Shown in pieces: positions 1 to 64,000 of a stretch of DNA of 64,000 bases. The DNA comes from Hymenobacter jeollabukensis (GTDB lineage Bacteria > Bacteroidota > Bacteroidia > Cytophagales > Hymenobacteraceae): the NCBI RefSeq assembly GCF_005771675.1, contig NZ_VAJM01000002.1, positions 124,001 through 188,000 on the forward strand. Reading direction: 5' to 3'. The position numbers were made by a program, and so were the translations under genes. A model generated the notes under the pieces. The model did not search any database. It saw only the letters and a program-made list of their open reading frames with translations, and had not been told where the DNA came from. Position 1 is the first letter of the stretch. Every line of letters starts with the position of its first letter.

Positions 1-774
1 TTCGCCGGCCAGATCAACGGCACCACCGGCTACGAGGAAGCCGCCTGCCAGGGCCTGATGGCCGGCATCAACGCCCACCAGCGGGTGCGCGACCTGGAGC
101 CGTTCATCCTTCGCCGCTCGGAGGCCTACATTGGCGTGCTCATCGACGACCTGGTGAACAAGGGCACCGACGAGCCCTACCGCATGTTCACCAGCCGGGC
201 CGAGCACCGCATTCTGCTGCGCCAGGACAACGCCGACCTGCGCCTCACCCCGCTGGCCCACAAGCTCGGGCTGGCCTCGGATGAGCGCATGGCCCGCGTG
301 GAGCAGAAGCGCCAGCAAACCGCCGACGTGCTCGACTACCTCAGCAAAAAACCGGTGGAACCGGGCGAAATCAACGGCCTGCTGGAAGAACTCGGCTCGG
401 CCCCCATCCACGAGAAAACCCGCGTGGTGAACCTGCTGCGCCGCCCCCAGCTCGATTTGCCCGACCTGCAGCGCGCCCTGCCGGAGTTGCACGAGTACCT
501 GAGCCAATACGGCGCCGAGGTATTGGAACAGGCCAGCATCCACGTCAAGTACGAAACCTACATCGAGAAGGAACACCAGCAAGCCGAGCGCATGGGCCAG
601 CTGGAAGACCTGCGCATCGTGGGCAAGCTCGACTACCAAGCCATGCCGGCCCTCTCGCACGAAGCCCGCGAAAAGCTGCTGAAGGTGCAGCCCGAAACCA
701 TCGGGCAGGCCTCGCGCATCAGCGGCATCTCGCCCGCCGATATTTCGGTGCTGATGGTGTACCTGGGCCGTTAA
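1..774 (+). CDS. mnmG: tRNA uridine-5-carboxymethylaminomethyl modification enzyme MnmG (GidA), C-terminal part
   Basis: The gene runs in from the left edge, so only the last 257 residues of a protein usually near 620 residues are present. The frame is open from base 1. The segment TSRAEHRILLRQDNADLRLT (about residues 62-81 of the fragment) is the conserved MnmG C-terminal block, and the end carries the helical domain that contacts MnmE and tRNA. With MnmE, the enzyme installs the cmnm5 group on the wobble uridine of certain tRNAs, using FAD, a folate and glycine. The FAD-binding N-terminus lies outside the window. mnmG often lies near the bacterial replication origin, which matters for the DnaA-box region about 6 kb downstream. 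Confidence 0.96.
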   Translation, partial: FAGQINGTTGYEEAACQGLMAGINAHQRVRDLEPFILRRSEAYIGVLIDDLVNKGTDEPYRMFTSRAEHRILLRQDNADLRLTPLAHKLGLASDERMARVEQKRQQTADVLDYLSKKPVEPGEINGLLEELGSAPIHEKTRVVNLLRRPQLDLPDLQRALPELHEYLSQYGAEVLEQASIHVKYETYIEKEHQQAERMGQLEDLRIVGKLDYQAMPALSHEAREKLLKVQPETIGQASRISGISPADISVLMVYLGR

Positions 775-793
775 GAGTAGGGTAGGGGCCGTC

Positions 794-1246
794 ATGGAAG
801 TATCCGCCGTCCCCTTGCAACCAGCCCGACGAGCCGACTATTTAGGTTGGCTTGTCGGGCTGGTTGTTTGTACCAGCTTTGTTTTCGTGCTGGCGCTGGC
901 CTACATCGTGGCGTTTCAGTTCGGCCACCCGCACCTCACTATTACCCGGGCTGATAACCTCGTCATGGGCGCCTGCGCCGTGCAGGGGCCACTGACCTTT
1001 TGGGGACTGGTGGGTACCATCCGCGCCGCCTGGCACCGGCGCTTCGGCCGGGCCGTGGTGTGGCTACTGTTTACCGTCTGGGCGTTGCTGCTGCTGGTCG
1101 GCGGCAGCTTCGTGGTAGGCGTACTGATAATCGGGGCACATTCCGTCGGCGAGCCCCCCCCGGATAGCCCGGAAGGCCGAGAAATGACTCGCGTGGATTC
1201 ACTGTACAGCTCGCCTGGTTTCCGGGAAAAGCGCCTACACGACTAG
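794..1246 (+). CDS. hypothetical membrane protein, three predicted TM segments
   Basis: I recognise no family in this 150-residue protein. Three hydrophobic stretches are visible, at about residues 17-43, 55-75 and 87-114. A short polar N-terminus precedes them and a charged tail of about 35 residues follows (Pro-rich, then EGREMTRVDSLY). The pattern suggests a small inner-membrane protein. It starts 20 bases after the mnmG stop and may be read through with it. ATG start. The gene could be lineage-specific, and no function can be assigned. Confidence 0.6.
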   Translation: MEVSAVPLQPARRADYLGWLVGLVVCTSFVFVLALAYIVAFQFGHPHLTITRADNLVMGACAVQGPLTFWGLVGTIRAAWHRRFGRAVVWLLFTVWALLLLVGGSFVVGVLIIGAHSVGEPPPDSPEGREMTRVDSLYSSPGFREKRLHD

Positions 1247-1298
1247 CCGCTGATTTCCTGGCCGCATTCCTGATTATCCACTGCCCCGCTACTCGCTA

Positions 1299-2264
1299 AT
1301 GAACCGATTCGACCGCGTCACGGCTATCCTCATCCACTTGCAGGCCAAGCGCAAGGTGAGCGGCGGGTCCCTGGCCGAGCAGTTTGGTGTGAGCCTGCGC
1401 ACCATTTACCGCGACCTGCGCACCCTGGAGGAGGCGGGTGTTCCGCTGCTGGGCGAGCCCGGCATCGGCTACTCGCTGGCCGAGGGCTACCGGCTGCCGC
1501 CCGTGATGTTCAGCCGCGAGGAAGCCACCGCCCTGCTGACGGCCGGCAAGCTAGCCGCCCACCTGACCGACGCACCCACGGCCGAGCTAGCCGCGGCGGC
1601 CATGATCAAGGTCCGCGCCGTGCTGCGCCGCCCCGACCGTGACCATCTCGACCACCTCGACCCGCACATCCAGGTGCTCGGGCTCCGCGACCAGGCCAGC
1701 CGCCCGCCGGCCTATCAGCAGCTGGTAGCCGCCATTGCCATGCACCGCGTGGTACGGCTGGGCTATCAAACCGCCGAAAACGAAGCCCCGACCACTCGCG
1801 ACATCGAGCCCATCAGCCTATACCTGAGCCGGCAGTGGCACGTGGTGGCTTACTGTCGGCTGCGCCAGACCATCCGCAACTTTCGGCTGGACCGCATCCG
1901 GGAGTTGACGCTGCAGGCGGAGGAATTTGTAGTACGCCCGGCCCTGCTGCGCCAGCACTGGGCCGCCGAAGCCAACCGGCGGCAGCGCGAACGGGTGGTA
2001 CTCCGGTTTCAGCCGGCTGCCCTGCTGCCGGCGCTGATGCAGTTGCTGCACGACACCAAGCACCAGTACGGCTGGGCTCACGAGCAGCGTCTGCCCGATG
2101 GCCAATTGGAAATGACCTTGTTTATCGGGGAGCTGCCCTACCTGGCCACCTGGCTGCTGCCCTTCGCTGGGGCCCTGACCATCGTGGAGCCAGCGGCGCT
2201 GGCAGCCCCGCTACGGGCGTTGGCGCAGCGGGCCTACGACGTTTTCTGTCCACCCGAACAATAG
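1299..2264 (+). CDS. WYL-domain transcriptional regulator (YafY/DeoR-type HTH)
   Basis: The 321-residue protein has the full YafY-like layout. A winged HTH (residues 1-60, including GVSLRTIYRDLRTLEEAGVP) is followed by a linker, then a WYL domain at about 145-205 (RLGYQTAENEAPTTRDIEP, RQWHVVAYC, NFRLDRI) and a C-terminal WCX-like extension. WYL domains are known to bind ligands such as nucleic acids or nucleotides and often control stress or defence genes. The target here is unknown. The next gene, a RidA-like protein in the same direction 107 bases downstream, is a possible partner, but I see no operator that ties them together. Confidence 0.9.
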   Translation: MNRFDRVTAILIHLQAKRKVSGGSLAEQFGVSLRTIYRDLRTLEEAGVPLLGEPGIGYSLAEGYRLPPVMFSREEATALLTAGKLAAHLTDAPTAELAAAAMIKVRAVLRRPDRDHLDHLDPHIQVLGLRDQASRPPAYQQLVAAIAMHRVVRLGYQTAENEAPTTRDIEPISLYLSRQWHVVAYCRLRQTIRNFRLDRIRELTLQAEEFVVRPALLRQHWAAEANRRQRERVVLRFQPAALLPALMQLLHDTKHQYGWAHEQRLPDGQLEMTLFIGELPYLATWLLPFAGALTIVEPAALAAPLRALAQRAYDVFCPPEQ

Positions 2265-2371
2265 TTTCAGGGGGCAAAACATGCTGCCATACCGCTGTCA
2301 GTTGGGGGCTGGACCTTTGTATTGTTCAGGCGCGGAATGCCTGGGCAGGACCATTTTTTCAGCCCTCCAAT

Positions 2372-2764
2372 ATGGAAAAGCGCACCGTAGACCCCTGGAA
2401 ATGGGGTCAGTACACCAACTCCGTTCAAGCCGTCGAAATCAAGCAGCCCGCCGGAACCCTTTACTGCTCGGGCCAGGTAGCGCTGAACGCCGAGGGCCAG
2501 CCCAGCGCGGCCGATATGCGCAGTCAGCTGCTGCAAACCTTCCAGAACCTGGAGCAGCTCATCACGGAGGCCGGCTATGATTGTTCGGGCATCGTGCGGC
2601 TGAACGTGTACACCACCTCCATCCAGGAATTTTTCTCGACCTGCATAGACGTGTACGCCCCCTGGCTGGCCCAGCACGGCGTCAAGCAAGCCGCCACGCT
2701 GCTGGAAGTGCAGGGCCTGTTTGCGACTCTGACGATAGAGCTGGAAGCCACCGTGGTAAAGTAG
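2372..2764 (+). CDS. RidA/YjgF/YER057c/UK114 family protein
   Basis: The 130-residue protein shows the RidA fold signature: AGTLYCSGQVALNAEGQP near the N-terminus, MRSQLLQTFQNLEQLITEAG in the middle and an LEVQGL...TIELEATVV end. I chose the ATG at 2372 because homology begins there; the same frame is open further upstream only because the DNA is GC-rich. Canonical RidA hydrolyses reactive enamines/imines using an arginine shortly before the last strand (R-S-C-V-E-V in E. coli). Here the equivalent stretch reads A-T-L-L-E-V with no arginine. This member may therefore lack classical deaminase activity and belong to a divergent Rid subgroup. Confidence 0.88.
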   Translation: MEKRTVDPWKWGQYTNSVQAVEIKQPAGTLYCSGQVALNAEGQPSAADMRSQLLQTFQNLEQLITEAGYDCSGIVRLNVYTTSIQEFFSTCIDVYAPWLAQHGVKQAATLLEVQGLFATLTIELEATVVK

Positions 2765-3376
2765 CCCGGGCTACGGCCGCCGCCAGAATTCGGTTTTCGA
2801 GTACGGGCGGCGGCCAATTGTCCACTACGACGCTGGAATTCACTAATACCTGCCGCCGCACAGCGGTTCGGCTACATACGCCGAGGCGGTATTTCTTCGT
2901 GTACAACGGGGCCAATGACTGGTTTAGAGACTTGTAGATCAAGCGCGTTTCTACGCGCGAAGTCATCTAGCATGTCTCTCACCCTACGGAGCTTGCCGAA
3001 GCATCTGTTCGCCCGATTTGCTGACTTGCCCGGTTACCATGCGGGCATAAGTCCGGCATGACAACCTGACACTTGCCGGGAATTTTGTAAACAGATTCTG
3101 CGCAAATACAGCCCGTTATTTTGCGCAAACGTTTGCGCAAAATAACGTTGCCTGGAAGGCCGTTGCAGCCGCTTTGTACCTTGCCGCCGCGCTTTTCAGG
3201 ATTTCCCGTCAGCATAAAATCCGCGCCCGTTTTATACTAAGCGAGCAGTTATCCACATTATGCCCGCCCGTCATTACGGGTGATTCGCTACTTGTCGGCT
3301 GTTACCCATATTTTTGTAGCTGTAGTCGCAGCCGGCGCCCGCGTCCGGCTGTTTTGTTTGCTGTCTGATTAGCTGC
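2765..3376. other. 612-base intergenic region without a convincing gene
   Basis: No credible coding frame is seen. The region holds a short fragment (about 2990-3010) of the GCTTGCCGAAGCATCT repeat family found at 22231, 26330 and 57582, and the long palindrome annotated separately at 3114-3147. A TATTTTTG match to the Bacteroidota -7 box lies at 3309-3316, about 60 bases before the methyltransferase start, but no good -33 TTTG is at the right distance, so it is a weak promoter candidate. Confidence 0.5.
3114..3147. promoter_or_regulatory. perfect 34-bp palindrome with a LacI-family operator-like core
   Basis: Each 17-base arm reads CGTTATTTTGCGCAAAC and its exact reverse complement, with no spacer and no mismatch. 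The centre GCGCAAACGTTTGCGC closely resembles operators of the LacI/GalR/PurR family, where a central CG step is flanked by half-sites of the CAAA type. No T-run follows, so it is not a standard terminator. It lies 230 bases upstream of the methyltransferase gene. No LacI-type regulator is in the window, so the cognate protein is unknown. Confidence 0.6.
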
Positions 3377-4303
3377 TTGGTGTCGAACGTACGCGTAGAA
3401 CAGTGCCCGATTTGCGGGAATAGTGAGTTTCGTCCCAAAATGGTCGTCGAAGACTATTCGGTGAGCCACGAAAGCTTTGCCATCACGCAGTGCACCGCCT
3501 GCAGCCTGCTGCTGACCAACCCGCGCCCCGACGAAGCCAGCCTGGGCCGCTACTACGAAAGCCCGGCCTACATTTCGCACTCCGACACCCACCAGGGCCT
3601 TATCAACCAGGTCTACAAAGTGGCGCGCAAGTTCACCGTACGCCAGAAAGTGGCTCTGCTCGCCCGCGAAGCCCCGCGCCGCGGCCGCGTGCTCGACTAC
3701 GGCTGCGGCACCGGCTACTTCCTGCACGCCGCCAAAGAGGCCGGCTGGCAGGTTGCCGGCTTCGAGCCCAACGATGCGGCCCGCCGCCTGGCCGAGCAGA
3801 ACACCGGCCAGCCCATTGCCCACGGCGAGCTAAGCCAGTTCGCGCCCGCCTCCTTCGACGTCATCACGCTCTGGCACGTGCTGGAGCACATTCTCGACCT
3901 GAACGCGACGCTGCAGCAGCTCGTCACCCTGCTCAAGCCCGACGGCATCCTCGTTATTGCCGTGCCCAACGCCGAAAGCCCCGACGCGCAGTACTACCGC
4001 GAGCAGTGGGCCGCCTACGACGTGCCGCGCCACCTATATCACTTTACCAGCAAGACCGTTGACCGCCTGCTCGGCAAGCATCACTTGCAGCTGCGCCGTA
4101 CCTTGCCCATGAAGCTCGACGCGTTTTACATCAGCCTGCTCAGCGAGCAATACCGCGCCGAGCGCGACGGCGGCATTCTGGCCGCGCTGCGCTCGGGCTA
4201 CAAGTCCAACCGGCAGGCCGGGCAGAACGGCGGGCAGTATTCTAGCCTGATTTTCGTGGCCGAACGTGCGGCCCCGCTGCCCACGCCGCCGGCGGCTTCC
4301 TGA
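3377..4303 (+). CDS. class I SAM-dependent methyltransferase with N-terminal zinc-ribbon
   Basis: The 308-residue protein begins with a four-cysteine cluster (C10-P-I-C13 and C39-T-A-C42) typical of a small zinc ribbon. A Methyltransf_11/12-type domain follows, with VLDYGCGTGYFL as SAM-binding motif I, the acidic residue in VAGFEPN, and ITLWHVLEHI as the post-II motif. Such proteins often modify sugars, quinones or small metabolites; the substrate cannot be read from sequence. No ATG is available: either TTG 3377 or GTG 3380 must start it, because the CPIC motif lies only nine residues in. It stands alone, with a conspicuous palindrome upstream at 3114. Confidence 0.87.
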   Translation: MVSNVRVEQCPICGNSEFRPKMVVEDYSVSHESFAITQCTACSLLLTNPRPDEASLGRYYESPAYISHSDTHQGLINQVYKVARKFTVRQKVALLAREAPRRGRVLDYGCGTGYFLHAAKEAGWQVAGFEPNDAARRLAEQNTGQPIAHGELSQFAPASFDVITLWHVLEHILDLNATLQQLVTLLKPDGILVIAVPNAESPDAQYYREQWAAYDVPRHLYHFTSKTVDRLLGKHHLQLRRTLPMKLDAFYISLLSEQYRAERDGGILAALRSGYKSNRQAGQNGGQYSSLIFVAERAAPLPTPPAAS

Positions 4304-4357
4304 AGCTGCCCGGTGGGGTAGGGGAGGGGCCAACCCGCTCATCGTCACGCTTCGGCC

Positions 4358-4681
4358 ATGCGCACCGCTCGTCTTTCGCTCCGCTTTTTCCTCCGGCCGC
4401 CGCTGCGGCGGCTGGCCCTGGTGCTGGCCCTGGCTGCGCTGAGCAGCCCACCGCTGCGGGCCCAGCGCATACCCGCCCGACCCGATTCCGTCGTTGTACC
4501 TTCGCCGGCGGCTTCGGTGCGGCCCGATTCGGTGCGCGCCCCGGCCGTGCCGCCCGAGCCCCCACCCGATACCGAACCCACGCCCGGGCCCGTGTCGCGG
4601 CGGGCGGGCTGGACCATCCTCGGGGCCTGCGCCCTGCTTACGCTTTCCACGCTGCTGCTCTACAATGTCCGTTCGCGTTAG
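4358..4681 (+). CDS. small secreted or membrane-anchored Pro-rich protein of unknown function
   Basis: The 107-residue protein has a signal-like N-terminus (Arg-rich, then a LALVLALAAL core, ending near LRAQ). A Pro/Asp/Ser-rich middle holds RPDSVVVP and RPDSVRAP near-repeats, and a single C-terminal TM segment sits at about residues 82-103. I recognise no family. Its last 17 bases overlap the start of the following lipoprotein in another frame, which argues for translational coupling. The tail-anchored layout suggests an envelope protein working with that lipoprotein, but this is inference from position only. Confidence 0.6.
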   Translation: MRTARLSLRFFLRPPLRRLALVLALAALSSPPLRAQRIPARPDSVVVPSPAASVRPDSVRAPAVPPEPPPDTEPTPGPVSRRAGWTILGACALLTLSTLLLYNVRSR

Positions 4682-6287
4682 TCCTGCTCTGTTTTTGCTG
4701 CCGACCGGCCTGTTGCTGGCCGGCTGCGCCGCCATCAGCCAGCCCGAAGGCGGGGCGCGCGACACGGAAGCACCCAAGCTCGTGAGCAGCAGCCCCCAAA
4801 ACGGCGCCACCAACGTCAAGGAGCAGAACATTCGGCTGGAGTTTTCGGAGCAGGTGCAGCTGAAGGACCTGAGCAAGAACCTGCTCATCACGCCCACCAT
4901 TTCCGATAAAAACCCCTACAAGCTGCGCGAGGAGCGCCGCGCCATCGAGTTGCGCTTTGAAAAGCCGCTGGAGCCGAACACGACCTACGTGTTCAACTTC
5001 CGCAACGCCGTGGTCGACATCACCGAGAGCAACCCCGCCAGCGACGTGGTGCTGGCCTTCAGCACCGGCGCGGCGCTGGATTCGGGCCGGGTGCGCGGCT
5101 CGGTCACGCAGCTGCTCAACGGGCAGCCCGAGGCCGAAGTCGTCGTTGCCCTGTACCCCGCCGCCGATACGGCTGACATCTTCCGCAACCCGCCCTACTA
5201 CCAGACGCGGGCCGACAAGGGCGGCAAGTTTGAGCTGCGCAACGTGCGCGAAGGCAGCTACCGGATCTACGCGCTGGTCGACAAAAACAACAACAGCCGC
5301 TACGAGGAGCCCGAGCGCATTGCCTACCTGCCGCAGCCCATCGAGCTGCGCCCGCGCCTCGATACGCTGCACCTGGTGTCGGTACGGCCCGATTCGCGGC
5401 GCCCGCTGATTCTCTCGCAGCAAACCGGGCCCGACCAGTTTCGCATTGGCTTCAACGAGGGCTTGCGGCAGTTCACGCTGGCGGCCCTGGGCCAGCCGTC
5501 GGCCCTGCCCGACGCGGGGACGCTGCTGGAGCGGGGCCGCACGCTCAGCATTCTGCGCACCCCCGCCGTACCCGCCGGCCGCTACCTGCTTACGGCCGTC
5601 GACAGCGCCGGCAACCGGGGCGTCGACACCGTGAACGTGCGCTTCGAGGGCCAGACGCCGGCCACCAGCCGCCGCGGCGCGCAGTACCAGGTGGTGGGCA
5701 ACCCGCGCGACATCTACCGCCAGGGCCAGCTCAAGCTGCAGTTTTTGGCCCCGGTGAGCATGGCCACCGACAAGCCCTTCGGCACCTTGGTGGAAGACTC
5801 GGTGAAGCGCCGCCCGCTGCGCCTACCCGCCGACGGCACCCTCAGCCCCGACCGCACCCTGCTGACGGTAAACGTGAACACCAAGGCCCGCACCAACATC
5901 GTCTTCGTGCCCGATACCACCGCCATTCTGGCCATCAGCGGCACGCCCCTGCGCCTGCGCCCGGTGCGCCTGCGCGTGACGGAGCAGTCGAGCACCGGCA
6001 GCATCGCGGGCACGATAACCACCAAGTACCGCAGCTTCGAGCTGCAGCTGCTCGACCAGAACTACCAGATCATCCGGACCGTGCCCGGCGGCCCGCGCAC
6101 CTTCCGCTTCGACAACGTCGACCCCGGCACTTACCGCCTGCGCGTGCTCATCGACGCCGACAACGACGGCCGCTGGCGCGGCGGCGACCCGAAGCTGCGC
6201 GTGCCGGCCGAGCCCGTCTATATTCTGCCCCAAACGCAGCAGGTCCGCGCCAACTGGGAAATCGAAAACCTGGTGCTGACCTTCTAA
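4665..6287 (+). CDS. lipoprotein with N-terminal bacterial Ig-like (Big_5) domain
   Basis: The 540-residue protein starts at ATG 4665 with a lipoprotein signal peptide ending in LLLAGC (Cys21). Residues 37-135 form a Big_5-type Ig-like domain (APKLVSSSPQNGATNVK, then LRFEKPLEPNTTYVFNF). Later segments look like beta-sandwich carboxypeptidase-regulatory/CNA-B-type modules, for example GGKFELRNVREGSYRIYAL and a C-terminal RFDNVDPGTYRLRVLIDADNDGRW. This layout is common in Bacteroidota outer-membrane lipoproteins of unknown role. An upstream open stretch in the same frame is a GC artefact. A strong terminator at 6312 closes the unit. Confidence 0.87.
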   Translation: MSVRVSPALFLLPTGLLLAGCAAISQPEGGARDTEAPKLVSSSPQNGATNVKEQNIRLEFSEQVQLKDLSKNLLITPTISDKNPYKLREERRAIELRFEKPLEPNTTYVFNFRNAVVDITESNPASDVVLAFSTGAALDSGRVRGSVTQLLNGQPEAEVVVALYPAADTADIFRNPPYYQTRADKGGKFELRNVREGSYRIYALVDKNNNSRYEEPERIAYLPQPIELRPRLDTLHLVSVRPDSRRPLILSQQTGPDQFRIGFNEGLRQFTLAALGQPSALPDAGTLLERGRTLSILRTPAVPAGRYLLTAVDSAGNRGVDTVNVRFEGQTPATSRRGAQYQVVGNPRDIYRQGQLKLQFLAPVSMATDKPFGTLVEDSVKRRPLRLPADGTLSPDRTLLTVNVNTKARTNIVFVPDTTAILAISGTPLRLRPVRLRVTEQSSTGSIAGTITTKYRSFELQLLDQNYQIIRTVPGGPRTFRFDNVDPGTYRLRVLIDADNDGRWRGGDPKLRVPAEPVYILPQTQQVRANWEIENLVLTF

Positions 6288-6311
6288 ACGCCCTTCCCGA
6301 GTTCCTTACCC

Positions 6312-6345
6312 AAAGCCCCGGTGCTGCCCGCACCGGGGCTTTCTT
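6312..6345 (+). terminator. Rho-independent terminator after the Ig-like lipoprotein
   Basis: The arms AAAGCCCCGGTG and CACCGGGGCTTT fold around a short loop and are followed by a T-containing tract, 25 bases after the stop codon. Confidence 0.8.
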
Positions 6346-6609
6346 GTGGGCGCCTGCTTCAGCACCGTAGCGGTGCAGCTTGCCGGCCGCTGAGTCCGGT
6401 TTAGCTACGGCTATTGGGCGGCTCCGCGTGGCGGCGGTTGTGGGCTCGGAGCTGCCCTGGTTGCCAGCCATTCGCGCCCCACAGCCCGAGCTGCTATCTA
6501 CCTGTGAACCTGTGCCATAGCCCCGGTTTTGGTAAGCCCGTTCGCGCCCGGGCATATTCGCGCAAGTAACTATACTCTGAGTATCAGCACGGTTCTTACA
6601 GGCTCACAG

Positions 6610-7075
6610 GCGGTTATCCACGTTTCCACAGCCTGTTGTGGAATTCTTACCCCCCTAAAACCGGCTTGTGCAGTCGACAGGGGATAACGCGTGGATAACG
6701 CGCTGATAACCTGTGAGCAACAGGGGATAAACAGGGGAAAAGATTTTTTGGTCCTGTCGAGCCCACAGCAGTGCCCGCAGCCTGTGGATAGCCGTGGACA
6801 ACTTCCCCACGGTTTTGGGGCTTTCCACTTTCCACTAACGTGTTAATTCACAGGGTTGTGCACAAGTGTGTGGATTGTCGAAAAGCCTGTTAATTGGCAG
6901 ATAATCACGCCTGTAATTTGCACATCCCATGTGGATAGCCGGTGTATAAGCCGGTTCTTGTGCACATGTTATCAAGCCCTGTGTATAAGCCTGTTAGATA
7001 TCCACTTATGAACAGCCATAACGAGTGGAAATAGAAAAGATTCTTAAAATTTTATTTCATCAAAAGTTATTAGTC
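6610..7075. other. candidate replication-origin segment: DnaA-box cluster plus AT-rich stretch
   Basis: No gene lies between 6346 and 7305. This part is rich in matches to the DnaA box TTATNCACA. A full match on the minus strand is at 6980-6988. One-mismatch boxes lie at 6614-6622, 6690-6698, 6783-6791, 6930-6938 and 6941-6949, and a two-mismatch box at 6869-6877. A very AT-rich run at about 7022-7074 (containing TTCTTAAAATTTTATTTCAT) could be the unwinding element; it stands out in a genome near 65% GC. A second box cluster is at 8408-8455. mnmG lies about 6 kb upstream, and parS-type sites lie at 25218 and 34530. The origin call is inference. Against it, the genes to the left are transcribed toward the region. 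Confidence 0.55.
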
Positions 7076-7092
7076 CCGTGGAAAACCCGAGT

Positions 7093-7144
7093 CGGAACGC
7101 ACAGGCTCACAGGAGGATGAATGCCTGTAAACCTGTGCGTTCCG
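7093..7144. repeat. long hairpin next to the AT-rich tract
   Basis: The 13-base arms CGGAACGCACAGG (7093-7105) and CCTGTGCGTTCCG (7132-7144) are perfectly complementary, with an extra CAGG/CCTG pairing inside. It follows the AT-rich tract directly. No T-run follows, so it is probably not a terminator. Confidence 0.6.
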
Positions 7145-7305
7145 GCTCGGCCAGCGGCCGGGCGGCCGGTGCCGGACAAAGCGGAACGGTGGCCGGAAGT
7201 CAAGCCGGTGCCTGACCGGGCCAGCGCGGCGCGAACCGGCGGCCGGTTTCACCCGTCGAGCTGCGTAGTGCGTATACAGCCCGCCGCCGTCCAGCCAGGC
7301 CCGCC

Positions 7306-7797
7306 ATGCCGTTCAACTACGACCAGGATTTTCGTCACGTCGATTTCCGCCAGCACCCCGAGCGGTACCGGGTGGGCAAGGGCGAGCAGGGCGTCTTGCT
7401 CGTGCAGCCCTATAAGAGCGAAATCCTGCCCTTCTGGCGCTTCAAGACCCCCGCCATAGCCCGCGAGTCGTCCGAGTCGATTTACGGGCTGTTTCTGGCC
7501 TATCTGAAGGCCGAGGACTTCGTGGGAGCCGACATGGCCCGTAAGTTCCTGCAGATGGGCTTTACCCGGGCCCGGCGCTACGCCAACCACCGCGGCGGCA
7601 AAAAGTACGAAGGCCCCGTGCCCGACGACAAAAAAGGCCAGAGTGGCGCCCACGGCCGCCCCGAGCGCCCCCGCGACCCGGAAGACCCCGAAAAAGCCGA
7701 AGCCGCCGCCATTTTCAAAGCCAAGTGGGACCAGGCCAAGCAGCACCCCGACTACCTGCGTCAGAAAGAAGCATTCGAGCAGCGCTACGGCAAATGA
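7306..7797 (+). CDS. DUF4385 family protein
   Basis: The 163-residue soluble protein matches the DUF4385 pattern from its first residues. Visible are FNYDQDFRHVDFRQHPERYR, the strongly conserved VGKGEQGVLLVQPYKSEILP, WRFKTP, then DFVGADMARKFLQMG and TRARRYANHRGGKKY. A charged C-terminal tail rich in Pro/Glu/Lys follows. The family is found widely but has no established function. The length is normal. ATG start at 7306. It sits between the two DnaA-box clusters, a position that could be accidental. Confidence 0.88.
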   Translation: MPFNYDQDFRHVDFRQHPERYRVGKGEQGVLLVQPYKSEILPFWRFKTPAIARESSESIYGLFLAYLKAEDFVGADMARKFLQMGFTRARRYANHRGGKKYEGPVPDDKKGQSGAHGRPERPRDPEDPEKAEAAAIFKAKWDQAKQHPDYLRQKEAFEQRYGK

Positions 7798-7875
7798 GTT
7801 GCCGGTTGTCAGTTGCGAGTTGTCAGTGTGGACAAATGCCGACCGACTGCCAACTGGCCACTCGCAACTGCCAAC
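7798..7875. repeat. heptamer-periodic inverted repeat between two genes
   Basis: Just after the DUF4385 stop the DNA has a 7-base period (units such as GAGTTGC, CGGTTGT, CAGTTGC). From 7846 the same pattern appears as its reverse complement (CAACTGG, CCACTCG, CAACTGC). Arms 7805-7820 and 7860-7875 pair with one mismatch, and an inner pair 7818-7827/7846-7855 also pairs with one mismatch. The resulting RNA hairpin would lie upstream of the gene at 7923, for which a TACCTTTA -7-like box at about 7882 is a weak promoter candidate. Confidence 0.6.
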
Positions 7876-7922
7876 CAAAACATACCTTTACCCAGCTACC
7901 AACCTCCAAACCTCCTCCCAAT

Positions 7923-8402
7923 ATGAATACGCCCCAACCCCGCAGCACCGACGAAAACGAAATCGTGCTGGGCCAAGGCATGGGCCCGCTTAAGTTTGGC
8001 GCCAGCATGGACGAAGTCCGGACCCTGATGGGCGAGCCGGAAGAAATTGAAGAGTCGGAAGACGACGACGAGTTCGAGCACCAGGCCTGGAACTTCCTCG
8101 AGGAAGGCTACTCGCTGTACTTCGACCGCGAAGACGACTACCGCCTCTCCTGCATCGAAACCGACCACCCCGGCATGCGCCTCTACGGCGAGCCGATCCA
8201 CGGCAAGTCGCTGGCCGATATCCAGGAACTGATGCGCCGCCACGGCCACGGCCAGGGCGAAATGGAGAAGGTGGATACCGGCGAAGTGCGCCTCTCCTAC
8301 GAAAAGGAAATGATTGACCTCTACTTCGACGAGGACGAGCTGCAGTTTATCAACTTCGGCGTGTTCATCGACGACGACCTGGAGGTACAGTGGCCCAAAT
8401 AA
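7923..8402 (+). CDS. acidic hypothetical protein
   Basis: The 159-residue soluble protein is very rich in Glu/Asp (for example EEIEESEDDDEFEHQ and IDLYFDEDELQFINF). The opening GQGMGPLKFGASMDEVRTLM resembles the start of small proteins in which a G-x-G-P-(L/I)-x-F-G-x-S/M-x-x-E-V motif precedes a two-repeat alpha/beta fold, but I cannot name a family. No signal peptide or TM segment. I chose ATG 7923 because the frame upstream is the heptamer repeat. It lies directly before the second DnaA-box cluster. Confidence 0.7.
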   Translation: MNTPQPRSTDENEIVLGQGMGPLKFGASMDEVRTLMGEPEEIEESEDDDEFEHQAWNFLEEGYSLYFDREDDYRLSCIETDHPGMRLYGEPIHGKSLADIQELMRRHGHGQGEMEKVDTGEVRLSYEKEMIDLYFDEDELQFINFGVFIDDDLEVQWPK

Positions 8403-8407
8403 GGTCT

Positions 8408-8455
8408 GGTTATCCACAAAAACACGGCTTTTTGATGTGGATAAGTGGATAAGTT
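8408..8455. other. second DnaA-box cluster (candidate origin, right half)
   Basis: Directly after the stop at 8402 lie two perfect TTATCCACA boxes, at 8410-8418 (plus) and 8436-8444 (minus), and a third box with one mismatch at 8444-8452 (minus). They are followed by AT-rich sequence up to about 8475. With the cluster at 6610-7075 this gives a two-part arrangement around two genes, as in known bipartite origins where DnaA boxes flank a gene. The boxes are seen directly; the origin function is inferred. Confidence 0.55.
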
Positions 8456-8544
8456 ATTGATAGTAAAGATTACGTAATGCAAACGTAACCGTAGAAGTAC
8501 AACTCGCGTATACTTCCGGCTTCGCTGCTAAAACGGTCTGAAAC

Positions 8545-8579
8545 GAAAAAAGCCGCTCCCCAACGGGAGCGGCTTTTTT
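8545..8579. terminator. bidirectional Rho-independent terminator
   Basis: AAAAAAGCCGCTCCC and GGGAGCGGCTTTTTT form a perfect stem with A/T tails on both sides. It ends the phosphate transporter gene (minus strand) and isolates the DnaA-box cluster. Confidence 0.88.
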
Positions 8580-8603
8580 GTGGGCTAGTGCCAGCCGGAG
8601 TGG

Positions 8604-10004
8604 CTACAGCAGGGCTCGGAACAGCAGGAACAGCACGCCCGACAGCACCATGGTCACGGGCAGGGTGAGCACCCAGGCCAGGGCGATGTTGCGCACCATG
8701 GAGGGGTTCAGGTTCTTGATGCCGCGGTTGGCCACCATCGAGCCGGCAATGGCCGACGACAGCACGTGCGTGGTGGAAGCCGGCAGGTGAAACTGGGTGC
8801 TCATGCCAATCATGGCGGCGGCTACCAGTTCGGAAGAGGCGCCCTGGGCGTAGGTCAGGTGCTCCTTGCCGATTCGCTCCCCGATGGTTACCACGATGCG
8901 CTTCCAGCCCACCATGGTGCCGATGCCCAGCGACAGCGACACGATGAGGATAACCCACTTGGGGGCGTAATCGGTGAAGCCGCGCATGTTCTCGATGGCC
9001 GAGTCGTAGGTTTTGCGGTCCTGCGGGCTCAGGCTCACCCGGTCGCTGCCCATGAGCTTTTTGGCGCGGGTGTAGGTGAGCAGGATGGCGCGGCGGATCT
9101 GGAACCGGTCGGCTTCGGGCAGCTGCTTCACGTCGGTTTTGCCGGCGAAGATGCGGTCCAGCGTGGCCGTCTGCTGGTTGACTTCCTGCAGGGCCTTTTG
9201 CTCGTCGGGCGCCAGCTCGGCCACGTTCACGCGGCTCATCACCTGCTCCACCTGGGCCAGGGAGGCGCGCATGTCCAGCGGGTTCTTGCCGGCGTCGAGG
9301 GCGAACTTGAAGGGCAGGATGCCGATGAGGATGAGCATGATCAGGCCCACGCCTTTCTGCCCGTCGTTGGAGCCGTGGAAAAAGCTCACCAGCGTACAGG
9401 TCGCAATCAAAATCAGGCGAATCCAGAGAGGTGGCGGCTTGCGCTTGTGCGGCTCCTTGAATATGGCCTTGGACTTGACGAAGCGCTTGAGCACGAACAT
9501 CAGGATGATGGTGAGCGTGAAGCCGAACAAGGGGCCGACGAGCAGGGCAATGCCGGTTTCGGTGGCCTTGCTCCAGTTGACGGCCGCGCCGCTGCTGCCC
9601 GGCAGCAAGGAGAAGGCAATGCCCACGCCCAGGATGGAGCCGATGAGCGCGTGCGAGGAGGAGGCCGGAATGCCGTAGTACCAGGTGCCTACGTTCCAGA
9701 TGATGGCCGCCAGAATCAGGGCGCCCACCATGGCAATGCCGTGGTAGATGTTCTGGTCGACCAGGCTCTCGACGGGCAGCAGGTACACGATGCCCATGGC
9801 CACCCCGATACCGCCGCCGAACACGCCGATGAAGTTCCAGAACGCCGACCAGATGACGGCTACCCAGGGCCGCAGGGTATTGGTGTAAATGACGGTGGCC
9901 ACGGCGTTGGCCGTGTCGTGAAAGCCGTTGACGAATTCAAACGCGCAAGCGGCAATCAGACACACCAGCAGCAGCAGGAGCACTTGAGGCTCTAAGCCAA
10001 GCAT
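8604..10004 (-). CDS. pit: inorganic phosphate transporter, PiT family
   Basis: The 466-residue integral membrane protein has the duplicated PiT repeat: NGFHDTANAVATVIYT near the N-terminus and STQFHLPASTTHVLSSAIAGS near the C-terminus. It also has the central HGSNDGQKGVGLIMLIL signature. Two membrane blocks are separated by a cytoplasmic loop of about 100 residues (about 245-345) with helical, charged sequence (AELAPDEQKALQEVNQQ). PiT proteins import phosphate, usually as metal-phosphate with H+ or Na+. ATG start; a -7 box at 10042 (minus strand) lies 38 bases upstream. It is a single gene closed by the terminator at 8545. Confidence 0.93.
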   Translation of the reverse strand: MLGLEPQVLLLLLVCLIAACAFEFVNGFHDTANAVATVIYTNTLRPWVAVIWSAFWNFIGVFGGGIGVAMGIVYLLPVESLVDQNIYHGIAMVGALILAAIIWNVGTWYYGIPASSSHALIGSILGVGIAFSLLPGSSGAAVNWSKATETGIALLVGPLFGFTLTIILMFVLKRFVKSKAIFKEPHKRKPPPLWIRLILIATCTLVSFFHGSNDGQKGVGLIMLILIGILPFKFALDAGKNPLDMRASLAQVEQVMSRVNVAELAPDEQKALQEVNQQTATLDRIFAGKTDVKQLPEADRFQIRRAILLTYTRAKKLMGSDRVSLSPQDRKTYDSAIENMRGFTDYAPKWVILIVSLSLGIGTMVGWKRIVVTIGERIGKEHLTYAQGASSELVAAAMIGMSTQFHLPASTTHVLSSAIAGSMVANRGIKNLNPSMVRNIALAWVLTLPVTMVLSGVLFLLFRALL

Positions 10005-10041
10005 AAGGGAAAGGGTTGGTGAGCGAAGGGAAATGGGCCGC

Positions 10042-10049
10042 CAAAAGTA
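10042..10049 (-). promoter_or_regulatory. -7 promoter box TACTTTTG for the phosphate transporter
   Basis: On the minus strand the sequence reads TACTTTTG, an exact match to the Bacteroidota TAnnTTTG element, 38 bases before the start codon. The -33 element is not obvious. Confidence 0.5.
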
Positions 10050-10227
10050 CGGGCGGCAAAAAGGGGGGCAAGATTATGAAATTGTTACTGAGCGCGCTGC
10101 CCCCGGCGCCGGCGGTCAGGCCTTGTACCAAAGGTTCTGCAAAAAGTTTAACAATAGTAGCTTGCCGCGCCCGTACTTCGTGGGCGGGGCCTCGGGCGGC
10201 CGCGTGCGGCGCTTCGCATCTTCGCCC

Positions 10228-10235
10228 TACTTTTG
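10228..10235 (+). promoter_or_regulatory. -7 promoter box TACTTTTG for glyQS
   Basis: An exact TAnnTTTG match. Transcription would begin near 10242, giving a leader of about 110 bases that contains the heptamer repeat at 10244-10334. Confidence 0.5.
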
Positions 10236-10243
10236 CCCCTGAT

Positions 10244-10334
10244 TTAGAACTCGGAGCTTGGAGCTGAGAACCAGGAAGCCGCCGGCCGCTAGCTGGCCAG
10301 TTGGTTTATCTGCTCAGAAGCTCTCCGTTCTAAG
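10244..10334 (+). repeat. heptamer-periodic leader repeat with inverted copy upstream of glyQS
   Basis: From 10244 the sequence runs in 7-base units (TTAGAAC, TCGGAGC, TTGGAGC, TGAGAAC). An approximate reverse-complement copy occupies 10310-10334 (CTGCTCA, GAAGCTC, TCCGTTC, TAAG). The two could pair imperfectly in the glyQS leader. It has the same period-7 design as the element at 7798. I see no T-box features (Bacteroidota generally lack them). Confidence 0.5.
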
Positions 10335-10354
10335 CCCTCATTTTCTATACCTGC

Positions 10355-11875
10355 ATGAGCAAGCCCGCGCAATCCGCCGCCAATACCACCGAAGGCACCC
10401 TGGCCGACATCGTTTCGCACGCCAAGGAATACGGCTTCGTGTTCCCCTCCTCCGAAATCTACGACGGTCTGGCCGCCGTGTACGACTACGGCCCCAACGG
10501 CGTGGAGCTGAAAAACAACCTGAAGCAGCTCTGGTGGAAGGCCATGACTCAGCTCAACCAGAACGTGGTGGGCATCGACGCGGCCATCTTTATGCACCCG
10601 ACCACCTGGAAAGCCTCCGGCCACGTCGACGGCTTCTCCGACCCGCTCATCGACAACCTCGACAGCAAAAAGCGCTACCGCGCCGACGTGCTGGTGGAGG
10701 AAAAAGCCGCCGAGTACGAAAAAGCCGGCGACCAGCAGCGCGCCGACGCCCTGCTGGCCGAGCTGGGCCGCCTGCTGACGGAGAATGACCTGCCGGGCGT
10801 CAAGCAGCTCATCATCGACGAGAAAATCCTCTGCCCGATCAGCAAAACCGGCAACTGGACCGACGTGCGCCAGTTCAACCTGATGTTCTCGACGCAGATG
10901 GGCGCCGTGGCCGAGGGCTCCAGCGAAATTTACCTGCGCCCCGAAACGGCTCAGGGCATCTTCGTCAACTTCCTGAACGTGCAGAAATCGGCCCGGCAGA
11001 AGGTGCCGTTCGGCATTGCCCAGATCGGCAAGGCTTTCCGCAACGAAATCGTGGCCCGGCAGTTCATCTTCCGCATGCGGGAGTTTGAGCAGATGGAAAT
11101 GCAGTTCTTCGTGCGCCCCGGCACCGAAAACGAGTGGTACCAGCACTGGAAAGCCGCCCGCCGCCGCTGGCACGAAGTAATGGGCCTGCCCGCCGACAAG
11201 CTGCGCTTCCACGACCACGAAAAGCTGGCCCACTACGCCAAAGCCGCCGTCGACATCGAGTTTGAATTCCCCTTCGGCTTCAAGGAAATCGAGGGCATCC
11301 ACTCCCGCTCCGACTTCGACCTGACCCAGCACCAGCAGTACAGCCGCAAAAAGCAGCAGTACTTCGACAACGACGTGAACCCCGAAACCGGCAAGCCCTA
11401 CGGCAACTACGTGCCCTTCGTGGTGGAAACCTCCGTGGGCGCCGACCGCCTGTTCCTGGCCACGCTCTGCCAGGCGTTTCAGGAAGAAACCATCGTGGAG
11501 GGCGAAGGCGAGGAGCAGAAAACCAAGACCCGCAAGCTGCTGCGCCTGCACCCGGCCGTGGCGCCGGTGAAGGCCGCCATCTTCCCGCTGGTGAAAAAGG
11601 ACGGGCTGCCCGAAAAGGCCAACGAAATCTACAACTCGTTGCGCTACGACTTCCGCCTGGTGGTGGAGGAGAAGGACAGCATCGGCACGCGCTACACCCG
11701 TCAGGACCTCATCGGCACCCCGTTCTGCATTGCCGTCGACCACCAGACGCTGGAAGACGACACCGTGACGGTGCGCCACCGCGACTCCCGCGAGCAGACG
11801 CGCATGCCCATTTCGGCCCTGCGCGGCTACATTGGCGAGGCGGTGAGCCTCTCGCGCATCTTCGAGCAGCTGTAG
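10355..11875 (+). CDS. glyQS: glycine--tRNA ligase, single-chain (dimeric) type
   Basis: The 506-residue class II synthetase is of the alpha2, eukaryote/archaea-like type used by Bacteroidota, not the alpha2beta2 form. The N-terminus has VFPSSEIYDGLAAVYDYGP. Class II motif 2 appears as FRNEIVARQFIFRMREFEQ after RPETAQGIFVNF, and motif 3 is near the end in GTRYTRQDLIGTPFCIAVD. The C-terminal anticodon-binding domain (residues about 400-500) includes VAPVKAAIFPL. It charges tRNA-Gly with glycine. ATG start, typical length. It is monocistronic between its own promoter (10228) and terminator (11896). Confidence 0.97.
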   Translation: MSKPAQSAANTTEGTLADIVSHAKEYGFVFPSSEIYDGLAAVYDYGPNGVELKNNLKQLWWKAMTQLNQNVVGIDAAIFMHPTTWKASGHVDGFSDPLIDNLDSKKRYRADVLVEEKAAEYEKAGDQQRADALLAELGRLLTENDLPGVKQLIIDEKILCPISKTGNWTDVRQFNLMFSTQMGAVAEGSSEIYLRPETAQGIFVNFLNVQKSARQKVPFGIAQIGKAFRNEIVARQFIFRMREFEQMEMQFFVRPGTENEWYQHWKAARRRWHEVMGLPADKLRFHDHEKLAHYAKAAVDIEFEFPFGFKEIEGIHSRSDFDLTQHQQYSRKKQQYFDNDVNPETGKPYGNYVPFVVETSVGADRLFLATLCQAFQEETIVEGEGEEQKTKTRKLLRLHPAVAPVKAAIFPLVKKDGLPEKANEIYNSLRYDFRLVVEEKDSIGTRYTRQDLIGTPFCIAVDHQTLEDDTVTVRHRDSREQTRMPISALRGYIGEAVSLSRIFEQL

Positions 11876-11895
11876 TACTGCAACGGCGCAACTGG

Positions 11896-11937
11896 GCCCC
11901 GGTCATTCCCTCTACAGGGCAGTGACCGGGGCTTTTT
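11896..11937 (+). terminator. Rho-independent terminator of glyQS
   Basis: GCCCCGGTCA and TGACCGGGGC arms enclose a loop of about 14 bases and are followed by TTTTTA, 20 bases after the stop codon. Confidence 0.82.
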
Positions 11938-12117
11938 ATATAACCAGTTGCCAAGATGGTTCAATTATTCGCAGACTGCGTATCTCATAATTTTAACTGC
12001 GCAGCTGTAGAAAGTCTGTAATAATGCGTCGAAGAGTGGGCCGAATGGTCGAGTAGGCAGGTTTTTTGCAGGGCGGGTGGCCGTTTCTGGCGTAGCTATA
12101 AAGTCTTCAAAGACAAG

Positions 12118-12125
12118 TAGCTTTG
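12118..12125 (+). promoter_or_regulatory. -7 promoter box TAGCTTTG upstream of the T9SS-type protein
   Basis: An exact TAnnTTTG match, 30 bases before ATG 12155. Its position supports 12155 rather than the upstream in-frame start at 12077 as the true start. Confidence 0.5.
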
Positions 12126-12154
12126 CTTGTATTGGGTACCATTTTCACTTGCTT

Positions 12155-15100
12155 ATGCAAACAACTACACTCTTGAAAGGCCGTTCTATAACGGCTGTAT
12201 TGGGCTGTGCGGTGGGCCTGCTGGCCGCTTGGCTACCGGGCCCGTCGGCGCAGGCACAGAGTCTCAAGGCACCCCTCGCCGCCCGGGCAGGTACCGCGGT
12301 AGCACCTCCCCCCAGCACCTGGCAGTTCGTGCAGAATCGTACCCAGTGGCCCTCCCAGGTGCAGTACGCCGTGGACGTGCCGATGGGCCGCCTGTATTTG
12401 GAGAAAAACCGGCTGACGCACTCCTTGGTGGACGTGGCGGCGCTGGAGGAAAAGCATCATCACCCCGAGAAAAAGACCAAAATCAAGGGCCACGCCTACG
12501 CCGTGAGCTTCGTGGGGGCCAACGCCAATCCGACGCTGCAAACGGGCGAGCAATCGGCCACGCGCTACAACTACTTCCTCGGCAATGACCCCAAGAAGTG
12601 GGCCAGCGACGTGGCCGCGTTCAGCAACGTGCGCTATAAGGAGCTGTACCCCGGCACCGACCTGTTCGTGTACGGCCGCCCCGACGCGCTGGAATACGAC
12701 TTCGAGCTGGCCGTGGGGGCCGACCCCGGCCGCATCCAGCTGCGTTACGAAGGCGCCGATAAGCTGAGCCTGGGCGAAAAAGGCACCCTGCGCATTGCTA
12801 CCTCGGTGGGCGAGGTGGTGGAGCAGCATCCGTACGCTTACCAGCTGGTGAAGGGCAAAAAGCAGGAAGTGCCCTGCGAGTTTCGCCTGAACGGCGACCA
12901 GGTGTCGTTCGTGCTGCCGCGCGGCTACGACAAGCGCCAGCCACTCGTTATCGACCCGGTACTGGTGTACTCCACGTATTCGGGGTCCGGCGCCGACAAC
13001 TGGGGCTACACAGCTACCTACGATACGCTCGGCAACCTGTACTCAGGCGGAATTGTGCAGTCGGGTAGCTACCCGACCACGCTTGGGGCCTTCGACACCT
13101 CGCACAATGGTGGCTGGGACATGGGCATCATGAAGTTCAACCCCGCTGCGGCCACCGGGGCCGCCTCGCGCGTGTACGTCACCTACGTCGGTAGCGACGA
13201 GGACGACCGCCCGCACAGCCTGGTGGTGGACCACGCGGGCGACCTGATCATTCTCGGCACGACTCAGGAACCGTTGACTTCTACTTCCAACTACCCTACG
13301 ACCACGACGGGGTATGACCGCACGTACAACGGCGGCAACGCCGATATTGTAGTGACCAAGCTCAACAGTACGGGTAGTGCTCTGATAGGTTCCACTTTCC
13401 TCGGCGGCAGCCTGAGCGACGGGCAGAACGATATCGGAGACGCTTTGCGGGCGAATTACGGCGACCAATACCGCGGCGACGTGACGGTGGACAGCCAGAA
13501 CAACATTTACTTGGCCTCGGTCACTTTCTCCACCGACTTTCCCAGCGCTGCTGGTTTTCAGAGCCAGCACGGTGGGGGCGGCAAAGACGGCGTGGTAGCC
13601 AAATTCAATTCCAACCTAAGCTCTCTGGTGTGGAGCTCTTTCCTGGGTGGTTCGGGCAACGATGCTGCTTATTCCCTACAGCTGGATGCCTCCAACAACA
13701 TATTCGTGGCCGGTGGTACTTCGAGCACGAACTTTCCCGGAACGGGATTTAGCTACCAATCCGGCTACCGCGGCGGCACCGCCGATGGCTTTGTGGCGCG
13801 CATCAGCAATACGGGCAGCACGCTAGTAAAAGCCACCCACCTTGGTACGGGCAATTACGACCAGGTGTACTTCGTGCAGCTGGATGCCAGCTCCAACGTG
13901 TACGTGTTTGGCCAAACGTCCGGCACTTATCCGGTCACCAACGGGGCCTACGCCAACTTCAACAGTCGGCAGTTTATTCACAAGCTGAATTCCTCCTTAA
14001 CCGCCTCCCTGATGTCGACCACCATCGGCAACGGCAACGTGGCGAGCAACATGTCGCCAACGGCCTTCTTGGTGGACAACTGCGGGCAGATTCTGTTGTC
14101 GGGTTGGGGCGGTGGCGCTCAAGGTGGCGGGAGCACCATCATAGGTATGCCCCGTACCCCCGATGCGCTGCCCATCAACCCTACCACCTCCGGCGACTAT
14201 TTTTATATCATGCAACTGTCGGCCAACGCAGGAAGCCTCGTGTACGGCACGTATTTCGGCAACGGCGGTTCGCACGTAGATGGCGGTACCAGCCGCTTCG
14301 ACAAGAAGGGTGTCATTTACCAGTCGATGTGCAACAGCAATAGCACCAGCCCGCGCATCACTACCACTGCCAACGCCTGGTCGCAGAACCCTGGCAGCAG
14401 CTGGAACAACGCTGCCTTCAAAATGGACGTGTTGCAGCTCAGCCCGAACTTCATCCAGTCGAACACGCCCACCGGGGCGGCCATCAACCGGGGTTGCGCG
14501 CCGCTGACGGTGTACTTCCGCCGGCCGGTGGTGAACGGCACCGGCGTGCAGTGGAACTTCGGCAACGGCCAGACCAGCACCACCAGTGGCGTGGTTTCGA
14601 CCGTATACAACCAACCGGGCCGCTACCCGGTGCGCCTGACGGTGCTCGACTCGACGGGCTGCCTGCAGAGCGTGTCGCGCACGGATACCGTGGTGGTGGT
14701 GGCGACGCCGCAGACGAGCCTAGGCAACGATGTGGACATCTGCCCCGGCGCATCAGTGCAGCTGCAAGCCACGGCCACCGGAGCCGCTGCAACGGGCGTG
14801 ACGTACACCTGGTCGCCGGCCCAAGGGCTGAACACCACCACCGGCGTGCGCGTAACGGCTCAGCCCACCGCTACCACCACCTACATCGTGCGGGCCAACA
14901 ACGGCACCTGCGAAAAGCTCGATACCATCGTGGTGAAAGTGGGCGTAACGCCCCAAATTCGGATTGCGGCCAGCGAAACCAACGTCTTCACCGGGGCGCC
15001 CGTCACCTTCACCAACACCACGCAGGGCGCTACCCGCGTATCGTGGGACTTCGGCGACGGCCAGACCAGCACCGAAACGTCGCCTGCCCACGCCTACGAG

Positions 15101-15424
15101 CAGCCGAACACCTACCGCGTCGAGCTGACCGCGTTTTACGGCAACAACTGCCAGGTGAAGCAGACGATGCAAATCACGGTACGGCGCTTCGATCTGCCCA
15201 ACATCATCACGCCCGACGGCGACGGCAAAAACGACACGTTCAAGCCGTTCGTAAGCTTCCAGCCGGTCGACCTCAAGGTGTTCAACCGCTGGGGCAAAAA
15301 GGTATTTGAGCAAAGCGGCTACAACGGGAGCTGGGGCGCCGATGCCGCGCCCGGCACCTACTACTACCTGCTGACCGGCACGGACGGCCAGTCCTGGAAA
15401 GGGACGGTGGAAGTGTCGCGCTAA
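12155..15424 (+). CDS. large secreted SBBP/PKD protein with gliding-motility (T9SS type B, CHU_C) tail
   Basis: The 1089-residue protein starts with a signal peptide (hydrophobic core in AVLGCAVGLLAAWLPG, cut near SAQAQ). A conserved N-terminal domain (WQFVQNRTQWPSQVQYA) is followed by a run of SBBP beta-propeller-type repeats at about 260-700, recognisable by DASNNIFVAGGTSSTNFPG-like units. A first PKD domain (about 768-850, VQWNFGNGQTS), an Ig-like module, and a second PKD (about 942-1010, VSWDFGDGQTST) come next. Residues 1012-1089 form the CHU_C domain (NIITPDGDGKNDTFKP, VFNRWGKKVF) that directs secretion by the type IX system and surface attachment. The role is probably adhesion or a cell-surface structure. 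It is monocistronic. Confidence 0.92.
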   Translation: MQTTTLLKGRSITAVLGCAVGLLAAWLPGPSAQAQSLKAPLAARAGTAVAPPPSTWQFVQNRTQWPSQVQYAVDVPMGRLYLEKNRLTHSLVDVAALEEKHHHPEKKTKIKGHAYAVSFVGANANPTLQTGEQSATRYNYFLGNDPKKWASDVAAFSNVRYKELYPGTDLFVYGRPDALEYDFELAVGADPGRIQLRYEGADKLSLGEKGTLRIATSVGEVVEQHPYAYQLVKGKKQEVPCEFRLNGDQVSFVLPRGYDKRQPLVIDPVLVYSTYSGSGADNWGYTATYDTLGNLYSGGIVQSGSYPTTLGAFDTSHNGGWDMGIMKFNPAAATGAASRVYVTYVGSDEDDRPHSLVVDHAGDLIILGTTQEPLTSTSNYPTTTTGYDRTYNGGNADIVVTKLNSTGSALIGSTFLGGSLSDGQNDIGDALRANYGDQYRGDVTVDSQNNIYLASVTFSTDFPSAAGFQSQHGGGGKDGVVAKFNSNLSSLVWSSFLGGSGNDAAYSLQLDASNNIFVAGGTSSTNFPGTGFSYQSGYRGGTADGFVARISNTGSTLVKATHLGTGNYDQVYFVQLDASSNVYVFGQTSGTYPVTNGAYANFNSRQFIHKLNSSLTASLMSTTIGNGNVASNMSPTAFLVDNCGQILLSGWGGGAQGGGSTIIGMPRTPDALPINPTTSGDYFYIMQLSANAGSLVYGTYFGNGGSHVDGGTSRFDKKGVIYQSMCNSNSTSPRITTTANAWSQNPGSSWNNAAFKMDVLQLSPNFIQSNTPTGAAINRGCAPLTVYFRRPVVNGTGVQWNFGNGQTSTTSGVVSTVYNQPGRYPVRLTVLDSTGCLQSVSRTDTVVVVATPQTSLGNDVDICPGASVQLQATATGAAATGVTYTWSPAQGLNTTTGVRVTAQPTATTTYIVRANNGTCEKLDTIVVKVGVTPQIRIAASETNVFTGAPVTFTNTTQGATRVSWDFGDGQTSTETSPAHAYEQPNTYRVELTAFYGNNCQVKQTMQITVRRFDLPNIITPDGDGKNDTFKPFVSFQPVDLKVFNRWGKKVFEQSGYNGSWGADAAPGTYYYLLTGTDGQSWKGTVEVSR

Positions 15425-15444
15425 GCACCATCAGCTACCAGCAG

Positions 15445-15477
15445 AAAAGGCCCCGGATGAGCGTCCGGGGCCTTTTT
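15445..15477. terminator. bidirectional terminator between convergent genes
   Basis: AAAAGGCCCCGGA and TCCGGGGCCTTTTT form a near-perfect stem with A and T tails on the two sides, between the stops at 15424 (plus) and 15497 (minus). Confidence 0.85.
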
Positions 15478-15496
15478 CATGATCGAGCGGCAGAAC

Positions 15497-15901
15497 TTAG
15501 CGACCGTTCAGCCAGGCCGTGGCTTCGCGACGGGAGGTGAAGTAATTGAACTCCACCTGCTCGGGCATGAGCGTGGTGCCGCTGATGGGACAGTTGCTGA
15601 TCTGGTACTGATACTGCCCCTCGCTGAGCACTGCCGCAATGAACACCGGCCGGGCCACGCGGGCGGGCAGGTGCGCCTGCAGCGGCTCCACCAGCCACTG
15701 CTCGTGGTCGTCGGAAGAGGGGGCGTTGCGTTTCAGGTCGAGCAGCAGCTTGCCCACGTTCTTGGTCAGCATTTCCTGCAGGGCGCATTGGTAAGCCTGC
15801 CCGAAGGAAAGGTCAAGATGGGTAGCGTTAAAGCTCAGATGCAGCATTTCATCGGCCGCGTGGTAGGTCAACGAAGCCGCTGGTGAGTAGAAAATGGTCA
15901 T
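15497..15901 (-). CDS. hypothetical protein, possible SpoIIAA/STAS-like fold
   Basis: The 134-residue soluble protein opens MTIFYSPAASLTYHAADEML and contains a middle strand GKLLLDLKRNAP. It ends with NYFTSRREATAWLNGR, a C-terminus often seen in small SpoIIAA-like proteins of Bacteroidota (strand, then a helix rich in E-A-x-x-W-L). That resemblance is the only basis for the fold suggestion. There are no catalytic residues to point to. ATG start. The upstream 200 bases also serve the divergent exporter gene at 16112. Confidence 0.6.
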   Translation of the reverse strand: MTIFYSPAASLTYHAADEMLHLSFNATHLDLSFGQAYQCALQEMLTKNVGKLLLDLKRNAPSSDDHEQWLVEPLQAHLPARVARPVFIAAVLSEGQYQYQISNCPISGTTLMPEQVEFNYFTSRREATAWLNGR

Positions 15902-16080
15902 CGAAGGCAGGAGCCGCCGGGAACGGTGAACGGTGGTAAGCAGGGCGCGGGAATGGCGGCGGCAAAATTTACAGCCATATACGCGGATTTTAACATAGTG
16001 AGTTACAGATACTTGTATAAATAGTTGATTTTCTGGTTCGGGTGCTATTTCCCCGGAAAATTCCCGCGAATGTCAATGCG

Positions 16081-16088
16081 TACCTTTG
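16081..16088 (+). promoter_or_regulatory. -7 promoter box TACCTTTG for the RND/MMPL exporter
   Basis: An exact TAnnTTTG match, 24 bases before ATG 16112, in the AT-richer spacer between divergent genes. No clear -33 TTTG is seen. Confidence 0.5.
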
Positions 16089-16111
16089 CCCCAATTTTTC
16101 TGCTGTAGCCG

Positions 16112-18652
16112 ATGTGGAGTAAGCTCGCCCTGCTGATTATCAAGAACCGCCGCCTGCTCGTCGGGCTGCTGGCCATCATCACCGCGTTTATGGCCTGGAA
16201 GGCCAAGGACGTGGAAATGACCTACGATTTCGCCCAGGTCGTCTCGCCCGACGACCCGGACATGGTCTATTTCCAGCAGTTCAAAAGGACCTTCGGCGAG
16301 GACGGCAACGTGCTCGTGCTCGGCCTGCAGGACAGCTCGGTGTACCGGCTCGGCAACTTCAACGAGCTGCGCCTGCTCACCGACACGCTCAGCAAGGAAG
16401 AGGGCGTGAGCGGGGTGCTGTCGGTGACCAAGCTCATCCAGCTCACCAAGGACACTGCCAATCAGCGCTTTGCCGCGGAGCCCATTTTCCGCACCTTCCC
16501 GCAGACGCAGAAGGAATTGGATTCCCTGATGCGCATTGTCAATCGGCAGGAGTTCTACAAGGGCCAGCTCATCAGTCCGACCACCGGGGCCACCCTGCTG
16601 GCCCTGACCATGGACCCGAAATATTTGAACTCCTCGAAGCGGCAGGCGGTGATGAAAAACATCCTCGACCACGCCGAGCGGTTCACCAAGAAAACGGGCA
16701 TCCGGCTGCACTACGCCGGCCTGCCCTACGTGCGCTCCACCATGACCACCAAGGTGGCGGGCGAAATGAAGTTCTTTCTGATGCTGGCCGCCCTGGTGAC
16801 CAGCGCCACGCTGCTGGTGTTTTTCCGGACCTGGTCGGCGGTGGTGTTTCCGCTGCTCATCGTGGGCGTAGCGGTGGTGTGGTGCGTGGGCACCATCGTG
16901 CTGCTGGGCTACAAAATCACCCTGCTGACGGGCCTGATTCCCAGTATTCTGATTGTAATCGGCATACCGAACTGCACCTACCTGCTCTCCCGCTACCACT
17001 ACGACTACCGCATTTCGGGCAACCAGGTGCTGGCCATGGTGCGGGTGGTGCGCAAAATCGGGCTGGTGACGCTGATGAACAACACCTCGACGGCCATCGG
17101 CTTCTTCGTGTTCTGCTTCACCAACATTGCCATTCTCTACCAGTTTGGCTGGGTGGCCACCATCAGCATCTTCGCGGCCTTCTTCATCTCGATTATCCTC
17201 GTCCCGATAGTCTTCACCTACCTGCCGCCGCCCACGCCCAAGCAGCTGGAGCACCTCGACGCCAAGCCGCTGACCAAGCTGCTGGAGTTCTTCGACTACC
17301 TGGTGCTGGAGCGCCGCGGCACGGTGTACGGCATTGCTTTCGTGCTCTGCGCGCTGGGGGCACTGGGCGCCAGCAAGCTGCAATCGGTGTCGTACATGGT
17401 GGATGATCTGCCCAAAAACTCCTCGGTCAACTCCGATTTGAAGTTCTTCGAGGAGCACTTCAACGGGGTGATGCCGCTGGAAATCGTGGTGGATACCGGC
17501 AAGAAGCGCGGCATTCTGAAGCTGAGCAACCTGGAGCGCATCGACCGGCTGGAAAACTACCTGCGCACCCAGCCCCAGCTCACCTCGCCCATCAGCATCG
17601 TCACCTTCCTGAAGGCCGCCACGCAGACCTTCTACAACGGCGACCCGAGCTACTACCGCCTGCCCGACAACTCGGAGCGCAACTTCATCCTGAGCTACCT
17701 GGCCCGCTCGCGCAGCGCCGTGCCGGTTGCCTCGGACAGTACCGCCGCCGACAGCACCAAAACGGTCGCTACGAGCCCCAAAGCCGCCGCCAGCATGAAC
17801 GACAAGCTGCTGCGCTCCTTCACCGACTCGCTCGGCCAGAAAGCCCGTATCAGCCTCAAAATCGCCGATATCGGCTCGCGCAACCTCGATACGCTGCTCA
17901 TCACCAAGATTCAGCCGCAGATCAACGAAATCTTCAAGGGCACGGGTATGGAAGTGCGCATGACGGGCACCACCATCCTCTTCACCAAGGGCAACGAGTA
18001 CGTCATCGGCACGCTCAAGGAAAGCCTGGTGCTGGCCTTCGCGCTGGTGGGCCTGATCGTACTCATCCTGTTCCGCTCCATCCGCTCGGTATTCTTCACC
18101 CTGCTGCCCAACTTCGTCACGCTGCTGCTCACGGCCGGCATCATGGGCTTCTTCGGCATTGCCCTGAAGCCCGCCACGGCCCTGATTTTCTGCATCGCGC
18201 TGGGCATCGACGGGGACAACTCCATTCACCTGCTGGCCAAGTTCCGGCAGGAAATGGCCGCCAACGGCCGCCGGGTCAAGGCTGCCATCAGCACCACGCT
18301 GAGCGAAGCCGGCACGAGCATGATTTACACCAGCATCGTGCTGTTCGTGGGCTTCAGCATCTTCGCCTTCTCCGAATTTGGCGGCACCAAAGCCCTGGGT
18401 TTGCTGATGTCGGCCAGCTTGCTGATTACCAACTTCTCGAACCTGATTCTGCTGCCGGCCCTGCTCGTCACCTTCGAGCACGGCAAGGACGAAACCATCG
18501 ACAGCGCCCTGATTCAGCACTACGACGAGCAGTACCACGAGGAAGACGACGACCTGGAGCTGAACCTGAACCGCATCAAGGTGAAGCCCGGCGCCACCCT
18601 GCCGCCCGTTGCGCCGACCGCGCCGCAGGGCAACCAGCCCGGCGAAGCGTAG
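16112..18652 (+). CDS. RND superfamily transporter (MMPL/Patched-like)
   Basis: The 846-residue protein has the RND two-half design. TM1 (about 12-30) is followed by a periplasmic loop, five TMs (about 220-400), a short link, TM7 (about 405-420), a second large loop and five more TMs (about 630-790). Typical motifs are IGIPNCTYLLSRYHYDY in TM4 of the first half and ALGIDGDNSIHLLAKFRQEM in the second, carrying the acidic residues of the proton relay. MMPL-type exporters move lipids, hopanoids or pigments out of the inner membrane without a fixed MFP/OMF pair. No such partner lies nearby. The tail of about 50 residues is charged and Pro-rich. The substrate is unknown. Confidence 0.9.
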   Translation: MWSKLALLIIKNRRLLVGLLAIITAFMAWKAKDVEMTYDFAQVVSPDDPDMVYFQQFKRTFGEDGNVLVLGLQDSSVYRLGNFNELRLLTDTLSKEEGVSGVLSVTKLIQLTKDTANQRFAAEPIFRTFPQTQKELDSLMRIVNRQEFYKGQLISPTTGATLLALTMDPKYLNSSKRQAVMKNILDHAERFTKKTGIRLHYAGLPYVRSTMTTKVAGEMKFFLMLAALVTSATLLVFFRTWSAVVFPLLIVGVAVVWCVGTIVLLGYKITLLTGLIPSILIVIGIPNCTYLLSRYHYDYRISGNQVLAMVRVVRKIGLVTLMNNTSTAIGFFVFCFTNIAILYQFGWVATISIFAAFFISIILVPIVFTYLPPPTPKQLEHLDAKPLTKLLEFFDYLVLERRGTVYGIAFVLCALGALGASKLQSVSYMVDDLPKNSSVNSDLKFFEEHFNGVMPLEIVVDTGKKRGILKLSNLERIDRLENYLRTQPQLTSPISIVTFLKAATQTFYNGDPSYYRLPDNSERNFILSYLARSRSAVPVASDSTAADSTKTVATSPKAAASMNDKLLRSFTDSLGQKARISLKIADIGSRNLDTLLITKIQPQINEIFKGTGMEVRMTGTTILFTKGNEYVIGTLKESLVLAFALVGLIVLILFRSIRSVFFTLLPNFVTLLLTAGIMGFFGIALKPATALIFCIALGIDGDNSIHLLAKFRQEMAANGRRVKAAISTTLSEAGTSMIYTSIVLFVGFSIFAFSEFGGTKALGLLMSASLLITNFSNLILLPALLVTFEHGKDETIDSALIQHYDEQYHEEDDDLELNLNRIKVKPGATLPPVAPTAPQGNQPGEA

Positions 18653-18725
18653 ACGCTTAGTCCCTGCCCGTGAGCCTTTTTGCCCGCATCTTTGTTTGCA
18701 CTCGATAACCGACTTTCCTCACCCG

Positions 18726-18790
18726 TCTAGAGCTAAAAAGCTAGAGCTAGTTCCCCCTCTCCCTACGGAGAGGGGGCTAGGGGGTGAGGT
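18726..18790. repeat. intergenic repeat: CTAGAGC heptamers plus C/G palindrome
   Basis: CTAGAGC occurs at 18726 and 18740 (14 bases, two periods of seven), with TAAAAAG between. Directly after it, CCCCCTCTCC (18753-18762) and GGAGAGGGGG (18767-18776) form a perfect hairpin flanked by CTAG on both sides, ending GGGGGTGAGG. It lies just before ileS and after the exporter and may act as a terminator or as a mobile palindromic unit. Confidence 0.6.
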
Positions 18791-18810
18791 CCAGTGAGGC
18801 CCCAATCCCG

Positions 18811-21800
18811 ATGAAATACCCCGAATACAAACAGCCCTTCGACTACGCCAAAGTCGGCTCCGACATCCTGAGCTGGTGGCAGCAGAACCACATCTTCGAG
18901 CAGAGCGTGTCGACCCGCGAGGGCCGCGACACCTTCGTGTTCTATGAAGGCCCGCCCTCGGCCAACGGCGCCCCCGGCATCCACCACGTGATGGCCCGGA
19001 CGGTGAAGGACATTTTCTGCCGCTACCAGACGCTCAACGGCAAGCAGGTGCACCGCAAAGGCGGCTGGGACACCCACGGCCTGCCCATCGAGCTGCAGGT
19101 GGAAAAGGAGCTGGGCATCACCAAGGAGGACATCGGCAAGAAAATCAGCGTCGAGGAGTACAACCAGCGCTGCCGCGAAACGGTGATGCGCTTCAAGCAC
19201 CAGTGGGACGAGCTGACCGAGAAGATGGGCTACTGGGTTGACCTGAGCGACCCGTACATCACCTTCGAACCCGAGTACATCGAGAGCTGCTGGGCCCTGC
19301 TCAAGAAGCTCTACGACAAGGGCCTGCTCTACAAGGGCTACACCATCCAGCCGTATTCCCCGGCCGCCGGCACCGGCTTGTCCTCGCACGAGCTGAACCA
19401 GCCCGGCACCTACAAGGACGTGAAGGACACGACCATCGTGGCCGAGTTCGAGGTGAAGCGGGATGAGCAATCGGAGAAGCTGTTTGCGCTGGCCGACGGC
19501 CTGCCCGTGTTCATCATGGCCTGGACGACTACGCCCTGGACGCTGCCGGCCAACACCGCGCTGGCCGTGGGCAAAAACATCCGCTACGCCGTCGTGCGCA
19601 CCTTCAACCCCTACACCTACGAGCCGCAGGTGGTGGTGCTGGCCAAGGATTTGGTAAGCCGCTACTTCACCGAAAAAGGCGCGCAGGTAGCCCTGGAAGA
19701 ATATAAAGCCGGCGACAAAGTGCTGGCCTGGCAACAGCTGGGCGAGTTCAGCGGCGCGGAGCTGGCCGGCATCCGCTACGAGCGACTCTTCAACCAGCAA
19801 GCCGGTTTCCCGGCCTTCGAAGGGGAGGAGCGGGCCTTCCGCGTCATCGTGGGCGACTTCGTGACCACCGAGGACGGCACCGGCATCGTGCACATCTCGC
19901 CGACTTTCGGCGCGGACGACTTCCGGGTCGCCCAGCAAAACGACGTGCCTGCCCTGCTGGTCAGCGACGACCAGGGCAAGCTCGGTCCCATCGTGGACCG
20001 CACCGGACGCTACGTGGCGCAGATGGGCGAATTCGGCGGGCGCTGGGTGAAAAACTACGACGGCCACGACGAATCGGCCGCCGACTACCGCACCCTCGAC
20101 GTGGACATCAGCGTGCGGCTGAAGGAGCGCGGCCGGGCCTTCAAGGTGGAGAAGTACGAGCACACCTACCCGCACTGCTGGCGCACCGACAAGCCCGTGC
20201 TGTACTACCCGCTCGACTCGTGGTTTATCAAGACCACGGCCGTGAAGGACCGGCTCATCGAGCTCAACAAAACCATCAACTGGAAGCCCGACAGCACCGG
20301 CACCGGCCGCTTCGGCAACTGGCTGGAAAACCTGGTCGACTGGAACCTGAGCCGCTCGCGCTACTGGGGCACGCCGCTGCCCATCTGGCGCACCCAGGAC
20401 GGCTCGGAGGAGCTGTGCATCGGCTCCATCGCCGAGCTGAGCGCCGAAATCGACAAGGCCGTGGCCGCCGAGGTGATGACGCATAACCCTATCCAAACCG
20501 GGGAAATGACCGACCTGCACCGGCCCTACGTGGACGATATTTTCCTCGTCTCGCCCAGCGGGCAGCCCATGTACCGCGAGCCGGACCTCATCGACGTGTG
20601 GTTCGACAGCGGCGCCATGCCCTACGCGCAGTGGCACTACCCCTTCGAAAACCACGAGAAATTCCAGCGCAATTTCCCGGCGGATTTCATTGCCGAGGGC
20701 GTCGACCAGACCCGTGGCTGGTTCTTCACCCTGCACGCGCTGGGCGTGATGCTGGAGGACTCGGTGGCGTTCAAAAACGTCATTGCCAACGGCCTAGTGC
20801 TGGATAAGAACGGCAACAAGATGTCGAAGCGCCTCGGCAACGCCATCGACCCGTTCCAGACCATAGCCCAGTACGGCCCTGACGCCACGCGCTGGTACAT
20901 GATTGCCAACGCCCAGCCCTGGGACAACCTCAAGTTCGACCTCGCGGGCATCACGGAGGTGCAGCGCCGCTTTTTCGGAACGCTGTTCAATACCTACTCG
21001 TTCTACGCCCTCTACGCCAACCTCGACGAGTTCCAGGCCCGCGAATTCGACCGCGTGCCCACGGCCGAGCTGACGGAGCTGGACCGGTGGATTCTGTCGA
21101 AACTCCAGTCGCTCATCCTCGAAGTGCGCGGCCATTTCGACAACTACGACCCCACGAAAGCCGCCCGCGCCATCCAGGATTTCGTCACCGACCAGCTCTC
21201 GAACTGGTACGTGCGCCTCTCGCGCGGCCGTTTCCGCAAGGGCGAGCTGACGGCCGACAAGAAAGCCGCTTTCGAAACCCTACAGGAATGTTTGGTAGTC
21301 GTGGCGCAGCTGATGTCGCCCATTGCGCCCTTCTTCGGCGAGTGGCTCTACAAGAACATGACCGACGGCATGCGCGCCGAGGCCACCGAGAAAAACACGC
21401 CTCTGCGCTACGAATCGGTGCACCTCACGGAGCTGGTGCAGGTCGAAGCAAGCCTCATCGACAAGGCCCTGGAGGAGCGCATGGAGCTGGCCCAGCGCAT
21501 CAGCTCTTTGACCCATTCGCTGCGCAAAAAGTCGGTGCTGAAGGTGCGTCAGCCGCTGCAGCGCATCCTGGTGCCGGTGCTGACGGAGACGACGCGCGAG
21601 CAGGTAGGCAAGGTGGAAGACCTGATCTGCGCCGAGGTAAACGTGAAGCACGTGGAGTTCCTGGACGACACCTCGGGGGTGCTGGTGAAATCGGTGAAGC
21701 CCAACTTCAAGCGTCTGGGCCAGCAGTTTGGCCCGCGCCTGAAGGCCGTGGCCGCCCGCATCCAGCAGATGACGCCGGAGGAAATCAGCCAGCTCGAAAA

Positions 21801-22215
21801 AGCCGGTCAGCTGGCGGTAGAGGTTGATGATCAGCCCGTCACGCTCACGACCGAGGACGTGGAAATCCGCACCGAGGATTTGCCCGGCTGGCTGGTAGCC
21901 ACCGACGGCCCGCTCACCGTGGCCCTCGACGTGACCCTGACCGACGAGCTGCGCCACGAAGGCGTGGCCCGCGAACTGGTGAACCGCCTGCAGAATCTGC
22001 GCAAGGATTCGGGCCTGGAGGTGCAGGACAAAATCCGCGTCACCCTGGGCGCCGATCAGCCCGAGCTGGTGCAGGCCGTCGAGAACTTCGGCGACTACAT
22101 CCGCACCGAAGTGCAGGCCGTGTCGCTGGATCTGGTGAGCGGTTTCGCCGACGGCAGCGTGCTCGAATTCGACGAGTACAAGGTGCCGGCGCGGGTGGAA
22201 GTTGTAAAAATCTGA
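18811..22215 (+). CDS. ileS: isoleucine--tRNA ligase
   Basis: The 1134-residue class I synthetase is of the long type common in Bacteroidota. The HIGH-type motif appears as PGIHHVMAR (residues about 56-64). The CP1 editing domain (about 190-400) includes AWTTTPWTLPANTALAVG. The KMSKS loop is NGNKMSKRLGN at about residue 667. Anticodon-binding and C-terminal domains follow. It attaches isoleucine to tRNA-Ile and edits valine. I chose ATG 18811 (MKYPEYKQPFDYAKVGSDI) because the family begins there; the nine extra codons upstream overlap the repeat element. lspA follows in the same direction, the usual neighbour in this phylum. Confidence 0.97.
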   Translation: MKYPEYKQPFDYAKVGSDILSWWQQNHIFEQSVSTREGRDTFVFYEGPPSANGAPGIHHVMARTVKDIFCRYQTLNGKQVHRKGGWDTHGLPIELQVEKELGITKEDIGKKISVEEYNQRCRETVMRFKHQWDELTEKMGYWVDLSDPYITFEPEYIESCWALLKKLYDKGLLYKGYTIQPYSPAAGTGLSSHELNQPGTYKDVKDTTIVAEFEVKRDEQSEKLFALADGLPVFIMAWTTTPWTLPANTALAVGKNIRYAVVRTFNPYTYEPQVVVLAKDLVSRYFTEKGAQVALEEYKAGDKVLAWQQLGEFSGAELAGIRYERLFNQQAGFPAFEGEERAFRVIVGDFVTTEDGTGIVHISPTFGADDFRVAQQNDVPALLVSDDQGKLGPIVDRTGRYVAQMGEFGGRWVKNYDGHDESAADYRTLDVDISVRLKERGRAFKVEKYEHTYPHCWRTDKPVLYYPLDSWFIKTTAVKDRLIELNKTINWKPDSTGTGRFGNWLENLVDWNLSRSRYWGTPLPIWRTQDGSEELCIGSIAELSAEIDKAVAAEVMTHNPIQTGEMTDLHRPYVDDIFLVSPSGQPMYREPDLIDVWFDSGAMPYAQWHYPFENHEKFQRNFPADFIAEGVDQTRGWFFTLHALGVMLEDSVAFKNVIANGLVLDKNGNKMSKRLGNAIDPFQTIAQYGPDATRWYMIANAQPWDNLKFDLAGITEVQRRFFGTLFNTYSFYALYANLDEFQAREFDRVPTAELTELDRWILSKLQSLILEVRGHFDNYDPTKAARAIQDFVTDQLSNWYVRLSRGRFRKGELTADKKAAFETLQECLVVVAQLMSPIAPFFGEWLYKNMTDGMRAEATEKNTPLRYESVHLTELVQVEASLIDKALEERMELAQRISSLTHSLRKKSVLKVRQPLQRILVPVLTETTREQVGKVEDLICAEVNVKHVEFLDDTSGVLVKSVKPNFKRLGQQFGPRLKAVAARIQQMTPEEISQLEKAGQLAVEVDDQPVTLTTEDVEIRTEDLPGWLVATDGPLTVALDVTLTDELRHEGVARELVNRLQNLRKDSGLEVQDKIRVTLGADQPELVQAVENFGDYIRTEVQAVSLDLVSGFADGSVLEFDEYKVPARVEVVKI

Positions 22216-22230
22216 TAGCCAACACCATTA

Positions 22231-22338
22231 GAACGTCATGCTGAACCCTGCGAAGCATCTCTACCGCTTAGTCTGGCTTCGTTCAACGAAGCGGTAGAGA
22301 TGCTTCGGCAAGCGGACACCAGATGAAGCATGACGTTC
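22231..22338. repeat. palindromic intergenic repeat (GCATCTCTACCGC family), copy 1
   Basis: Outer arms GAACGTCATGCT (22231-22242) and AGCATGACGTTC (22327-22338) are exact complements. Inner arms GAAGCATCTCTACCGCTT and AAGCGGTAGAGATGCTTC also pair. It starts 15 bases after the ileS stop. Related copies are at 26330 (fragment) and 57582, with a remnant near 2990. Probably a non-autonomous palindromic repeat that also serves as a transcript end. Confidence 0.75.
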
Positions 22339-22564
22339 AAATTTTAACGGGCAACTCCCGCTAAATTCGCCGCCCGGTACACCGGCGCACAAAACGCCGG
22401 CTGCACAGTCTGAAACAGTCCAAAATCCACGTTTCTGGCCCGTCAAGGTCAGGCCCATCAGCATAAATCTCCGCCGAGTTTTGTGCCGGGGAAGCATAAG
22501 ATTGGGGTGCAGCGGTGTGCTACGCGCAGTGCAATTTCATCCCGGCCGCCAAATCAGCGAATTC

Positions 22565-23203
22565 ATGAAATACTGGAAATACTACCTCTTCGCCCTGCTG
22601 GTAATTGCCATCGACCAACTCTCGAAGTGGGCCGTGCATACCTACATGCCCCTCGGCATGCCGGGCGAAATCAAGCTGATTGGCGACTGGGCCAAGCTCC
22701 ATTACACGCTGAACCCTGGCATGGCTTTCGGCGTGGAACTACCAGCGCCCTACGGCAAAATTGCCCTCACGCTGTTCCGCCTGCTGGCCGTGACGGGCAT
22801 TGGCTATTACATCTACCGGCTCTGGAAAACCGGCGCGCCAAAGGGCCTGATCTGGTGCATTGCAGCCATCCTGGGTGGGGCCATCGGCAACCTGGTCGAC
22901 TCGATTTTCTACGGCGTCATCTACAACAACGCCCCCTTCGGAGCCCCTACGCCCTGGCTGCACGGGCAGGTTATCGACATGCTCTACCTCGACCTGTACG
23001 AGGGCTTTCTGCCCGATTCGTGGCCGCTGGTGGGCAACATGCACCTCTCGCTCTGGCCCATTTTCAACATCGCCGACTCGGCCATTTTCCTGGGCGTAGT
23101 CTTCATCCTGCTGAACCAGACGCGGTTTTTTCAGCACCACGAGGAGCAAAAAGCCGCGCCGAACGAGCACCGGCCGGACGCCGAAGCGGCAGAAGTGGTG
23201 TAG
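22565..23203 (+). CDS. lspA: lipoprotein signal peptidase (signal peptidase II)
   Basis: The 212-residue inner-membrane aspartic protease removes signal peptides from prolipoproteins after lipid attachment. Four TM segments are visible (about 5-22, 62-82, 92-118 and 165-187). Family motifs are NPGMAFG (residues about 47-53), ILGGAIGNLVDSIFYG with the first catalytic Asp, and FNIADSAI with the second. It is about 40 residues longer than many LspA proteins because of an insert after TM3 and a charged tail. ATG 22565 fits the family start. The window contains several lipoproteins (4665, 44052, 58896) that would be substrates. It is separated from ileS by about 350 bases that hold the repeat at 22231. 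Confidence 0.95.
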   Translation: MKYWKYYLFALLVIAIDQLSKWAVHTYMPLGMPGEIKLIGDWAKLHYTLNPGMAFGVELPAPYGKIALTLFRLLAVTGIGYYIYRLWKTGAPKGLIWCIAAILGGAIGNLVDSIFYGVIYNNAPFGAPTPWLHGQVIDMLYLDLYEGFLPDSWPLVGNMHLSLWPIFNIADSAIFLGVVFILLNQTRFFQHHEEQKAAPNEHRPDAEAAEVV

Positions 23204-23220
23204 AATGTTTTGACTTACCT

Positions 23221-23257
23221 TAATAGCCCGTGTCAAACAGCACGGGCTATTTTTTTG
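23221..23257 (+). terminator. Rho-independent terminator of lspA
   Basis: AATAGCCCGTG and CACGGGCTATTTTTTT form a stem with a short loop and a seven-T tail, 18 bases after the stop. Confidence 0.88.
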
Positions 23258-23272
23258 ATCAGATGAAGTACA

Positions 23273-23716
23273 ATGAACTTTGATTACGGAATAGCCCTGA
23301 AAGTAATTGGGCTCCTAGACGAAGAAGATAATTTGCTGCATTACGAAGCGCAATTTTCTAACGGGAACACGGCCACTACAATTGAATTCTATGCCTATGA
23401 GGATGAATTCAAGCCGTTTAGCGAGCAGTTGGTTGATTTTCCCAAGACTGTGGAAAGCAGAGCAACTTTTCAGACTTCCGATGACGAAGAGAAGTACACC
23501 GAGTATTTGAAGCTAGAGGTGTTTTGCTATGAGCCGAATGGGACTTCAGCTATCCGCGTGCATGCTAGAAAGAACAGTACAACAGCACCATACTATCATC
23601 ACAGCGAGTTTTTTCTTCAAGGGTTGCTGCCAGCAGCGTTGAGCCTCCTGGGCTCAAGCCTGAGTTCTTGGAACCCGCTGAAAGAGCCCGAGTTTGTCTG
23701 GCCTTCCAGAGATTAA
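23273..23716 (+). CDS. AT-rich orphan protein of unknown function
   Basis: The 147-residue soluble acidic protein (for example FQTSDDEEKYTEYLKLEVF) matches no family I know. Its codon use is strikingly different from the surroundings: many A/T third positions (ATT, TTT, AAT, GAA) in a genome that otherwise prefers C/G. This points to recent acquisition. Size, acidity and isolation are compatible with an immunity-type or accessory protein, but there is no toxin gene beside it, so that is speculation. ATG start. It lies between the lspA terminator and a broken gene, so this short stretch looks like an accessory insertion. Confidence 0.6.
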   Translation: MNFDYGIALKVIGLLDEEDNLLHYEAQFSNGNTATTIEFYAYEDEFKPFSEQLVDFPKTVESRATFQTSDDEEKYTEYLKLEVFCYEPNGTSAIRVHARKNSTTAPYYHHSEFFLQGLLPAALSLLGSSLSSWNPLKEPEFVWPSRD

Positions 23717-23773
23717 CAGGACAACAATCAAGTGAGTGGTTGCTGACCACGGCTACCTACATTAAGCCACTTT

Positions 23774-24160
23774 ATGCTCCGCAAACAGAAATTCATAACG
23801 CGCGAAGACCTGCAGACCAACCCCGGCACGCTCTACGTCTTCGGCGACAACGAGCGGCGGCGCGGCTACGGCGGGCAGGCCAAGGCCATGCGCGGCGAGC
23901 CAAACGCGGTAGGAGTGAGGACCAAGCGCAAGCCCGCCCGCACCGCCCCCGACGACTTCTGGACCGACGACACTTACGAGCAGAACTGCCGCTTTATCGA
24001 CGAGGATTTAGCGCCGGTTTTCGCCTAGCTCCGCGCCAGTGGCGACGTCGTGTTGCCCGAAGATGGCCTGGGCACCGGCCTGGCCGAGCTGCCAACCCGC
24101 ACCCCGCGTACCTTTGCCTACCTGCAGGAGCAGCTGCGGCAGCTGGAAACCACCGTCTAA
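23774..24160 (+). pseudogene. small conserved gene interrupted by one in-frame TAG
   Basis: From ATG 23774 the frame reads 84 codons (including TLYVFGDNERRRGYGGQAKA and MRGEPNAVGVRTKRKP) to a TAG at 24026-24028. It then continues in the same frame for 43 more codons to TAA 24158-24160. The second part (RASGDVVLPEDGLGTGLAEL, then RTPRTFAYLQEQLRQLE) looks like the natural C-terminus of the same small protein family, which I recognise by the FGDN...GGQAKxMRGExNAxG and DGxGTGxAEL motifs but cannot name. A single AAG or CAG to TAG change explains it. Either a recent pseudogene or amber readthrough. Confidence 0.7.
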
Positions 24161-24226
24161 GCGTTTCTCAGCCCCGCCAGACGCTCCAAAGCCGCCAACC
24201 CGAGCCATACCCACCAATCGTCCACG

Positions 24227-24262
24227 AAATCCGTGCAATCCGTCAAATCCGAAAAATCCGTG
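24227..24262 (+). repeat. four 9-base repeats at the ABC ATPase start
   Basis: AAATCCGTG, CAATCCGTC, AAATCCGAA and AAATCCGTG follow one another exactly. They span both GTG codons (24233 and 24260) that could start the ABC gene, so the start is uncertain and part of the array may be leader. Confidence 0.65.
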
Positions 24263-26263
24263 ATTCTGGAAGTCCGCGACCTGACCATCGACTTCGCCTC
24301 GCAGTACGGCCTGACGCGGGCGGTGGAGAGCGTGTCGTTTCAGCTGCGGGCAGGCGAGACGGTGGCCATCGTGGGCGAGTCGGGCTCGGGTAAATCAGTG
24401 ACCTCGCTGGCCATGCTGGGGCTGATTCCAATGCCGCCTGGCCGGCTGAGTGGGGGAGAGGCGCGGTTTCAGTCCGAGGCCCTGGGCGGGGAGGTGGATC
24501 TGCTGCGCCTTTCGGAAGCCGAGCTGCAGAAGGTGCGCGGCAATGAAATATCGTTCATCTTCCAGGAGCCGATGACTTCGCTGAACCCCGTGCACACCTG
24601 CGGGGCGCAAGTGGTGGAGGCCCTGCGGCTGCATACCACGCTCAGCAAGCAGGAGGCCGAGGCCCGCACCATTGAGCTGTTTACCGAAGCCCAGCTGCCG
24701 CGGCCGGCGGAAATCTTCAAAAGCTACCCCCACGAAATCAGCGGCGGGCAGAAGCAGCGGGTGATGATTGCCATGGCCATGGCCTGCCAGCCCGCCATCC
24801 TCATTGCCGACGAGCCCACCACCGCCCTCGACGTGACGGTGCAGGCCCGCATCCTGCAGCTCATCGACGACCTGCGCCGGCAGCGCAACACGGCGGTCCT
24901 CTTCATCACCCACGACCTGGGCGTGGTGGCCGAAATTGCCGACCGCATCCTGGTGATGTACCGCGGCAAAGTGGTGGAGCAGGGCCGGGTGCTCGACATC
25001 TTCACCAATCCCCAGCACCCCTACACCAAAGGCCTGCTGGCCTGTCGCCCAAAACTTTCGCTGGGTCGAAAAAAACTGCCGACGGTAGCCGATTTCATGC
25101 AGGAAGACGCCTCCGGCGCCTTCTCCGTCACGGCAAGTGCCGCGCTGCAAAGCCCTGCAAACGAAATAGCTGCGCAACCTATCGAGTCCCCTCAGAGCGG
25201 AGGCGACATTGACAAAATGTTTCCCGTGGAACATTCCATTGTTCCACGGCCCGACAGCACACTCACCGGCTTCGAAACCGCGCCGCTGCTGGAAACCGGC
25301 CAGGTGCCGCCAGCCGCTGACACGCCCATAGCCGCCGTGCCGCTGGATTCCTCCGCGCCGTCGTTCAACGATAGTGATAGGACGACTCAGAGTCGTACTA
25401 CCACTTCGTCCGCGCCGTCTGCGCCTCAGGATGAAGTCCTGCTAAGCGTACAGGACCTGCGCGTGTACTACCCCGTTCGCAAGGGCTTCCTGAGCCGGCA
25501 GAAGGAATACGTGCGCGCCGTCGATGGCGTGAGCTTCGATATCCGGCGCGGCGAAACCGTCGGGCTGGTAGGGGAGTCGGGCTGCGGCAAGACCACGCTG
25601 GGCCGTACGCTGCTGCGGCTGGTGGAACCAACCAGCGGCAAGATTCTGTTTGAGGGCGACGACTGGGCCAAGCTCTCAACCGGGGAGCTGCGCCGGCGTC
25701 GCCGCGACTTTCAGATGGTTTTCCAGGACCCCTACGCGGCGCTCAACCCCATGCTGACCGTGGGCGAGGCTATTCTTGAACCGATGCGCGTGCACAACGT
25801 CGGCGGCACCAAGGCCCAGCAAAAGGCGCGGGTGCTGGAGCTGCTGCGCACCGTGGGGCTGAAGGAGGAGCACTACCTGCGCTACCCGCACGAGTTCAGC
25901 GGTGGGCAGCGGCAACGCATCTGCATTGCCCGGGCGCTGGCCCTGCAACCGAAATGCATCATCTGCGACGAATCCGTCTCAGCGCTGGATGTCTCGGTGC
26001 AGGCCCAGGTGCTCAACCTGCTCAACGACCTCAAGCGCGACTTCGGCATCACCTACCTCTTCATCACCCACGACCTGTCGGTAGCCCGCTTTATGTCGGA
26101 CCGCCTGCTGGTGATGAGTGCCGGCCAGATCGTGGAGCAGGGCAACGCGGCCGACATCTACGCCAACCCCCAGCACGAGTACACCCAGCGCCTGCTGGCC
26201 GCCATTCCGAAGGATACGCCCGAGGATATCCGTGCCGCCGTGGCAAGGCGGGAACTGACGTAG
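24233..26263 (+). CDS. fused oligopeptide/dipeptide ABC transporter ATPase (DppD-DppF type)
   Basis: The 676-residue protein holds two ABC ATPase domains in one chain. The first (residues about 12-265) has Walker A GESGSGKS at 48-55, signature SGGQKQR and Walker [10 protein letters not shown]. The second (about 405-665) has [15 protein letters not shown] and IICDESVS. After each lies the oligopeptide-transporter C-terminal motif ([11 protein letters not shown] and [11 protein letters not shown]). They would power a Dpp/Opp-type peptide importer, but no permease or binding protein is near, so it is an orphan ATPase pair. The linker (about 285-400) is low-complexity, and its codons contain a parS-like site (25218). 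No ATG: GTG 24233 or GTG 24260. Confidence 0.92.
25218..25233. promoter_or_regulatory. parS-like site (15 of 16) inside the ABC linker
   Basis: TGTTTCCCGTGGAACA differs by one base from the ParB-binding consensus TGTTTCACGTGGAACA. A further half-site TGTTCCACG follows at 25240-25248. It lies in the weakly conserved linker codons of the fused ABC ATPase, where such a site could be tolerated. A perfect copy is at 34530. Confidence 0.55.
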
Positions 26264-26274
26264 CCTAGATTCCG

Positions 26275-26423
26275 CGTCATTCAGAGCGCAGCGAAGAATC
26301 TCGCGTGCTGATGGCTGCAAGCACTCCTAACGGAGGGGTAGAGATGCTTCGGCAAGCTCAGCCTGATGTCCTGGGGCTCGTTCAATGGAACACGCGAGAT
26401 TCTTCGCTGCGCTCTGAATGACG
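26275..26423. repeat. long palindromic repeat with a second repeat nested inside
   Basis: Arms 26275-26307 and 26391-26423 are perfect 33-base inverted repeats (each containing CATTCAGAGCGCAGCGAAGA or its complement). The 83 bases between them carry part of the other repeat family (GTAGAGATGCTTCGGCAAGC at about 26338-26357). The element starts 12 bases after the ABC ATPase stop codon. The nesting looks like one palindromic unit having inserted into or recombined with another. Confidence 0.8.
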
Positions 26424-26810
26424 TTCTTTCAAGTGTTATTAATCCATTACAGCCCGTTTAAGCCCTCCGATTCTTTTATCCCAATATCGACTGCGGTCAA
26501 AACCCCGAGCGTCGCGTATAGCGCCTGAAAACCGTTCAATAAGACCCTCGTTACCCCACGCGTATCCGCTACCGGCGCGTCAGCTTGCTGCTGATATATT
26601 CAGAAGTTCTTTTCTTTCGCACAACTTAACCCGGTCAGTCCTCGAACACTAGGCCGACCACCCTGCGCCGGACGCAACAAAATCCGCCCGACGCGCATAT
26701 TCACCCCGCAGGCCCGCCCAAACCGGTGCGCTGATTTGCCTGCCTTTTTTCCGCTAACTCGCCGCCCGTCAGAGATACCCAAAAGCAGCCCGGCGGCGAC
26801 CCTTTTCACC
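26424..26810. other. intergenic stretch without recognised features
   Basis: About 390 bases before rnr. I find no open frame with family resemblance, no terminator and no RNA motif. The base composition is more AT-rich than the neighbouring genes. The promoter of rnr should be here, but no clean TAnnTTTG is visible. Confidence 0.4.
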
Positions 26811-29540
26811 ATGAAGAGAAATAACGACTCGGACGCCCCGCGCCCTCAGCGCGACCCGGCCCGCCGCCGCGACCAAGCCCCTCAATCGGCCGTCATCAAC
26901 AAGACCATGGTCTTCCGCATCTTCGCCGATAACCCCGGCAAGGTGTTCAACTACCGCCAGCTCGCCCGCCGCCTCGGCGTGGTTGACAAAGACCAGCGCG
27001 ACGAGCTGTTCGACACGCTCAAGGCCCTCAAGAAAAGCGGCCACATCGCCCTGCTCCAGAACGACGACTACCGCCTCGTGGAAATTCCCGGCCGTAGCTC
27101 CGCTGAGCAGCGTCCCGACCACGACCAGCCCGCCGCCCGCCGCTCCGCGCGGCCCGAGCCGGAGCTGCCAGCAATCCAGGCCGCGCCAGCCGCCGAGCGG
27201 GAGCGGGCTCCGCGCCGCGGCAAAGGGCCCACCCCGGCCGCTACTCCCGAAGGCGGCTACCAGCCCCGCCGGCAGCGCCCGATGGAGTCGCCCGGCGAGT
27301 CGCTGGACGAAGGCCCCATCGTGCACCGCCGCCGCTCCGCCGGCTTCGACATGCCTGGCACCGCCGACCGCAGCCACCGCCCCGGCTCCTACAAAGAGCG
27401 GCGCGAAGGCAGCTACCAGGCCGGCCCCACCATCACCGGCACCGTGGACTTGGCCACACCCAAGTTCGCCTTCATCGTGAGCGAGGAGCTGCCGGAGGAC
27501 CTGCGCATCTTCACCGACCGTCTGGCCTTCGCCATGGACGGCGACACGGTGCGCGTGCGCCTTGGCCAGAACCGCGACGGAAAGCCCACCGGCGACGTGG
27601 TCGAAATCATCGAGCGGGTGAAGGAGGAAGTCGTGGGGCGCCTGCAGGTGCAGGGCGGCTTCGGCTTCGTGCACCCCGATTACAAGAAGCTCTACTTCGA
27701 CGTGTTCGTGCCCGGCCACGCGCTCAACGGCGCGGAGAACGGTGACAAGGTGCTCGTGCGCGTAACGGAGTGGCCCACCGAGGCCGGCCGCCAGCCCGTG
27801 GGCGAGGTGGTGCGCAGCTTCGGCCAGGCCGGGGGCCACGAGGCCGAGATTAACGCCATCATGGCCGAGTACGGCCTGCCCTTCGAATTTCCGGAGGAAG
27901 TGGAAGCCGAGGCCAACGCCATTCCGGCCAGCATCAGCAAGGAGGAAATTGCCAAGCGCCGCGACTTCCGCCCCGTCACCACCTTCACCATCGACCCGGT
28001 CGACGCGAAGGACTTCGACGATGCCCTCTCGATCCGGCAGCTGGAAAATGGCCACTGGGAAATCGGTGTGCACATCGCCGACGTGAGCCACTACGTGGTG
28101 CCCGGCACCCGCCTGGAGAAGGAAGCCAAGCACCGCGCTACCTCGGTGTACCTGGTCGACCGCACCATTCCGATGCTGCCCGAGCGGCTGTCGAACGGGC
28201 TTTGCTCGTTGCGCCCCAACGAGGACAAGCTGACCTTCTCGGCTGTGTTTGAGCTCGACGAAAAGGGCAAACTCTACGACTCCTGGTACGGCCGCACCGT
28301 CATTCACTCCGACCGCCGCTTCACCTACGAGGAGGCACAGGAGCGCATCGAAACGGGCGAGGGCGACTACGCGGCCGACATCAATCTGCTCAACTCGATT
28401 GCCAAGAAGCTGCAGGCCGAGCGGTTCCGCAAGGGCGCCATCAGCTTCGAGGCGCCGGAGGTGAAGTTCAAGCTCGACGCGGACGGCAAGCCGGTGGGCG
28501 TGTTCATCAAGGAGCGCAAGGACGCGCACAAGCTGATCGAGGAATTCATGCTGCTGGCCAACCGCAAGGTGGCCGAGTTCGTGTTCCGCCTGAAGCCCCG
28601 CAAGCCCCGCCTCACCATGGTCTACCGCACCCACGACGCGCCCGACCCCGACCGCCTGGAGAATTTCGCGCAGTTTGCCCGGCAGTTCGGCCACTCGCTG
28701 AACTTCGGCGAAAACGCCAACGTGAGCAAGGAGCTGAACCAGCTGACGGCCGCCGTGGAAGGCAAGCCCGAGCAGTCCGTCATTCAGGCGCTGGCGGTGC
28801 GGGCCATGTCCAAGGCCATCTACACCACCGAGCCGCTGGGCCACTTCGGCCTGGCCTTCGACCACTACTCGCACTTCACCTCGCCCATCCGTCGCTACCC
28901 CGACATGATGGCCCACCGCCTGCTCGAAGACTACCTGCACGGGGCCAAGAGCGCCGACGCAGTGGAGCTGGAGGCCGACTGCAAGCACTCCTCGGAGCGT
29001 GAGAAGCGGGCCGCCCAGGCCGAACGGGCCAGCATCAAGTACAAGCAGGTCGAGTTCATGGCCGAGCACGTGGGCGAGCAGTTCACCGGCGTGGTGTCGG
29101 GCTTTAATGAGCGCGGCATGTACGTGGAAATGGGCGAAACCAAAAGCGAAGGCATGGTGCGCGTCTCCGACATCGACGAGGACTACTTCCAGTACGACAA
29201 GGAGCGGATGCAGATGGTAGGCCAGCGCACCGGCCGCATCATCAAGTTCGGCGACACGGTGCAGGTCATCATCAAAGCCGCCAACCTGCTCGACCGCACC
29301 ATCGACCTGGACCTCGTCACTTCCGGTACCGGCACCAACCAGCGCCGCGCCGGCCGCGCGAAATCCGACGGCTACGCCGCCCGCGACGAGCGAGGTAGCG
29401 GCGGCGGCCGGGGCCGCTCCGGCTCGGGCAGCGGCGGCCGCTCCGATGGCCGCGGCGGTGGCAAGTCGGGCGGTAGCGGCGGCAGCCGCCCGCGCAAATC
29501 CGGCGGCGGCAAGAAAGGCCGCAGCCGCTTCCACGGCTAA
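26811..29540 (+). CDS. rnr: ribonuclease R
   Basis: The 909-residue 3'-5' exoribonuclease degrades structured RNA. An N-terminal winged-helix segment (VFRIFADNPGKVFNYRQLAR, about 30-85) is followed by a disordered Arg/Pro-rich spacer (about 90-205), cold-shock OB domains, and the RNB catalytic domain. The RNB domain shows the metal-binding signature TIDPVDAKDFDDALS and, further on, HFTSPIRRYPDMMAHR. The S1 domain is GEQFTGVVSGFNERGMYVEM. The last 70 or so residues are almost only Gly, Arg, Ser and Lys, a basic RGG-like tail longer than usual. ATG 26811 precedes the first conserved helix; an earlier in-frame codon at 26736 is less likely. Confidence 0.95.
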   Translation: MKRNNDSDAPRPQRDPARRRDQAPQSAVINKTMVFRIFADNPGKVFNYRQLARRLGVVDKDQRDELFDTLKALKKSGHIALLQNDDYRLVEIPGRSSAEQRPDHDQPAARRSARPEPELPAIQAAPAAERERAPRRGKGPTPAATPEGGYQPRRQRPMESPGESLDEGPIVHRRRSAGFDMPGTADRSHRPGSYKERREGSYQAGPTITGTVDLATPKFAFIVSEELPEDLRIFTDRLAFAMDGDTVRVRLGQNRDGKPTGDVVEIIERVKEEVVGRLQVQGGFGFVHPDYKKLYFDVFVPGHALNGAENGDKVLVRVTEWPTEAGRQPVGEVVRSFGQAGGHEAEINAIMAEYGLPFEFPEEVEAEANAIPASISKEEIAKRRDFRPVTTFTIDPVDAKDFDDALSIRQLENGHWEIGVHIADVSHYVVPGTRLEKEAKHRATSVYLVDRTIPMLPERLSNGLCSLRPNEDKLTFSAVFELDEKGKLYDSWYGRTVIHSDRRFTYEEAQERIETGEGDYAADINLLNSIAKKLQAERFRKGAISFEAPEVKFKLDADGKPVGVFIKERKDAHKLIEEFMLLANRKVAEFVFRLKPRKPRLTMVYRTHDAPDPDRLENFAQFARQFGHSLNFGENANVSKELNQLTAAVEGKPEQSVIQALAVRAMSKAIYTTEPLGHFGLAFDHYSHFTSPIRRYPDMMAHRLLEDYLHGAKSADAVELEADCKHSSEREKRAAQAERASIKYKQVEFMAEHVGEQFTGVVSGFNERGMYVEMGETKSEGMVRVSDIDEDYFQYDKERMQMVGQRTGRIIKFGDTVQVIIKAANLLDRTIDLDLVTSGTGTNQRRAGRAKSDGYAARDERGSGGGRGRSGSGSGGRSDGRGGGKSGGSGGSRPRKSGGGKKGRSRFHG

Positions 29541-29656
29541 GCCAGTAGCCTATCTGCTCCCGTATTCCGCCCCGTCGGCCCAGTGCCGGCGGGGCGGATT
29601 TGCGTTAGTACCTACACTGTTTTTTGTCAGAAACCCCAAACCCAAGCCCAAACCCG

Positions 29657-29858
29657 TCAAACCTTCGCCCCGATCATCCAAACCTAAGTCCCGACGCTCC
29701 AAAGCTTCGCCTCAATCGTCCAAACCTAAGACGTGACCTTCCAAAGCTTCGCCTCGATCCTCCAAAGCATGGACGCAGTCATCCAAACCTTCGCCCCGAC
29801 GCTCCAAACCTAAGTCAGGGCCCGCCAAAGCTTCGCCCCGACCCTCCAAACCTCCGCC
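29657..29858. repeat. 21-bp minisatellite, nine full copies
   Basis: Nine consecutive 21-base units fill 29657-29845, with a tenth partial unit to 29858. Each opens with CCAAA. Two main forms occur, one continuing GCTTCGCC and one continuing CCTAAG, and the last bases vary. Because 21 is divisible by three, frames through it stay open, and one (TTG start at 29624) reads as seven-residue repeats of the PNLRPDA kind. It has no credible start, so I treat the array as non-coding. The rest of the 481-base gap (29541-30021) holds a GC hairpin after rnr (about 29568-29600) and a small inverted repeat GTCAGTCT/AGACTGAC at 29890-29917. Confidence 0.85.
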
Positions 29859-30021
29859 AACACATTTCGGCGGCCCCGTCCGCGCTGTCGTCAGTCTTGA
29901 GCGCAGCGGAGACTGACCGACGCCGAACGGCCGCAAGCCGCCCACCTGCGCGACCCTCGCGCCGTATGCCCGTCGGCTACCCGCGGCACCCGCCGGTGCC
30001 GCCCGCCCTCCGTACCTTGCC

Positions 30022-31026
30022 GTGGCATCATTCGCCGCTCCCAATCCTGTGGACCTTTCCCGCTTTCTGAGCCCCATCACCGAGGCCCTGGCCGCCCGCC
30101 ACTACGGCGACCAGCCGCTCGAACTCTACGAACCCATCCGCTACAGCATGAGCATGGGCGGCAAGCGCATCCGCCCCCTGCTCACCCTGCTCGGCGCCTA
30201 CCTCTATTCCGACCACTGGGAGCAGCTGGCGCTGAACCCCGCCCTGGCCGTCGAGGTCTTCCACAACTTCACCCTGCTCCACGACGACATCATGGACCAG
30301 GCCCCGCTGCGCCGCGGCCAGCCCACGGTGCACGTCAAGTGGAACCCCAACGTAGCCATCCTCTCCGGCGACGTGATGCTGGTGCGCGCCTACGAGCTGC
30401 TCTTCGACATCGAGCCCGCCCTGCTGCGCGAAGCCCTGCAGCGCTTCAGCCAGACGGCCGCCGAAGTCTGCGAAGGCCAGCAGCTCGACATGAACTTCGA
30501 GACGCGCCCCCAGGTCAGCATTGCCCAGTACCTCGACATGATCCGCCTGAAAACGGCCGTGCTCCTGGGCTTCGCGCTGGAGCTGGGCGCCCGCCTCGGC
30601 GGAGCCAGCGCCGAGGATGCCGACCACCTGCGCCGCTTCGGCGTCGACATCGGCCTGGCCTTCCAGCTGCGCGACGATTTGCTCGACGTCTACGGCGACG
30701 CGGCCACCTTCGGCAAGCGCGTCGGCGGCGACATCGTGTCGGATAAAAAGACCTACCTGCTCCTCACCGCCCTGGAACGCGCCAACGCGGCCCAGAGAGC
30801 CACGCTGGGCCATTGGCTGGGTCTGAACTCATCCGAAACCGCCGCGGCCAAGGTGCGGGCCGTTACGGCCATCTACGACCAGCTCCAGATCCGTCCCCGC
30901 ACCGAAGCCCTCATCAACGACTATTTCCAGGACGCCCTGGCCCACCTCGACCAGGTGCAGGCCCCCGCCGAGCGCAAAGCCCTGCTGCGCGGCCTGGCCC
31001 TGCAGCTGATGGAGCGCGAGAGCTAG
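30022..31026 (+). CDS. polyprenyl synthetase (trans-isoprenyl diphosphate synthase)
   Basis: The protein of up to 334 residues has both aspartate-rich motifs of the family: HDDIMD (first, about residue 92) and LRDDLLD (second, about 217). Also present are GGKRIRP near the start and the KTAVL motif at about 175. It joins isopentenyl diphosphate units to an allylic diphosphate to make farnesyl-, geranylgeranyl- or longer chains; chain length cannot be told safely. No ATG exists: GTG 30022 or GTG 30049. A TACCTTGC -7-like box ends at 30020, right against the first GTG, so the second start (27 bases later) fits the usual spacing better. Confidence 0.92.
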   Translation: MASFAAPNPVDLSRFLSPITEALAARHYGDQPLELYEPIRYSMSMGGKRIRPLLTLLGAYLYSDHWEQLALNPALAVEVFHNFTLLHDDIMDQAPLRRGQPTVHVKWNPNVAILSGDVMLVRAYELLFDIEPALLREALQRFSQTAAEVCEGQQLDMNFETRPQVSIAQYLDMIRLKTAVLLGFALELGARLGGASAEDADHLRRFGVDIGLAFQLRDDLLDVYGDAATFGKRVGGDIVSDKKTYLLLTALERANAAQRATLGHWLGLNSSETAAAKVRAVTAIYDQLQIRPRTEALINDYFQDALAHLDQVQAPAERKALLRGLALQLMERES

Positions 31027-31060
31027 CGCCCCGTTCCATCCACCTTTCCTTCTGCCCACA

Positions 31061-31708
31061 ATGCCCTTTCCTATCGACCCCGTCATCATCCTCATTGCCC
31101 TGACGGTCGGCCTCTCTTTCTACGGCTGGAACAACCCCAGCGTGATGGAGCGCTGGATCTTCAGCCCCTACCGCGTGCGCCGCAACCACGAGTGGTACCG
31201 CTTCCTCAGCAGCGGCTTCCTCCACGCCGATTTCATGCACCTGTTCTTCAACATGTTTGCCTTCTACTCTTTCGGGCAGCTCGTGCAGAACCAGCTCATG
31301 GTCGAATCCGGCACCCTTACCGGTATCCTGCTCTTCCTGCTGCTCTACCTCGGCGGCGTCGTCATCTCCGATATTCCCACCTACCTGCGCCACCGCCAGG
31401 ATGCCCGCTACGGCAGCCTCGGGGCCTCCGGGGGCGTGGCCGCCGTGGTCTTCGCCGCCATCCTGTTCTACCCCGTCGCGCCCGAAGGCGGCGGTATCAT
31501 GATCTTCCCCATTCCCTTCCGCATCCAGCCCTTCCTCTTCGGTTTCCTCTACCTGGGCTATTCCTACTACCAGGGCCGCCGCTCCGGCGACAATATCAAC
31601 CACGACGCCCACTTCTACGGCGCCCTCTACGGCGTGCTGCTCACGATGCTGCTGTACCCCACCGTTATCCTCGATTTCTGGCAGCAAATCAGTAATAAGT
31701 ATTTGTAA
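31061..31708 (+). CDS. rhomboid family intramembrane serine protease
   Basis: The 215-residue multi-pass membrane protein has the rhomboid catalytic pair. The serine is in YGSLGASGGVAAV (GxSG, about residue 125) and the histidine is in NHDAHFYGALYG near the end. The conserved HADFMHLFFNMFAFYSFG block lies at about 49-66. Rhomboids cut TM segments of membrane proteins; the bacterial substrates are mostly unknown. It has six TM segments and the plain bacterial length. It follows the prenyl synthase by 34 bases and may share its transcript. Confidence 0.92.
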   Translation: MPFPIDPVIILIALTVGLSFYGWNNPSVMERWIFSPYRVRRNHEWYRFLSSGFLHADFMHLFFNMFAFYSFGQLVQNQLMVESGTLTGILLFLLLYLGGVVISDIPTYLRHRQDARYGSLGASGGVAAVVFAAILFYPVAPEGGGIMIFPIPFRIQPFLFGFLYLGYSYYQGRRSGDNINHDAHFYGALYGVLLTMLLYPTVILDFWQQISNKYL

Positions 31709-31813
31709 ATCAGGTGTTTGGATGCTAAAAACAGGCGAATGTATATCCATTGGGCGATGCTTGCGTAAGAAGACGCACAACACCTTCTCCTTACTCCAAC
31801 CCAAGCACCACCA

Positions 31814-32095
31814 ATGAACCGCGTAACTTCCCTCCGTGTGCCTTTCCGGCCCCTCGCCGCGCTAATGGCCTTCTTCGCCTCGCTCTCGCTCACCAGCTGC
31901 AGCCGCCGCGACGATTACGGCTCCTACACTATCTGGGGCGCCCTCATCCTGATCCTGGACGTGGTAGCCATGATCGACGCGCTGCGCCAGCCCTGGTCGC
32001 TCGGCAAGAAGATTCTCTGGATTGCCATCATCTACTTCCTGCCCATTCTGGGGCTGATCCTTTATTACCTGATTTCCGGCCGCGGCAAGTCCTAA
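31814..32095 (+). CDS. small membrane protein with PLDc_N (phospholipase D nuclease N-terminal) domain
   Basis: The 93-residue protein has an N-terminal signal/TM stretch (about 12-28, ending LTSC, which could be a lipobox) and two further TM segments (about 40-55 and 66-85). The typical PLDNc pattern is visible: WGALILILDVVAMIDALR, then LGKKILWIAIIYFLPILGLI and a final YYLISGR. The domain is otherwise found as the membrane anchor of cardiolipin synthases, but stand-alone copies like this have no known function. ATG start. It is closed by the terminator at 32117. Confidence 0.82.
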   Translation: MNRVTSLRVPFRPLAALMAFFASLSLTSCSRRDDYGSYTIWGALILILDVVAMIDALRQPWSLGKKILWIAIIYFLPILGLILYYLISGRGKS

Positions 32096-32116
32096 ACCGA
32101 CTCCGTTTCGCCAAAC

Positions 32117-32158
32117 GAAAAGAGGCCCGCTGCACAATGCAGCGGGCCTCTTTGTTTT
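32117..32158. terminator. bidirectional terminator between convergent genes
   Basis: AAAAGAGGCCCGCTGCA and TGCAGCGGGCCTCTTTGTTTT form a long perfect stem with A- and T-rich sides, serving the genes ending at 32095 (plus) and 32192 (minus). Confidence 0.88.
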
Positions 32159-32191
32159 CTACGGAATGAACGGGCGAATGGCCCGGCCGGC

Positions 32192-32821
32192 TTACTTCTT
32201 ACCGGCCAGCAGCCGCTGCTTTTCCAAGCGTGCCACGTGGCCCAGCGTCTGCCCCAGGTTGGTAATTTCCGTAATCTGCCAGTAGTCGCCCCGGTCACGC
32301 ATCTTCACTTCCAGCACCATCGTCGTGTCGTACTTCGGCTGCGTAAACTCCAGCCCGACCAGCGCCTGCTCGCCCTGCTCGTTCACGTACTTCACGCCCT
32401 TGAAGCTGCTCTCCGGGCTGATAACCTTGCTGGCCAGCCCGGCCATCGATACCTTCACCATGCGTTGTGGTTGGCTGGCAGCCGCCGCCTCCAAGGAACC
32501 AGTTTCTACGAAGTGCTGCATTTCCTTACGGGCGGCCTTGGCCAGCTGCGGCTTGGCCAGGCCCAGCACGCCCTTCGCCAACAGGCCACTGCCCGGCAGC
32601 ACAAAGCCCAGCGCCTTGCCCTGATCAGCCACCTGATCCACTAGGCTGCCCGTCACGCTCTCCACGTCCACGTACTTCTCGAAGCTGCTCACGTCGTGGT
32701 CGTGCAGGGCTTTCACCGCCTGGCCCAGGGCGAATTTGGGACCGGTCGTCACCTCGCGGTAATACAGGTAGCCTCCGATCAGCAGCACCGCCAGCACCAG
32801 AAGCAATAGTAAACGTTTCAT
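32192..32821 (-). CDS. membrane-anchored DUF2939-like protein
   Basis: The 209-residue protein has a single N-terminal TM (LLLLLVLAVLLIGGYLYYRE, residues about 4-23). A soluble domain typical of DUF2939 follows: GPKFALGQAVKALHDHDVSSFEKYVDVESV, then LAKGVLGLAKPQLAKAARKE, and a C-terminal YWQITEITNLGQTLG. Proteins of this kind sit in the inner membrane with the domain outside the cytoplasm; the function is unknown. I chose the ATG at 32821, which places the TM at the very start; upstream codons in the same frame lack similarity. Divergent from the GDPD gene. Confidence 0.78.
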   Translation of the reverse strand: MKRLLLLLVLAVLLIGGYLYYREVTTGPKFALGQAVKALHDHDVSSFEKYVDVESVTGSLVDQVADQGKALGFVLPGSGLLAKGVLGLAKPQLAKAARKEMQHFVETGSLEAAAASQPQRMVKVSMAGLASKVISPESSFKGVKYVNEQGEQALVGLEFTQPKYDTTMVLEVKMRDRGDYWQITEITNLGQTLGHVARLEKQRLLAGKK

Positions 32822-32942
32822 GTAGGGGTCAGAAAAAGATGAGTTCAACGCAAAGCTTCGCCAAAAATACCGCTTTGCGCTGCTCCTGCTAGTTCGCCCA
32901 CGGGTTTGCCTGCCTGCCCGCCGATTTGCGTATGCATATCCT

Positions 32943-33800
32943 ATGCTACCAGCTCCCGAATCCTCCCTGCGGCCACTCATCTACGGTCACCGCGGCTGCC
33001 GCGGCCTGCGCCCCGAAAACACCCTGCCCGCCTTCCTGCACGCCCTCGATTGGGGCGTCGACGGCCTCGAGCTTGACGTCATTATCTCGGCCGACAACGA
33101 AGTCGTCGTGTCGCACGAGCCCTGGCTGAATGCTGCCGTCTGCACCGGCCCCGACGGTGCCGTACTAACTCCCGAAGCCGGCCGGGCCTTCAACCTATTC
33201 CGGCAGCCCTACGCCACCATCCGCCGCTGCGACTGTGGCCGCATACGGCACCCCAATTTCCCCGAGCAGCAGTCCGAACCAGCCTATAAGCCTACCCTTA
33301 CGGAGGTGCTACACGCCGTGGCGGCTCGTTGTGCCACGCTGGGCCGACCCATTCCGGCCTTTTCCATTGAGCTGAAAAGTACCCCCGGCGCCGACGGCCT
33401 TGACCAGCCCCCGCCTTCGCAATTCGTGGCCCTGGTGGAGCAGGTCTTAGCCAATGCGCAACGCCAGCTTACGTTCCCGCTGCGCCTCCTGCTGATGTCC
33501 TTCGACCACCGCGTGGTACAAGCTGTTCGCGCCACATCAGGCTACCCGGTTTGCCTGCTGATCGAAGACGAGCTGCCGGTGGCTGAGCATATCCAGCGGC
33601 TCGGGTTTGTGCCAGATGCACTCGGTCCCGATTATCACCTGCTCGATGAGACGCTGCTCCGCTTCTGCAAAAGCGCCCGGCTGCCCATCATAGCCTGGAC
33701 GGTAAATGATCCAGCGGATATCAAGCGTGTTGCGCAGCTGGGCGTACACGGTATCACTACAGATTATCCAGATCGAGCAGTGACTGTACTCGGCCCTTAA
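32943..33800 (+). CDS. glycerophosphodiester phosphodiesterase
   Basis: The 285-residue TIM-barrel enzyme splits glycerophosphodiesters to glycerol-3-phosphate and an alcohol. The catalytic HRGCRGLRPENTLPAF (His 16 and Arg 17 with the Glu/Asn pair) is at the N-terminus. The metal-binding LELDVIISADNEVVVSHEP follows, and the later conserved parts are FSIELKS, IIAWTVNDP and GVHGITTDYPD. No signal peptide, so it should be cytoplasmic and serve phospholipid turnover. ATG 32943 is eight bases before the codon for the first conserved residues and fits the family start. It ends at the terminator at 33836. Confidence 0.92.
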   Translation: MLPAPESSLRPLIYGHRGCRGLRPENTLPAFLHALDWGVDGLELDVIISADNEVVVSHEPWLNAAVCTGPDGAVLTPEAGRAFNLFRQPYATIRRCDCGRIRHPNFPEQQSEPAYKPTLTEVLHAVAARCATLGRPIPAFSIELKSTPGADGLDQPPPSQFVALVEQVLANAQRQLTFPLRLLLMSFDHRVVQAVRATSGYPVCLLIEDELPVAEHIQRLGFVPDALGPDYHLLDETLLRFCKSARLPIIAWTVNDPADIKRVAQLGVHGITTDYPDRAVTVLGP

Positions 33801-33835
33801 CAGGCCGCCCGAATCCGATGCCGCGACTACCAACC

Positions 33836-33863
33836 AAACGCCTGCTAACCCAGGCGTTTTTTT
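33836..33863 (+). terminator. Rho-independent terminator of the GDPD gene
   Basis: AAACGCCTG and CAGGCGTTT arms with a six-base loop are followed by a run of T. Confidence 0.85.
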
Positions 33864-33931
33864 ACATCGATAGCTGCAGGAGCTGTTATACAAGCTCAGA
33901 TAAGGGCGCGCAGTGGACCGAGTAAGCAGAT

Positions 33932-34413
33932 GTTACACGGTTTGTGTTACAAGATGCTGTAACGTGTGAGTGATAGTGTATCTGTAAAGTGTATTATGTA
34001 ACAATGTAACAGTGTTCGATTAGTATCATTTTTGTATCGTGTAACAGTAATCATATGTGTTATAATTTTGCATCATCTAACAAATTTGTCATCTTTACAC
34101 CCTAGCTCCGTTACATCCCCCTTTGCATGACCCACCAAGGCGAAATCCTGCAGGAAGCCATTAAAAACAGTGGTATTTCCATTAGTCGTATCGTGCAGGA
34201 GCTGGGTATTACACGTCCTACTATTTACCGTAAATTCAAAGATGCTACGCTTGACTACAATTTTGTTAAGCGGGTTGGTGAGGTGATACAACATGATTTT
34301 ACGAATGATTTTGATACAACTGTACAATCTCAATTACCCTTTACAATACAAAGTGTAACACCGCCTACTGGATCTGTAACGCGTAACACTGTTGCCCGTG
34401 AAAACACGTTACA
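33932..34413. promoter_or_regulatory. array of ten GTTACA/TGTAAC motifs around the HTH gene
   Basis: Exact hits start at 33932, 33946, 33958, 33997, 34005, 34040, 34110, 34354, 34375 and 34408. Seven lie upstream of the ATG at 34127 and three lie inside the coding region. By base composition I estimate well under one chance hit in this length. The pair 33946-33963 is a perfect inverted repeat with a six-base spacer (AGATGC). The 326-base intergenic region that holds most of the motifs is strongly AT-rich and contains a TAATTTTG -7-like box at 34063-34070. The simplest reading is a set of binding sites for the HTH protein encoded there, or an iteron-like array. Confidence 0.65.
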
Positions 34414-34522
34414 AGCTGCAGATCAAGACCCTATAAAGGCTTTGATGGCCCTTCAGGCGAAATACATTGCTCTATTGGAAGCCTATAATGAGCTTCTGTT
34501 AAAAGTGTATGGCCCCAAGTGA
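34127..34522 (+). CDS. small HTH DNA-binding protein of a Bacteroidota-type family
   Basis: The 131-residue protein has an N-terminal helix-turn-helix (residues about 1-60: GEILQEAIKNSGISISRIVQ then LGITRPTIYRKFKDATLDYN) of the Fis/XRE-like kind. A Thr/Ser-rich linker follows, then a C-terminal helix (about 103-128, IKALMALQAKYIALLEAYNE) that looks like a dimerising coiled coil. I have seen the opening MTHxGEIL in small HTH proteins of Bacteroidota, but no role is established. Codon use is much more AT-rich than in the neighbouring genes. The gene sits within the GTTACA array and ends seven bases before a perfect parS site, beside dciA and recF, so a role in chromosome maintenance is an attractive guess. 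Confidence 0.85.
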   Translation: MTHQGEILQEAIKNSGISISRIVQELGITRPTIYRKFKDATLDYNFVKRVGEVIQHDFTNDFDTTVQSQLPFTIQSVTPPTGSVTRNTVARENTLQAADQDPIKALMALQAKYIALLEAYNELLLKVYGPK

Positions 34523-34529
34523 ACAGTAA

Positions 34530-34545
34530 TGTTTCACGTGGAACA
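34530..34545. promoter_or_regulatory. perfect parS (ParB-binding) site
   Basis: TGTTTCACGTGGAACA is the reverse complement of TGTTCCACGTGAAACA, an exact match to the bacterial consensus TGTTNCACGTGAAACA. It is intergenic, seven bases after the HTH stop. parS sites bind ParB and cluster around the replication origin in most bacteria. parA/parB are not in the window. Confidence 0.8.
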
Positions 34546-34559
34546 TTCTGTAGCCTGCA

Positions 34560-34800
34560 GTGTATCCTAGGATTCGATAATCATGCTAGCCCCTGTATCG
34601 GCTTGCCAGTAATAGCTATATGCACCAAGCTGCGCAACGTGAGGTAGGCCCTGGTTCAGGCAAGGGGCAATGCCAGTTTGCGGGGAAACCTGGGGCGCTA
34701 ATTTGAGCGCCAAGTCTCATCTAGAAATGAGAAGTTAGAGGAAGTAAAGGGCTCATAGAGCCGAGCCAATAGAGGCGGAAGCATGAGGCCAACAAACGGG
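34560..34800. other. possible structured RNA between parS and the dciA terminator
   Basis: No gene lies between 34523 and 34886. Several short hairpins occur in series: CCTG/CAGG at 34650-34660, GGCGCT/AGCGCC at 34694-34711, CTCAT/ATGAG at 34716-34731 and GGCTC/GAGCC at 34750-34762. They are separated by purine-rich single-strand-like pieces, the look of a structured RNA. I could not match it to tmRNA, RNase P, 6S, SRP or a riboswitch. Strand and limits are uncertain. Confidence 0.3.
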
Positions 34801-34810
34801 AAAAGCAGGC

Positions 34811-34838
34811 AAAAAAAAGCCTCTCGATGGGAGAGGCT
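34811..34838 (-). terminator. Rho-independent terminator of the recF-dciA unit
   Basis: On the minus strand, AAGCCTCTC and GAGAGGCTT form the stem, followed by eight T. It lies about 50 bases after the dciA stop codon. Confidence 0.85.
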
Positions 34839-34886
34839 TGGGCAGATTAACGTAAGGGTTGGCTACATCACAGGGGCAGGCTGGCC

Positions 34887-35237
34887 TTAAAGAAAAACCA
34901 CCTCTTTTACCAAGTCTTCACCGACCTCGGTATTGATGATTTCCGCGACGCGAGTCTTGGCCATAAACAGCTCATGCTTCAGCGGGGCAGAAGTCAAACG
35001 CACAAACAGCTTCCCGTTGCGGAAGTAAACCTCCTGGGTTTTCAGCGCCACGGCCCGGCCCATGATTCGCTCCCAGGAAGACACCACGTAGACCTCGTTC
35101 ATCTTGCCCTGCAAGCGGTAAGCCTTCAGCAAAGCCTGAATACCGTCCTTCAAGGGCACGACGTCCGCTTGGCGGGAAAACTCATTTTTCGGGCGGAATT
35201 TCACGACAAAAAGGCTATAATATCGCGAAGAGGGCAA
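34887..35237 (-). CDS. dciA: DUF721 (DciA-like) protein, probable replicative helicase partner
   Basis: The protein of up to 116 residues carries the DUF721 core: LKDGIQALLKAYRLQGKMNE, VVSSWERIMGRAVALKTQEV and FRNGKLFVRLTSAPLKHELF. DUF721 includes DciA, the ancestral loader/operator of the DnaB replicative helicase in bacteria without DnaC. Assignment here rests on family membership, and the DciA role in Bacteroidota is less tested. It follows recF on the same strand after a 36-base gap, a pairing common in this phylum. The start is either ATG 35237 or GTG 35204; the first dozen residues do not look like the family. Confidence 0.82.
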   Translation of the reverse strand: MPSSRYYSLFVVKFRPKNEFSRQADVVPLKDGIQALLKAYRLQGKMNEVYVVSSWERIMGRAVALKTQEVYFRNGKLFVRLTSAPLKHELFMAKTRVAEIINTEVGEDLVKEVVFL

Positions 35238-35273
35238 GCCTCTGCGTGCTTCAAAGGTACGAAGCTTGTACGC

Positions 35274-36410
35274 CTACAGGGGGTGAACGGTCCCGTTTTC
35301 TACCCGAAAGCGCGATACTTGCTCGGAGAGCCCCGCCAGGGCTTGGTCGGTACGCTCAAGGTGGGTATCGGTAAGGAACACCTGACCGAAGGTGTGATTG
35401 GCCACCAATTGTAGGAGTCGCTTGATCCGCCGCTCATCCAGGCGGTCGAAAATGTCATCGAGCAGGAGCAAGGGCTTGTGCTGCTTCTTGCTCGCCATGA
35501 TTTCAAACTGGGCCAGTTTCAGCGCAATTGCGTACGATTTTTGCTGGCCCTGCGAGCCAAATCCCTTCACCGCCGAGCCATCCATCAGGAACACGTAGTC
35601 GTCCTTGTGGGGGCCTATGGAGGTGCGCTGCAGGGTAATATCCTTGCGCTCATTCTGCCGCAGCAGCTGCGCGAAATCCTCGCCTGGGAGCTGACTCTTA
35701 TAATCCAGGGTTACGGTTTCGCGACTGTCGGCCAGATCGATGTAGTGGCGTTGGAAGACGGGTACGAACTCCTGCAGGAAACGCTGCCGGATAACGACCA
35801 GCTGACTGCCGGCATCTACTAGCTGCTCGTCCAATACCTGCAGGTAGTCACGGTCGAAACTGTGGCGCTCGGCGAACTGCTTCAGCAGGGCATTGCGCTG
35901 CTTGAGCGCGAAGCTATACTGGATGAGCAGCTCCAAATAGGAGTGGTCGAGCTGGGAGATAAGACTGTCGAAATACTTGCGGCGTTCTTCGCTGCCCTGT
36001 CGTATAAGGTCGGTATCGTAGGGGGAAATGAGCACGACCGGGTACCGGCCGATGTGGTCGGATAGACGTTCGTAGGGCTGCTTGTTGTGGGTGACCAGCT
36101 TTTTCTGGCCGGCTCGCAGGCTGCACTGAATGGTATCGGGCGAGGCGGAAGAGGGGAGGGTGAAGCGGCCTTTCACCAAGAAAAAGTCAGCGCCTTGCTT
36201 CATGCACTGGGCATCGGAAGCGGCAAAGGCGCTCTTGGTCATCGACAGGTAATGGATGGCATCGAGCAGGTTGGTCTTGCCGCTGCCGTTCTCGCCGATA
36301 AAGCAGTTGATGTGAGGCGAAAGCGTGAGGGTGGCTTCGTCGTAATTCTTGAAAAAGAGCAGGTGTAGCGAGTCCAGCGTCATGCTAAGCGGGGGTTTCG
36401 GAGTTGCCAT
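35274..36410 (-). CDS. recF: DNA replication/repair protein RecF
   Basis: The 378-residue SMC-like ATPase loads RecA at gaps with RecO and RecR. Walker A is GENGSGKT (about residue 38), after the typical LHLLFFKNYDEATL start. The family signature GFGSQGQQKSYAIALKLAQF and Walker B LLLLDDIFDRLDERR lie at about 280-325, followed by VFLTDTHLER. The length is normal. The start is ATG 36410 or, nine codons later, ATG 36383 (MTLDSLHLLF), which fits the family better. It is divergent from pdhA across only 48 bases. recF is classically near the origin beside dnaA/dnaN; here it pairs with dciA. Confidence 0.94.
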   Translation of the reverse strand: MATPKPPLSMTLDSLHLLFFKNYDEATLTLSPHINCFIGENGSGKTNLLDAIHYLSMTKSAFAASDAQCMKQGADFFLVKGRFTLPSSASPDTIQCSLRAGQKKLVTHNKQPYERLSDHIGRYPVVLISPYDTDLIRQGSEERRKYFDSLISQLDHSYLELLIQYSFALKQRNALLKQFAERHSFDRDYLQVLDEQLVDAGSQLVVIRQRFLQEFVPVFQRHYIDLADSRETVTLDYKSQLPGEDFAQLLRQNERKDITLQRTSIGPHKDDYVFLMDGSAVKGFGSQGQQKSYAIALKLAQFEIMASKKQHKPLLLLDDIFDRLDERRIKRLLQLVANHTFGQVFLTDTHLERTDQALAGLSEQVSRFRVENGTVHPL

Positions 36411-36427
36411 GCTTTTACGTACTTTCG
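36396..36427 (+). promoter_or_regulatory. candidate promoter of pdhA
   Basis: TTTC at 36396-36399 and TACTTTCG at 36420-36427 are 20 bases apart, close to the Bacteroidota TTTG-N19-TAnnTTTG pattern with one change in each box. It lies 32 bases before the pdhA ATG and overlaps the recF start. Confidence 0.4.
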
Positions 36428-36458
36428 CATTCCAAAACCCGAACTAGAAGAGCAACTA

Positions 36459-37652
36459 ATGGCGGATACGAAGGTAAAGGCTGCCTCGAAGGCATCCAAT
36501 TCGGCCAGCAAGGCGAAAACGAAGGCCCCGCAAAAGGCCGAGGAGCAGCAAGTAGCTACCCCGCCCCAGGACGATGCCGCCCAGCCCGTGGCTGAGCAGG
36601 CGAAACAAGCCAAGACGACTTCCGCGAACGGCAAGGCCGCCAAAAAGCAGGTTGCTGCTGCCGAGCCCGCCTTCGACAAGGAGACGTACATGAAGTGGTT
36701 CGAGAGCATGATGCTCATGCGCCGCTTCGAGGAAAAAGCCGGCCAGCTCTATGGCCAGCAAAAGATCAAAGGCTTCTGCCACCTCTACATCGGCCAGGAG
36801 GCCTGCGTAGCCGGTGCCGTATCGGCACTGGAAAAGGGTGACAAGTTCATTACCGCCTACCGCGACCACGCCCACCCGCTGGCGCTGGGCACTTCGCCCA
36901 ACGCGCTGATGGCCGAACTGTTTGCCAAGGAAACCGGCTGCTCGAAAGGCAAGGGCGGTTCCATGCACATGTTCGATAAGGAAGTTGGTTTCGTTGGTGG
37001 CCACGGCATCGTGGGCGGGCAGGTGCCGCTGGGCGCCGGTCTGGCCTTCGCCGAGAAATACAACAAGACGGGCAAGCTCTGCATCTGCTACATGGGCGAC
37101 GGCGCCGTGCGCCAGGGCGCCCTGCACGAAGCCTTCAACATGGCCATGCTGTGGAAGCTGCCGGTCATCTTCGTGGTGGAGAACAACGGCTACGCCATGG
37201 GCACCTCGGTGCAGCGTACTTCCAACGTGACGGACCTCTACACCATTGGCGAGGCCTACGACATGCCCTCGGAGCCCGTGGACGCTATGCAGGTAGAAGA
37301 CGTGCACAACGCCGTGGCCCGCGCCGCTGAACGTGCCCGCGCCGGCGAAGGCCCGTCCTTCCTCGAGTTCAAGACCTACCGCTACAAAGGCCACTCCATG
37401 TCGGACCCGGCCAAGTACCGCACCAAGGAAGAGGTGGAAGGCTACCGCCAGCGCGACTCCATCGAGAACGTGCGCGCCGTTATTCTGGAGCGCCAGTACG
37501 CCACCGAAGACGAGCTGCAGGCCATTGATGACCGCATCAAGGCCGTGGTAGCTGAGTCGGTGGAGTTTGCCGAGAAGTCGCCCTTCCCGCCCGCCGAGGA
37601 GCTGTACCAGGACGTGTACGTGCAGACGGACTATCCCTTCATCCGCGAGTAA
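36459..37652 (+). CDS. pdhA: pyruvate dehydrogenase (acetyl-transferring) E1 component, alpha subunit
   Basis: The 397-residue thiamine-diphosphate enzyme subunit decarboxylates pyruvate with the beta subunit (PdhB) and feeds acetyl groups to E2. The TPP motif GDGAVRQGALHEAFNMAMLW continues to VVENNGYAMGT. Substrate-site motifs are HLYIGQEACVAG and YRDHAHPL, and the phosphorylation-loop region is FLEFKTYRYKGHSMSDPAKY. The first 73 or so residues are an Ala/Lys/Gln-rich extension without conserved fold, resembling the flexible linkers normally found in E2. pdhB is not adjacent: the next gene is a TPR protein. ATG start. Confidence 0.94.
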   Translation: MADTKVKAASKASNSASKAKTKAPQKAEEQQVATPPQDDAAQPVAEQAKQAKTTSANGKAAKKQVAAAEPAFDKETYMKWFESMMLMRRFEEKAGQLYGQQKIKGFCHLYIGQEACVAGAVSALEKGDKFITAYRDHAHPLALGTSPNALMAELFAKETGCSKGKGGSMHMFDKEVGFVGGHGIVGGQVPLGAGLAFAEKYNKTGKLCICYMGDGAVRQGALHEAFNMAMLWKLPVIFVVENNGYAMGTSVQRTSNVTDLYTIGEAYDMPSEPVDAMQVEDVHNAVARAAERARAGEGPSFLEFKTYRYKGHSMSDPAKYRTKEEVEGYRQRDSIENVRAVILERQYATEDELQAIDDRIKAVVAESVEFAEKSPFPPAEELYQDVYVQTDYPFIRE

Positions 37653-37671
37653 CCACCGATTAAGCTAAGCC

Positions 37672-37704
37672 GGGCGGCCGGTCCAATCCGACCGCCCTCC
37701 TTTT
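37672..37704 (+). terminator. probable terminator after pdhA
   Basis: GGGCGG and CCGCCC arms with inner pairing GGTC/GACC are followed by a pyrimidine tract (CTCCTTTTCC), 20 bases after the stop. Confidence 0.55.
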
Positions 37705-37712
37705 CCCTTCCC

Positions 37713-38486
37713 ATGTCGAAGATTCCCTACACGCGCAATACGCCGCAGGCGCGCCAGAACGAGACGCCCCAGCAGCCCCAGGAGGGTCAGCCGGACCCCA
37801 ATGCGCCATATCAGCACCCACTGCTGGAAGACCCCAATGCCTTGGCCAACCGGCTGGAGGATTCGGAGCTATTCGTGCGCCGCAACAAGAACATCGTGTT
37901 CGGGTTGCTGGCCGCACTAGTGCTGGCTGTGGTAGGGGGCTTCGGCTACTACACCTGGCGACAGTCGCAGGACGACAAAGCCCAGGCGACGATGTTTCAG
38001 GCCGTGAACTACTGGGAAGCCGACTCCCTGCGCAAAGCCCTGAAGGGTGACGGGCAGGCACCCGGCCTCGAAGCCGTAGCCAGCGAGTATGGTGGCACGA
38101 AGGCGGGCAACCTGGCCAACTTCTACGCCGGTGCCGCTTCGCTGAAGGACGGCAAGTACCAGCAGGCTATCGACTATCTGGAGGACTTTAGCTCTGATGA
38201 CCTGCTGCTGCAGGCCCGCGCCTACGCCCTCATCGGCGACGCCAACATGGAGCTGAAGAAGTACAAGGAAGCAGCCGACTACTACCAGAAGGCCGCCGAC
38301 TACAAAGCCAACGAGTACTTCACGCCCGGCTACCTGATGAAGCTGGCCGTGGCCAAGGAAATGCAGAAGGACTACGCCGCCGCCGGTACCGCCTACGACA
38401 AAATCGTGAACGACTACCCGCTGTCGCCGGAAGCCAACGAGGCCAAGATCTACCAGGCCCGCGACAAGGCTCTGACTGGCAAGTAA
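37713..38486 (+). CDS. tetratricopeptide repeat membrane-anchored protein (YfgM-like layout)
   Basis: The 257-residue protein has a polar Pro/Gln-rich N-terminus, one TM segment (residues 61-80, IVFGLLAALVLAVVGGFGYY) and a periplasmic domain with TPR-like helices (KAGNLANFYAGAASLKDGKY, YALIGDANMELKKYKEAADY, AAGTAYDKIVNDYPLSPEAN). The layout resembles YfgM/YbgF-type periplasmic TPR proteins, which assist envelope protein folding in E. coli. In Bacteroidota such a gene regularly precedes ribH, as it does here. ATG start. Confidence 0.87.
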   Translation: MSKIPYTRNTPQARQNETPQQPQEGQPDPNAPYQHPLLEDPNALANRLEDSELFVRRNKNIVFGLLAALVLAVVGGFGYYTWRQSQDDKAQATMFQAVNYWEADSLRKALKGDGQAPGLEAVASEYGGTKAGNLANFYAGAASLKDGKYQQAIDYLEDFSSDDLLLQARAYALIGDANMELKKYKEAADYYQKAADYKANEYFTPGYLMKLAVAKEMQKDYAAAGTAYDKIVNDYPLSPEANEAKIYQARDKALTGK

Positions 38487-38507
38487 GCTCCACAGCAGAC
38501 AACCCGC

Positions 38508-38549
38508 GCAGCGCCGCTTCCTGTCAGCAGGAAGCGGCGCTGCCTTTTT
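38508..38549 (+). terminator. Rho-independent terminator after the TPR gene
   Basis: A 16-base perfect stem (GCAGCGCCGCTTCCTG with its complement) and a TTTTT tail, 22 bases after the stop. Confidence 0.88.
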
Positions 38550-38654
38550 AGGGCCATTTGAGCAGGCCGCTTAGCCTACACAGCCCCAGCCGCCGCGCAT
38601 CTGCCCGCGGAAGCGGATATTTGTGCCTCATTCAGCATCGACCCAACGACCAGC

Positions 38655-39131
38655 ATGGCTACTTCCCTGAAAAACCTGAGCAGCTACACTTCCGACCAAT
38701 TCCCCGACATCAGCGACAAGCGCTTCGGCCTGGTGGTGGCCGAGTGGAACCGCAGCATCACCGACACGCTGGCGCAGGGTGCCTACGATACCCTCATCCA
38801 GCACGGGGCCAAGGCCGACAACATCTTCCGCAACACCGTACCCGGCAGCTTCGAGCTGGGCCTGGGCGCGCAGCTGCTGGCCCAGCACGAGGAAATCGAC
38901 GCGGTCATCTGCCTAGGCGTCATCATCAAGGGCGAAACCCGCCATGACGAGTTTATTGCCCACGCCGTAGCTCAGGGCATCATGAACGTGGGCCTGAAGT
39001 TCAATAAGCCGGTCATCTTCGGGGTGCTGACCACCGAGGACGAGGCCCAGGCCTGGGACCGGGCCGGCGGCAAGCACGGCAACAAAGGCGTGGAAGCGGC
39101 CGTGACGGCCATTCACATGCTCGGTTTCTGA
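38655..39131 (+). CDS. ribH: 6,7-dimethyl-8-ribityllumazine synthase
   Basis: The 158-residue enzyme of riboflavin synthesis condenses 5-amino-6-ribitylamino-uracil with dihydroxybutanone phosphate. Motifs are GLVVAEWNRSITDTL (substrate Trp), VPGSFELGLGAQLL, CLGVIIKGETRHDEFIAHAV (catalytic His in the RHDE loop), GVLTTEDEAQAWDRAGG and HGNKGVEAA. The family normally forms pentamers or 60-mer shells. ATG 38655. A GATATTTG -7-like box at 38616-38623 is 31 bases upstream. No other rib genes are near. Confidence 0.96.
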   Translation: MATSLKNLSSYTSDQFPDISDKRFGLVVAEWNRSITDTLAQGAYDTLIQHGAKADNIFRNTVPGSFELGLGAQLLAQHEEIDAVICLGVIIKGETRHDEFIAHAVAQGIMNVGLKFNKPVIFGVLTTEDEAQAWDRAGGKHGNKGVEAAVTAIHMLGF

Positions 39132-39366
39132 ACCTTAGATAAACCATAGTGGTTAGAGTGCCACCAAACCCGTAGCTTTGCGGCCGGAAAACCGGGCTGC
39201 TTGAGTAAGCGGGAATACCGGCGTAGGCATTTGAAGCACTGCGCGTTACGGCACTAAACCAGGCCGGGCGCTGTTGCCTCTCTACCAGCCTCGCCGTATA
39301 CCAACACTGAAGTGTACTTGGTAAGTCACTTATCTTCAACTGATTACATCTTTTTCCTGCCCCACC

Positions 39367-39750
39367 ATGAGTGAAGAAAACCTGCGCTACTCCCGGGAAG
39401 AGCTGGCTGAATTTGAAGCCATCATTCAGGAAAAGCTGACCGCTGCCCGGAAAGAAGTATCCTTCATCAAGGAAACCCTGAGCCGCCGCAACGACTCGGG
39501 TACCGATACCACCGCTTCGCCCAGCAAGGTGCTGGAAGACGGCGCTGACACGGCCGAGAAGGAAAGCCTGAACCAGCTGGCCTCGCGTCAGATGAAGTTT
39601 ATCCAGCAGCTCGAAAACGCCCTGATTCGCATCAAGAACGGCACCTACGGCGTGTGCATCGGCACGGGCAAGCTGATTCCGAAGGAGCGTCTGCGGGCCG
39701 TGCCCCACACCCAGCACTCCATCGAAGCCAAAATGGCCCGCCGCGACTAA
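39367..39750 (+). CDS. DksA/TraR family protein with a degenerate zinc finger
   Basis: The 127-residue protein has the DksA coiled-coil helices (FEAIIQEKLTAARKEVSFIK, ESLNQLASRQMKFIQQLENA) and a C-terminal globular part. In that part the four zinc cysteines of DksA are reduced to one (YGVCIGTGKLIPKERLRAVP; the second pair is absent). The acidic tip residues that reach the RNA polymerase active site are suggested by LEDGADTAEKES. DksA proteins act through the polymerase secondary channel in the stringent response; Cys-poor forms are known to work without zinc. In many Bacteroidota this gene lies between ileS and lspA; here it is about 16 kb away. A TAGCTTTG -7-like box lies at 39173, rather far upstream. 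Confidence 0.9.
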   Translation: MSEENLRYSREELAEFEAIIQEKLTAARKEVSFIKETLSRRNDSGTDTTASPSKVLEDGADTAEKESLNQLASRQMKFIQQLENALIRIKNGTYGVCIGTGKLIPKERLRAVPHTQHSIEAKMARRD

Positions 39751-39949
39751 CACGGCTACGCATGCTTAACCGCCCGGATTTGCGCGGTCGGTGCTCGTTC
39801 CGCGAGGGGCGAGGCCGCTCGGCAAGTCCGGGCGCTGTTTTGGCCGCCCTGCGGGCGCACCAAAAACATTCCGGCGGCGTTGTCCGTCGTACCAGTAAGA
39901 ACAACAACCACTGCCCGGCAGCGATGCCGTGCGTCTGAATCACTCCCTC

Positions 39950-41887
39950 ATGGGTAAGCAGCATTCTTCCGGCCCCGGCAGCCGTCGTCCGGGCCGCCCC
40001 GACTCCGCCCCGCAACGCGGCGGTAAACCTTTCAACTCCTTCGGCGGCAACGACCGGAACCGCTCCGGCAGCGACGACCGTCGGCCTGCCAGCGGCTACC
40101 GCCGCGAAGGAGGCAACGACTTTCCCTCGCGCCCGGCCTTCGGGCGCCCGGCGGGTGGCAGCAAGCCTGGCTTTGGCGGCAACCGCCCGAGCTTTGGGGG
40201 CCGGCCCGGCGGCGACGACCGGCGCCCGGGCAACCGCTTCGGCGGCGAGGAGCAGCGCTTCGAGCGCCCGCGCCGCGCCTACGACAAGCCGGCAGAGAAA
40301 GACGACGCGGCCGACTTCATGCGCGGCCGCCTGAATAAGCCCGATTTCCGCAAGGATGAGCGCCCGGAAGGCGAGGCTCCGCGCCGCAGCTTTGGCGGCG
40401 ACCGGGACCGGAACGACCGCGGCGAGCGGCCCAGCTACGGCCGCCGTTTCGAGGGCAACGACCAGGAGCGTCCGCGCCGCAGTTTCGGTAATGATGAGGA
40501 ACGTCCGCGTCGTAGCTTCGGCAATGACCAGGAGCGCCCGCGCCGCAGCTTTGGCGGCGACCGGGACGAGCGCGGCGGCTTCGGCGGCAGCCGCCCCGGC
40601 GGTTTTGGCGCCCCGAAAGGCGGCAAGTTTGGCGAAAACCGCTTTGAGCGCGGTGAGCGGCCCGCCCGCCCGTTTAACAGCGGCGACGAGCGGCCGGAGC
40701 GTGGCGGTTTCCGCCGCCCTGAGGGTGACGAGCGGCCCGCCCGCAGCTTCAACCGGCCGGAAAGCGCCGACACCCGCCCGGTTCGCGGGCAGCGTGGCGC
40801 TTTCGCCGATGAAACCAAGAAGCGCCGTTTCGACGGCGACGGACCGCGTCCCGAGCGTACGGGTGAAGAGCAGCGCGAAGTCCGCCCGTATGAGCAGCGC
40901 CCCAACCGCTTCGAGCGAACGGAGCGCAACGAGCGGCCCACCCGCGACAACCGCGGCGAGCGGGCCGACCGGTTTGGGCGCGACGAGCGGCCGTCCTTCG
41001 GCCGCAAGCCGGGGCGCGACACCTTCGCCAGTAAGCCGGGCCTGCAGAAAGGCTCGCGCGATACGCGCTTCGGGCAGAGCCAGGAGCAGAGCGAGGCGCC
41101 TTCGTACAAGAACCTGCAGTACTACGAGGAGGACAAAACCCGCGGCAACAAGCGCCGCCGCCAGGAGCCGGAAACCGACGGCTCGATCCGCCTGAACCGC
41201 TACATCGCCAATGCGGGCATCTGCTCGCGCCGCGAGGCCGATTCGCTGATTGAGTCGGGCGAAATCCGCGTGAACGGCGAAGTGGTGACGGAGCTGGGCT
41301 ACAAAGTGAAGCCCTCCGACACGGTGCACTACGGCAAGACCAACCTCAAGCGCGAGAAGCTGGTGTACGTGCTGCTGAACAAGCCCAAGGACTTCCTGAC
41401 GACCACCGAGGACCCCGAAGGCCGCAAGACCGTGATGGACCTGGTGGCCAACGCCTCCAAGGAGCGCATCTTCCCGGTGGGCCGCCTCGACCGCAACACC
41501 ACCGGCCTGCTGCTCTTCACCAACGACGGGGAAGTGGCGCAGAAGCTCAGCCACCCCTCGCACCGCAACAAGAAGGTGTACCAGGTGGAGCTGGACAAGC
41601 CGCTGGAAGAAGAGCACCTCGCCCAGATTGCCGCCGGCCTGGAGTTGGAGGATGGCAAGGCCGAGGTCGACGACGTGGCCGTGGTAGCGGGCAACCCCAA
41701 GTTCGTGGGCGTGGAAATCCACATCGGCCGCAACCGCATCGTGCGCCGTATCTTCGAGCACCTGGGCTACGAGGTGAAGACGCTGGACCGCGTGCAGTAC
41801 GCCGGTCTGACCAAGAAAGACCTGCCCCGCGGCAACTGGCGCTACCTCAGCGAGCAGGAGGTTATCCGTCTGAAATATTTCATGTAG
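39950..41887 (+). CDS. RluB/RsuA-type 23S rRNA pseudouridine synthase with a very long RG-rich arm
   Basis: The 645-residue protein has a conventional enzyme only in its last 235 residues: an S4 domain (RLNRYIANAGICSRREADSL, about 412-470) and the RsuA-family catalytic core with GRLDRNTTGLLLFTNDG carrying the catalytic Asp. Residues 1-410 are low-complexity: Arg/Gly/Asp/Phe-rich with repeats such as ERPRRSFGND and GDERPER. This arm is probably disordered and RNA-binding. The family makes a pseudouridine in the large-subunit rRNA; the exact site is not certain. ATG 39950 is preferred over GTG 39929. Bacteroidota RluB proteins often have such arms, but this one is long. Confidence 0.9.
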   Translation: MGKQHSSGPGSRRPGRPDSAPQRGGKPFNSFGGNDRNRSGSDDRRPASGYRREGGNDFPSRPAFGRPAGGSKPGFGGNRPSFGGRPGGDDRRPGNRFGGEEQRFERPRRAYDKPAEKDDAADFMRGRLNKPDFRKDERPEGEAPRRSFGGDRDRNDRGERPSYGRRFEGNDQERPRRSFGNDEERPRRSFGNDQERPRRSFGGDRDERGGFGGSRPGGFGAPKGGKFGENRFERGERPARPFNSGDERPERGGFRRPEGDERPARSFNRPESADTRPVRGQRGAFADETKKRRFDGDGPRPERTGEEQREVRPYEQRPNRFERTERNERPTRDNRGERADRFGRDERPSFGRKPGRDTFASKPGLQKGSRDTRFGQSQEQSEAPSYKNLQYYEEDKTRGNKRRRQEPETDGSIRLNRYIANAGICSRREADSLIESGEIRVNGEVVTELGYKVKPSDTVHYGKTNLKREKLVYVLLNKPKDFLTTTEDPEGRKTVMDLVANASKERIFPVGRLDRNTTGLLLFTNDGEVAQKLSHPSHRNKKVYQVELDKPLEEEHLAQIAAGLELEDGKAEVDDVAVVAGNPKFVGVEIHIGRNRIVRRIFEHLGYEVKTLDRVQYAGLTKKDLPRGNWRYLSEQEVIRLKYFM

Positions 41888-41976
41888 GCACGCAACCCCC
41901 GCGCCCGCGCCCGGGCTCTATACCAATGGCGGTCCGACCCCGGTTTCGGGGCCGGGCCGTCGTTTCTTCCCCGCCC

Positions 41977-42720
41977 ATGATTTCCCTGGTTCTCGACATC
42001 GGCAACACGGCAGCCAAGTACGGCTGTTTCGACGGCGCGGCTTTGGCCGAAGCCGGCAGCGTGGCGTCGGTGGAGGAACTGCGGGCGGTGCTGCGGCGCA
42101 CCAGGGCCACGCACGTGCTGCTGGCCTCGGTGGCCGTGCCGGCCGAAGAGTGGGCCGCCGCGCTGGCGGGGGAGGAGCTGGAGCAGGTGCTGGTGTTCAA
42201 GCCCGGCACGACGCCGGTGCCGCTGACCAACGCCTACGCCACCCCGCAAACCCTCGGAGCCGACCGTCTGGCCGGTGCCGTGGGCGCGGCGTACCTGCTG
42301 CCCGGCCGGCCGGTGCTCGTCATTGATGCGGGTACCTGCATCAAGTGCGACCTGGTGACGGCCGACGCTACCTACCGGGGTGGCAGCATTGCGCCGGGGC
42401 TGCGGATGCGGCTGCAGGCCATGCACGCCTTCACGGGGCGCCTGCCGGAGCTGCCGCTGCCCACCGCGGCGGAAGCCTGGCAACTGGCCCTGTGCGGCAA
42501 CGATACCCGGACGGCCATGCTTAGCGGCGGGCTGAACGGAGCTGCGCTCGAAGTCAACGGCATGATTGCCAGCTACCGGGCTGAATACCCGGCGCTGGCG
42601 GTGGTGCTGACCGGCGGCGACGCGGCGTTTTTTGAATCGCGGCTCAAAGGCCGCATCTTTGTAGTTTCCGAGCTGATTTTGCTCGGGCTTCACCGAATTT
42701 TGGTGCTTAATGTCGGCTAA
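41977..42720 (+). CDS. coaX: type III pantothenate kinase
   Basis: The 247-residue ASKHA-fold kinase makes 4'-phosphopantothenate in CoA synthesis, needs a monovalent cation and is not inhibited by CoA. Motifs are LVLDIGNTAAKYG (phosphate 1, catalytic Asp), TLGADRLAGAVGAA, LVIDAGTCIKCDLV (phosphate 2) and GGSIAPGLRMRLQAMHAFTG, then VVLTGGDAAFF. I chose ATG 41977 because the conserved DIGN motif must be near the start. It overlaps the next gene by 11 bases and begins a run of envelope genes (OMP, lptC) in the order usual for the phylum. Confidence 0.94.
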   Translation: MISLVLDIGNTAAKYGCFDGAALAEAGSVASVEELRAVLRRTRATHVLLASVAVPAEEWAAALAGEELEQVLVFKPGTTPVPLTNAYATPQTLGADRLAGAVGAAYLLPGRPVLVIDAGTCIKCDLVTADATYRGGSIAPGLRMRLQAMHAFTGRLPELPLPTAAEAWQLALCGNDTRTAMLSGGLNGAALEVNGMIASYRAEYPALAVVLTGGDAAFFESRLKGRIFVVSELILLGLHRILVLNVG

Positions 42721-44044
42721 TAACCTGACCGCTCTGGGCTTACTAAGCCTGCTGGCAGCCTCTTCCGCTGCGTACGGGCAAGGACTGGGCAACTCGCCCT
42801 ACTCCCGCCTGGGCCTGGGCGAATACAACCCCAACACCGGCGGAATTCGCCAGCAAGGCATGGGCGGCGTCGGGCTGGCCGCACCCAATGCGGTGCAGGT
42901 CAACGACCTGAACCCGGCGCTGGTGTACTACAGCAACCGCACCACCTATGAGGTGGCCTTTACCGGGCAGATGAAGCATCTGCGCAGCGCTACGGCCTCG
43001 CAGCGCACCGGCAGCGGCAACCTCGGCTACCTGGCCTTCAGCGTGCCGATTTCGCGGCGCTGGGCCACGGCCGTAGCGCTGCGCCCGGTTACCACCGTCG
43101 ACTACAAGTCGCAGCAGGTAAGGACGCTGACCAGCGGCAGCAACTCGGCCCAGGTGCTGACGGAGTACACCGGCTCGGGCGGCCTCACCGAGGTGGCCCT
43201 GTCGCAGGGCGTGCGCGTGGCCAAGGGCCTGACCGTCGGGTTGACCTCTTCGTACGTGTTTGGTTCCATTGACCGGGCTACGTCGGTACTGGTGGCACCG
43301 GACAACGTGCCGGCGACCGAAGCACTAAAGAAAGTGGCCGTTACCGACCACGTGCAGTACAACGACTTCTCCTTCCGTACGGGCCTGCACTACCGGTACG
43401 ACGCGAGCAAAAAGCTGGCCATCAACCTGGCAGGGGTATACGCCTTTCAGACCAAGCTGAGCGGTACGCGCACGCAGAACCAGGATGAGCAGGACGTCAA
43501 CGGTGCGTCGTACCTGGCTGCGCCGGTGCAGCTGGGCACCGCGTCGGGCTCTACGGTGCTGCCCGGTGGCTGGCAGGCCGGCATCAGCCTCGACAACAAC
43601 AAAAACTGGAGCCTGAGTGCTGACGTGGCGCAACACCAGTGGTCGAAGTTCCGCGACTTTGGCGTGGCCAATAGTCTGCCTTTATCAGACACTTGGCGCG
43701 CGGGCCTGGGCGGCGAGCTGACGCCCGACCCGACTTCGGTCACCAATTACTTCCAGCGCGTGTCGTACCGCGTGGGGGTGAGCATGGCGCAGGTGCCCTA
43801 CCGCCCCGGCGGCGAGACGCTCTACGACCGGGCCGTTAGCTGGGGCTTTAGCTTCCCCTTCCCGACGTCCAGCCCGCTGGATGCGACTACGCTGAATCTC
43901 TCGTTTACCTACGGACAACGCGGCAACACCTCAGTCATCGGCAGCGGCGACAACAAGCAGTCCAACATCAAGGAAGATTACCTGCGGGCGCAGGTCGGCG
44001 TGTCGTTGAACAACCGCTGGTTCCTGAAGCGCCGCATTGAGTAG
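42710..44044 (+). CDS. outer-membrane beta-barrel protein of unknown function
   Basis: The 444-residue protein has a signal peptide (core ALGLLSLLAASSAAYG) and alternating hydrophobic strands typical of a barrel of the OmpP1/FadL-like kind. The N-terminus GLGNSPYSRLGLGEYNPNTG and the motif GMGGVGLAAPNAVQVNDLNP are a hallmark of a Bacteroidota family that lies between coaX and lptC. The exact role is unknown; the neighbourhood hints at envelope biogenesis. Start ATG 42710 overlaps coaX by 11 bases (translational coupling), and the gene ends just before lptC. Confidence 0.87.
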   Translation: MSANNLTALGLLSLLAASSAAYGQGLGNSPYSRLGLGEYNPNTGGIRQQGMGGVGLAAPNAVQVNDLNPALVYYSNRTTYEVAFTGQMKHLRSATASQRTGSGNLGYLAFSVPISRRWATAVALRPVTTVDYKSQQVRTLTSGSNSAQVLTEYTGSGGLTEVALSQGVRVAKGLTVGLTSSYVFGSIDRATSVLVAPDNVPATEALKKVAVTDHVQYNDFSFRTGLHYRYDASKKLAINLAGVYAFQTKLSGTRTQNQDEQDVNGASYLAAPVQLGTASGSTVLPGGWQAGISLDNNKNWSLSADVAQHQWSKFRDFGVANSLPLSDTWRAGLGGELTPDPTSVTNYFQRVSYRVGVSMAQVPYRPGGETLYDRAVSWGFSFPFPTSSPLDATTLNLSFTYGQRGNTSVIGSGDNKQSNIKEDYLRAQVGVSLNNRWFLKRRIE

Positions 44045-44051
44045 TACCGCT

Positions 44052-44627
44052 GTGAACACCCGGACCGGCACGCGAGGCACGGCAGCGGGCGCAGCGCTGC
44101 TTCTGTTGGGTGCAGCGCTGCTTGGCGGCTGCCAAGACAAGTCGAGCGCGCCCAAGAAGAAGGTGCAGTACACCGGCCCCACGCTGGAAACGACCAACGT
44201 GCTGACCCTGTTCAGCGACTCGGCCCGCCTGCAGGTGCGGCTGACGGCCAAGCTGGAGCAGACCTTCGAAAACGGGGACTTGGTGTATCCGAAGGGCGTG
44301 GATATGAACTTCTACGCCAAGGACGGCTCGCTGGTGAATACCCTGCGCGGCGACTACGGCAAGTTTACCCGCGCCGACAACAAATACGTGGTGCGCGGCC
44401 ACGTGCGCGTGCACAACCAGGAAAAGCAGCAAAAGCTGGAAACCGAAGAGCTGTTCTACGACAAGCCGCGGGCGCGCATCTACAACGACACGACCACGGC
44501 CGTGCGCATCGAAACGCCGACGGAGGTGCTGACGGGCTTCGGCATGGAAGCCAACGAGGATTTCTCGCGCTACAAAATCCGCAAGCCCGTGGGCGTCTTC
44601 TCCGTCAACGAAGCGCCGACCAACTAA
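44052..44627 (+). CDS. lptC: LPS export ABC transporter periplasmic protein LptC
   Basis: The 191-residue protein (from GTG 44052) has a lipoprotein-like signal ending LLGGC (Cys27). An LptC-type beta-jellyroll follows: TGPTLETTNVLTLFSDSARL, GVDMNFYAKDG, LRGDYGKFTRADNKYVVRGH and TEELFYDKPRARIYNDT. LptC carries LPS from the LptBFG extractor to LptA. A TTG at 44037 is an alternative start that would overlap the preceding stop. The lipobox, rather than a plain TM anchor, is normal for this phylum. Confidence 0.88.
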   Translation: MNTRTGTRGTAAGAALLLLGAALLGGCQDKSSAPKKKVQYTGPTLETTNVLTLFSDSARLQVRLTAKLEQTFENGDLVYPKGVDMNFYAKDGSLVNTLRGDYGKFTRADNKYVVRGHVRVHNQEKQQKLETEELFYDKPRARIYNDTTTAVRIETPTEVLTGFGMEANEDFSRYKIRKPVGVFSVNEAPTN

Positions 44628-44637
44628 GCCTTGACTG

Positions 44638-44692
44638 CCGCCCGCCAGACCTGCTCCCCTTGGGTGACGGACTGGCGGGCGGTTCTTTTTTT
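44638..44692 (+). terminator. terminator after lptC
   Basis: CCGCCCGCCAG (44638-44648) and CTGGCGGGCGG (44672-44682) form an 11-base perfect stem with a 23-base loop, followed by TTCTTTTTTT. It ends nine bases before the next small gene, so that gene may depend on readthrough. Confidence 0.75.
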
Positions 44693-44701
44693 CATTTCCT
44701 C

Positions 44702-44959
44702 ATGAAGTTTCCGGCATTCGACCGCGACCTGGCCCGCACCGTGCTATTCTCGGTGGCGGTGGTGCTGGTGGTTATCGGCATTTACCAGAGCATTCTGCAA
44801 AACAGCGTGCTGCGCAACTACGAGCTGTTCATGCTGGCCAGCATCTGCCTGCTGCTGTACCGCTACCTCCGGCTGCCCGAGAAACCCGATGCGGCGGCAG
44901 AACCGGCCAAGCCCGAGCGCCCACGCAAGTCCGGTAGCAAGGCGAAGAAGCGCCGCTAA
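44702..44959 (+). CDS. small inner-membrane protein, two TM segments
   Basis: The 85-residue protein has two TM segments (about 11-30 and 37-55) and a strongly basic Pro/Lys tail (KSGSKAKKRR). I know no family name. Small proteins of this design between lptC and ppiD are seen in related genomes. ATG 44702 chosen; longer in-frame readings run into the terminator hairpin. Confidence 0.62.
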   Translation: MKFPAFDRDLARTVLFSVAVVLVVIGIYQSILQNSVLRNYELFMLASICLLLYRYLRLPEKPDAAAEPAKPERPRKSGSKAKKRR

Positions 44960-44970
44960 CGGCTGATGCT

Positions 44971-45001
44971 TTTGTGCGTTGGCTTAAAAAGGGTTATTTT
45001 G
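44971..45001 (+). promoter_or_regulatory. Bacteroidota-type promoter of ppiD
   Basis: TTTG at 44971-44974, then 19 bases, then TTATTTTG at 44994-45001. This matches TTTG-N19-TAnnTTTG with one mismatch. Transcription would start near 45008, 35 bases before the ATG. Confidence 0.6.
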
Positions 45002-45042
45002 CGCGTCTTACTGCGTTTTCTTTGCTGCTTACTTTCAACTAA

Positions 45043-47151
45043 ATGGCTTTAATCAACACCATCCGCGAAAAATCAGGCTGGGCCGTTGGCACCGTAGCCG
45101 TCGGGATGTTGCTTTTCATCGTGGGCGGCGACCTGATCGGCGGAAAAAACCGTCTGTTCAGTCGTCAGGATACCACCGTTGGCGAAGTCAACGGCGACGA
45201 CATCAGCATTGAAGAGTTCAACGCCGCAGTGGAGCAGGCCAAGCAGGGCTACGTGGCGCAAAACGGCCGCCAGCCCTCCGAGCAGGAACTGCAAGGCATC
45301 CGCGACCAGGCCTGGAACCAGATTGTGTTCAAGCGCGCTTTCCAGCCGCAGTTCGACAAGCTGGGCCTGAAGGTGACCGACGAGGAGCTGACCGACATGG
45401 TGCAGGGCAAGAACATCCACCCCACCATCAAGCAGGCCTTCACCGACCCGCAGACCGGGCAGTTCGACCGCGCCAAGGTGATTGAGTACCTGCGCAACCT
45501 CGACAAGATGCCTCCGCAGCAGCAAGTTGCGTGGTACACCTTCGAGCAGAACCTGCCGCAGGACCGCATGGGCAGCAAGTACTACGCCCTGCTGAAAAAC
45601 ACCGAGTACGTGACCACGGCCGAGGCCCAGCGCTTCGACGCGGCTCAGCAGGCCAAAGCCAACGTGCGCTACCTGTTCGTGCCCTACTTCAGCATCTCCG
45701 ATTCGGCCGTGAAAGTGTCGGATTCGCAGCTGCAGGAGTACATCACGCGCCACCAGTCGCGCTACAAGGTGCAGGACGGCCGCGACCTGGAGTACGTGGT
45801 AGTGCCCGTGACGCCCTCGAAGGAGGACTCGGCCGCCGTGCGTCAGACGGTAGACCAGTTGACCACGCAGTTCCGCTCGGCCCCGAACGACTCGCTGTTC
45901 GTGCGCCTGAACTCCGACCAGCCCTACAACGGCCGCTTCCTCTCGCCGGCTGATCTGCCCGAGAAACTGCGCCAGCAGGCTCCGCTGCAGGTGGGCCAAG
46001 TGTACGGCCCCTACGCCGAAAACGGCACCTTCTCGATCTACAAAGTGACGGGGGCCAAAGCCGGCGCCGCTCAGGCTGCCCGCGCCAGCCACATCCTCAT
46101 CAAGCCCGACGGCACCACGCCCGAGGCAGATGCCGCCGCCAAAGCCAAGGCCCAAGGCATCCTGAACCAGATCAAAGGTGGCGCTGACTTCGCCGCTATG
46201 GCCCGCCAGTACGGCACCGACGGCACCGCCCCGCAGGGCGGCGACCTGGGCTGGTTCAGCAGCGGCCGCATGGTGCCCGAGTTCGAGAAGGCCGTATTCG
46301 GCGCTTCCTCGGCCGGCCTGCTGCCCACCCTGACCAAGACCTCCTTCGGCTACCACATCATCAAGGTGACGGCGGCAAAGACCAACCAGACCTATCAGGT
46401 CGCCACCGTCACGAAGAACATCACGCCGTCGGACGCGACCAACGAAGCCGCCTACCAGCGCGCCCAGGACCTGAAGGCCAAGTCCACCGACCTGGAGTCG
46501 TTCCGCAAGGCCGTGGCCGCCGATAAGACCCTGCAGAAGCAGGAAGCTAAGGGCGTGGATAAGTCCTCGGCCAACCTCGGCAGCCTGCCCAACGCCCGCG
46601 AAGCCGTGCGCTGGGCCTTCAACAAGGATACCGAAGTAGGCGCCGTATCGGACGTATTTACCGTGAACGACCAGTACATGGTGGCCGTGCTCACCGGCAC
46701 GCGCAAAGAAGGCACCGCCGATGTGACGGCCGTGAAGCCGGAGGTATCGACCTACGTGCGCAACGAGGAAAAGGCCAAGCAGATCATGGCCAAGCTGAAG
46801 GGCAACACGCTGGAGGCCATGGCCGCCGCTTACGGACCCACCGCGCAGGTGAAAGACGCCAACGACCTGACGCTGGGCCAGGGTGTCATTCCGGGCGTGG
46901 GCAGCGAGCCGGCCGCCGTGGGCACCGTATTTGGTCTGAAACCCAACCAGGTGTCGGCCCCGATTCAGGGCGAACAGGGCGTGCTGGTGATGCAGCTGGT
47001 GAACAAGACCGAGCCCACCGCTCCCTCGCAGGACTTCAAAAACGTGCGGGCGCAAATGCAGGGCCAGCGCGGCAACCGTTCGAGCGGCTCCATCTACGAA
47101 GCCGTGCGCAAGCAAGCCGAAGTGAAAGACGAGCGGGTACGCTTCTTCTAA
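45043..47151 (+). CDS. ppiD: peptidylprolyl isomerase, PpiD/SurA type
   Basis: The 702-residue periplasmic foldase is anchored by one N-terminal TM (about 12-33). The SurA_N/PpiD chaperone part (about 45-230) starts GEVNGDDISIEEFNAAVEQA. A clear parvulin (PPIC) domain lies at about 347-450: ASHILIKPDG, FAAMARQYGTDGTAPQGGDL, GWFSSGRMVPEFEKAVF and SFGYHIIKVT. A second, degenerate parvulin-like segment may follow (about 500-610). It helps outer-membrane and secreted proteins fold after Sec export. Own promoter upstream, terminator at 47173. ATG start. Confidence 0.94.
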   Translation: MALINTIREKSGWAVGTVAVGMLLFIVGGDLIGGKNRLFSRQDTTVGEVNGDDISIEEFNAAVEQAKQGYVAQNGRQPSEQELQGIRDQAWNQIVFKRAFQPQFDKLGLKVTDEELTDMVQGKNIHPTIKQAFTDPQTGQFDRAKVIEYLRNLDKMPPQQQVAWYTFEQNLPQDRMGSKYYALLKNTEYVTTAEAQRFDAAQQAKANVRYLFVPYFSISDSAVKVSDSQLQEYITRHQSRYKVQDGRDLEYVVVPVTPSKEDSAAVRQTVDQLTTQFRSAPNDSLFVRLNSDQPYNGRFLSPADLPEKLRQQAPLQVGQVYGPYAENGTFSIYKVTGAKAGAAQAARASHILIKPDGTTPEADAAAKAKAQGILNQIKGGADFAAMARQYGTDGTAPQGGDLGWFSSGRMVPEFEKAVFGASSAGLLPTLTKTSFGYHIIKVTAAKTNQTYQVATVTKNITPSDATNEAAYQRAQDLKAKSTDLESFRKAVAADKTLQKQEAKGVDKSSANLGSLPNAREAVRWAFNKDTEVGAVSDVFTVNDQYMVAVLTGTRKEGTADVTAVKPEVSTYVRNEEKAKQIMAKLKGNTLEAMAAAYGPTAQVKDANDLTLGQGVIPGVGSEPAAVGTVFGLKPNQVSAPIQGEQGVLVMQLVNKTEPTAPSQDFKNVRAQMQGQRGNRSSGSIYEAVRKQAEVKDERVRFF

Positions 47152-47172
47152 GCCCACACCGCTTCCATCCTG

Positions 47173-47209
47173 AAAACGGTTCCTGCCATCCGGTAGGAAC
47201 CGTTTTTTG
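47173..47209 (+). terminator. Rho-independent terminator of ppiD
   Basis: AAAACGGTTCCT and AGGAACCGTTTTTT form a perfect stem with a T tail, 20 bases after the stop. Confidence 0.9.
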
Positions 47210-47427
47210 TTGGGACTCCGACGAAAGTCAGCCGCCCGAACGTCGGTCGGCGGGCATCGGCCCGTATCTTCACCGGGTACGGCCGACGGCCCGGGCGCAA
47301 CGCCCGGCCGCCGGTACGGTCTTTGGGCGGTGCCGGCCGCGCCGCGTGAATGAAACGCGGCCGGTCGGTGTTCTGCCCCCGCCGGCGCTGCCGAAGCCGC
47401 CGGTGTCTACTCTCGTTTCTGACTGCC

Positions 47428-49263
47428 ATGAGCCTTTTGTCGTCCGCCCTGAAGAAAAGCCGAATCAGCCTGCTGGGGCTACTCTTGGCCGCCGGCCCGG
47501 CCCTGGCCCAGGACGGCGGGGGCTTGGTAAACGTGGCGCGCGAATACGGCCGCAAAGGCGAGTGGCTGAAGGCCGAGGCGGTTTACGACAATCTGCCTAC
47601 CGACGTGCAGCTGGCGCCCAACGTGCTGCCCGACTATCTGCGCGCCCTGCTGGAGCTGAAGAAGTACAAGGACGCCGAGAAGCTGGCCCGCAAGGCCGTG
47701 AAGCGCAACCCCAACGAGCCCGCGCTGGGCGTGGCCCTGGGGGCAGTGTACACCGCCGCCGGCGACACCACCGCGGCCCGCAAGCAGTACGAGAAGGTGG
47801 TGGCCGGCCTCACGCCCGAACAGGTGCAGCCCGTGGCCCAGGAGTTTCAGCAGCGGCAGCTGCCGCGCTGGGCCGAGCGCAGCTACCTGCGCGGCCGGGC
47901 GCTGGCTAAGAACGAAGCGGAGTATAGCGCCCAGCTGGTGCAGCTCTACACCGCCAATGGGCAGAAGGAGGGTGTGCTGAAGGAAACGCTGCGCATGGCC
48001 GAGCAGAATCCTGACCCGGAGCAGCTGTCGTTCGTGCGCAACATGCTGCAGAACGCGCTGAAAACCGATGCCGACTTCGACACCCTGGAAAAGCTGCTCA
48101 TCACCCGCACCCAGCAGCAGCCCGAGCAGGCCACCTGGAGCGAGCTGCTGCTGTGGCTGTACCTGCAGCGCCGCGACTTTGCCGGCGCCATGGTGCAGGC
48201 CCGCGCCCTCGACCGGCGCCAGCGCAGCGAAGGCAGCCGGGTGATGGACCTGGCCGCCATTGCCCAGTACAACAAGGATTACGAAACCGCCATCGAAGGC
48301 TACCAGTACGTGGCCCAGCAGTACCGCGGCGGGCAATACTACCAGACTGCCCGCCAGCAGTTCATTGCCGCCCGGGAGGAGCAGGTGCGCAACACCTTCC
48401 CGGTGGACCAGGCCAAGTTGCGCGCCCTGATCGGCGACTACCAGCAGTTGCTGACCGAGTCGGGCCGCACCGCTCAGACGGCCGGGGTGCTGCGTAACCT
48501 AGCCCTGCTCTACGCCTTCCAGCTCGACGAGAAGGACAAGGGCATGCAGCTGCTGCAGGAGGTTATCGACCTGCCGCGGGCTGATGCCCAGCTCGTCGAT
48601 GAGGCCAAGATTGCCCTGGGCGACATTTACCTGTTGCGCGCCGAGCCCTGGGAAGCTACGCTGCTCTACTCGCAGGTGGAAAAGTCGCGCAAGGACTCGC
48701 CGCTGGGCTACGAGGCCAAGCTGCGCAACGCCCGCCTGAGCTACTACGCCGGGGACTTCAAGCTGGCCCAGTCGCACCTCGACATTCTGAAGCAGGCCAC
48801 CAGCCGCGAAATTGCCAACGACGCCATGCAGCTCAGCCTGCTCATCGGCGACAACACGGCCATGGACACCGCCGGCGTGGCCCTGAAAGACTACGCCGCC
48901 ACCGAGCTGCTGGTGTTTCAGAACAAAGTGCCGCAGGCCATCAAAAGCCTCGACCAGCTGCTGACCAAGTACCCCGGTCACGCCCTTACCGACGAAGCCT
49001 GGTTCCTGAAAGGCCAGCTGCAGCGCCGCTCCGGCGACTACGCCGGCGCCGTGGAAACCCTGGCGCGCATCACTTCGAACCCCAAGTACGACATCCTCTC
49101 CGACGACGCGCTGTTCCTGACGGCCGAAATCGAGGAGCAGAACCGCCAGGACAAAGCCAAAGCCCAAGAGCTGTACACCCAGCTGCTGACCAAATATTCG
49201 GGTAGCATCTACGCCGCCGAGGCCCGCAAGCGGGTGCGTAAGCTGCGCGGGGAGGCCATGTAG
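47428..49263 (+). CDS. periplasmic tetratricopeptide repeat protein
   Basis: The 611-residue protein is built almost wholly of TPR-like helix pairs after a signal peptide (ISLLGLLLAAGPALAQ, cut after about residue 28). Examples are REYGRKGEWLKAEAVYDNLP, LLELKKYKDAEKLARKAVKR, SYYAGDFKLAQSHLDILKQA and a C-terminal LTKYSGSIYAAEARKRVRKL. Such proteins scaffold envelope complexes; no partner is evident. ATG 47428 is chosen because it places the signal peptide at the start; the frame is open upstream over a very GC-rich palindromic stretch (47280-47370). Confidence 0.87.
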   Translation: MSLLSSALKKSRISLLGLLLAAGPALAQDGGGLVNVAREYGRKGEWLKAEAVYDNLPTDVQLAPNVLPDYLRALLELKKYKDAEKLARKAVKRNPNEPALGVALGAVYTAAGDTTAARKQYEKVVAGLTPEQVQPVAQEFQQRQLPRWAERSYLRGRALAKNEAEYSAQLVQLYTANGQKEGVLKETLRMAEQNPDPEQLSFVRNMLQNALKTDADFDTLEKLLITRTQQQPEQATWSELLLWLYLQRRDFAGAMVQARALDRRQRSEGSRVMDLAAIAQYNKDYETAIEGYQYVAQQYRGGQYYQTARQQFIAAREEQVRNTFPVDQAKLRALIGDYQQLLTESGRTAQTAGVLRNLALLYAFQLDEKDKGMQLLQEVIDLPRADAQLVDEAKIALGDIYLLRAEPWEATLLYSQVEKSRKDSPLGYEAKLRNARLSYYAGDFKLAQSHLDILKQATSREIANDAMQLSLLIGDNTAMDTAGVALKDYAATELLVFQNKVPQAIKSLDQLLTKYPGHALTDEAWFLKGQLQRRSGDYAGAVETLARITSNPKYDILSDDALFLTAEIEEQNRQDKAKAQELYTQLLTKYSGSIYAAEARKRVRKLRGEAM

Positions 49264-49273
49264 GGCAATGTAG

Positions 49274-49346
49274 CGCGGGATTCAGCCCGCGTCTTTCCGG
49301 GCGAAACCAGTAGGTGGTCCGTGGCCGCCGCGGGCTTCAGCCCACG
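49274..49346. repeat. pair of short GC-rich imperfect palindromes
   Basis: CGCGGGATTCAGCCCGCG (49274-49291) and CGCGGGCTTCAGCCCACG (49329-49346) are near-identical palindromic units 55 bases apart in the same orientation, downstream of the TPR gene. They resemble REP-type repeats. Confidence 0.6.
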
Positions 49347-49365
49347 TTGCACGGTACTGGCTGAA

Positions 49366-49399
49366 CGACGAAGCCGCTCCATCAAGGGCGGCTTCGTCG
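49366..49399. terminator. probable bidirectional terminator between convergent genes
   Basis: CGACGAAGCCGC and GCGGCTTCGTCG form a 12-base perfect stem with a 10-base loop, between the TPR gene (plus) and dgkA (minus). The T tail is short (TTTGATT). Confidence 0.6.
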
Positions 49400-49426
49400 T
49401 TTGATTCAAAAGGTGGCAACTGGTAG

Positions 49427-49837
49427 TTACGGGTGACCATTTAGGGCTACTGCCTTGTCCCACAGCGGCGGGCCGAAGACCAGCAGGCCCACTACCCCGG
49501 CGGCCAGGGCCATGAGCAGCACCGCGCCGGCGGCCACGTCCTTGGCGCGCCCGGCCAGGGGGTGAAAGTCGGGGGAGACGAGGTCGATGATGGTTTCGAT
49601 GGCCGTATTCATCAGCTCGGCCGCCCAGACGGCCCCCACGGCCAGGGCCAGCAGGGCCCAGTCGTGACGGGAGACGTGCAGCCAAGCGCCCAGGGCTACC
49701 ACCACGGCCGTGGCTAGGGCGTGAAAGCGCAGGTGCGGCTCCGAGAGCAGGGCCTCGCGGATGCCCTGAATGGCGTAGCCAAAGGACGCTACTTCGTGGC
49801 GCCAGCGGGCACGGTGGCGTTGCGGAGCCTTAGCCAC
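49427..49837 (-). CDS. dgkA: diacylglycerol/undecaprenol kinase family protein (DAGK_prokar)
   Basis: The 136-residue integral membrane kinase has three TM segments and the family motif AAELMNTAIETIIDLVSPDF. ARAKDVAAGAVLL-like sequence (GRAKDVAAGAVLLMAL) follows, with the catalytic Glu in the first motif. It phosphorylates diacylglycerol or undecaprenol and supports envelope lipid recycling. It overlaps the GNAT gene upstream by eight bases, so the two are co-translated. The length is normal and the start is ATG. Confidence 0.92.
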   Translation of the reverse strand: MAKAPQRHRARWRHEVASFGYAIQGIREALLSEPHLRFHALATAVVVALGAWLHVSRHDWALLALAVGAVWAAELMNTAIETIIDLVSPDFHPLAGRAKDVAAGAVLLMALAAGVVGLLVFGPPLWDKAVALNGHP

Positions 49838-50426
49838 GGGCGTCGAACTGGCTGAAGACCGAGCGGCGCAGCTGCTCCCACTCGGGCCGCAGAATGCTGA
49901 AGTACACCGTGTCGCGGCGCTGGCCGCCCTGGGTGAGGCAGTGGCTGCGCAGCGTACCCTCCTGTACCGCCCCCATGCGCCGCATAGCCTCCTGCGACTG
50001 GTGGTTGCGGGCGTCGGTTTTCAGCTCCACCCGCTCGCAGCCCAGCTCCCCGAAGGCGTATTGCAGCAGCAAGTGCTTGGCCGCCCGGTTCAGGCCGGTG
50101 CGCTGAAATTCTCGGCCCAGCCAAGTCCAGCCGATTTCCAGGCGCCGGTCGGGCAGGGCGAAGCTGCCGTAGCTGGTGCTGCCCGCCAGCCGGCCGGTGT
50201 CCAGGTCGATAATGGCGAAGGGGTAGCGGCGGCCCTCGGCGCGGTCTTTCAGGGCTTGGCTGAGGTAGGCCGCCAGGCCCACCGCGTCCTGCGGGGCGGG
50301 GGCGAGGGTGTAGCGCCAGATGTCGGCGTCGAAGGCAATCTGTTTCAGCGCCTCGAAGTCGGAGGCTTCGAGCGGCCGCAGGCGGGCGCGGCTGTTTTCG
50401 AGCGTAATCGGGCGGGTGCAGTCCAT
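49830..50426 (-). CDS. GNAT family N-acetyltransferase (RimJ/RimL-like)
   Basis: The 198-residue protein opens LENSRARLRPLEASDFEALK, typical of the Acetyltransf_3 (RimJ/L) branch. It has the acetyl-CoA loop region in LGREFQRTGLNRAAKHLLLQ and the following GCERVELKTDARNHQSQEAM, MGAVQEGTLRSHCLT. The substrate may be a protein N-terminus, an aminoglycoside or a metabolite and cannot be told. I chose the ATG at 50426 because similarity starts there. The gene overlaps dgkA by eight bases. Confidence 0.9.
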   Translation of the reverse strand: MDCTRPITLENSRARLRPLEASDFEALKQIAFDADIWRYTLAPAPQDAVGLAAYLSQALKDRAEGRRYPFAIIDLDTGRLAGSTSYGSFALPDRRLEIGWTWLGREFQRTGLNRAAKHLLLQYAFGELGCERVELKTDARNHQSQEAMRRMGAVQEGTLRSHCLTQGGQRRDTVYFSILRPEWEQLRRSVFSQFDARG

Positions 50427-50572
50427 CGGGGCGGTTGTCAGTGGCGGGTTGGCGGTGGTCGGACCAACAACCCGGGCGCGGGCTGCAAAGAAACTAAGAA
50501 AACCACCGCCTTGGCACTGAACACCAACCAGTAACCCGGTTTGGTTTAGGCTGCTCGGTCCCGGCGTCGCGC

Positions 50573-51964
50573 TCAAAGCCGGAAGTTCACCGACACGATG
50601 GCGCGGTTCTCGGTCTGGCGCAGGTCGGGCTGCCACGCGGCGGGCAGGGGCTGGTCGGCGTAGCCCGAGGGCGAGGTGGTGCCGCCGGGGCCGGCGAAGT
50701 AGGGCACGTTGGCGTGGCGGTGCAGGTACTCCAGCCGGAAGGTGACGAAATCCGAAGGCATCACGTCGAAGGTGACGGTGGCCTCTTTGGCCGTGAGGCG
50801 GTTGGAGAGGTCGGTGAAACCCACGGCCGAGGGCGAGAAGCTCAGGTAGCGCGAAGGGTTCTTGACGAAGCCCACGCGGGTGGTCAGGGCCAGCTTGTTT
50901 TTGGCGAACCAGAGGCGGTTGGCCAGCGAAGAGCCCAGCATGTAGGCCTCGCGCCGCGGCAATCCGCCCCCGCCATTTTCGAAGCCGTAGTGGTTGTTGA
51001 GGCTGAAGGCGGCCTGGGTGATGCCGCGCAGCTGATTTTTCGGCTTGTGGTAGTAGCGGTACACCACCGAGTTGTCGTGGTGAAACCGCCCGCGGCCGGG
51101 GTAGGCGGCCGGGCCCTGGGCGGCGGAGTCGGCGGCGGGGCGGGCGTCCTTGCCGTAGTAAAAATTGGCTACCAGCTGCAGGTTTTCGGAAGGGCGGAAG
51201 TAGTTGGACGAGCCCACGCCGGGCTGGCGGTTAAACGAGTTGTAGGTCTGCCAGCCGTTCATCAGCCACAGCTCGGTGCGGAAGTTGCGCGTGGGAAACC
51301 ACTGCGCCCGGGCACCCTGGAAGTAGAACGGCGTGAAGTCGCAGACCAGGCTGCGCTGGTAGCTCCAGTTTTCCTGCATCACGTAGCTTTCCAGGCCGAT
51401 GTAGGACATGAAAATGCCCAGCTCCAGGTTCAGCCCGTAGTTCTGGCGGAAATGGTAGCCGGCGGCGGCTTCGCGGATAAACTTGAGGTTGCCGGTGCCC
51501 GTGTTGCGCCCGCGCTGCACCGAGCCGTCGGTTTCCTGCACCAGGTGCAGCATGGAGCCCGTCTGCAGCCACAGCCGCCCGATGATGTTGCGGTAGTTCG
51601 ACTCGATGCCGATGCTGGCCAGGGCCAGGGAAAACTCCCCGCTGCGCCCCGTCACGGCCGAAATGGTCTGGGTGTGGTCGAGCGGCCGGGCGAAGTTGTA
51701 GTTGAAGTAACCGTCGAGCAGGGCCACGCCGGTCAGCACGGTTTCGCCGCTGGCGTCCTTGAGCTGCAAGGGAAACTCGCGCTGCCGGTTCTGCCCATTC
51801 ACCCAGGTCAGGTCCATGTTGGCGAAGGGCACTTTGGCCGGGGCCGCGGTATCGGCCGGGGCGGGGCGGTTTTCGGCGGTCTGGGCCTGGGCGGGCACCA
51901 TCAGCAGGGGCGAAGCCAGCAGACCGAGTAGCAGCGCGTGGCGAGAGTTAAAAAAGGGACGCAT
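50573..51964 (-). CDS. outer-membrane porin, BBP2/OmpL-like
   Basis: The 463-residue protein has a signal peptide (ALLLGLLASPLLMVPAQAQ) and long amphipathic strands of a beta-barrel ending in the classical C-terminal aromatic pattern (AIVSVNFRL). The segment LLDGYFNYNFARPLDHTQTI and the GRLWLQTGSMLHLVQETDGS region fit the putative porin-2 (BBP2) family. In other Bacteroidota this porin type accompanies potassium-uptake (kdp) genes, and here it follows Kup by 89 bases. It may admit K+ or other small ions through the outer membrane. This role is inferred from context. Confidence 0.82.
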   Translation of the reverse strand: MRPFFNSRHALLLGLLASPLLMVPAQAQTAENRPAPADTAAPAKVPFANMDLTWVNGQNRQREFPLQLKDASGETVLTGVALLDGYFNYNFARPLDHTQTISAVTGRSGEFSLALASIGIESNYRNIIGRLWLQTGSMLHLVQETDGSVQRGRNTGTGNLKFIREAAAGYHFRQNYGLNLELGIFMSYIGLESYVMQENWSYQRSLVCDFTPFYFQGARAQWFPTRNFRTELWLMNGWQTYNSFNRQPGVGSSNYFRPSENLQLVANFYYGKDARPAADSAAQGPAAYPGRGRFHHDNSVVYRYYHKPKNQLRGITQAAFSLNNHYGFENGGGGLPRREAYMLGSSLANRLWFAKNKLALTTRVGFVKNPSRYLSFSPSAVGFTDLSNRLTAKEATVTFDVMPSDFVTFRLEYLHRHANVPYFAGPGGTTSPSGYADQPLPAAWQPDLRQTENRAIVSVNFRL

Positions 51965-52053
51965 CAGGACATGAGGGCGCCGACTAGGCCAGATGAGCAC
52001 CGGCCGGCGCGTGGAAAGGATGGGGAAACAGAGTGGGGAAGCTGGCGCGGCGG

Positions 52054-54087
52054 CTAGATGGGCTGCGTCAGCTGCTCGGCGGCCACGGCCCCGGCCGGCA
52101 CCGGGTCCGACAGCTCGTCGGGCGCGAGCCGCTGCAGATCGAGCGGGCGCAGGGGCTGAATGGTGAGCGGCACGTGCTCCACGGCCACGTCGCTGGTATC
52201 GAGGCCGTAGGCTTTCTGGTCGCTGATAGCCAGCTGGTTGAAGAGGAAGTAGCCGCGTAGAATGAGCTGCTCGCGGAACGAGAGCTGGTTGTCGTAGCTG
52301 AGCACCTTGTCGAGCACCACGAAGCGGAAGTCGCCGGGCAGGCGGTGGCGCTGCAGCGAGGCGTAGCGCGAGGTGATGTCGATTTCGTGGCGGGCGGCCA
52401 TGTCGTCGAGCACCCGGCGGAAGAGCAGGTTGATGCGCGGCTGCACCCGGAAGCCCAGGCGGAAGTTGATTTTGTAGGCCACGTCGGGCACCAGCGTCTC
52501 CACGGTGTACTGCATACCGAAGGGCTCATTCAGCAACGCGATGTTGAGAAACCAGTACCGGTCGGCGCGCTTGGGCTTTTTGCGCAGGATGGAGTAGAGG
52601 ATGCGCGACTCGATCTGCCGGGCGTTTTTGCTGCGCGTGAGGTACACCAGGTTGGAGGCGTACTTGCTCACCGTCGCGTCCTGGCTCAGCTCCTGCAGCA
52701 GGGCCAGGTGGTCGGCCCAGGCGGTCATGTCGAGGTAGCGGTTCTTGATCTGCCGGCCCTTGTAGCCCACCCACATGCCCAGAATCAGCAGCCACTCGAA
52801 GACCAGGATGCCGAGGCGGTTGAAGAGCTTGGTGATGTTGGCCACCAGAAACGACAGCTCCACCGTCAGAAACACCGCCATCAGGCCCAGCACCGCCACC
52901 AAGGCCCAGTGCCGCACCCCGCGCAGGTACTGCGAGAGCAGCAGGCTGGTCATGAGCATGGCCACCGTGATGCTGAAACCGTAGGCGCCCTCCATGTTCG
53001 AGGACTTCTGAAACCACAGCTGCACGGCCACGCAGCCCAGCCACAAGAGCCAGTTGATGCTCGGCACGTAAATCTGCCCGCGCTGGTCGGTGGGGAAGAG
53101 GATGCGCACCTTGGGCCAGAAGTTCAGGCTCACCGCCTCCGAAATCAGGGTGTAGGAGCCTGTAATCAGCGCCTGTGAGGCAATGATGGTGGCGGCCGTG
53201 GCCAGCAGAATCAGCGGCAGAATGGCCCACTGCGGCGCAATCAGGAAGAAGGGGTTCTGCCCCTCGGCCAGCGGCTGGCCCAGGTGGCCCAGCGCCCAGG
53301 CGCCCTGGCCCAGGTAGTTGAGCACCAGCGCCGCCTTCACGTACACCCAGGCCGCCCGGATGTTGCGGCGCCCGCAGTGGCCCAGGTCGGAGTACAGCGC
53401 CTCGGCCCCGGTGGTGCACAAAAACACCGCCCCCAGCAGCCAGAAGCCCTGCGGGTACTCCGTCAGCAGCGCCAGCGCGTAGTGCGGACTCAGCGCCCGC
53501 AGAATGCCCGTGTGCTGCGCCACCTGCCACGCGCCCAGCGCCCCGATGACGCTGAACCACAGCAGCATAATCGGCCCGAACGAGCGGCCGACCACCTGCG
53601 TGCCGAACTGCTGAAACGTGAACAGCAGCGTCAGAATGACCAGCACGATGCCCACGATGGTCGACTCCCGCAGGGCGGGGTAGATGATCTGCAGCCCTTC
53701 GATGGCCGAAGACACCGAAATCGGCGGGGTGATGATGCCGTCGGCCAGCAGGGTGCCGGCCCCGATGATGGCCGGCCACAGCAGCCACTTGCCGCGCTGC
53801 CGTACCAGCGAATACAGCGAGAAGATACCGCCCTCGCCGTGGTTGTCGGCCTGCAGCGTGAGCCAGATGTACTTGATGGTGGTTTGCAGGGTGAGCGTCC
53901 AGAAGACGGCCGAGATGCCGCCGTAGATCAGCAGCTCGCTCACCGGCCTGGGCCCGAGGATGGATTTGAACACGTACAGCGGCGAGGTGCCGATGTCGCC
54001 GAAGATGATGCCGAGCGTGACGAGCAGGCCGGCCACCGTCACGCGCTGGCGGTGAATGTTGGGTTCGGAAAGGGCAATAGCAGCCAT
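52054..54087 (-). CDS. kup: KUP/HAK/KT family potassium uptake protein
   Basis: The 677-residue membrane protein has about 12 TM helices in the first 450 residues and a cytoplasmic tail. The family signature is at the N-terminus: LGIIFGDIGTSPLYVFKSIL. Further motifs are GGISAVFWTLTLQTTIKYIW, ADNHGEGGIFSLYSLVR and DGIITPPISVSSAIEGLQII, and TTGAEALYSDLGHCGRRNIR holds the conserved Glu/Asp. It is a K+/H+ symporter. It is the third gene of a minus-strand run: response regulator, histidine kinase, kup, porin. In related genomes the regulator pair and porin surround kdpABC, so kup may take that place here. Confidence 0.94.
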   Translation of the reverse strand: MAAIALSEPNIHRQRVTVAGLLVTLGIIFGDIGTSPLYVFKSILGPRPVSELLIYGGISAVFWTLTLQTTIKYIWLTLQADNHGEGGIFSLYSLVRQRGKWLLWPAIIGAGTLLADGIITPPISVSSAIEGLQIIYPALRESTIVGIVLVILTLLFTFQQFGTQVVGRSFGPIMLLWFSVIGALGAWQVAQHTGILRALSPHYALALLTEYPQGFWLLGAVFLCTTGAEALYSDLGHCGRRNIRAAWVYVKAALVLNYLGQGAWALGHLGQPLAEGQNPFFLIAPQWAILPLILLATAATIIASQALITGSYTLISEAVSLNFWPKVRILFPTDQRGQIYVPSINWLLWLGCVAVQLWFQKSSNMEGAYGFSITVAMLMTSLLLSQYLRGVRHWALVAVLGLMAVFLTVELSFLVANITKLFNRLGILVFEWLLILGMWVGYKGRQIKNRYLDMTAWADHLALLQELSQDATVSKYASNLVYLTRSKNARQIESRILYSILRKKPKRADRYWFLNIALLNEPFGMQYTVETLVPDVAYKINFRLGFRVQPRINLLFRRVLDDMAARHEIDITSRYASLQRHRLPGDFRFVVLDKVLSYDNQLSFREQLILRGYFLFNQLAISDQKAYGLDTSDVAVEHVPLTIQPLRPLDLQRLAPDELSDPVPAGAVAAEQLTQPI

Positions 54088-54200
54088 GTCAGACGGGAAA
54101 ACGTCGAAAAAAAGAAGCCAGGAAAGGGGAAGGGGCCGCTGAGCTGCTGAGCAGTCAGGGCCGGCCGGGAAGGGCGGGGCCGGGTGGCCGCCGGGGGCAA

Positions 54201-55967
54201 TCAGGCCGGCGGGGCAGCCACGGGCAGGGTGAAGTAGAAAGTGCTGCCGGCGCCGGGCGTGCTTTCCACGCCCAGCTCGCCGCCCTGCGTCTCGATGAAG
54301 GCCCGCGAAATGCTCAGGCCCAGGCCGGTGCCGCCGCGGGCGGGCTGCCCGTCGGGCGCGGGCAGCTGCACGTAGCGCTCGAAGATGCGCTGCTGCTCGG
54401 GCGGCGCAATGCCGGGGCCGTCGTCCTGCACCAGTACCCGCACGCGCTGCCCGTCGGCGGCCACTTCGGCGCGCACCCGGATGGCCCCGCCGGCGGGCGA
54501 GTAGCGGATGGCGTTGCTGAGCAGGTTCAGCAGCACCCAGGCGGTTTTTTCCAGGTCGGCGCGCACCGGGGGCAGGGCGGGCGGCAGCTGCACGTCGAGC
54601 TGCAGGCCTTTGGGGGCGAGCTGCAGGCGCACGGGTTCGGCGGCAGCGGCCACCAGCTCGGCCACCGGCACCGGCTGCAGCTGCAGGGGCACGGCCGCCC
54701 CGGCCTCCAGCCGCGACACGTCGAGCAGGGTGGTGGCCAGCTTGCGCAGCCGGTCGTTTTCGCCCCGCAGCGTCGCCACGATGCGCTGCTGCTCCTCATT
54801 CAGTGGGCCCACCCGCTTGTTCTGCAGCAGCTTGAGCTGGAAGTTGATGCTCGACAGCGGCGTTTTCAGCTCGTGGGTAGCGGTGGCCAGGAAGTCGGTC
54901 TTGAGCTGGTCCTGGCGCTTGAAATCCGACACGTTGTGCAAAGCCAGGATGGAGCCCACAAACTCCATGCGGTCGGTGGCGGCGTTGTAGAGCACGGCCT
55001 CGTGGGCGCTGAGGCGGTAGTAGGCCTCGGGCTGGTTGGACAGCGTGACGGGCAGCACCGCATCGGCAGGGCGCTGGGCCGGGGGCAGCTGGATGTAGCG
55101 CAGCAGCTCGGCCAGCAGCGGGCTGCGCCCGGCCAGCTCGGCGGCCGGCTGACCGAGCAGCTGCTTTTCGGGCAAACCCAGCAGGGTGCAGGCCACCGGG
55201 TTGGCCACGATGACGCGGCGGTCGGCGTCGAGCAGCAGCAGGGCTTCGTCCAGGGTCTGCACGATGCTCAGTACGCGGTTGCGCTCGGTCAGCAGCTCGG
55301 CCAGGTTGGCCGAGCGTAGCTCGTTGAGGTGGGTCAGCAGGGCGTTGAAGGCCGCCGCCACCCGGCCAAACTCGTCGCGGCTTTCCACCGGGATGCTGGC
55401 CGCGAAGTCGCCGCCGGCGGCGTGGCTGATGCTGGCTGAGAGCTTGCGCAGGCCGCTCACCGCAGCTTCGGGCACGCTCAGCACCAGGCCCAGGGCCACC
55501 AGCGTGCCCACGCTCAGCCAGGCCAGCAGCAGGTACCGGGCCTGGGTAGCGGCGGCGTTGGTCTGGGCGTTTTTGCGGGTCAGGGCCCGCATGTTCAGCC
55601 CCACCATGCCATGCGTGAGCCGGCGCAGCTCGGCCACGGCCGCCGGTTGGGCCGCGGGGGGCGCGGCTTCGTAGCGGGCCAGGGCCTGCACCAGCCGGTC
55701 CACCAGCTGCTGTTCGCCGGGCTCGGTTACGTTGCCGGCTTCGCGCGTGAGGGCCCAGCGCAGCTGGGGCAGGCTGCCGGAGGCGGGCAGCTCGTCCAGA
55801 GCCTGCAGCATCTGTTGGCCCAGCGCCACGGAGTAAAAGTTGGCCTGCAGGATGGAGCGGGCGCGCAGCTCCTGGCGCTGCACGCTCTGGTAGGCATAAG
55901 CGCCCAGTCCGATGAGCAGCGCCAGCATGGCCAGCAGTCCGACGGTGATTTTGGCTTTGATACTCAT
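54201..55967 (-). CDS. HAMP/PAS sensor histidine kinase
   Basis: The 588-residue kinase has TM1 (about 8-27), an extracytoplasmic helical sensor (28-143), TM2 (about 145-165), a HAMP domain (about 168-225), a PAS domain (about 235-350), and a HisKA domain. His365 lies in the HELKTP box. The HATPase_c follows with N box NLLSNAIRY, DDGPGIAPPEQQ and GGTGLGLSISRAFIETQGG. ATG 55967 puts TM1 at the start. It follows the sigma-54 regulator after 188 bases and precedes kup by 113, so it very likely forms a pair with that regulator and controls kup and the porin. The signal may be K+ or turgor, by inference only. Confidence 0.93.
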   Translation of the reverse strand: MSIKAKITVGLLAMLALLIGLGAYAYQSVQRQELRARSILQANFYSVALGQQMLQALDELPASGSLPQLRWALTREAGNVTEPGEQQLVDRLVQALARYEAAPPAAQPAAVAELRRLTHGMVGLNMRALTRKNAQTNAAATQARYLLLAWLSVGTLVALGLVLSVPEAAVSGLRKLSASISHAAGGDFAASIPVESRDEFGRVAAAFNALLTHLNELRSANLAELLTERNRVLSIVQTLDEALLLLDADRRVIVANPVACTLLGLPEKQLLGQPAAELAGRSPLLAELLRYIQLPPAQRPADAVLPVTLSNQPEAYYRLSAHEAVLYNAATDRMEFVGSILALHNVSDFKRQDQLKTDFLATATHELKTPLSSINFQLKLLQNKRVGPLNEEQQRIVATLRGENDRLRKLATTLLDVSRLEAGAAVPLQLQPVPVAELVAAAAEPVRLQLAPKGLQLDVQLPPALPPVRADLEKTAWVLLNLLSNAIRYSPAGGAIRVRAEVAADGQRVRVLVQDDGPGIAPPEQQRIFERYVQLPAPDGQPARGGTGLGLSISRAFIETQGGELGVESTPGAGSTFYFTLPVAAPPA

Positions 55968-56155
55968 AATGCAGGCCCGGCCGAAGCAACCGCTGCGGCG
56001 CGCCGCCCGGCCAGTTGCCAATGCTAATCCAAGGCCCGCGCTTACCGATGAGTAGGTTCGTTACCAGCTGATAGTCAACGTGAATAATTTATCAAACGCG
56101 GGACGGCTGGCTGCAGGCAGCGGCGCAACCCGGTCAAAATGGCCCGGCCCCGAGG

Positions 56156-57529
56156 TCATACTGACCCGCCGCCGGGCAGGCCGTACTCCTGCAGCTTGCG
56201 GTACAGCGTCTTCACCCCGATGCCCAGCTGCCGGGCCGCTTCGGTTTTGTTGCCCTGAGTCTGCTGCAGCAACCGCAGAATCTGGCGCTTTTCCACGGTG
56301 CGCAGGCTCTGGTCATTGGCGTCGTCGGTAGGAGCGGGGCTCTGCAGCTCGAAGGGCAGGTCGTCGGTGGTGAGCACCGCGTCGTCGGTGAGGATGGCGG
56401 CGCGCTCCAGCACGTTCTTCAGCTCGCGCACGTTGCCGGGCCAATCGTAGCGCTGCAGCCGGCGCAGACACTCCGCGTCGAAGCCCTGCAGGCGCTTGCG
56501 CAGCTTGGCGGCAAACAGCTGCAGGAAGTGTTCGGCCAGGGGCTGCACGTCCTCCGGCCGCTCTTTGAGCGGGGGCACGGGGATGGTAAAGACGGCCAGG
56601 CGATAATAGAGGTCGGGGCGAAACTGCCCGTTGGCGGCTTCCTGCTTGAGGTTGCGGTTGGTGGCCGCCACCAGGCGCACGTCGACTTTGGTGGGCTTGG
56701 TGTCGCCGAGCTTGGTGAAGGTCTGCGTCTCCAGCACCCGCAGAAACTTGGCCTGCACCGACAGCTCCAACTCCCCGATTTCGTCCAGGAACAAGGTGCC
56801 GCCCGAGGCTTCTTCCAGCAGGCCCTTCTTGTCGCCCAGCGCCCCGGTGAAGGCCCCCTTGCGGTAGCCGAACAGCTCCGATTCCAGCAAGTCCTTGGGG
56901 AAGGCCGAGCAGTTTACCGCCACGAAGGGCTTGCCCTTGCGCGGTGAGGCCTGGTGAATGGCCTGGGCAAACAGCTCCTTGCCCGCGCCCGTCGGCCCCT
57001 CCAGCAGCACGGTCGATTCCGTCGCGGCTACGCGCTGGGCCAGGGCCTTGGCCCGCTCCAGCGCCGGCGAGTGGCCGATCATCGACGCGAAGGAGTGCTG
57101 CGCCCCGACCTGCCGCTCCAGCTCGGCCACGCGGCGCTGCAGGCGGGCTTTGTCGGCGGCGCGGGCTACCACGGCCACCAGCTGCTCGTCGGCGTCGCCC
57201 TTGGTGAGGTAGTCGAAGGCGCCGTCCTTCATGGCCTGCACCCCGTCGGGGATGCGGCCGTAGGCCGTGAGCAGCACCACTTCGGCCAGCGGGGCGCGCT
57301 GCTTCAGGCGCGGCAGCAGCTGCACGCCGTTGGCGTCGGGCAGTTTCACGTCGCAGAGCACCACCAGCACCTCGGCGGCGTGCTGGCCGAGCAGCTCCAG
57401 GCCTTCGGCGGCGCTGCCAGCGGGCAGCACGCGGTAGCCTTCCAGCTCCAGAAAGCGGCCCATGCCCTGGCGCAGGGCGGCTTCGTCGTCGATGAGCAGC
57501 AGCGTGCCGTCGGGCATAGTGGGAGGCAT
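56156..57529 (-). CDS. sigma-54-dependent response regulator, NtrC family
   Basis: The 457-residue protein has three domains. The receiver (residues 9-125) has Asp14/Asp15 and phosphorylated Asp60 in LCDVKLPDANG. The AAA+ sigma-54 activator domain has Walker A GPTGAGKE, the sigma-54 contact loop GAFTGA, and GGTLFLDEIGEL as Walker B. A Fis-type HTH closes the protein (NKTEAARQLGIGVKTLYRKL). It would activate sigma-54 promoters when phosphorylated by the kinase at 54201. I looked for a -24/-12 element before the kinase, kup and porin genes and found none I trust. ATG 57529 or 57517 can start it. Confidence 0.94.
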   Translation of the reverse strand: MPPTMPDGTLLLIDDEAALRQGMGRFLELEGYRVLPAGSAAEGLELLGQHAAEVLVVLCDVKLPDANGVQLLPRLKQRAPLAEVVLLTAYGRIPDGVQAMKDGAFDYLTKGDADEQLVAVVARAADKARLQRRVAELERQVGAQHSFASMIGHSPALERAKALAQRVAATESTVLLEGPTGAGKELFAQAIHQASPRKGKPFVAVNCSAFPKDLLESELFGYRKGAFTGALGDKKGLLEEASGGTLFLDEIGELELSVQAKFLRVLETQTFTKLGDTKPTKVDVRLVAATNRNLKQEAANGQFRPDLYYRLAVFTIPVPPLKERPEDVQPLAEHFLQLFAAKLRKRLQGFDAECLRRLQRYDWPGNVRELKNVLERAAILTDDAVLTTDDLPFELQSPAPTDDANDQSLRTVEKRQILRLLQQTQGNKTEAARQLGIGVKTLYRKLQEYGLPGGGSV

Positions 57530-57581
57530 GGTGGGTTGAGAAAGGAGGGCGCTTATGCATCGGCAACGCCCCAAAAAAGAA

Positions 57582-57662
57582 CGTCATGCTGAGCTTGCCG
57601 AAGCATTTCTACCGGACGACCAAGCGGCGCGGTAGAGATGCTTCGGCAAGCTCAGCATGACG
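57582..57662. repeat. palindromic intergenic repeat (GCATCTCTACCGC family), best copy
   Basis: Arms 57582-57614 and 57630-57662 (33 bases each, containing CATGCTGAGCTTGCCGAAGC) pair with a single G-T-type mismatch around a 15-base loop. It lies downstream of prfA (minus strand) and upstream of the response regulator. Same family as 22231 and the fragment inside 26275. Confidence 0.85.
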
Positions 57663-57727
57663 GTTACTATTTGCCGTGACTCCTCGGCTTCGCCCGGAAT
57701 GACGTGCTGGATTCTGTTAACCGCAGC

Positions 57728-58801
57728 TTACGCCGTGGTGCCTTCCTTCAGGCGCTCGGCGTTTTCGGCGATGCGCAGCTGCTCGATGAAGTCCTCGATG
57801 CCGCCGTCCATCACCGCGCTCAGGTTGTACACCGTGTAGCCGATTCGGTGGTCGGTCACGCGGCCCTGCGGGTAGTTGTAGGTGCGGATTTTGTCCGACC
57901 GGTCGCCGCCGCCAATCATGCTCTTGCGGGCTGCCCCTTCGGCCTCGTTCTTCTTGGCCAGCTCGATTTCGAAAATGCGCGAACGAAGCACCTGCAGGGC
58001 CTTGTCGAAGTTCTTGAGCTGGGACTTCTGGTCCTGGCACTGGGCCACGATGCCAGTCGGAATGTGCGTCAGGCGCACGGCCGAGTAAGTCGTGTTAACG
58101 GACTGCCCACCGGGTCCCGACGACATGAACAGGTCCTTGCGGATGTCGTTCATATCCAGCTCGATGTCGAATTCCTCGGCCTCGGGCATCACCACCACCG
58201 AGGCCACGGAGGTGTGAATGCGGCCCTGGGTTTCGGTGGCCGGCACGCGCTGCACGCGGTGCACGCCCGATTCGAACTTCATCTTGCCGTACACGTCTTC
58301 GCCGCGCATGGCCAGGATGATTTCCTTGTAGCCGCCGGCGGTGCCTTCCATGGCGTCGACCAGCTCCATCTTCCAGCCCTGCTTTTCGGCGAAGCGCATG
58401 TACATGCGCTGCAGGTCGCCGGCAAACAAGGCGGCTTCGTCGCCGCCGGCCCCGGCCCGGATTTCCAGGATGATGTCCTTGGAGTCGTTCGGGTCCTTGG
58501 GAATCAGCAGGTCTTTGATGATGCTTTCCAGGCGCTCCTGCTCGGGCAGCAGCGTTTCCAGCTCGTCCTTGGCCATCTGGCGGAAGTCCTCGTCCTTCTC
58601 AGTGGCAATGACTTCGCGCGCCCCGTCGATGTTGGAGAGGACGCTCTGGTAAGCCTTGTACTCGACCACAATTTTGTTGAGGTCTTTGTATTCTTTGTTC
58701 AGGGCCTTGTAGCGCTTCATGTCGCTCATCACGTCCGGGTCCAGCAGTTGCTGGCCCACGTCGTTGAAGCGCTGGTTGATAGCCTCTAATTTGTCAAGCA
58801 T
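57728..58801 (-). CDS. prfA: peptide chain release factor 1
   Basis: The 357-residue class I release factor reads UAA and UAG. The RF1-type anticodon motif PAT is at residues 187-189, and the GGQ that reaches the peptidyl-transferase centre is at 231-233 in SSGPGGQSVNTTYSAVRLTH. The N-terminal coiled coil is normal. Having RF1 is relevant to the amber-interrupted gene at 23774, because UAG is an active stop here. ATG 58801; its promoter box lies at 58837-58844 on the minus strand. Confidence 0.97.
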   Translation of the reverse strand: MLDKLEAINQRFNDVGQQLLDPDVMSDMKRYKALNKEYKDLNKIVVEYKAYQSVLSNIDGAREVIATEKDEDFRQMAKDELETLLPEQERLESIIKDLLIPKDPNDSKDIILEIRAGAGGDEAALFAGDLQRMYMRFAEKQGWKMELVDAMEGTAGGYKEIILAMRGEDVYGKMKFESGVHRVQRVPATETQGRIHTSVASVVVMPEAEEFDIELDMNDIRKDLFMSSGPGGQSVNTTYSAVRLTHIPTGIVAQCQDQKSQLKNFDKALQVLRSRIFEIELAKKNEAEGAARKSMIGGGDRSDKIRTYNYPQGRVTDHRIGYTVYNLSAVMDGGIEDFIEQLRIAENAERLKEGTTA

Positions 58802-58828
58802 CGGTCGTTGGGGTCCGGAATTGGGCGG

Positions 58829-58844
58829 TACTTTTGCAAAGGTA
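58829..58844. promoter_or_regulatory. two abutting divergent -7 boxes (prfA and the CXXCH lipoprotein)
   Basis: Plus strand TACTTTTG (58829-58836) and minus strand TACCTTTG (58837-58844) touch and make a near-palindrome of 16 bases. Both match TAnnTTTG. A TTG at 58808-58810 is 18 bases before the plus-strand box and could be its -33 element. Both promoters cannot be occupied at once. Confidence 0.6.
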
Positions 58845-58895
58845 CAAAACCCGCCGGGGCCATGGGAGGTTCCGCGTGCATTGCCCCAAACCTAT

Positions 58896-59543
58896 ATGCG
58901 CCGAAGCCTATCGTTGCTGGCCCTGCCGCTGCTGCTGGCCGCCTGCCGCCCCGAAGACGTCGAGCACCTCGACAACACCAAGGAGCTGGCCCGCGAAGCC
59001 GAAAACTTCCAGCCCAAGCTCATCAAGCCCGCCCAGCTGCTGCACGGGGCGCGCTGGGCCGCCGACTCCCTCATCCATACCGCCGACCGCGGCTGGCGCG
59101 CCCAGCTGAACGAGCGGCTGGCCGCCGGGGGCGTGGCCGCCGCGCACCCCTACTGCCAGCCCGAAAAGCTGCCCGCCGTTGTGAAGCTGGCCCGCGAGCT
59201 GGAAGCCCAGCCCAAGCGGGAGCTGATTACGCCCGCGCGCTTCATCACCGAGGACGACTCGGTGCAGACCACCCGCTCCGGCCAGGACCAGTTCTTGGTG
59301 CAGGAGCCGCTGGTGCTGCTGCCCACCGACGCCACCTGCCTGCGCTGCCACGGCCAGGTGGGCCCCGACGTGCAGCCCGCCGACGCCAGGCTGCTGGCCG
59401 CCACCTACCCCGGCAAGGCCCTGACCGGCTACCAAGCCGGCCAGCTCATCGGCCGCTGGACGGTGCCCATGACGCGCAAGGGCGTGGCCGAGTTCTATAC
59501 CCAGAAGACGCGCAAGGTGATGAAGCGGCGGAGCCTGTGGTAG
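58896..59543 (+). CDS. DUF3365-like lipoprotein with a single CXXCH haem motif
   Basis: The 215-residue protein has a lipoprotein signal (LLLAAC, Cys17), a helical middle and one CLRCHG haem-c binding motif (residues 148-153) in TDATCLRCHGQVGPDV. The end is GYQAGQLIGRWTVPMTRK. The layout fits the DUF3365 (Tll0287-like) family of periplasmic haem or redox-sensing domains. A role in electron transfer or redox sensing is likely, but no partner is adjacent. I chose ATG 58896; the frame is open upstream only by composition. Confidence 0.82.
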   Translation: MRRSLSLLALPLLLAACRPEDVEHLDNTKELAREAENFQPKLIKPAQLLHGARWAADSLIHTADRGWRAQLNERLAAGGVAAAHPYCQPEKLPAVVKLARELEAQPKRELITPARFITEDDSVQTTRSGQDQFLVQEPLVLLPTDATCLRCHGQVGPDVQPADARLLAATYPGKALTGYQAGQLIGRWTVPMTRKGVAEFYTQKTRKVMKRRSLW

Positions 59544-59575
59544 GTGCTTGCTTTTCTTGTAAATATTTGATTATC

Positions 59576-60844
59576 ATGATGAAGTATTTTTTTGCCAGTA
59601 TCCTTGTCACTACGTGCGGACTGGCCGTTGCGCAAACGCCCGCAGCGGGGGCGGGTGCAGTACCCGCCTCCGCTGCGGGCGATAAGCCAGACATTAAAAA
59701 CTGCTACCAAGTTGTCCGCAACGACAGCATTCGGTTATTCTACGATGCCACCTATACCCTTACCCCACCGGCCTGCGCCAGCATCCGCCGGCTCACGCGC
59801 CTCACGGCCGACGGTAATTTTACCGGCGAGGTGCGCGACTACTGGATAGATGAAAACGTGCTGGCGCTGCGCGTGCGCTACGTCGATGGCAAGGCCGAGG
59901 GGCTGGTGGAGCAGTTTCACCGCAACGGCAAGCCAGCCTTTCGGGGCCCGGTAGCACGGGGCATTCCCACCGGCGACTGGCAGTACTGGTATGATACCGG
60001 CCAGCCCTGGCAAGTGCTACGTTTTCCGTCCGAAGGCGGCTTCCGTATCGTCGCGTACTGGGACTCGACGGGCGCGCAGCGCGCTACCGAGGGCAGCGGC
60101 TACTGGGAGGGCTACTCCCTACCCAACGCCATGACGTCCGGCGACAAAACCTGGGTGGTGCATAAGTCTGCTTTCCGCTTCCGGGGGCCGATTGCCGACG
60201 GGCGGCCCAACGGGCGCTGGGAGAGCATCGAGACGCGCAACGGCAAAGTCTTCACCACGGAGAACTTCGTACAGGGCCGGTTTCGTAGCGGGCAGCTGGC
60301 CACCAAACCCCGGTACGGCAGCACCACGCTGTCGAGCCCCGAGGTAGTGCTGGAGGTGGAGGCCCCCAACGTGCCGGCCGAGCGGTTCCGGCTCGGGCCC
60401 ACGTGTGCCGAGCGGGAGCAGCAGCAACGGCGCCGCGAATTTATTGATCAGGCCGAGCTGCCCCGGCACACGCTGGAACACCAGGCTTACGGCGGGCAGT
60501 TGATGAAGAAAATTCTATCGTTCAGTAGCCAGGCCTGGTACGCGCAGCTGCCCGACCGCACGCCCGTGGTGTGCGGTATCGATTCGTTGGGCAAGGTCGC
60601 CGTGGTATTATCCGCCAGCGGCCCGTTGCAGTCGGTGGTAAAAGATGCGGTGCTGGCCTTGCCTGATTGGAAGCCGGCCACCATCAAAGGTCATTATGCC
60701 CTAGGGGGCTTCATTCTGTGGGTCGACCGTGTCCAGGAGCGGGCCGAACTCAACCCTATGATCAGCAGCGGACCGCGCGACGCGGAGATGCTGCGGAAAT
60801 ACTGCCAAGCCGTGCTGGACCAAAATACCAAAAAGGTCCCCTGA
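59576..60844 (+). CDS. secreted MORN/YwqK-like protein with a TonB-C-like end
   Basis: The 422-residue protein has a signal peptide (FFASILVTTCGLAVAQ). A central part holds MORN/YwqK-type repeats (VDGKAEGLVEQFHRNGKPAF, GIPTGDWQYWYDTGQPWQVL, DGRPNGRWESIETRNGKVFT). The C-terminal 100 residues resemble a TonB C-terminal fold (GKVAVVLSASGPLQSVVKDA, LPDWKPATIKGHYALG). Bacteroidota often fuse such repeats to TonB-C-like domains in secreted proteins of unknown role. ATG 59576 (a second ATG follows at once). It lies 32 bases after the haem lipoprotein and may share its transcript. Confidence 0.8.
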   Translation: MMKYFFASILVTTCGLAVAQTPAAGAGAVPASAAGDKPDIKNCYQVVRNDSIRLFYDATYTLTPPACASIRRLTRLTADGNFTGEVRDYWIDENVLALRVRYVDGKAEGLVEQFHRNGKPAFRGPVARGIPTGDWQYWYDTGQPWQVLRFPSEGGFRIVAYWDSTGAQRATEGSGYWEGYSLPNAMTSGDKTWVVHKSAFRFRGPIADGRPNGRWESIETRNGKVFTTENFVQGRFRSGQLATKPRYGSTTLSSPEVVLEVEAPNVPAERFRLGPTCAEREQQQRRREFIDQAELPRHTLEHQAYGGQLMKKILSFSSQAWYAQLPDRTPVVCGIDSLGKVAVVLSASGPLQSVVKDAVLALPDWKPATIKGHYALGGFILWVDRVQERAELNPMISSGPRDAEMLRKYCQAVLDQNTKKVP

Positions 60845-60958
60845 CGCCCGGGTAAATACCCGGCCATCCAGGTGCGGCCTAGCCACGCGCCTGGGTCGCA
60901 TAGGCTTGTCGGGGCCGCCCCCCCAACCTTCGCGGCGGTTTTGCAGTTTGGGCAGGAT

Positions 60959-62242
60959 ATGAACGCCGTCGACTCTCCTCCGCAAGCTCCCGTCCTCATC
61001 ATCGGCGCCGGCATGGCCGGGCTCACCTGCGCCTGCTACCTGCACCGCGCCGGCCGCCCGGTGCTGCTGCTCGAAGCCGCCGACGCCGTGGGCGGCCGCG
61101 TGCGCACCGACCTCACGCCCGACGGCTTCCGCCTCGACCACGGCTTCCAGATCCTGCTCACCAAGTACCCCGAGGTGCAGCGCCTCATCGACTACGGCGC
61201 CCTGCAGCTGCAGCTGTTCACCTCCGGCGCCGTCATCCGCCTGCCCGATGGGCGGCAAACGACCTTGCGCAACCCGCTGCGGCAGCCGCTCCGGAGCCTG
61301 TCGGCCGCTACCGCGCCCATTGGCTCGTGGGCCGACAAGCTGCGGCTGGTGAGCCTGGCCCAGCACGTGAAGCAGCACAGCGCGGAAGAGCTGCTGGCCC
61401 GCCCCGCCACCGACACGCTCAGCTTCCTGCGGCGCTACGGCTGGAGCGAGCAGATGATTGAGACGTTCTTTCGGCCCTTCTTCGGCGGCATTTACCTTGA
61501 CCGGGAGCTGACCACGGCCAGCAACTTCTTCGAGTTCGTGTTCAAGCAGTTCGTGGAGGGCGACGCCGCCCTGCCGGCCCGCGGTATGCAGGAAATTCCG
61601 CGGCAGCTGGCCGCCCGCCTGCCCGCCGACGCCGTGCAACTGCACACCCGCGTGGCCGCCATCGACGGCAACACGGTGCGCCTCACCGACGGCCGCGTGC
61701 TGCAGGGTAGCGCCGTGGTGCTGGCCACCGACGGACCCGCCGCCCACCAGTTGCTGCCCGCCCTGACGGCCAATGAGCCCACCGCCTCGCGCCGCACCAC
61801 CTGTACCTACTTCGCCGCCGACGGCCCTTCGCCCGGGCGCGGCGACAAGCTGCTGCGCCTCAGCGCCGCCCCCGGAGCCCTGGCCCATAACGTGGCCTTC
61901 CCCAGCGACGTGGCTCCCGAATACGCCCCGGCCGGGCAGGCGCTGATATCGGTGAGTACCCACGGCGCCCACGGCCTCGGCGACGACGCCCTGGCCCAGC
62001 GGCTGCGGCAGGAGCTGACGAACTGGTTCGGGGCGGCCGCCAACGAGTGGCGGCGCCTCGGTACCTACCACATCGAGCACGCGCTGCCGGTGTACGAGGC
62101 CGGGCCGGCACGCGAAGCGGCCCAGCCGCCGCGGCGGCTGGCCGAAGGCCTGTACCGCTGCGGCGACTGGGCCGCCTATCCGTCGCTGAACGCCGCCATG
62201 GCCACGGGCCGGGAAGTGGCCGAAGCTATTCTGGGCGCCTAG
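60959..62242 (+). CDS. FAD-dependent amine oxidase/phytoene desaturase-like oxidoreductase
   Basis: The 427-residue flavoprotein has the dinucleotide-binding start VLIIGAGMAGLTCACYLHRA and GGRVRTDLTPDGFRLDHGFQ, typical of the NAD(P)-binding Rossmann/amino-oxidase superfamily. It has a substrate-domain segment FFRPFFGGIYLDRELTTASN and the C-terminal FAD contact GLYRCGDWAAYPSLNAAMAT. This type is near protoporphyrinogen/phytoene desaturases, but the exact substrate is unknown. I chose ATG 60959 because the Rossmann motif begins twelve residues later. Confidence 0.9.
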   Translation: MNAVDSPPQAPVLIIGAGMAGLTCACYLHRAGRPVLLLEAADAVGGRVRTDLTPDGFRLDHGFQILLTKYPEVQRLIDYGALQLQLFTSGAVIRLPDGRQTTLRNPLRQPLRSLSAATAPIGSWADKLRLVSLAQHVKQHSAEELLARPATDTLSFLRRYGWSEQMIETFFRPFFGGIYLDRELTTASNFFEFVFKQFVEGDAALPARGMQEIPRQLAARLPADAVQLHTRVAAIDGNTVRLTDGRVLQGSAVVLATDGPAAHQLLPALTANEPTASRRTTCTYFAADGPSPGRGDKLLRLSAAPGALAHNVAFPSDVAPEYAPAGQALISVSTHGAHGLGDDALAQRLRQELTNWFGAAANEWRRLGTYHIEHALPVYEAGPAREAAQPPRRLAEGLYRCGDWAAYPSLNAAMATGREVAEAILGA

Positions 62243-62248
62243 CCGGGC

Positions 62249-62707
62249 TTATTCGTCTTCGTCGGTGGCTTTTTGACTGGCCTTGCGGGCGGCAGCGGTG
62301 TTAGGCACGTGCTGCTGCCCGGCGCGGGAGCCTGCTTGCTTCTTCTCGTTGGTAGCCTTACGCTGGTTGGGCGTCAGGTCGGTCCAGGCCTGCTTGGGCA
62401 GGTAGCGGGTGGTGCCGCCCTCACGCTCGGCCGGGTGGCCGTCGGCGGTTTGCCAGTCCTGTTTGGTCCAGTCCTGCAGGTGCTGCTGGCCGGCGCTGCG
62501 CTTAGCGAAGGTGTAGCCCCCGCCGGACTGCCGGTATTCGTGGGCCAGCAGCTGGGCTTTGCGGGCGCTCCACTGGCCGGGGGCGCCGCCCCGGTCACCG
62601 GCCATGATTTCGTCTTTCAGTCGCTCGCGCAGCTCGGGCTGGGTGTAGATGCGGGCGGTCGGGTAGGCCTCGGCTTGGTGGGCGGAGGCGGAATGCTTCT
62701 TATCCAT
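62249..62707 (-). CDS. DUF5872-type small basic protein
   Basis: The 152-residue hydrophilic protein has the pattern of DUF5872: YTQPELRERLKDEIMAGDRG then GAPGQWSARKAQLLAHEYRQ, GGGYT, then WQTADG and TRYLPKQAWTDLTPNQRKAT. The tail is Lys/Ala/Gln-rich. The family is widespread and uncharacterised; the composition suggests nucleic-acid or stress-related function without proof. ATG start. It is convergent with the oxidoreductase, only six bases from its stop, with no terminator between. Confidence 0.82.
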   Translation of the reverse strand: MDKKHSASAHQAEAYPTARIYTQPELRERLKDEIMAGDRGGAPGQWSARKAQLLAHEYRQSGGGYTFAKRSAGQQHLQDWTKQDWQTADGHPAEREGGTTRYLPKQAWTDLTPNQRKATNEKKQAGSRAGQQHVPNTAAARKASQKATDEDE

Positions 62708-62835
62708 GCGGCTTGGCTGAAAATAGTGAGGGAGTAGTTAACGCATTGACGAATAATTGGTTGCTGCGAATAGCAAAGTTGACTTAGCCGGGTATAGCTT
62801 AAGCTCGACCATTGCGGAGGCCGGTATTGCGCAGC

Positions 62836-62864
62836 AAAAAGCCCGACCTGAGCCAGGCCGGGCT
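62836..62864 (-). terminator. terminator of the erythromycin-esterase-like gene
   Basis: On the minus strand, AGCCCGGCCTGG pairs with CAGGTCGGGCT and is followed by TTTTT, 23 bases after the stop codon. Confidence 0.78.
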
Positions 62865-62887
62865 GCGAATGGAATGGGTCTGCGAGC

Positions 62888-64000
62888 CTACACGCCCCAG
62901 GGGTACAGGTCCGGCGGCACGTGCTCGTCGGCGGGGGTGGGCAGGGGGTGCAGGGCGCGGGTTTGGTCGAGGTAGAGGAAGGCGTCGTAGCGCTCGGGTA
63001 CCACGGTGGGCACGTAGTTGCCGTACTTCTCCCGCTCGGGCCGGTACACCACTCCGATGGCGCGGTGGTTCAGGTGGTCCTGCAGGGCGGGCAGCGGGCG
63101 CAGCTCCGAGGAAAGCAGCAGCGCGTCTTTGCCGATGTCGGTGTGCAGCAGGGCCTCCCAGGAATTGGGCCGGGCCTCGGGCACCGGCATACGCTCCAGC
63201 GGTGCGCCCCAGCTTTTGCCCGCAATGACCGAGCCCTGGTAGGAGCCGAAGCCCACGATGTACACATTGTGGCGCCCGAACTGCTGGCGGGCCAGCTGGC
63301 CCACGTTCACCATGCCGTCGGCCACCATGTCGGTGTAGCGCGCGTCGCCCACGTGGGTGTTGTGCTCCCACACGATGGCCTTGCTGTCGGGGCCGTGCAG
63401 CTCCAGCAGGCGGGTGAGGGTTTCCATCATGTGATGGTCGCGCACGTTCCACGACGAGCCGCCGCCGCGCAGCATGGCCTTGTAGTAGCGCTCGGCATTC
63501 ACGGCCACCAGCGCGTTCTGCTCGGCGGCGAAGTCAATTTCCACGGCCAGCCCGTCGGGGTTGACGGCGGGCGTGCGGCGCTGCAGGGTGCGGAGCATGG
63601 TCAGCACTTCGTCCTCGCAGTCCTTGCTCACGAAGGCCACGGCCTCGGCGTACTCCTGCGGGTCGGCGCTGTAGGGCTCGAAGCACTGGTAGGCCCGCTG
63701 CGCGGCCAGCGCGGCGGCTTCGCCCTTGCGCCCGGCGTACTGCATGATCTGCTCCAAGGATTCCCAGAGCGAGTACACGTCGAGGCCGTAGAAGCCGGCC
63801 TTCTGCTGGGGCGGCAGCGGGGAGTTGTGCCGCCAGAGCCAGTCGACCAGCGCGGCCGTTTCCCAGTTGCCCCACATCCAGGTGGGCCAGCGGTTGAAGG
63901 TCTGCAGCAGCTGCGCGGGCGCCTGGCCGTCGTGGGGCTGCTTGATGGCTACATTCACCTCGAAGCAGTCGGGCCAGTCGCCCTCCACGGCCACGAAGCT
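62888..64000 (-). CDS. erythromycin esterase family protein (partial, N-terminus beyond window)
   Basis: 370 residues are present; the frame stays open to the right edge (SFVAVEGDWPDCFEVNVAIK), so the first part lies outside. Family motifs are FVAVEGDWPD, FYGLDVYSLWESL, IVWEHNTHVGDARYTDM (with the catalytic His) and YIVGFGSYQGSV. This large family includes macrolide esterases EreA/B, but most chromosomal members are uncharacterised hydrolases, and resistance should not be assumed. The terminator at 62836 closes it. Confidence 0.92.
   Translation of the reverse strand, partial: SFVAVEGDWPDCFEVNVAIKQPHDGQAPAQLLQTFNRWPTWMWGNWETAALVDWLWRHNSPLPPQQKAGFYGLDVYSLWESLEQIMQYAGRKGEAAALAAQRAYQCFEPYSADPQEYAEAVAFVSKDCEDEVLTMLRTLQRRTPAVNPDGLAVEIDFAAEQNALVAVNAERYYKAMLRGGGSSWNVRDHHMMETLTRLLELHGPDSKAIVWEHNTHVGDARYTDMVADGMVNVGQLARQQFGRHNVYIVGFGSYQGSVIAGKSWGAPLERMPVPEARPNSWEALLHTDIGKDALLLSSELRPLPALQDHLNHRAIGVVYRPEREKYGNYVPTVVPERYDAFLYLDQTRALHPLPTPADEHVPPDLYPWGV

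What the first reader, a model, noticed from the sequence alone, without database searches (positions are those of the whole stretch)
33932..34522. Orphan HTH gene inside an array of ten GTTACA motifs
Ten exact copies occur in 482 bases, seven in the leader and three in the coding region, including a perfect inverted pair (33946-33963). The gene is AT-rich, encodes a DNA-binding protein with a probable dimerising helix, and is followed by parS and flanked by dciA and recF. Autoregulation through many sites, or an iteron-like chromosome-handling locus, would both be new.
Basis: partly seen in the sequence, partly recalled or inferred. Interest (0 to 1): 0.78.

Follow-up and report, generated by a model that had tools for sequence, protein, structure and literature searches.

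The report
Binding-site array beside chromosome's only centromere
In Hymenobacter and close relatives the chromosome's single recognisable centromere site sits directly behind a small gene for a likely DNA-binding protein, and that gene carries in its leader and inside its own coding sequence an array of one short DNA word, which suggests a dedicated partner of the chromosome-partition machinery.

Summary
Observation confirmed: 10 of the window's 11 GTTACA words lie in 33932-34413; local shuffles reach at most 6. The core is TGTWACA; GATACA is enriched too. Coding-region sites are kept as DNA: 202 against 74 +/- 7 in codon shuffles, mostly written as Val-Thr in a linker predicted disordered. 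In two relatives' 380-kb samples no other 700-base stretch approaches the locus. This parS is the only perfect one in 9 of 9 genomes tested. It lies 22-26 kb from a DnaA-box cluster, the likely oriC, in 3 of 3 genomes. In four related genera parS lies beside mnmG, without array (19 of 19 examined). Best reading: an XRE-like protein binds its own gene and builds a patch on the oriC side of the sole parS, bounding or modulating ParB spreading. Binding and function are inferred. Plain autoregulation is the main rival.

The parts
33932..34115 (.). Upstream array: seven GTTACA words (33932+, 33946+, 33958-, 33997-, 34005-, 34040-, 34110+), including the inverted pair 33946-33963
   Evidence: at least one site in the 300 bases upstream in 76 of 76 distinct loci
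34067..34097 (+). Promoter-like stretch, TTTG (34067) to CATCTTTA (34090); CATnTTTR lies within 60 bases of the ATG in 62 of 76 loci, mostly 34-37 bases upstream. Reading it as a Bacteroidota promoter rests on recall.
   Evidence: sequence
34127..34522 (+). 131-aa XRE-like HTH protein: DNA-binding domain about 1-60, linker 65-99 predicted disordered, helix 102-128
   Evidence: next hit in the own genome only E 0.17
34354..34413 (.). Intragenic array: three GTTACA words in the linker-coding stretch; across loci most Val-Thr pairs are such words
34530..34545 (.). parS TGTTTCACGTGGAACA, the only perfect copy in this genome
34887..35237 (-). dciA (DciA family)
   Evidence: PF05258; found in 41 of 41 loci fetched with 3-kb flanks, 40 on this strand and one (L061) on the other
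35274..36410 (-). recF
   Evidence: RecF/RecN/SMC model; 41 of 41 of the same loci
32943..33800 (+). Glycerophosphodiester phosphodiesterase gene upstream
   Evidence: PF03009; 37 of 41 of the same loci
8405..8460 (.). DnaA-box cluster (TTATCCACA at 8410+, 8436-, and a near copy), candidate oriC, about 25.7 kb upstream of the HTH gene
   Evidence: the same mnmG-pit gap holds the top cluster in two other genomes. The box sequence is recalled; no shuffle test of the clusters was made.
58..774 (+). C-terminal part of mnmG (gidA), neighbour of parS in four related genera
   Evidence: TIGR00136 (E 1.7e-72, below the full-length cut-off because the window cuts the gene)

Best explanation
The locus is a centromere-associated nucleoprotein module. 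The HTH protein (XRE-like, held together by its C-terminal helix) binds TGTWACA-type words, whose clusters lie almost only in its own gene: one array upstream of its promoter, one inside its linker-coding sequence. It coats about 0.5 kb on the oriC side of the chromosome's only perfect parS, while the other side stays free. ParB clamps loaded at parS would be stopped or slowed on that side, or the patch would fold the centromere by bridging the two arrays. As the promoter lies between the arrays, the same binding would set the protein's own level and shield its promoter from ParB. Shown by sequence: conservation, DNA-level selection of the sites, one-sidedness, local clustering, sole perfect parS, origin-proximal place. 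Inferred: that this protein binds the sites, that it oligomerises, and that ParB spreading is what is affected.
For: Array and parS occur together in 76 of 76 distinct loci: 71 perfect 16-mers, 5 with the 14-base core. In 61 loci, coding-region sites number 202 against 74 +/- 7 in 200 codon shuffles, upstream sites 227 against 33 +/- 6 in 60 dinucleotide shuffles. Of 221 Val-Thr pairs 173 are GTWACA, 61 expected; none uses GTG or GTC. 189 of 202 coding sites fall in the linker-coding stretch, predicted disordered. In 300 bases beyond parS there are 16 words in 76 loci, never two in one locus. In 380-kb samples of two relatives the densest other 700-base stretch holds 2 and 4 words, the locus 6 and 9. 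Direct pairs: 4 of 5 in the own genome and 12 of 15 in the 8 of 11 relatives that have any lie at this locus. Recognition helix TRPT(I/M)YRKF goes with arrays (76 of 76); genus g6 homologues with SRKTLYNKF have 0 or 1 word (20 of 20). Engineered protein roadblocks limit ParB spreading (PMC8299390, PMC3688505; passages read).
Against: No binding, ChIP or ParB data for this organism were found. A small HTH protein with sites round its promoter fits plain autoregulation. The number of direct pairs per genome is not itself above control: 5 against 6 for the reversed pattern in the own genome, though 15 against 3 in eleven relatives; three of those eleven (G003, G055, G065) have no direct pair even at the locus. 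Solitary or degenerate sites elsewhere could form a regulon that word counts miss. Two of 76 loci have no GTTACA in the gene. Homologues in g6 show no array, and in two genomes no perfect parS lies within about 100 kb. A paralogue in one relative (L011, helix SRPTLYRRF) has one word upstream, none in the gene. Upstream spacing shows no single period. The loci are related, so their counts are not independent.
Confidence: 0.5

Rival explanations
1. A self-regulating transcription factor. Upstream and intragenic operators let the protein loop or block its own gene; the parS behind the stop codon is a neutral or historical neighbour, and the real targets are solitary sites elsewhere.
For: HTH domain resembles SinR and HipB, known regulators (recalled). 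Sites flank the promoter-like stretch.
Against: parS within 40 bases of the stop codon in 76 of 76 loci. Sites overlap the recognised promoter-like core in 2 of 223 cases. GTTACA and TGTTACA fall below second-order expectation in two 380-kb samples, though so does the control CTTACA; clusters elsewhere are weak.
Confidence: 0.3
2. An iteron-type replication control site: the protein-bound array titrates, handcuffs or times initiation, with ParB displacing the protein when the centromere is assembled, as proposed for ParB2 and RctB on Vibrio cholerae chromosome II.
For: Array plus parS in the origin region. Neighbours dciA and recF. The Vibrio precedent (PMC3688505, passages read). DnaA-box words near the g6 homologue.
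Against: The DnaA-box cluster is 22-26 kb away, so the array is not inside the likely oriC.
Confidence: 0.12
3. The sites are bound by another protein, and the HTH gene is only their host.
For: No binding data. A 7-base palindrome is short for a dimer with two separate recognition helices (general knowledge).
Against: Among the loci examined, arrays occur with one form of this gene's recognition helix (76 of 76) and not with the g6 form (0 of 20).
Confidence: 0.07
4. A by-product of an AT-rich stretch.
For: The leader and gene have GC 0.40 and 0.42 against 0.59 in the flanks.
Against: Composition-keeping shuffles never reach ten copies. The word exceeds codon and dinucleotide shuffles in 61 loci while the control words CTTACA and ACATTG do not.
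Confidence: 0.01

Closest known systems
ParR/parC-type plasmid centromeres (recalled; only a search listing seen)
   Same: A small DNA-binding protein encoded at an array of short repeats round its promoter, serving both as segregation site and as autoregulator (recalled)
   Different: No ParM-like gene among the neighbours read here, the array lies partly inside the coding sequence, and a ParB-type parS is attached
RctB 39-mer and parS2-B at rctA, Vibrio cholerae chromosome II (PMC3688505, passages read)
   Same: Sites of one protein next to a chromosomal parS, with ParB spreading into them; an inserted RepA iteron array was used there as a roadblock
   Different: There the protein is the replication initiator at its origin; here it is a 131-aa HTH protein and the DnaA-box cluster is 22-26 kb away
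SinR/HipB-type XRE regulators
   Same: Best Foldseek matches of the model; SinR also has a C-terminal oligomerising part (recalled)
   Different: No match with E below 0.001, no significant sequence match among solved structures (best E 0.022, to another family)
ParB-parS chromosome partition
   Same: Canonical 16-base parS; a ParB_N-domain gene in 9 of 9 genomes, 1.1-1.7 Mb from parS in the eight single-contig ones
   Different: One perfect parS per genome, fixed behind an HTH gene with an array on one side only. A review notes that most species have more than one parS near oriC and that one can suffice (PMC7022226, passages read)

Membership tests
Chromosomal parS of the ParB type | 16-base palindromic consensus (recalled) | tested here: met
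   Perfect at 34530-34545; 71 of 76 loci perfect, 5 with the 14-base core
Chromosomal parS of the ParB type | Near the replication origin | tested here: met
   DnaA-box cluster 22-26 kb away in 3 of 3 genomes; 16 of 18 rRNA operons in eight genomes are transcribed away from the locus. GC skew was too weak to add to this
Chromosomal parS of the ParB type | Bound by ParB in vivo | not testable with these tools
   A ParB_N gene is present; no binding data
XRE-like HTH proteins | Helical HTH fold of that type | tested here: inconclusive
   Model pLDDT 83-93 over residues 1-60; best matches are XRE proteins but none with E below 0.001; best Pfam model is HTH_7 of resolvases, just over its cut-off
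Iteron or centromere-binding systems (ParR/parC, RctB-like) | Array of a short word beside or in the binder's own gene | tested here: met
Iteron or centromere-binding systems (ParR/parC, RctB-like) | The encoded protein binds the repeats | not testable with these tools
   Only co-occurrence with the recognition helix
DnaA-type replication origin | DnaA-box cluster at the locus | tested here: not met
   No TTWTNCACA from 13983 to 64000 of the window; in 61 loci 8 boxes in 48 kb of leader plus gene and 9 in 239 kb of flanks: denser in the AT-rich locus but far from a cluster in each

The most novel reading that the evidence does not exclude
A natural, dedicated centromere-flanking roadblock: a bacterial chromosome's only parS is welded to a gene whose product binds its own coding DNA, with the binding sites written into a disordered protein linker as Val-Thr repeats, so that the gene body itself is one wall of the partition complex. 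The module would have arisen when parS moved from the mnmG side of oriC to this gene in the Hymenobacter lineage.
Probability: 0.3. Interest if true: 0.88.

Novelty: new variant of a known kind. Interest (0 to 1): 0.72.

Why it matters
ParB spreading has been limited with engineered roadblocks (PMC8299390, PMC3688505; passages read). The searches made here listed no natural, dedicated element that does so at a chromosomal parS (listings and starts of abstracts, open-licence papers only). This locus offers a candidate with one parS, one array and one small protein. It also shows a coding sequence held by two codes at once, DNA words setting the residues of a linker, and a centromere site whose place differs between related genera. 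Each part can be tested directly.

Tried and rejected
GC skew as an origin test: weak and confounded with gene direction; rRNA operon strand and DnaA-box clusters were used instead. The locus as a DnaA-box oriC: rejected. A remnant of parS beside mnmG in G055 and G129: best match 11 of 16, the usual best in 20 shuffled 5-kb controls. An anchor AAATTTGTC for the promoter: in 3 of 61 loci (12 of 20 in g6), replaced by CATnTTTR. A period in the upstream array: none clear; the 12-base step in the coding array is partly forced by the reading frame. RNA element: no Rfam match reaches its gathering score at 30000-38000; the two listed are sub-threshold and not at the gene. No tRNA in the window. Relatives in viral contigs: none confirmed; PHROGs matches weak. 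Distant relatives in other Cytophagales families (94 of 390 order genomes match at E 1e-8, many of them this family): not followed.

Against or beside my reading: controls as given in the Against line; ACATTG and CTTACA behave unevenly in the genome samples; two rRNA operons (one each in G049 and G055) point the wrong way (sides judged from rounded or contig lengths); 16 of 204 family genomes have no perfect parS, ten of them in g4. Dropped before counts: L011 (paralogue), L079 (cut off), L013-L016 (copies of the window locus) and loci with identical genes, leaving 61; L002, L003 and L012 are not orthologues. Of 22 further loci 15 were distinct, giving 76. The g6 set is 20 of the matches listed, the best-scoring of g6. 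Loci were drawn best match first, not at random.

Full report
Observation. The window holds 11 GTTACA words, ten of them in 33932-34413: seven upstream of and three inside the ORF 34127-34522. Dinucleotide shuffles of 33932-34522 give a mean of 0.85 and at most 6 in 5000 trials; the commonest of all 6-mers reaches at most 7 in 1000. The HTH, dciA, recF and the parS at 34530-34545 are as described.

Organism and orthologues. The window is part of a 6.18-Mb genome in 27 contigs. The nearest named relative is Hymenobacter edaphi (89% protein identity), followed by other Hymenobacter and Solirubrum puertoriconensis. The protein has a match in 8 of 8 genomes of its genus, the window's own included, and in 161 of 204 of its family.

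The cluster recurs. From the loci fetched, 61 distinct orthologous genes, later 76, were compared. All 76 have at least one site in 300 bases upstream, 74 of 76 have sites in the gene; together 3 to 13, median 7. The most enriched 7-mer is TGTTACA: 277 against 7.8 expected from base composition, in 61 of 61 loci. So the core is TGTWACA. GATACA is enriched in similar ratio and TTTACA less so; the true site is therefore wider than the word counted here.

The sites are kept as DNA. Shuffling synonymous codons within each of 61 genes, which keeps protein and codon usage, gives 74 +/- 7 sites (highest 92 of 200 shuffles); 202 are seen. The 250 bases upstream hold 227 against 33 +/- 6. The control words CTTACA and ACATTG show no excess. 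189 of the 202 coding sites fall in the linker-coding stretch, where the protein is predicted disordered (residues 65-99). There they are largely written as Val-Thr: of 221 such pairs in 76 proteins 173 are GTWACA where 61 are expected from the other Val and Thr codons, and none uses GTG or GTC. Neighbouring sites in the gene are often 12 or 24 bases apart, and 73 of 76 proteins are 124, 128, 132 or 136 residues long.

parS and one-sidedness. All 76 loci have parS within 40 bases of the stop codon, 71 perfect and 5 with the 14-base core; in the first 61, the 57 perfect ones start after 6 to 8 bases. In 9 of 9 genomes tested it is the only perfect copy. Across the family 188 of 204 genomes have one perfect copy and none has more. 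The array lies on the gene side only: 300 bases beyond parS hold 16 words in 76 loci, never two in one locus.

Place on the chromosome. In eight single-contig genomes 16 of 18 rRNA operons are transcribed away from the locus; one each in G049 and G055 is not. dnaA lies about 1.0-1.5 Mb and parB 1.1-1.7 Mb away in these. The strongest DnaA-box cluster of the window and of 180 kb around the locus in G055 and in G129 lies in the gap between mnmG and pit, 22 to 26 kb upstream of the gene; no shuffle test was made of these clusters. So array and parS are near, but not in, the likely oriC.

parS lies elsewhere in related genera. In seven genomes of g2 and g3 and twelve of g5 and g6, 19 of 19 examined, parS is beside mnmG. 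Within 1 kb of it there are 0 to 2 GTTACA. The homologue in g6 has another recognition helix and 0 or 1 GTTACA in leader plus gene (20 of 20); no perfect parS lies within about 100 kb of it in two genomes; the DnaA-box word TGTGGATAA occurs in its leader or gene in 14 of 20 loci. So gene, array and parS came together in the lineage of the window, or came apart in the others. Without an outgroup the direction is not settled. That the mnmG place is older is my inference, helped by recall that mnmG (gidA) and par loci are neighbours in many bacteria.

Local clustering. In 380-kb samples of G055 and G129 the densest 700 bases outside the locus hold 2 and 4 GTTACA, the locus 6 and 9; with GATACA counted too, 3 and 4 against 9 and 14. 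TGTTACA is below second-order expectation in the samples (2 against 12.5, 15 against 20.5), and so is the control CTTACA. Direct GTTACA pairs: 4 of 5 in the own genome lie here, but the reversed control pattern has 6 matches. Direct TGTAACA pairs in eleven relatives: 15 in 8 of them, 12 at this locus; the control has 3.

Protein. The model (mean pLDDT 75.7, pTM 0.43) has an HTH domain, a disordered linker and one long C-terminal helix. Best fold matches are HipB and SinR, none with E below 0.001. Sequence search of solved structures (best E 0.022) and NCBIfam (none) add nothing.

Mechanism. A protein whose only strong site cluster seen is its own gene, placed against the sole perfect parS, most simply acts at that place. 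Tightly bound proteins stop ParB sliding in engineered systems (PMC8299390; PMC3688505, where an inserted RepA iteron array was used; passages read). I therefore propose a patch that bounds or modulates ParB on the oriC side and at the same time sets its own expression. Binding, oligomerisation and the effect on ParB are inferred. Plain autoregulation is the strongest rival; replication control through the array is a third.

Novelty. Searches combining Hymenobacter with oriC, parS, ParB or segregation, and parS with roadblocks, phyla or Bacteroidetes, listed no account of such a locus (listings and starts of abstracts only). One listed paper, PMC5891637 on Cytophaga, holds the words Hymenobacter, oriC and a word starting with pars; it was not read. 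In one search no listed paper held Hymenobacter together with parS and ParB, and one search found no paper for its three terms. Most subscription journals are not held.

Noticed in passing
L121-L140 (genus g6), leader and start of the HTH homologue: DnaA-box words recur: TGTGGATAA in 14 of 20 loci and TTGTCCACA in 14 of 20, as if DnaA controlled the homologue in that genus.
   Followed up: partly
window 8405-8460; G055 about 2454300-2454760; G129 about 1764500-1764900: Candidate oriC of Hymenobacter in the mnmG-pit gap, by DnaA-box clusters.
   Followed up: partly
Family-wide: 188 of 204 genomes have exactly one perfect parS, none more. In the 19 mnmG-side cases examined it is the full palindrome TGTTTCACGTGAAACA, while most listed Hymenobacter-type genomes have TGTTCCACGTGAAACA.
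   Followed up: partly
family f21 (many genomes near 1 Mb): Several copies, often two to four, of distant relatives of the HTH protein in one small genome.
   Followed up: no
window 34811-34839: Inverted repeat with an A run between parS and dciA, like a terminator of dciA on the minus strand; read by eye, not scanned.
   Followed up: no
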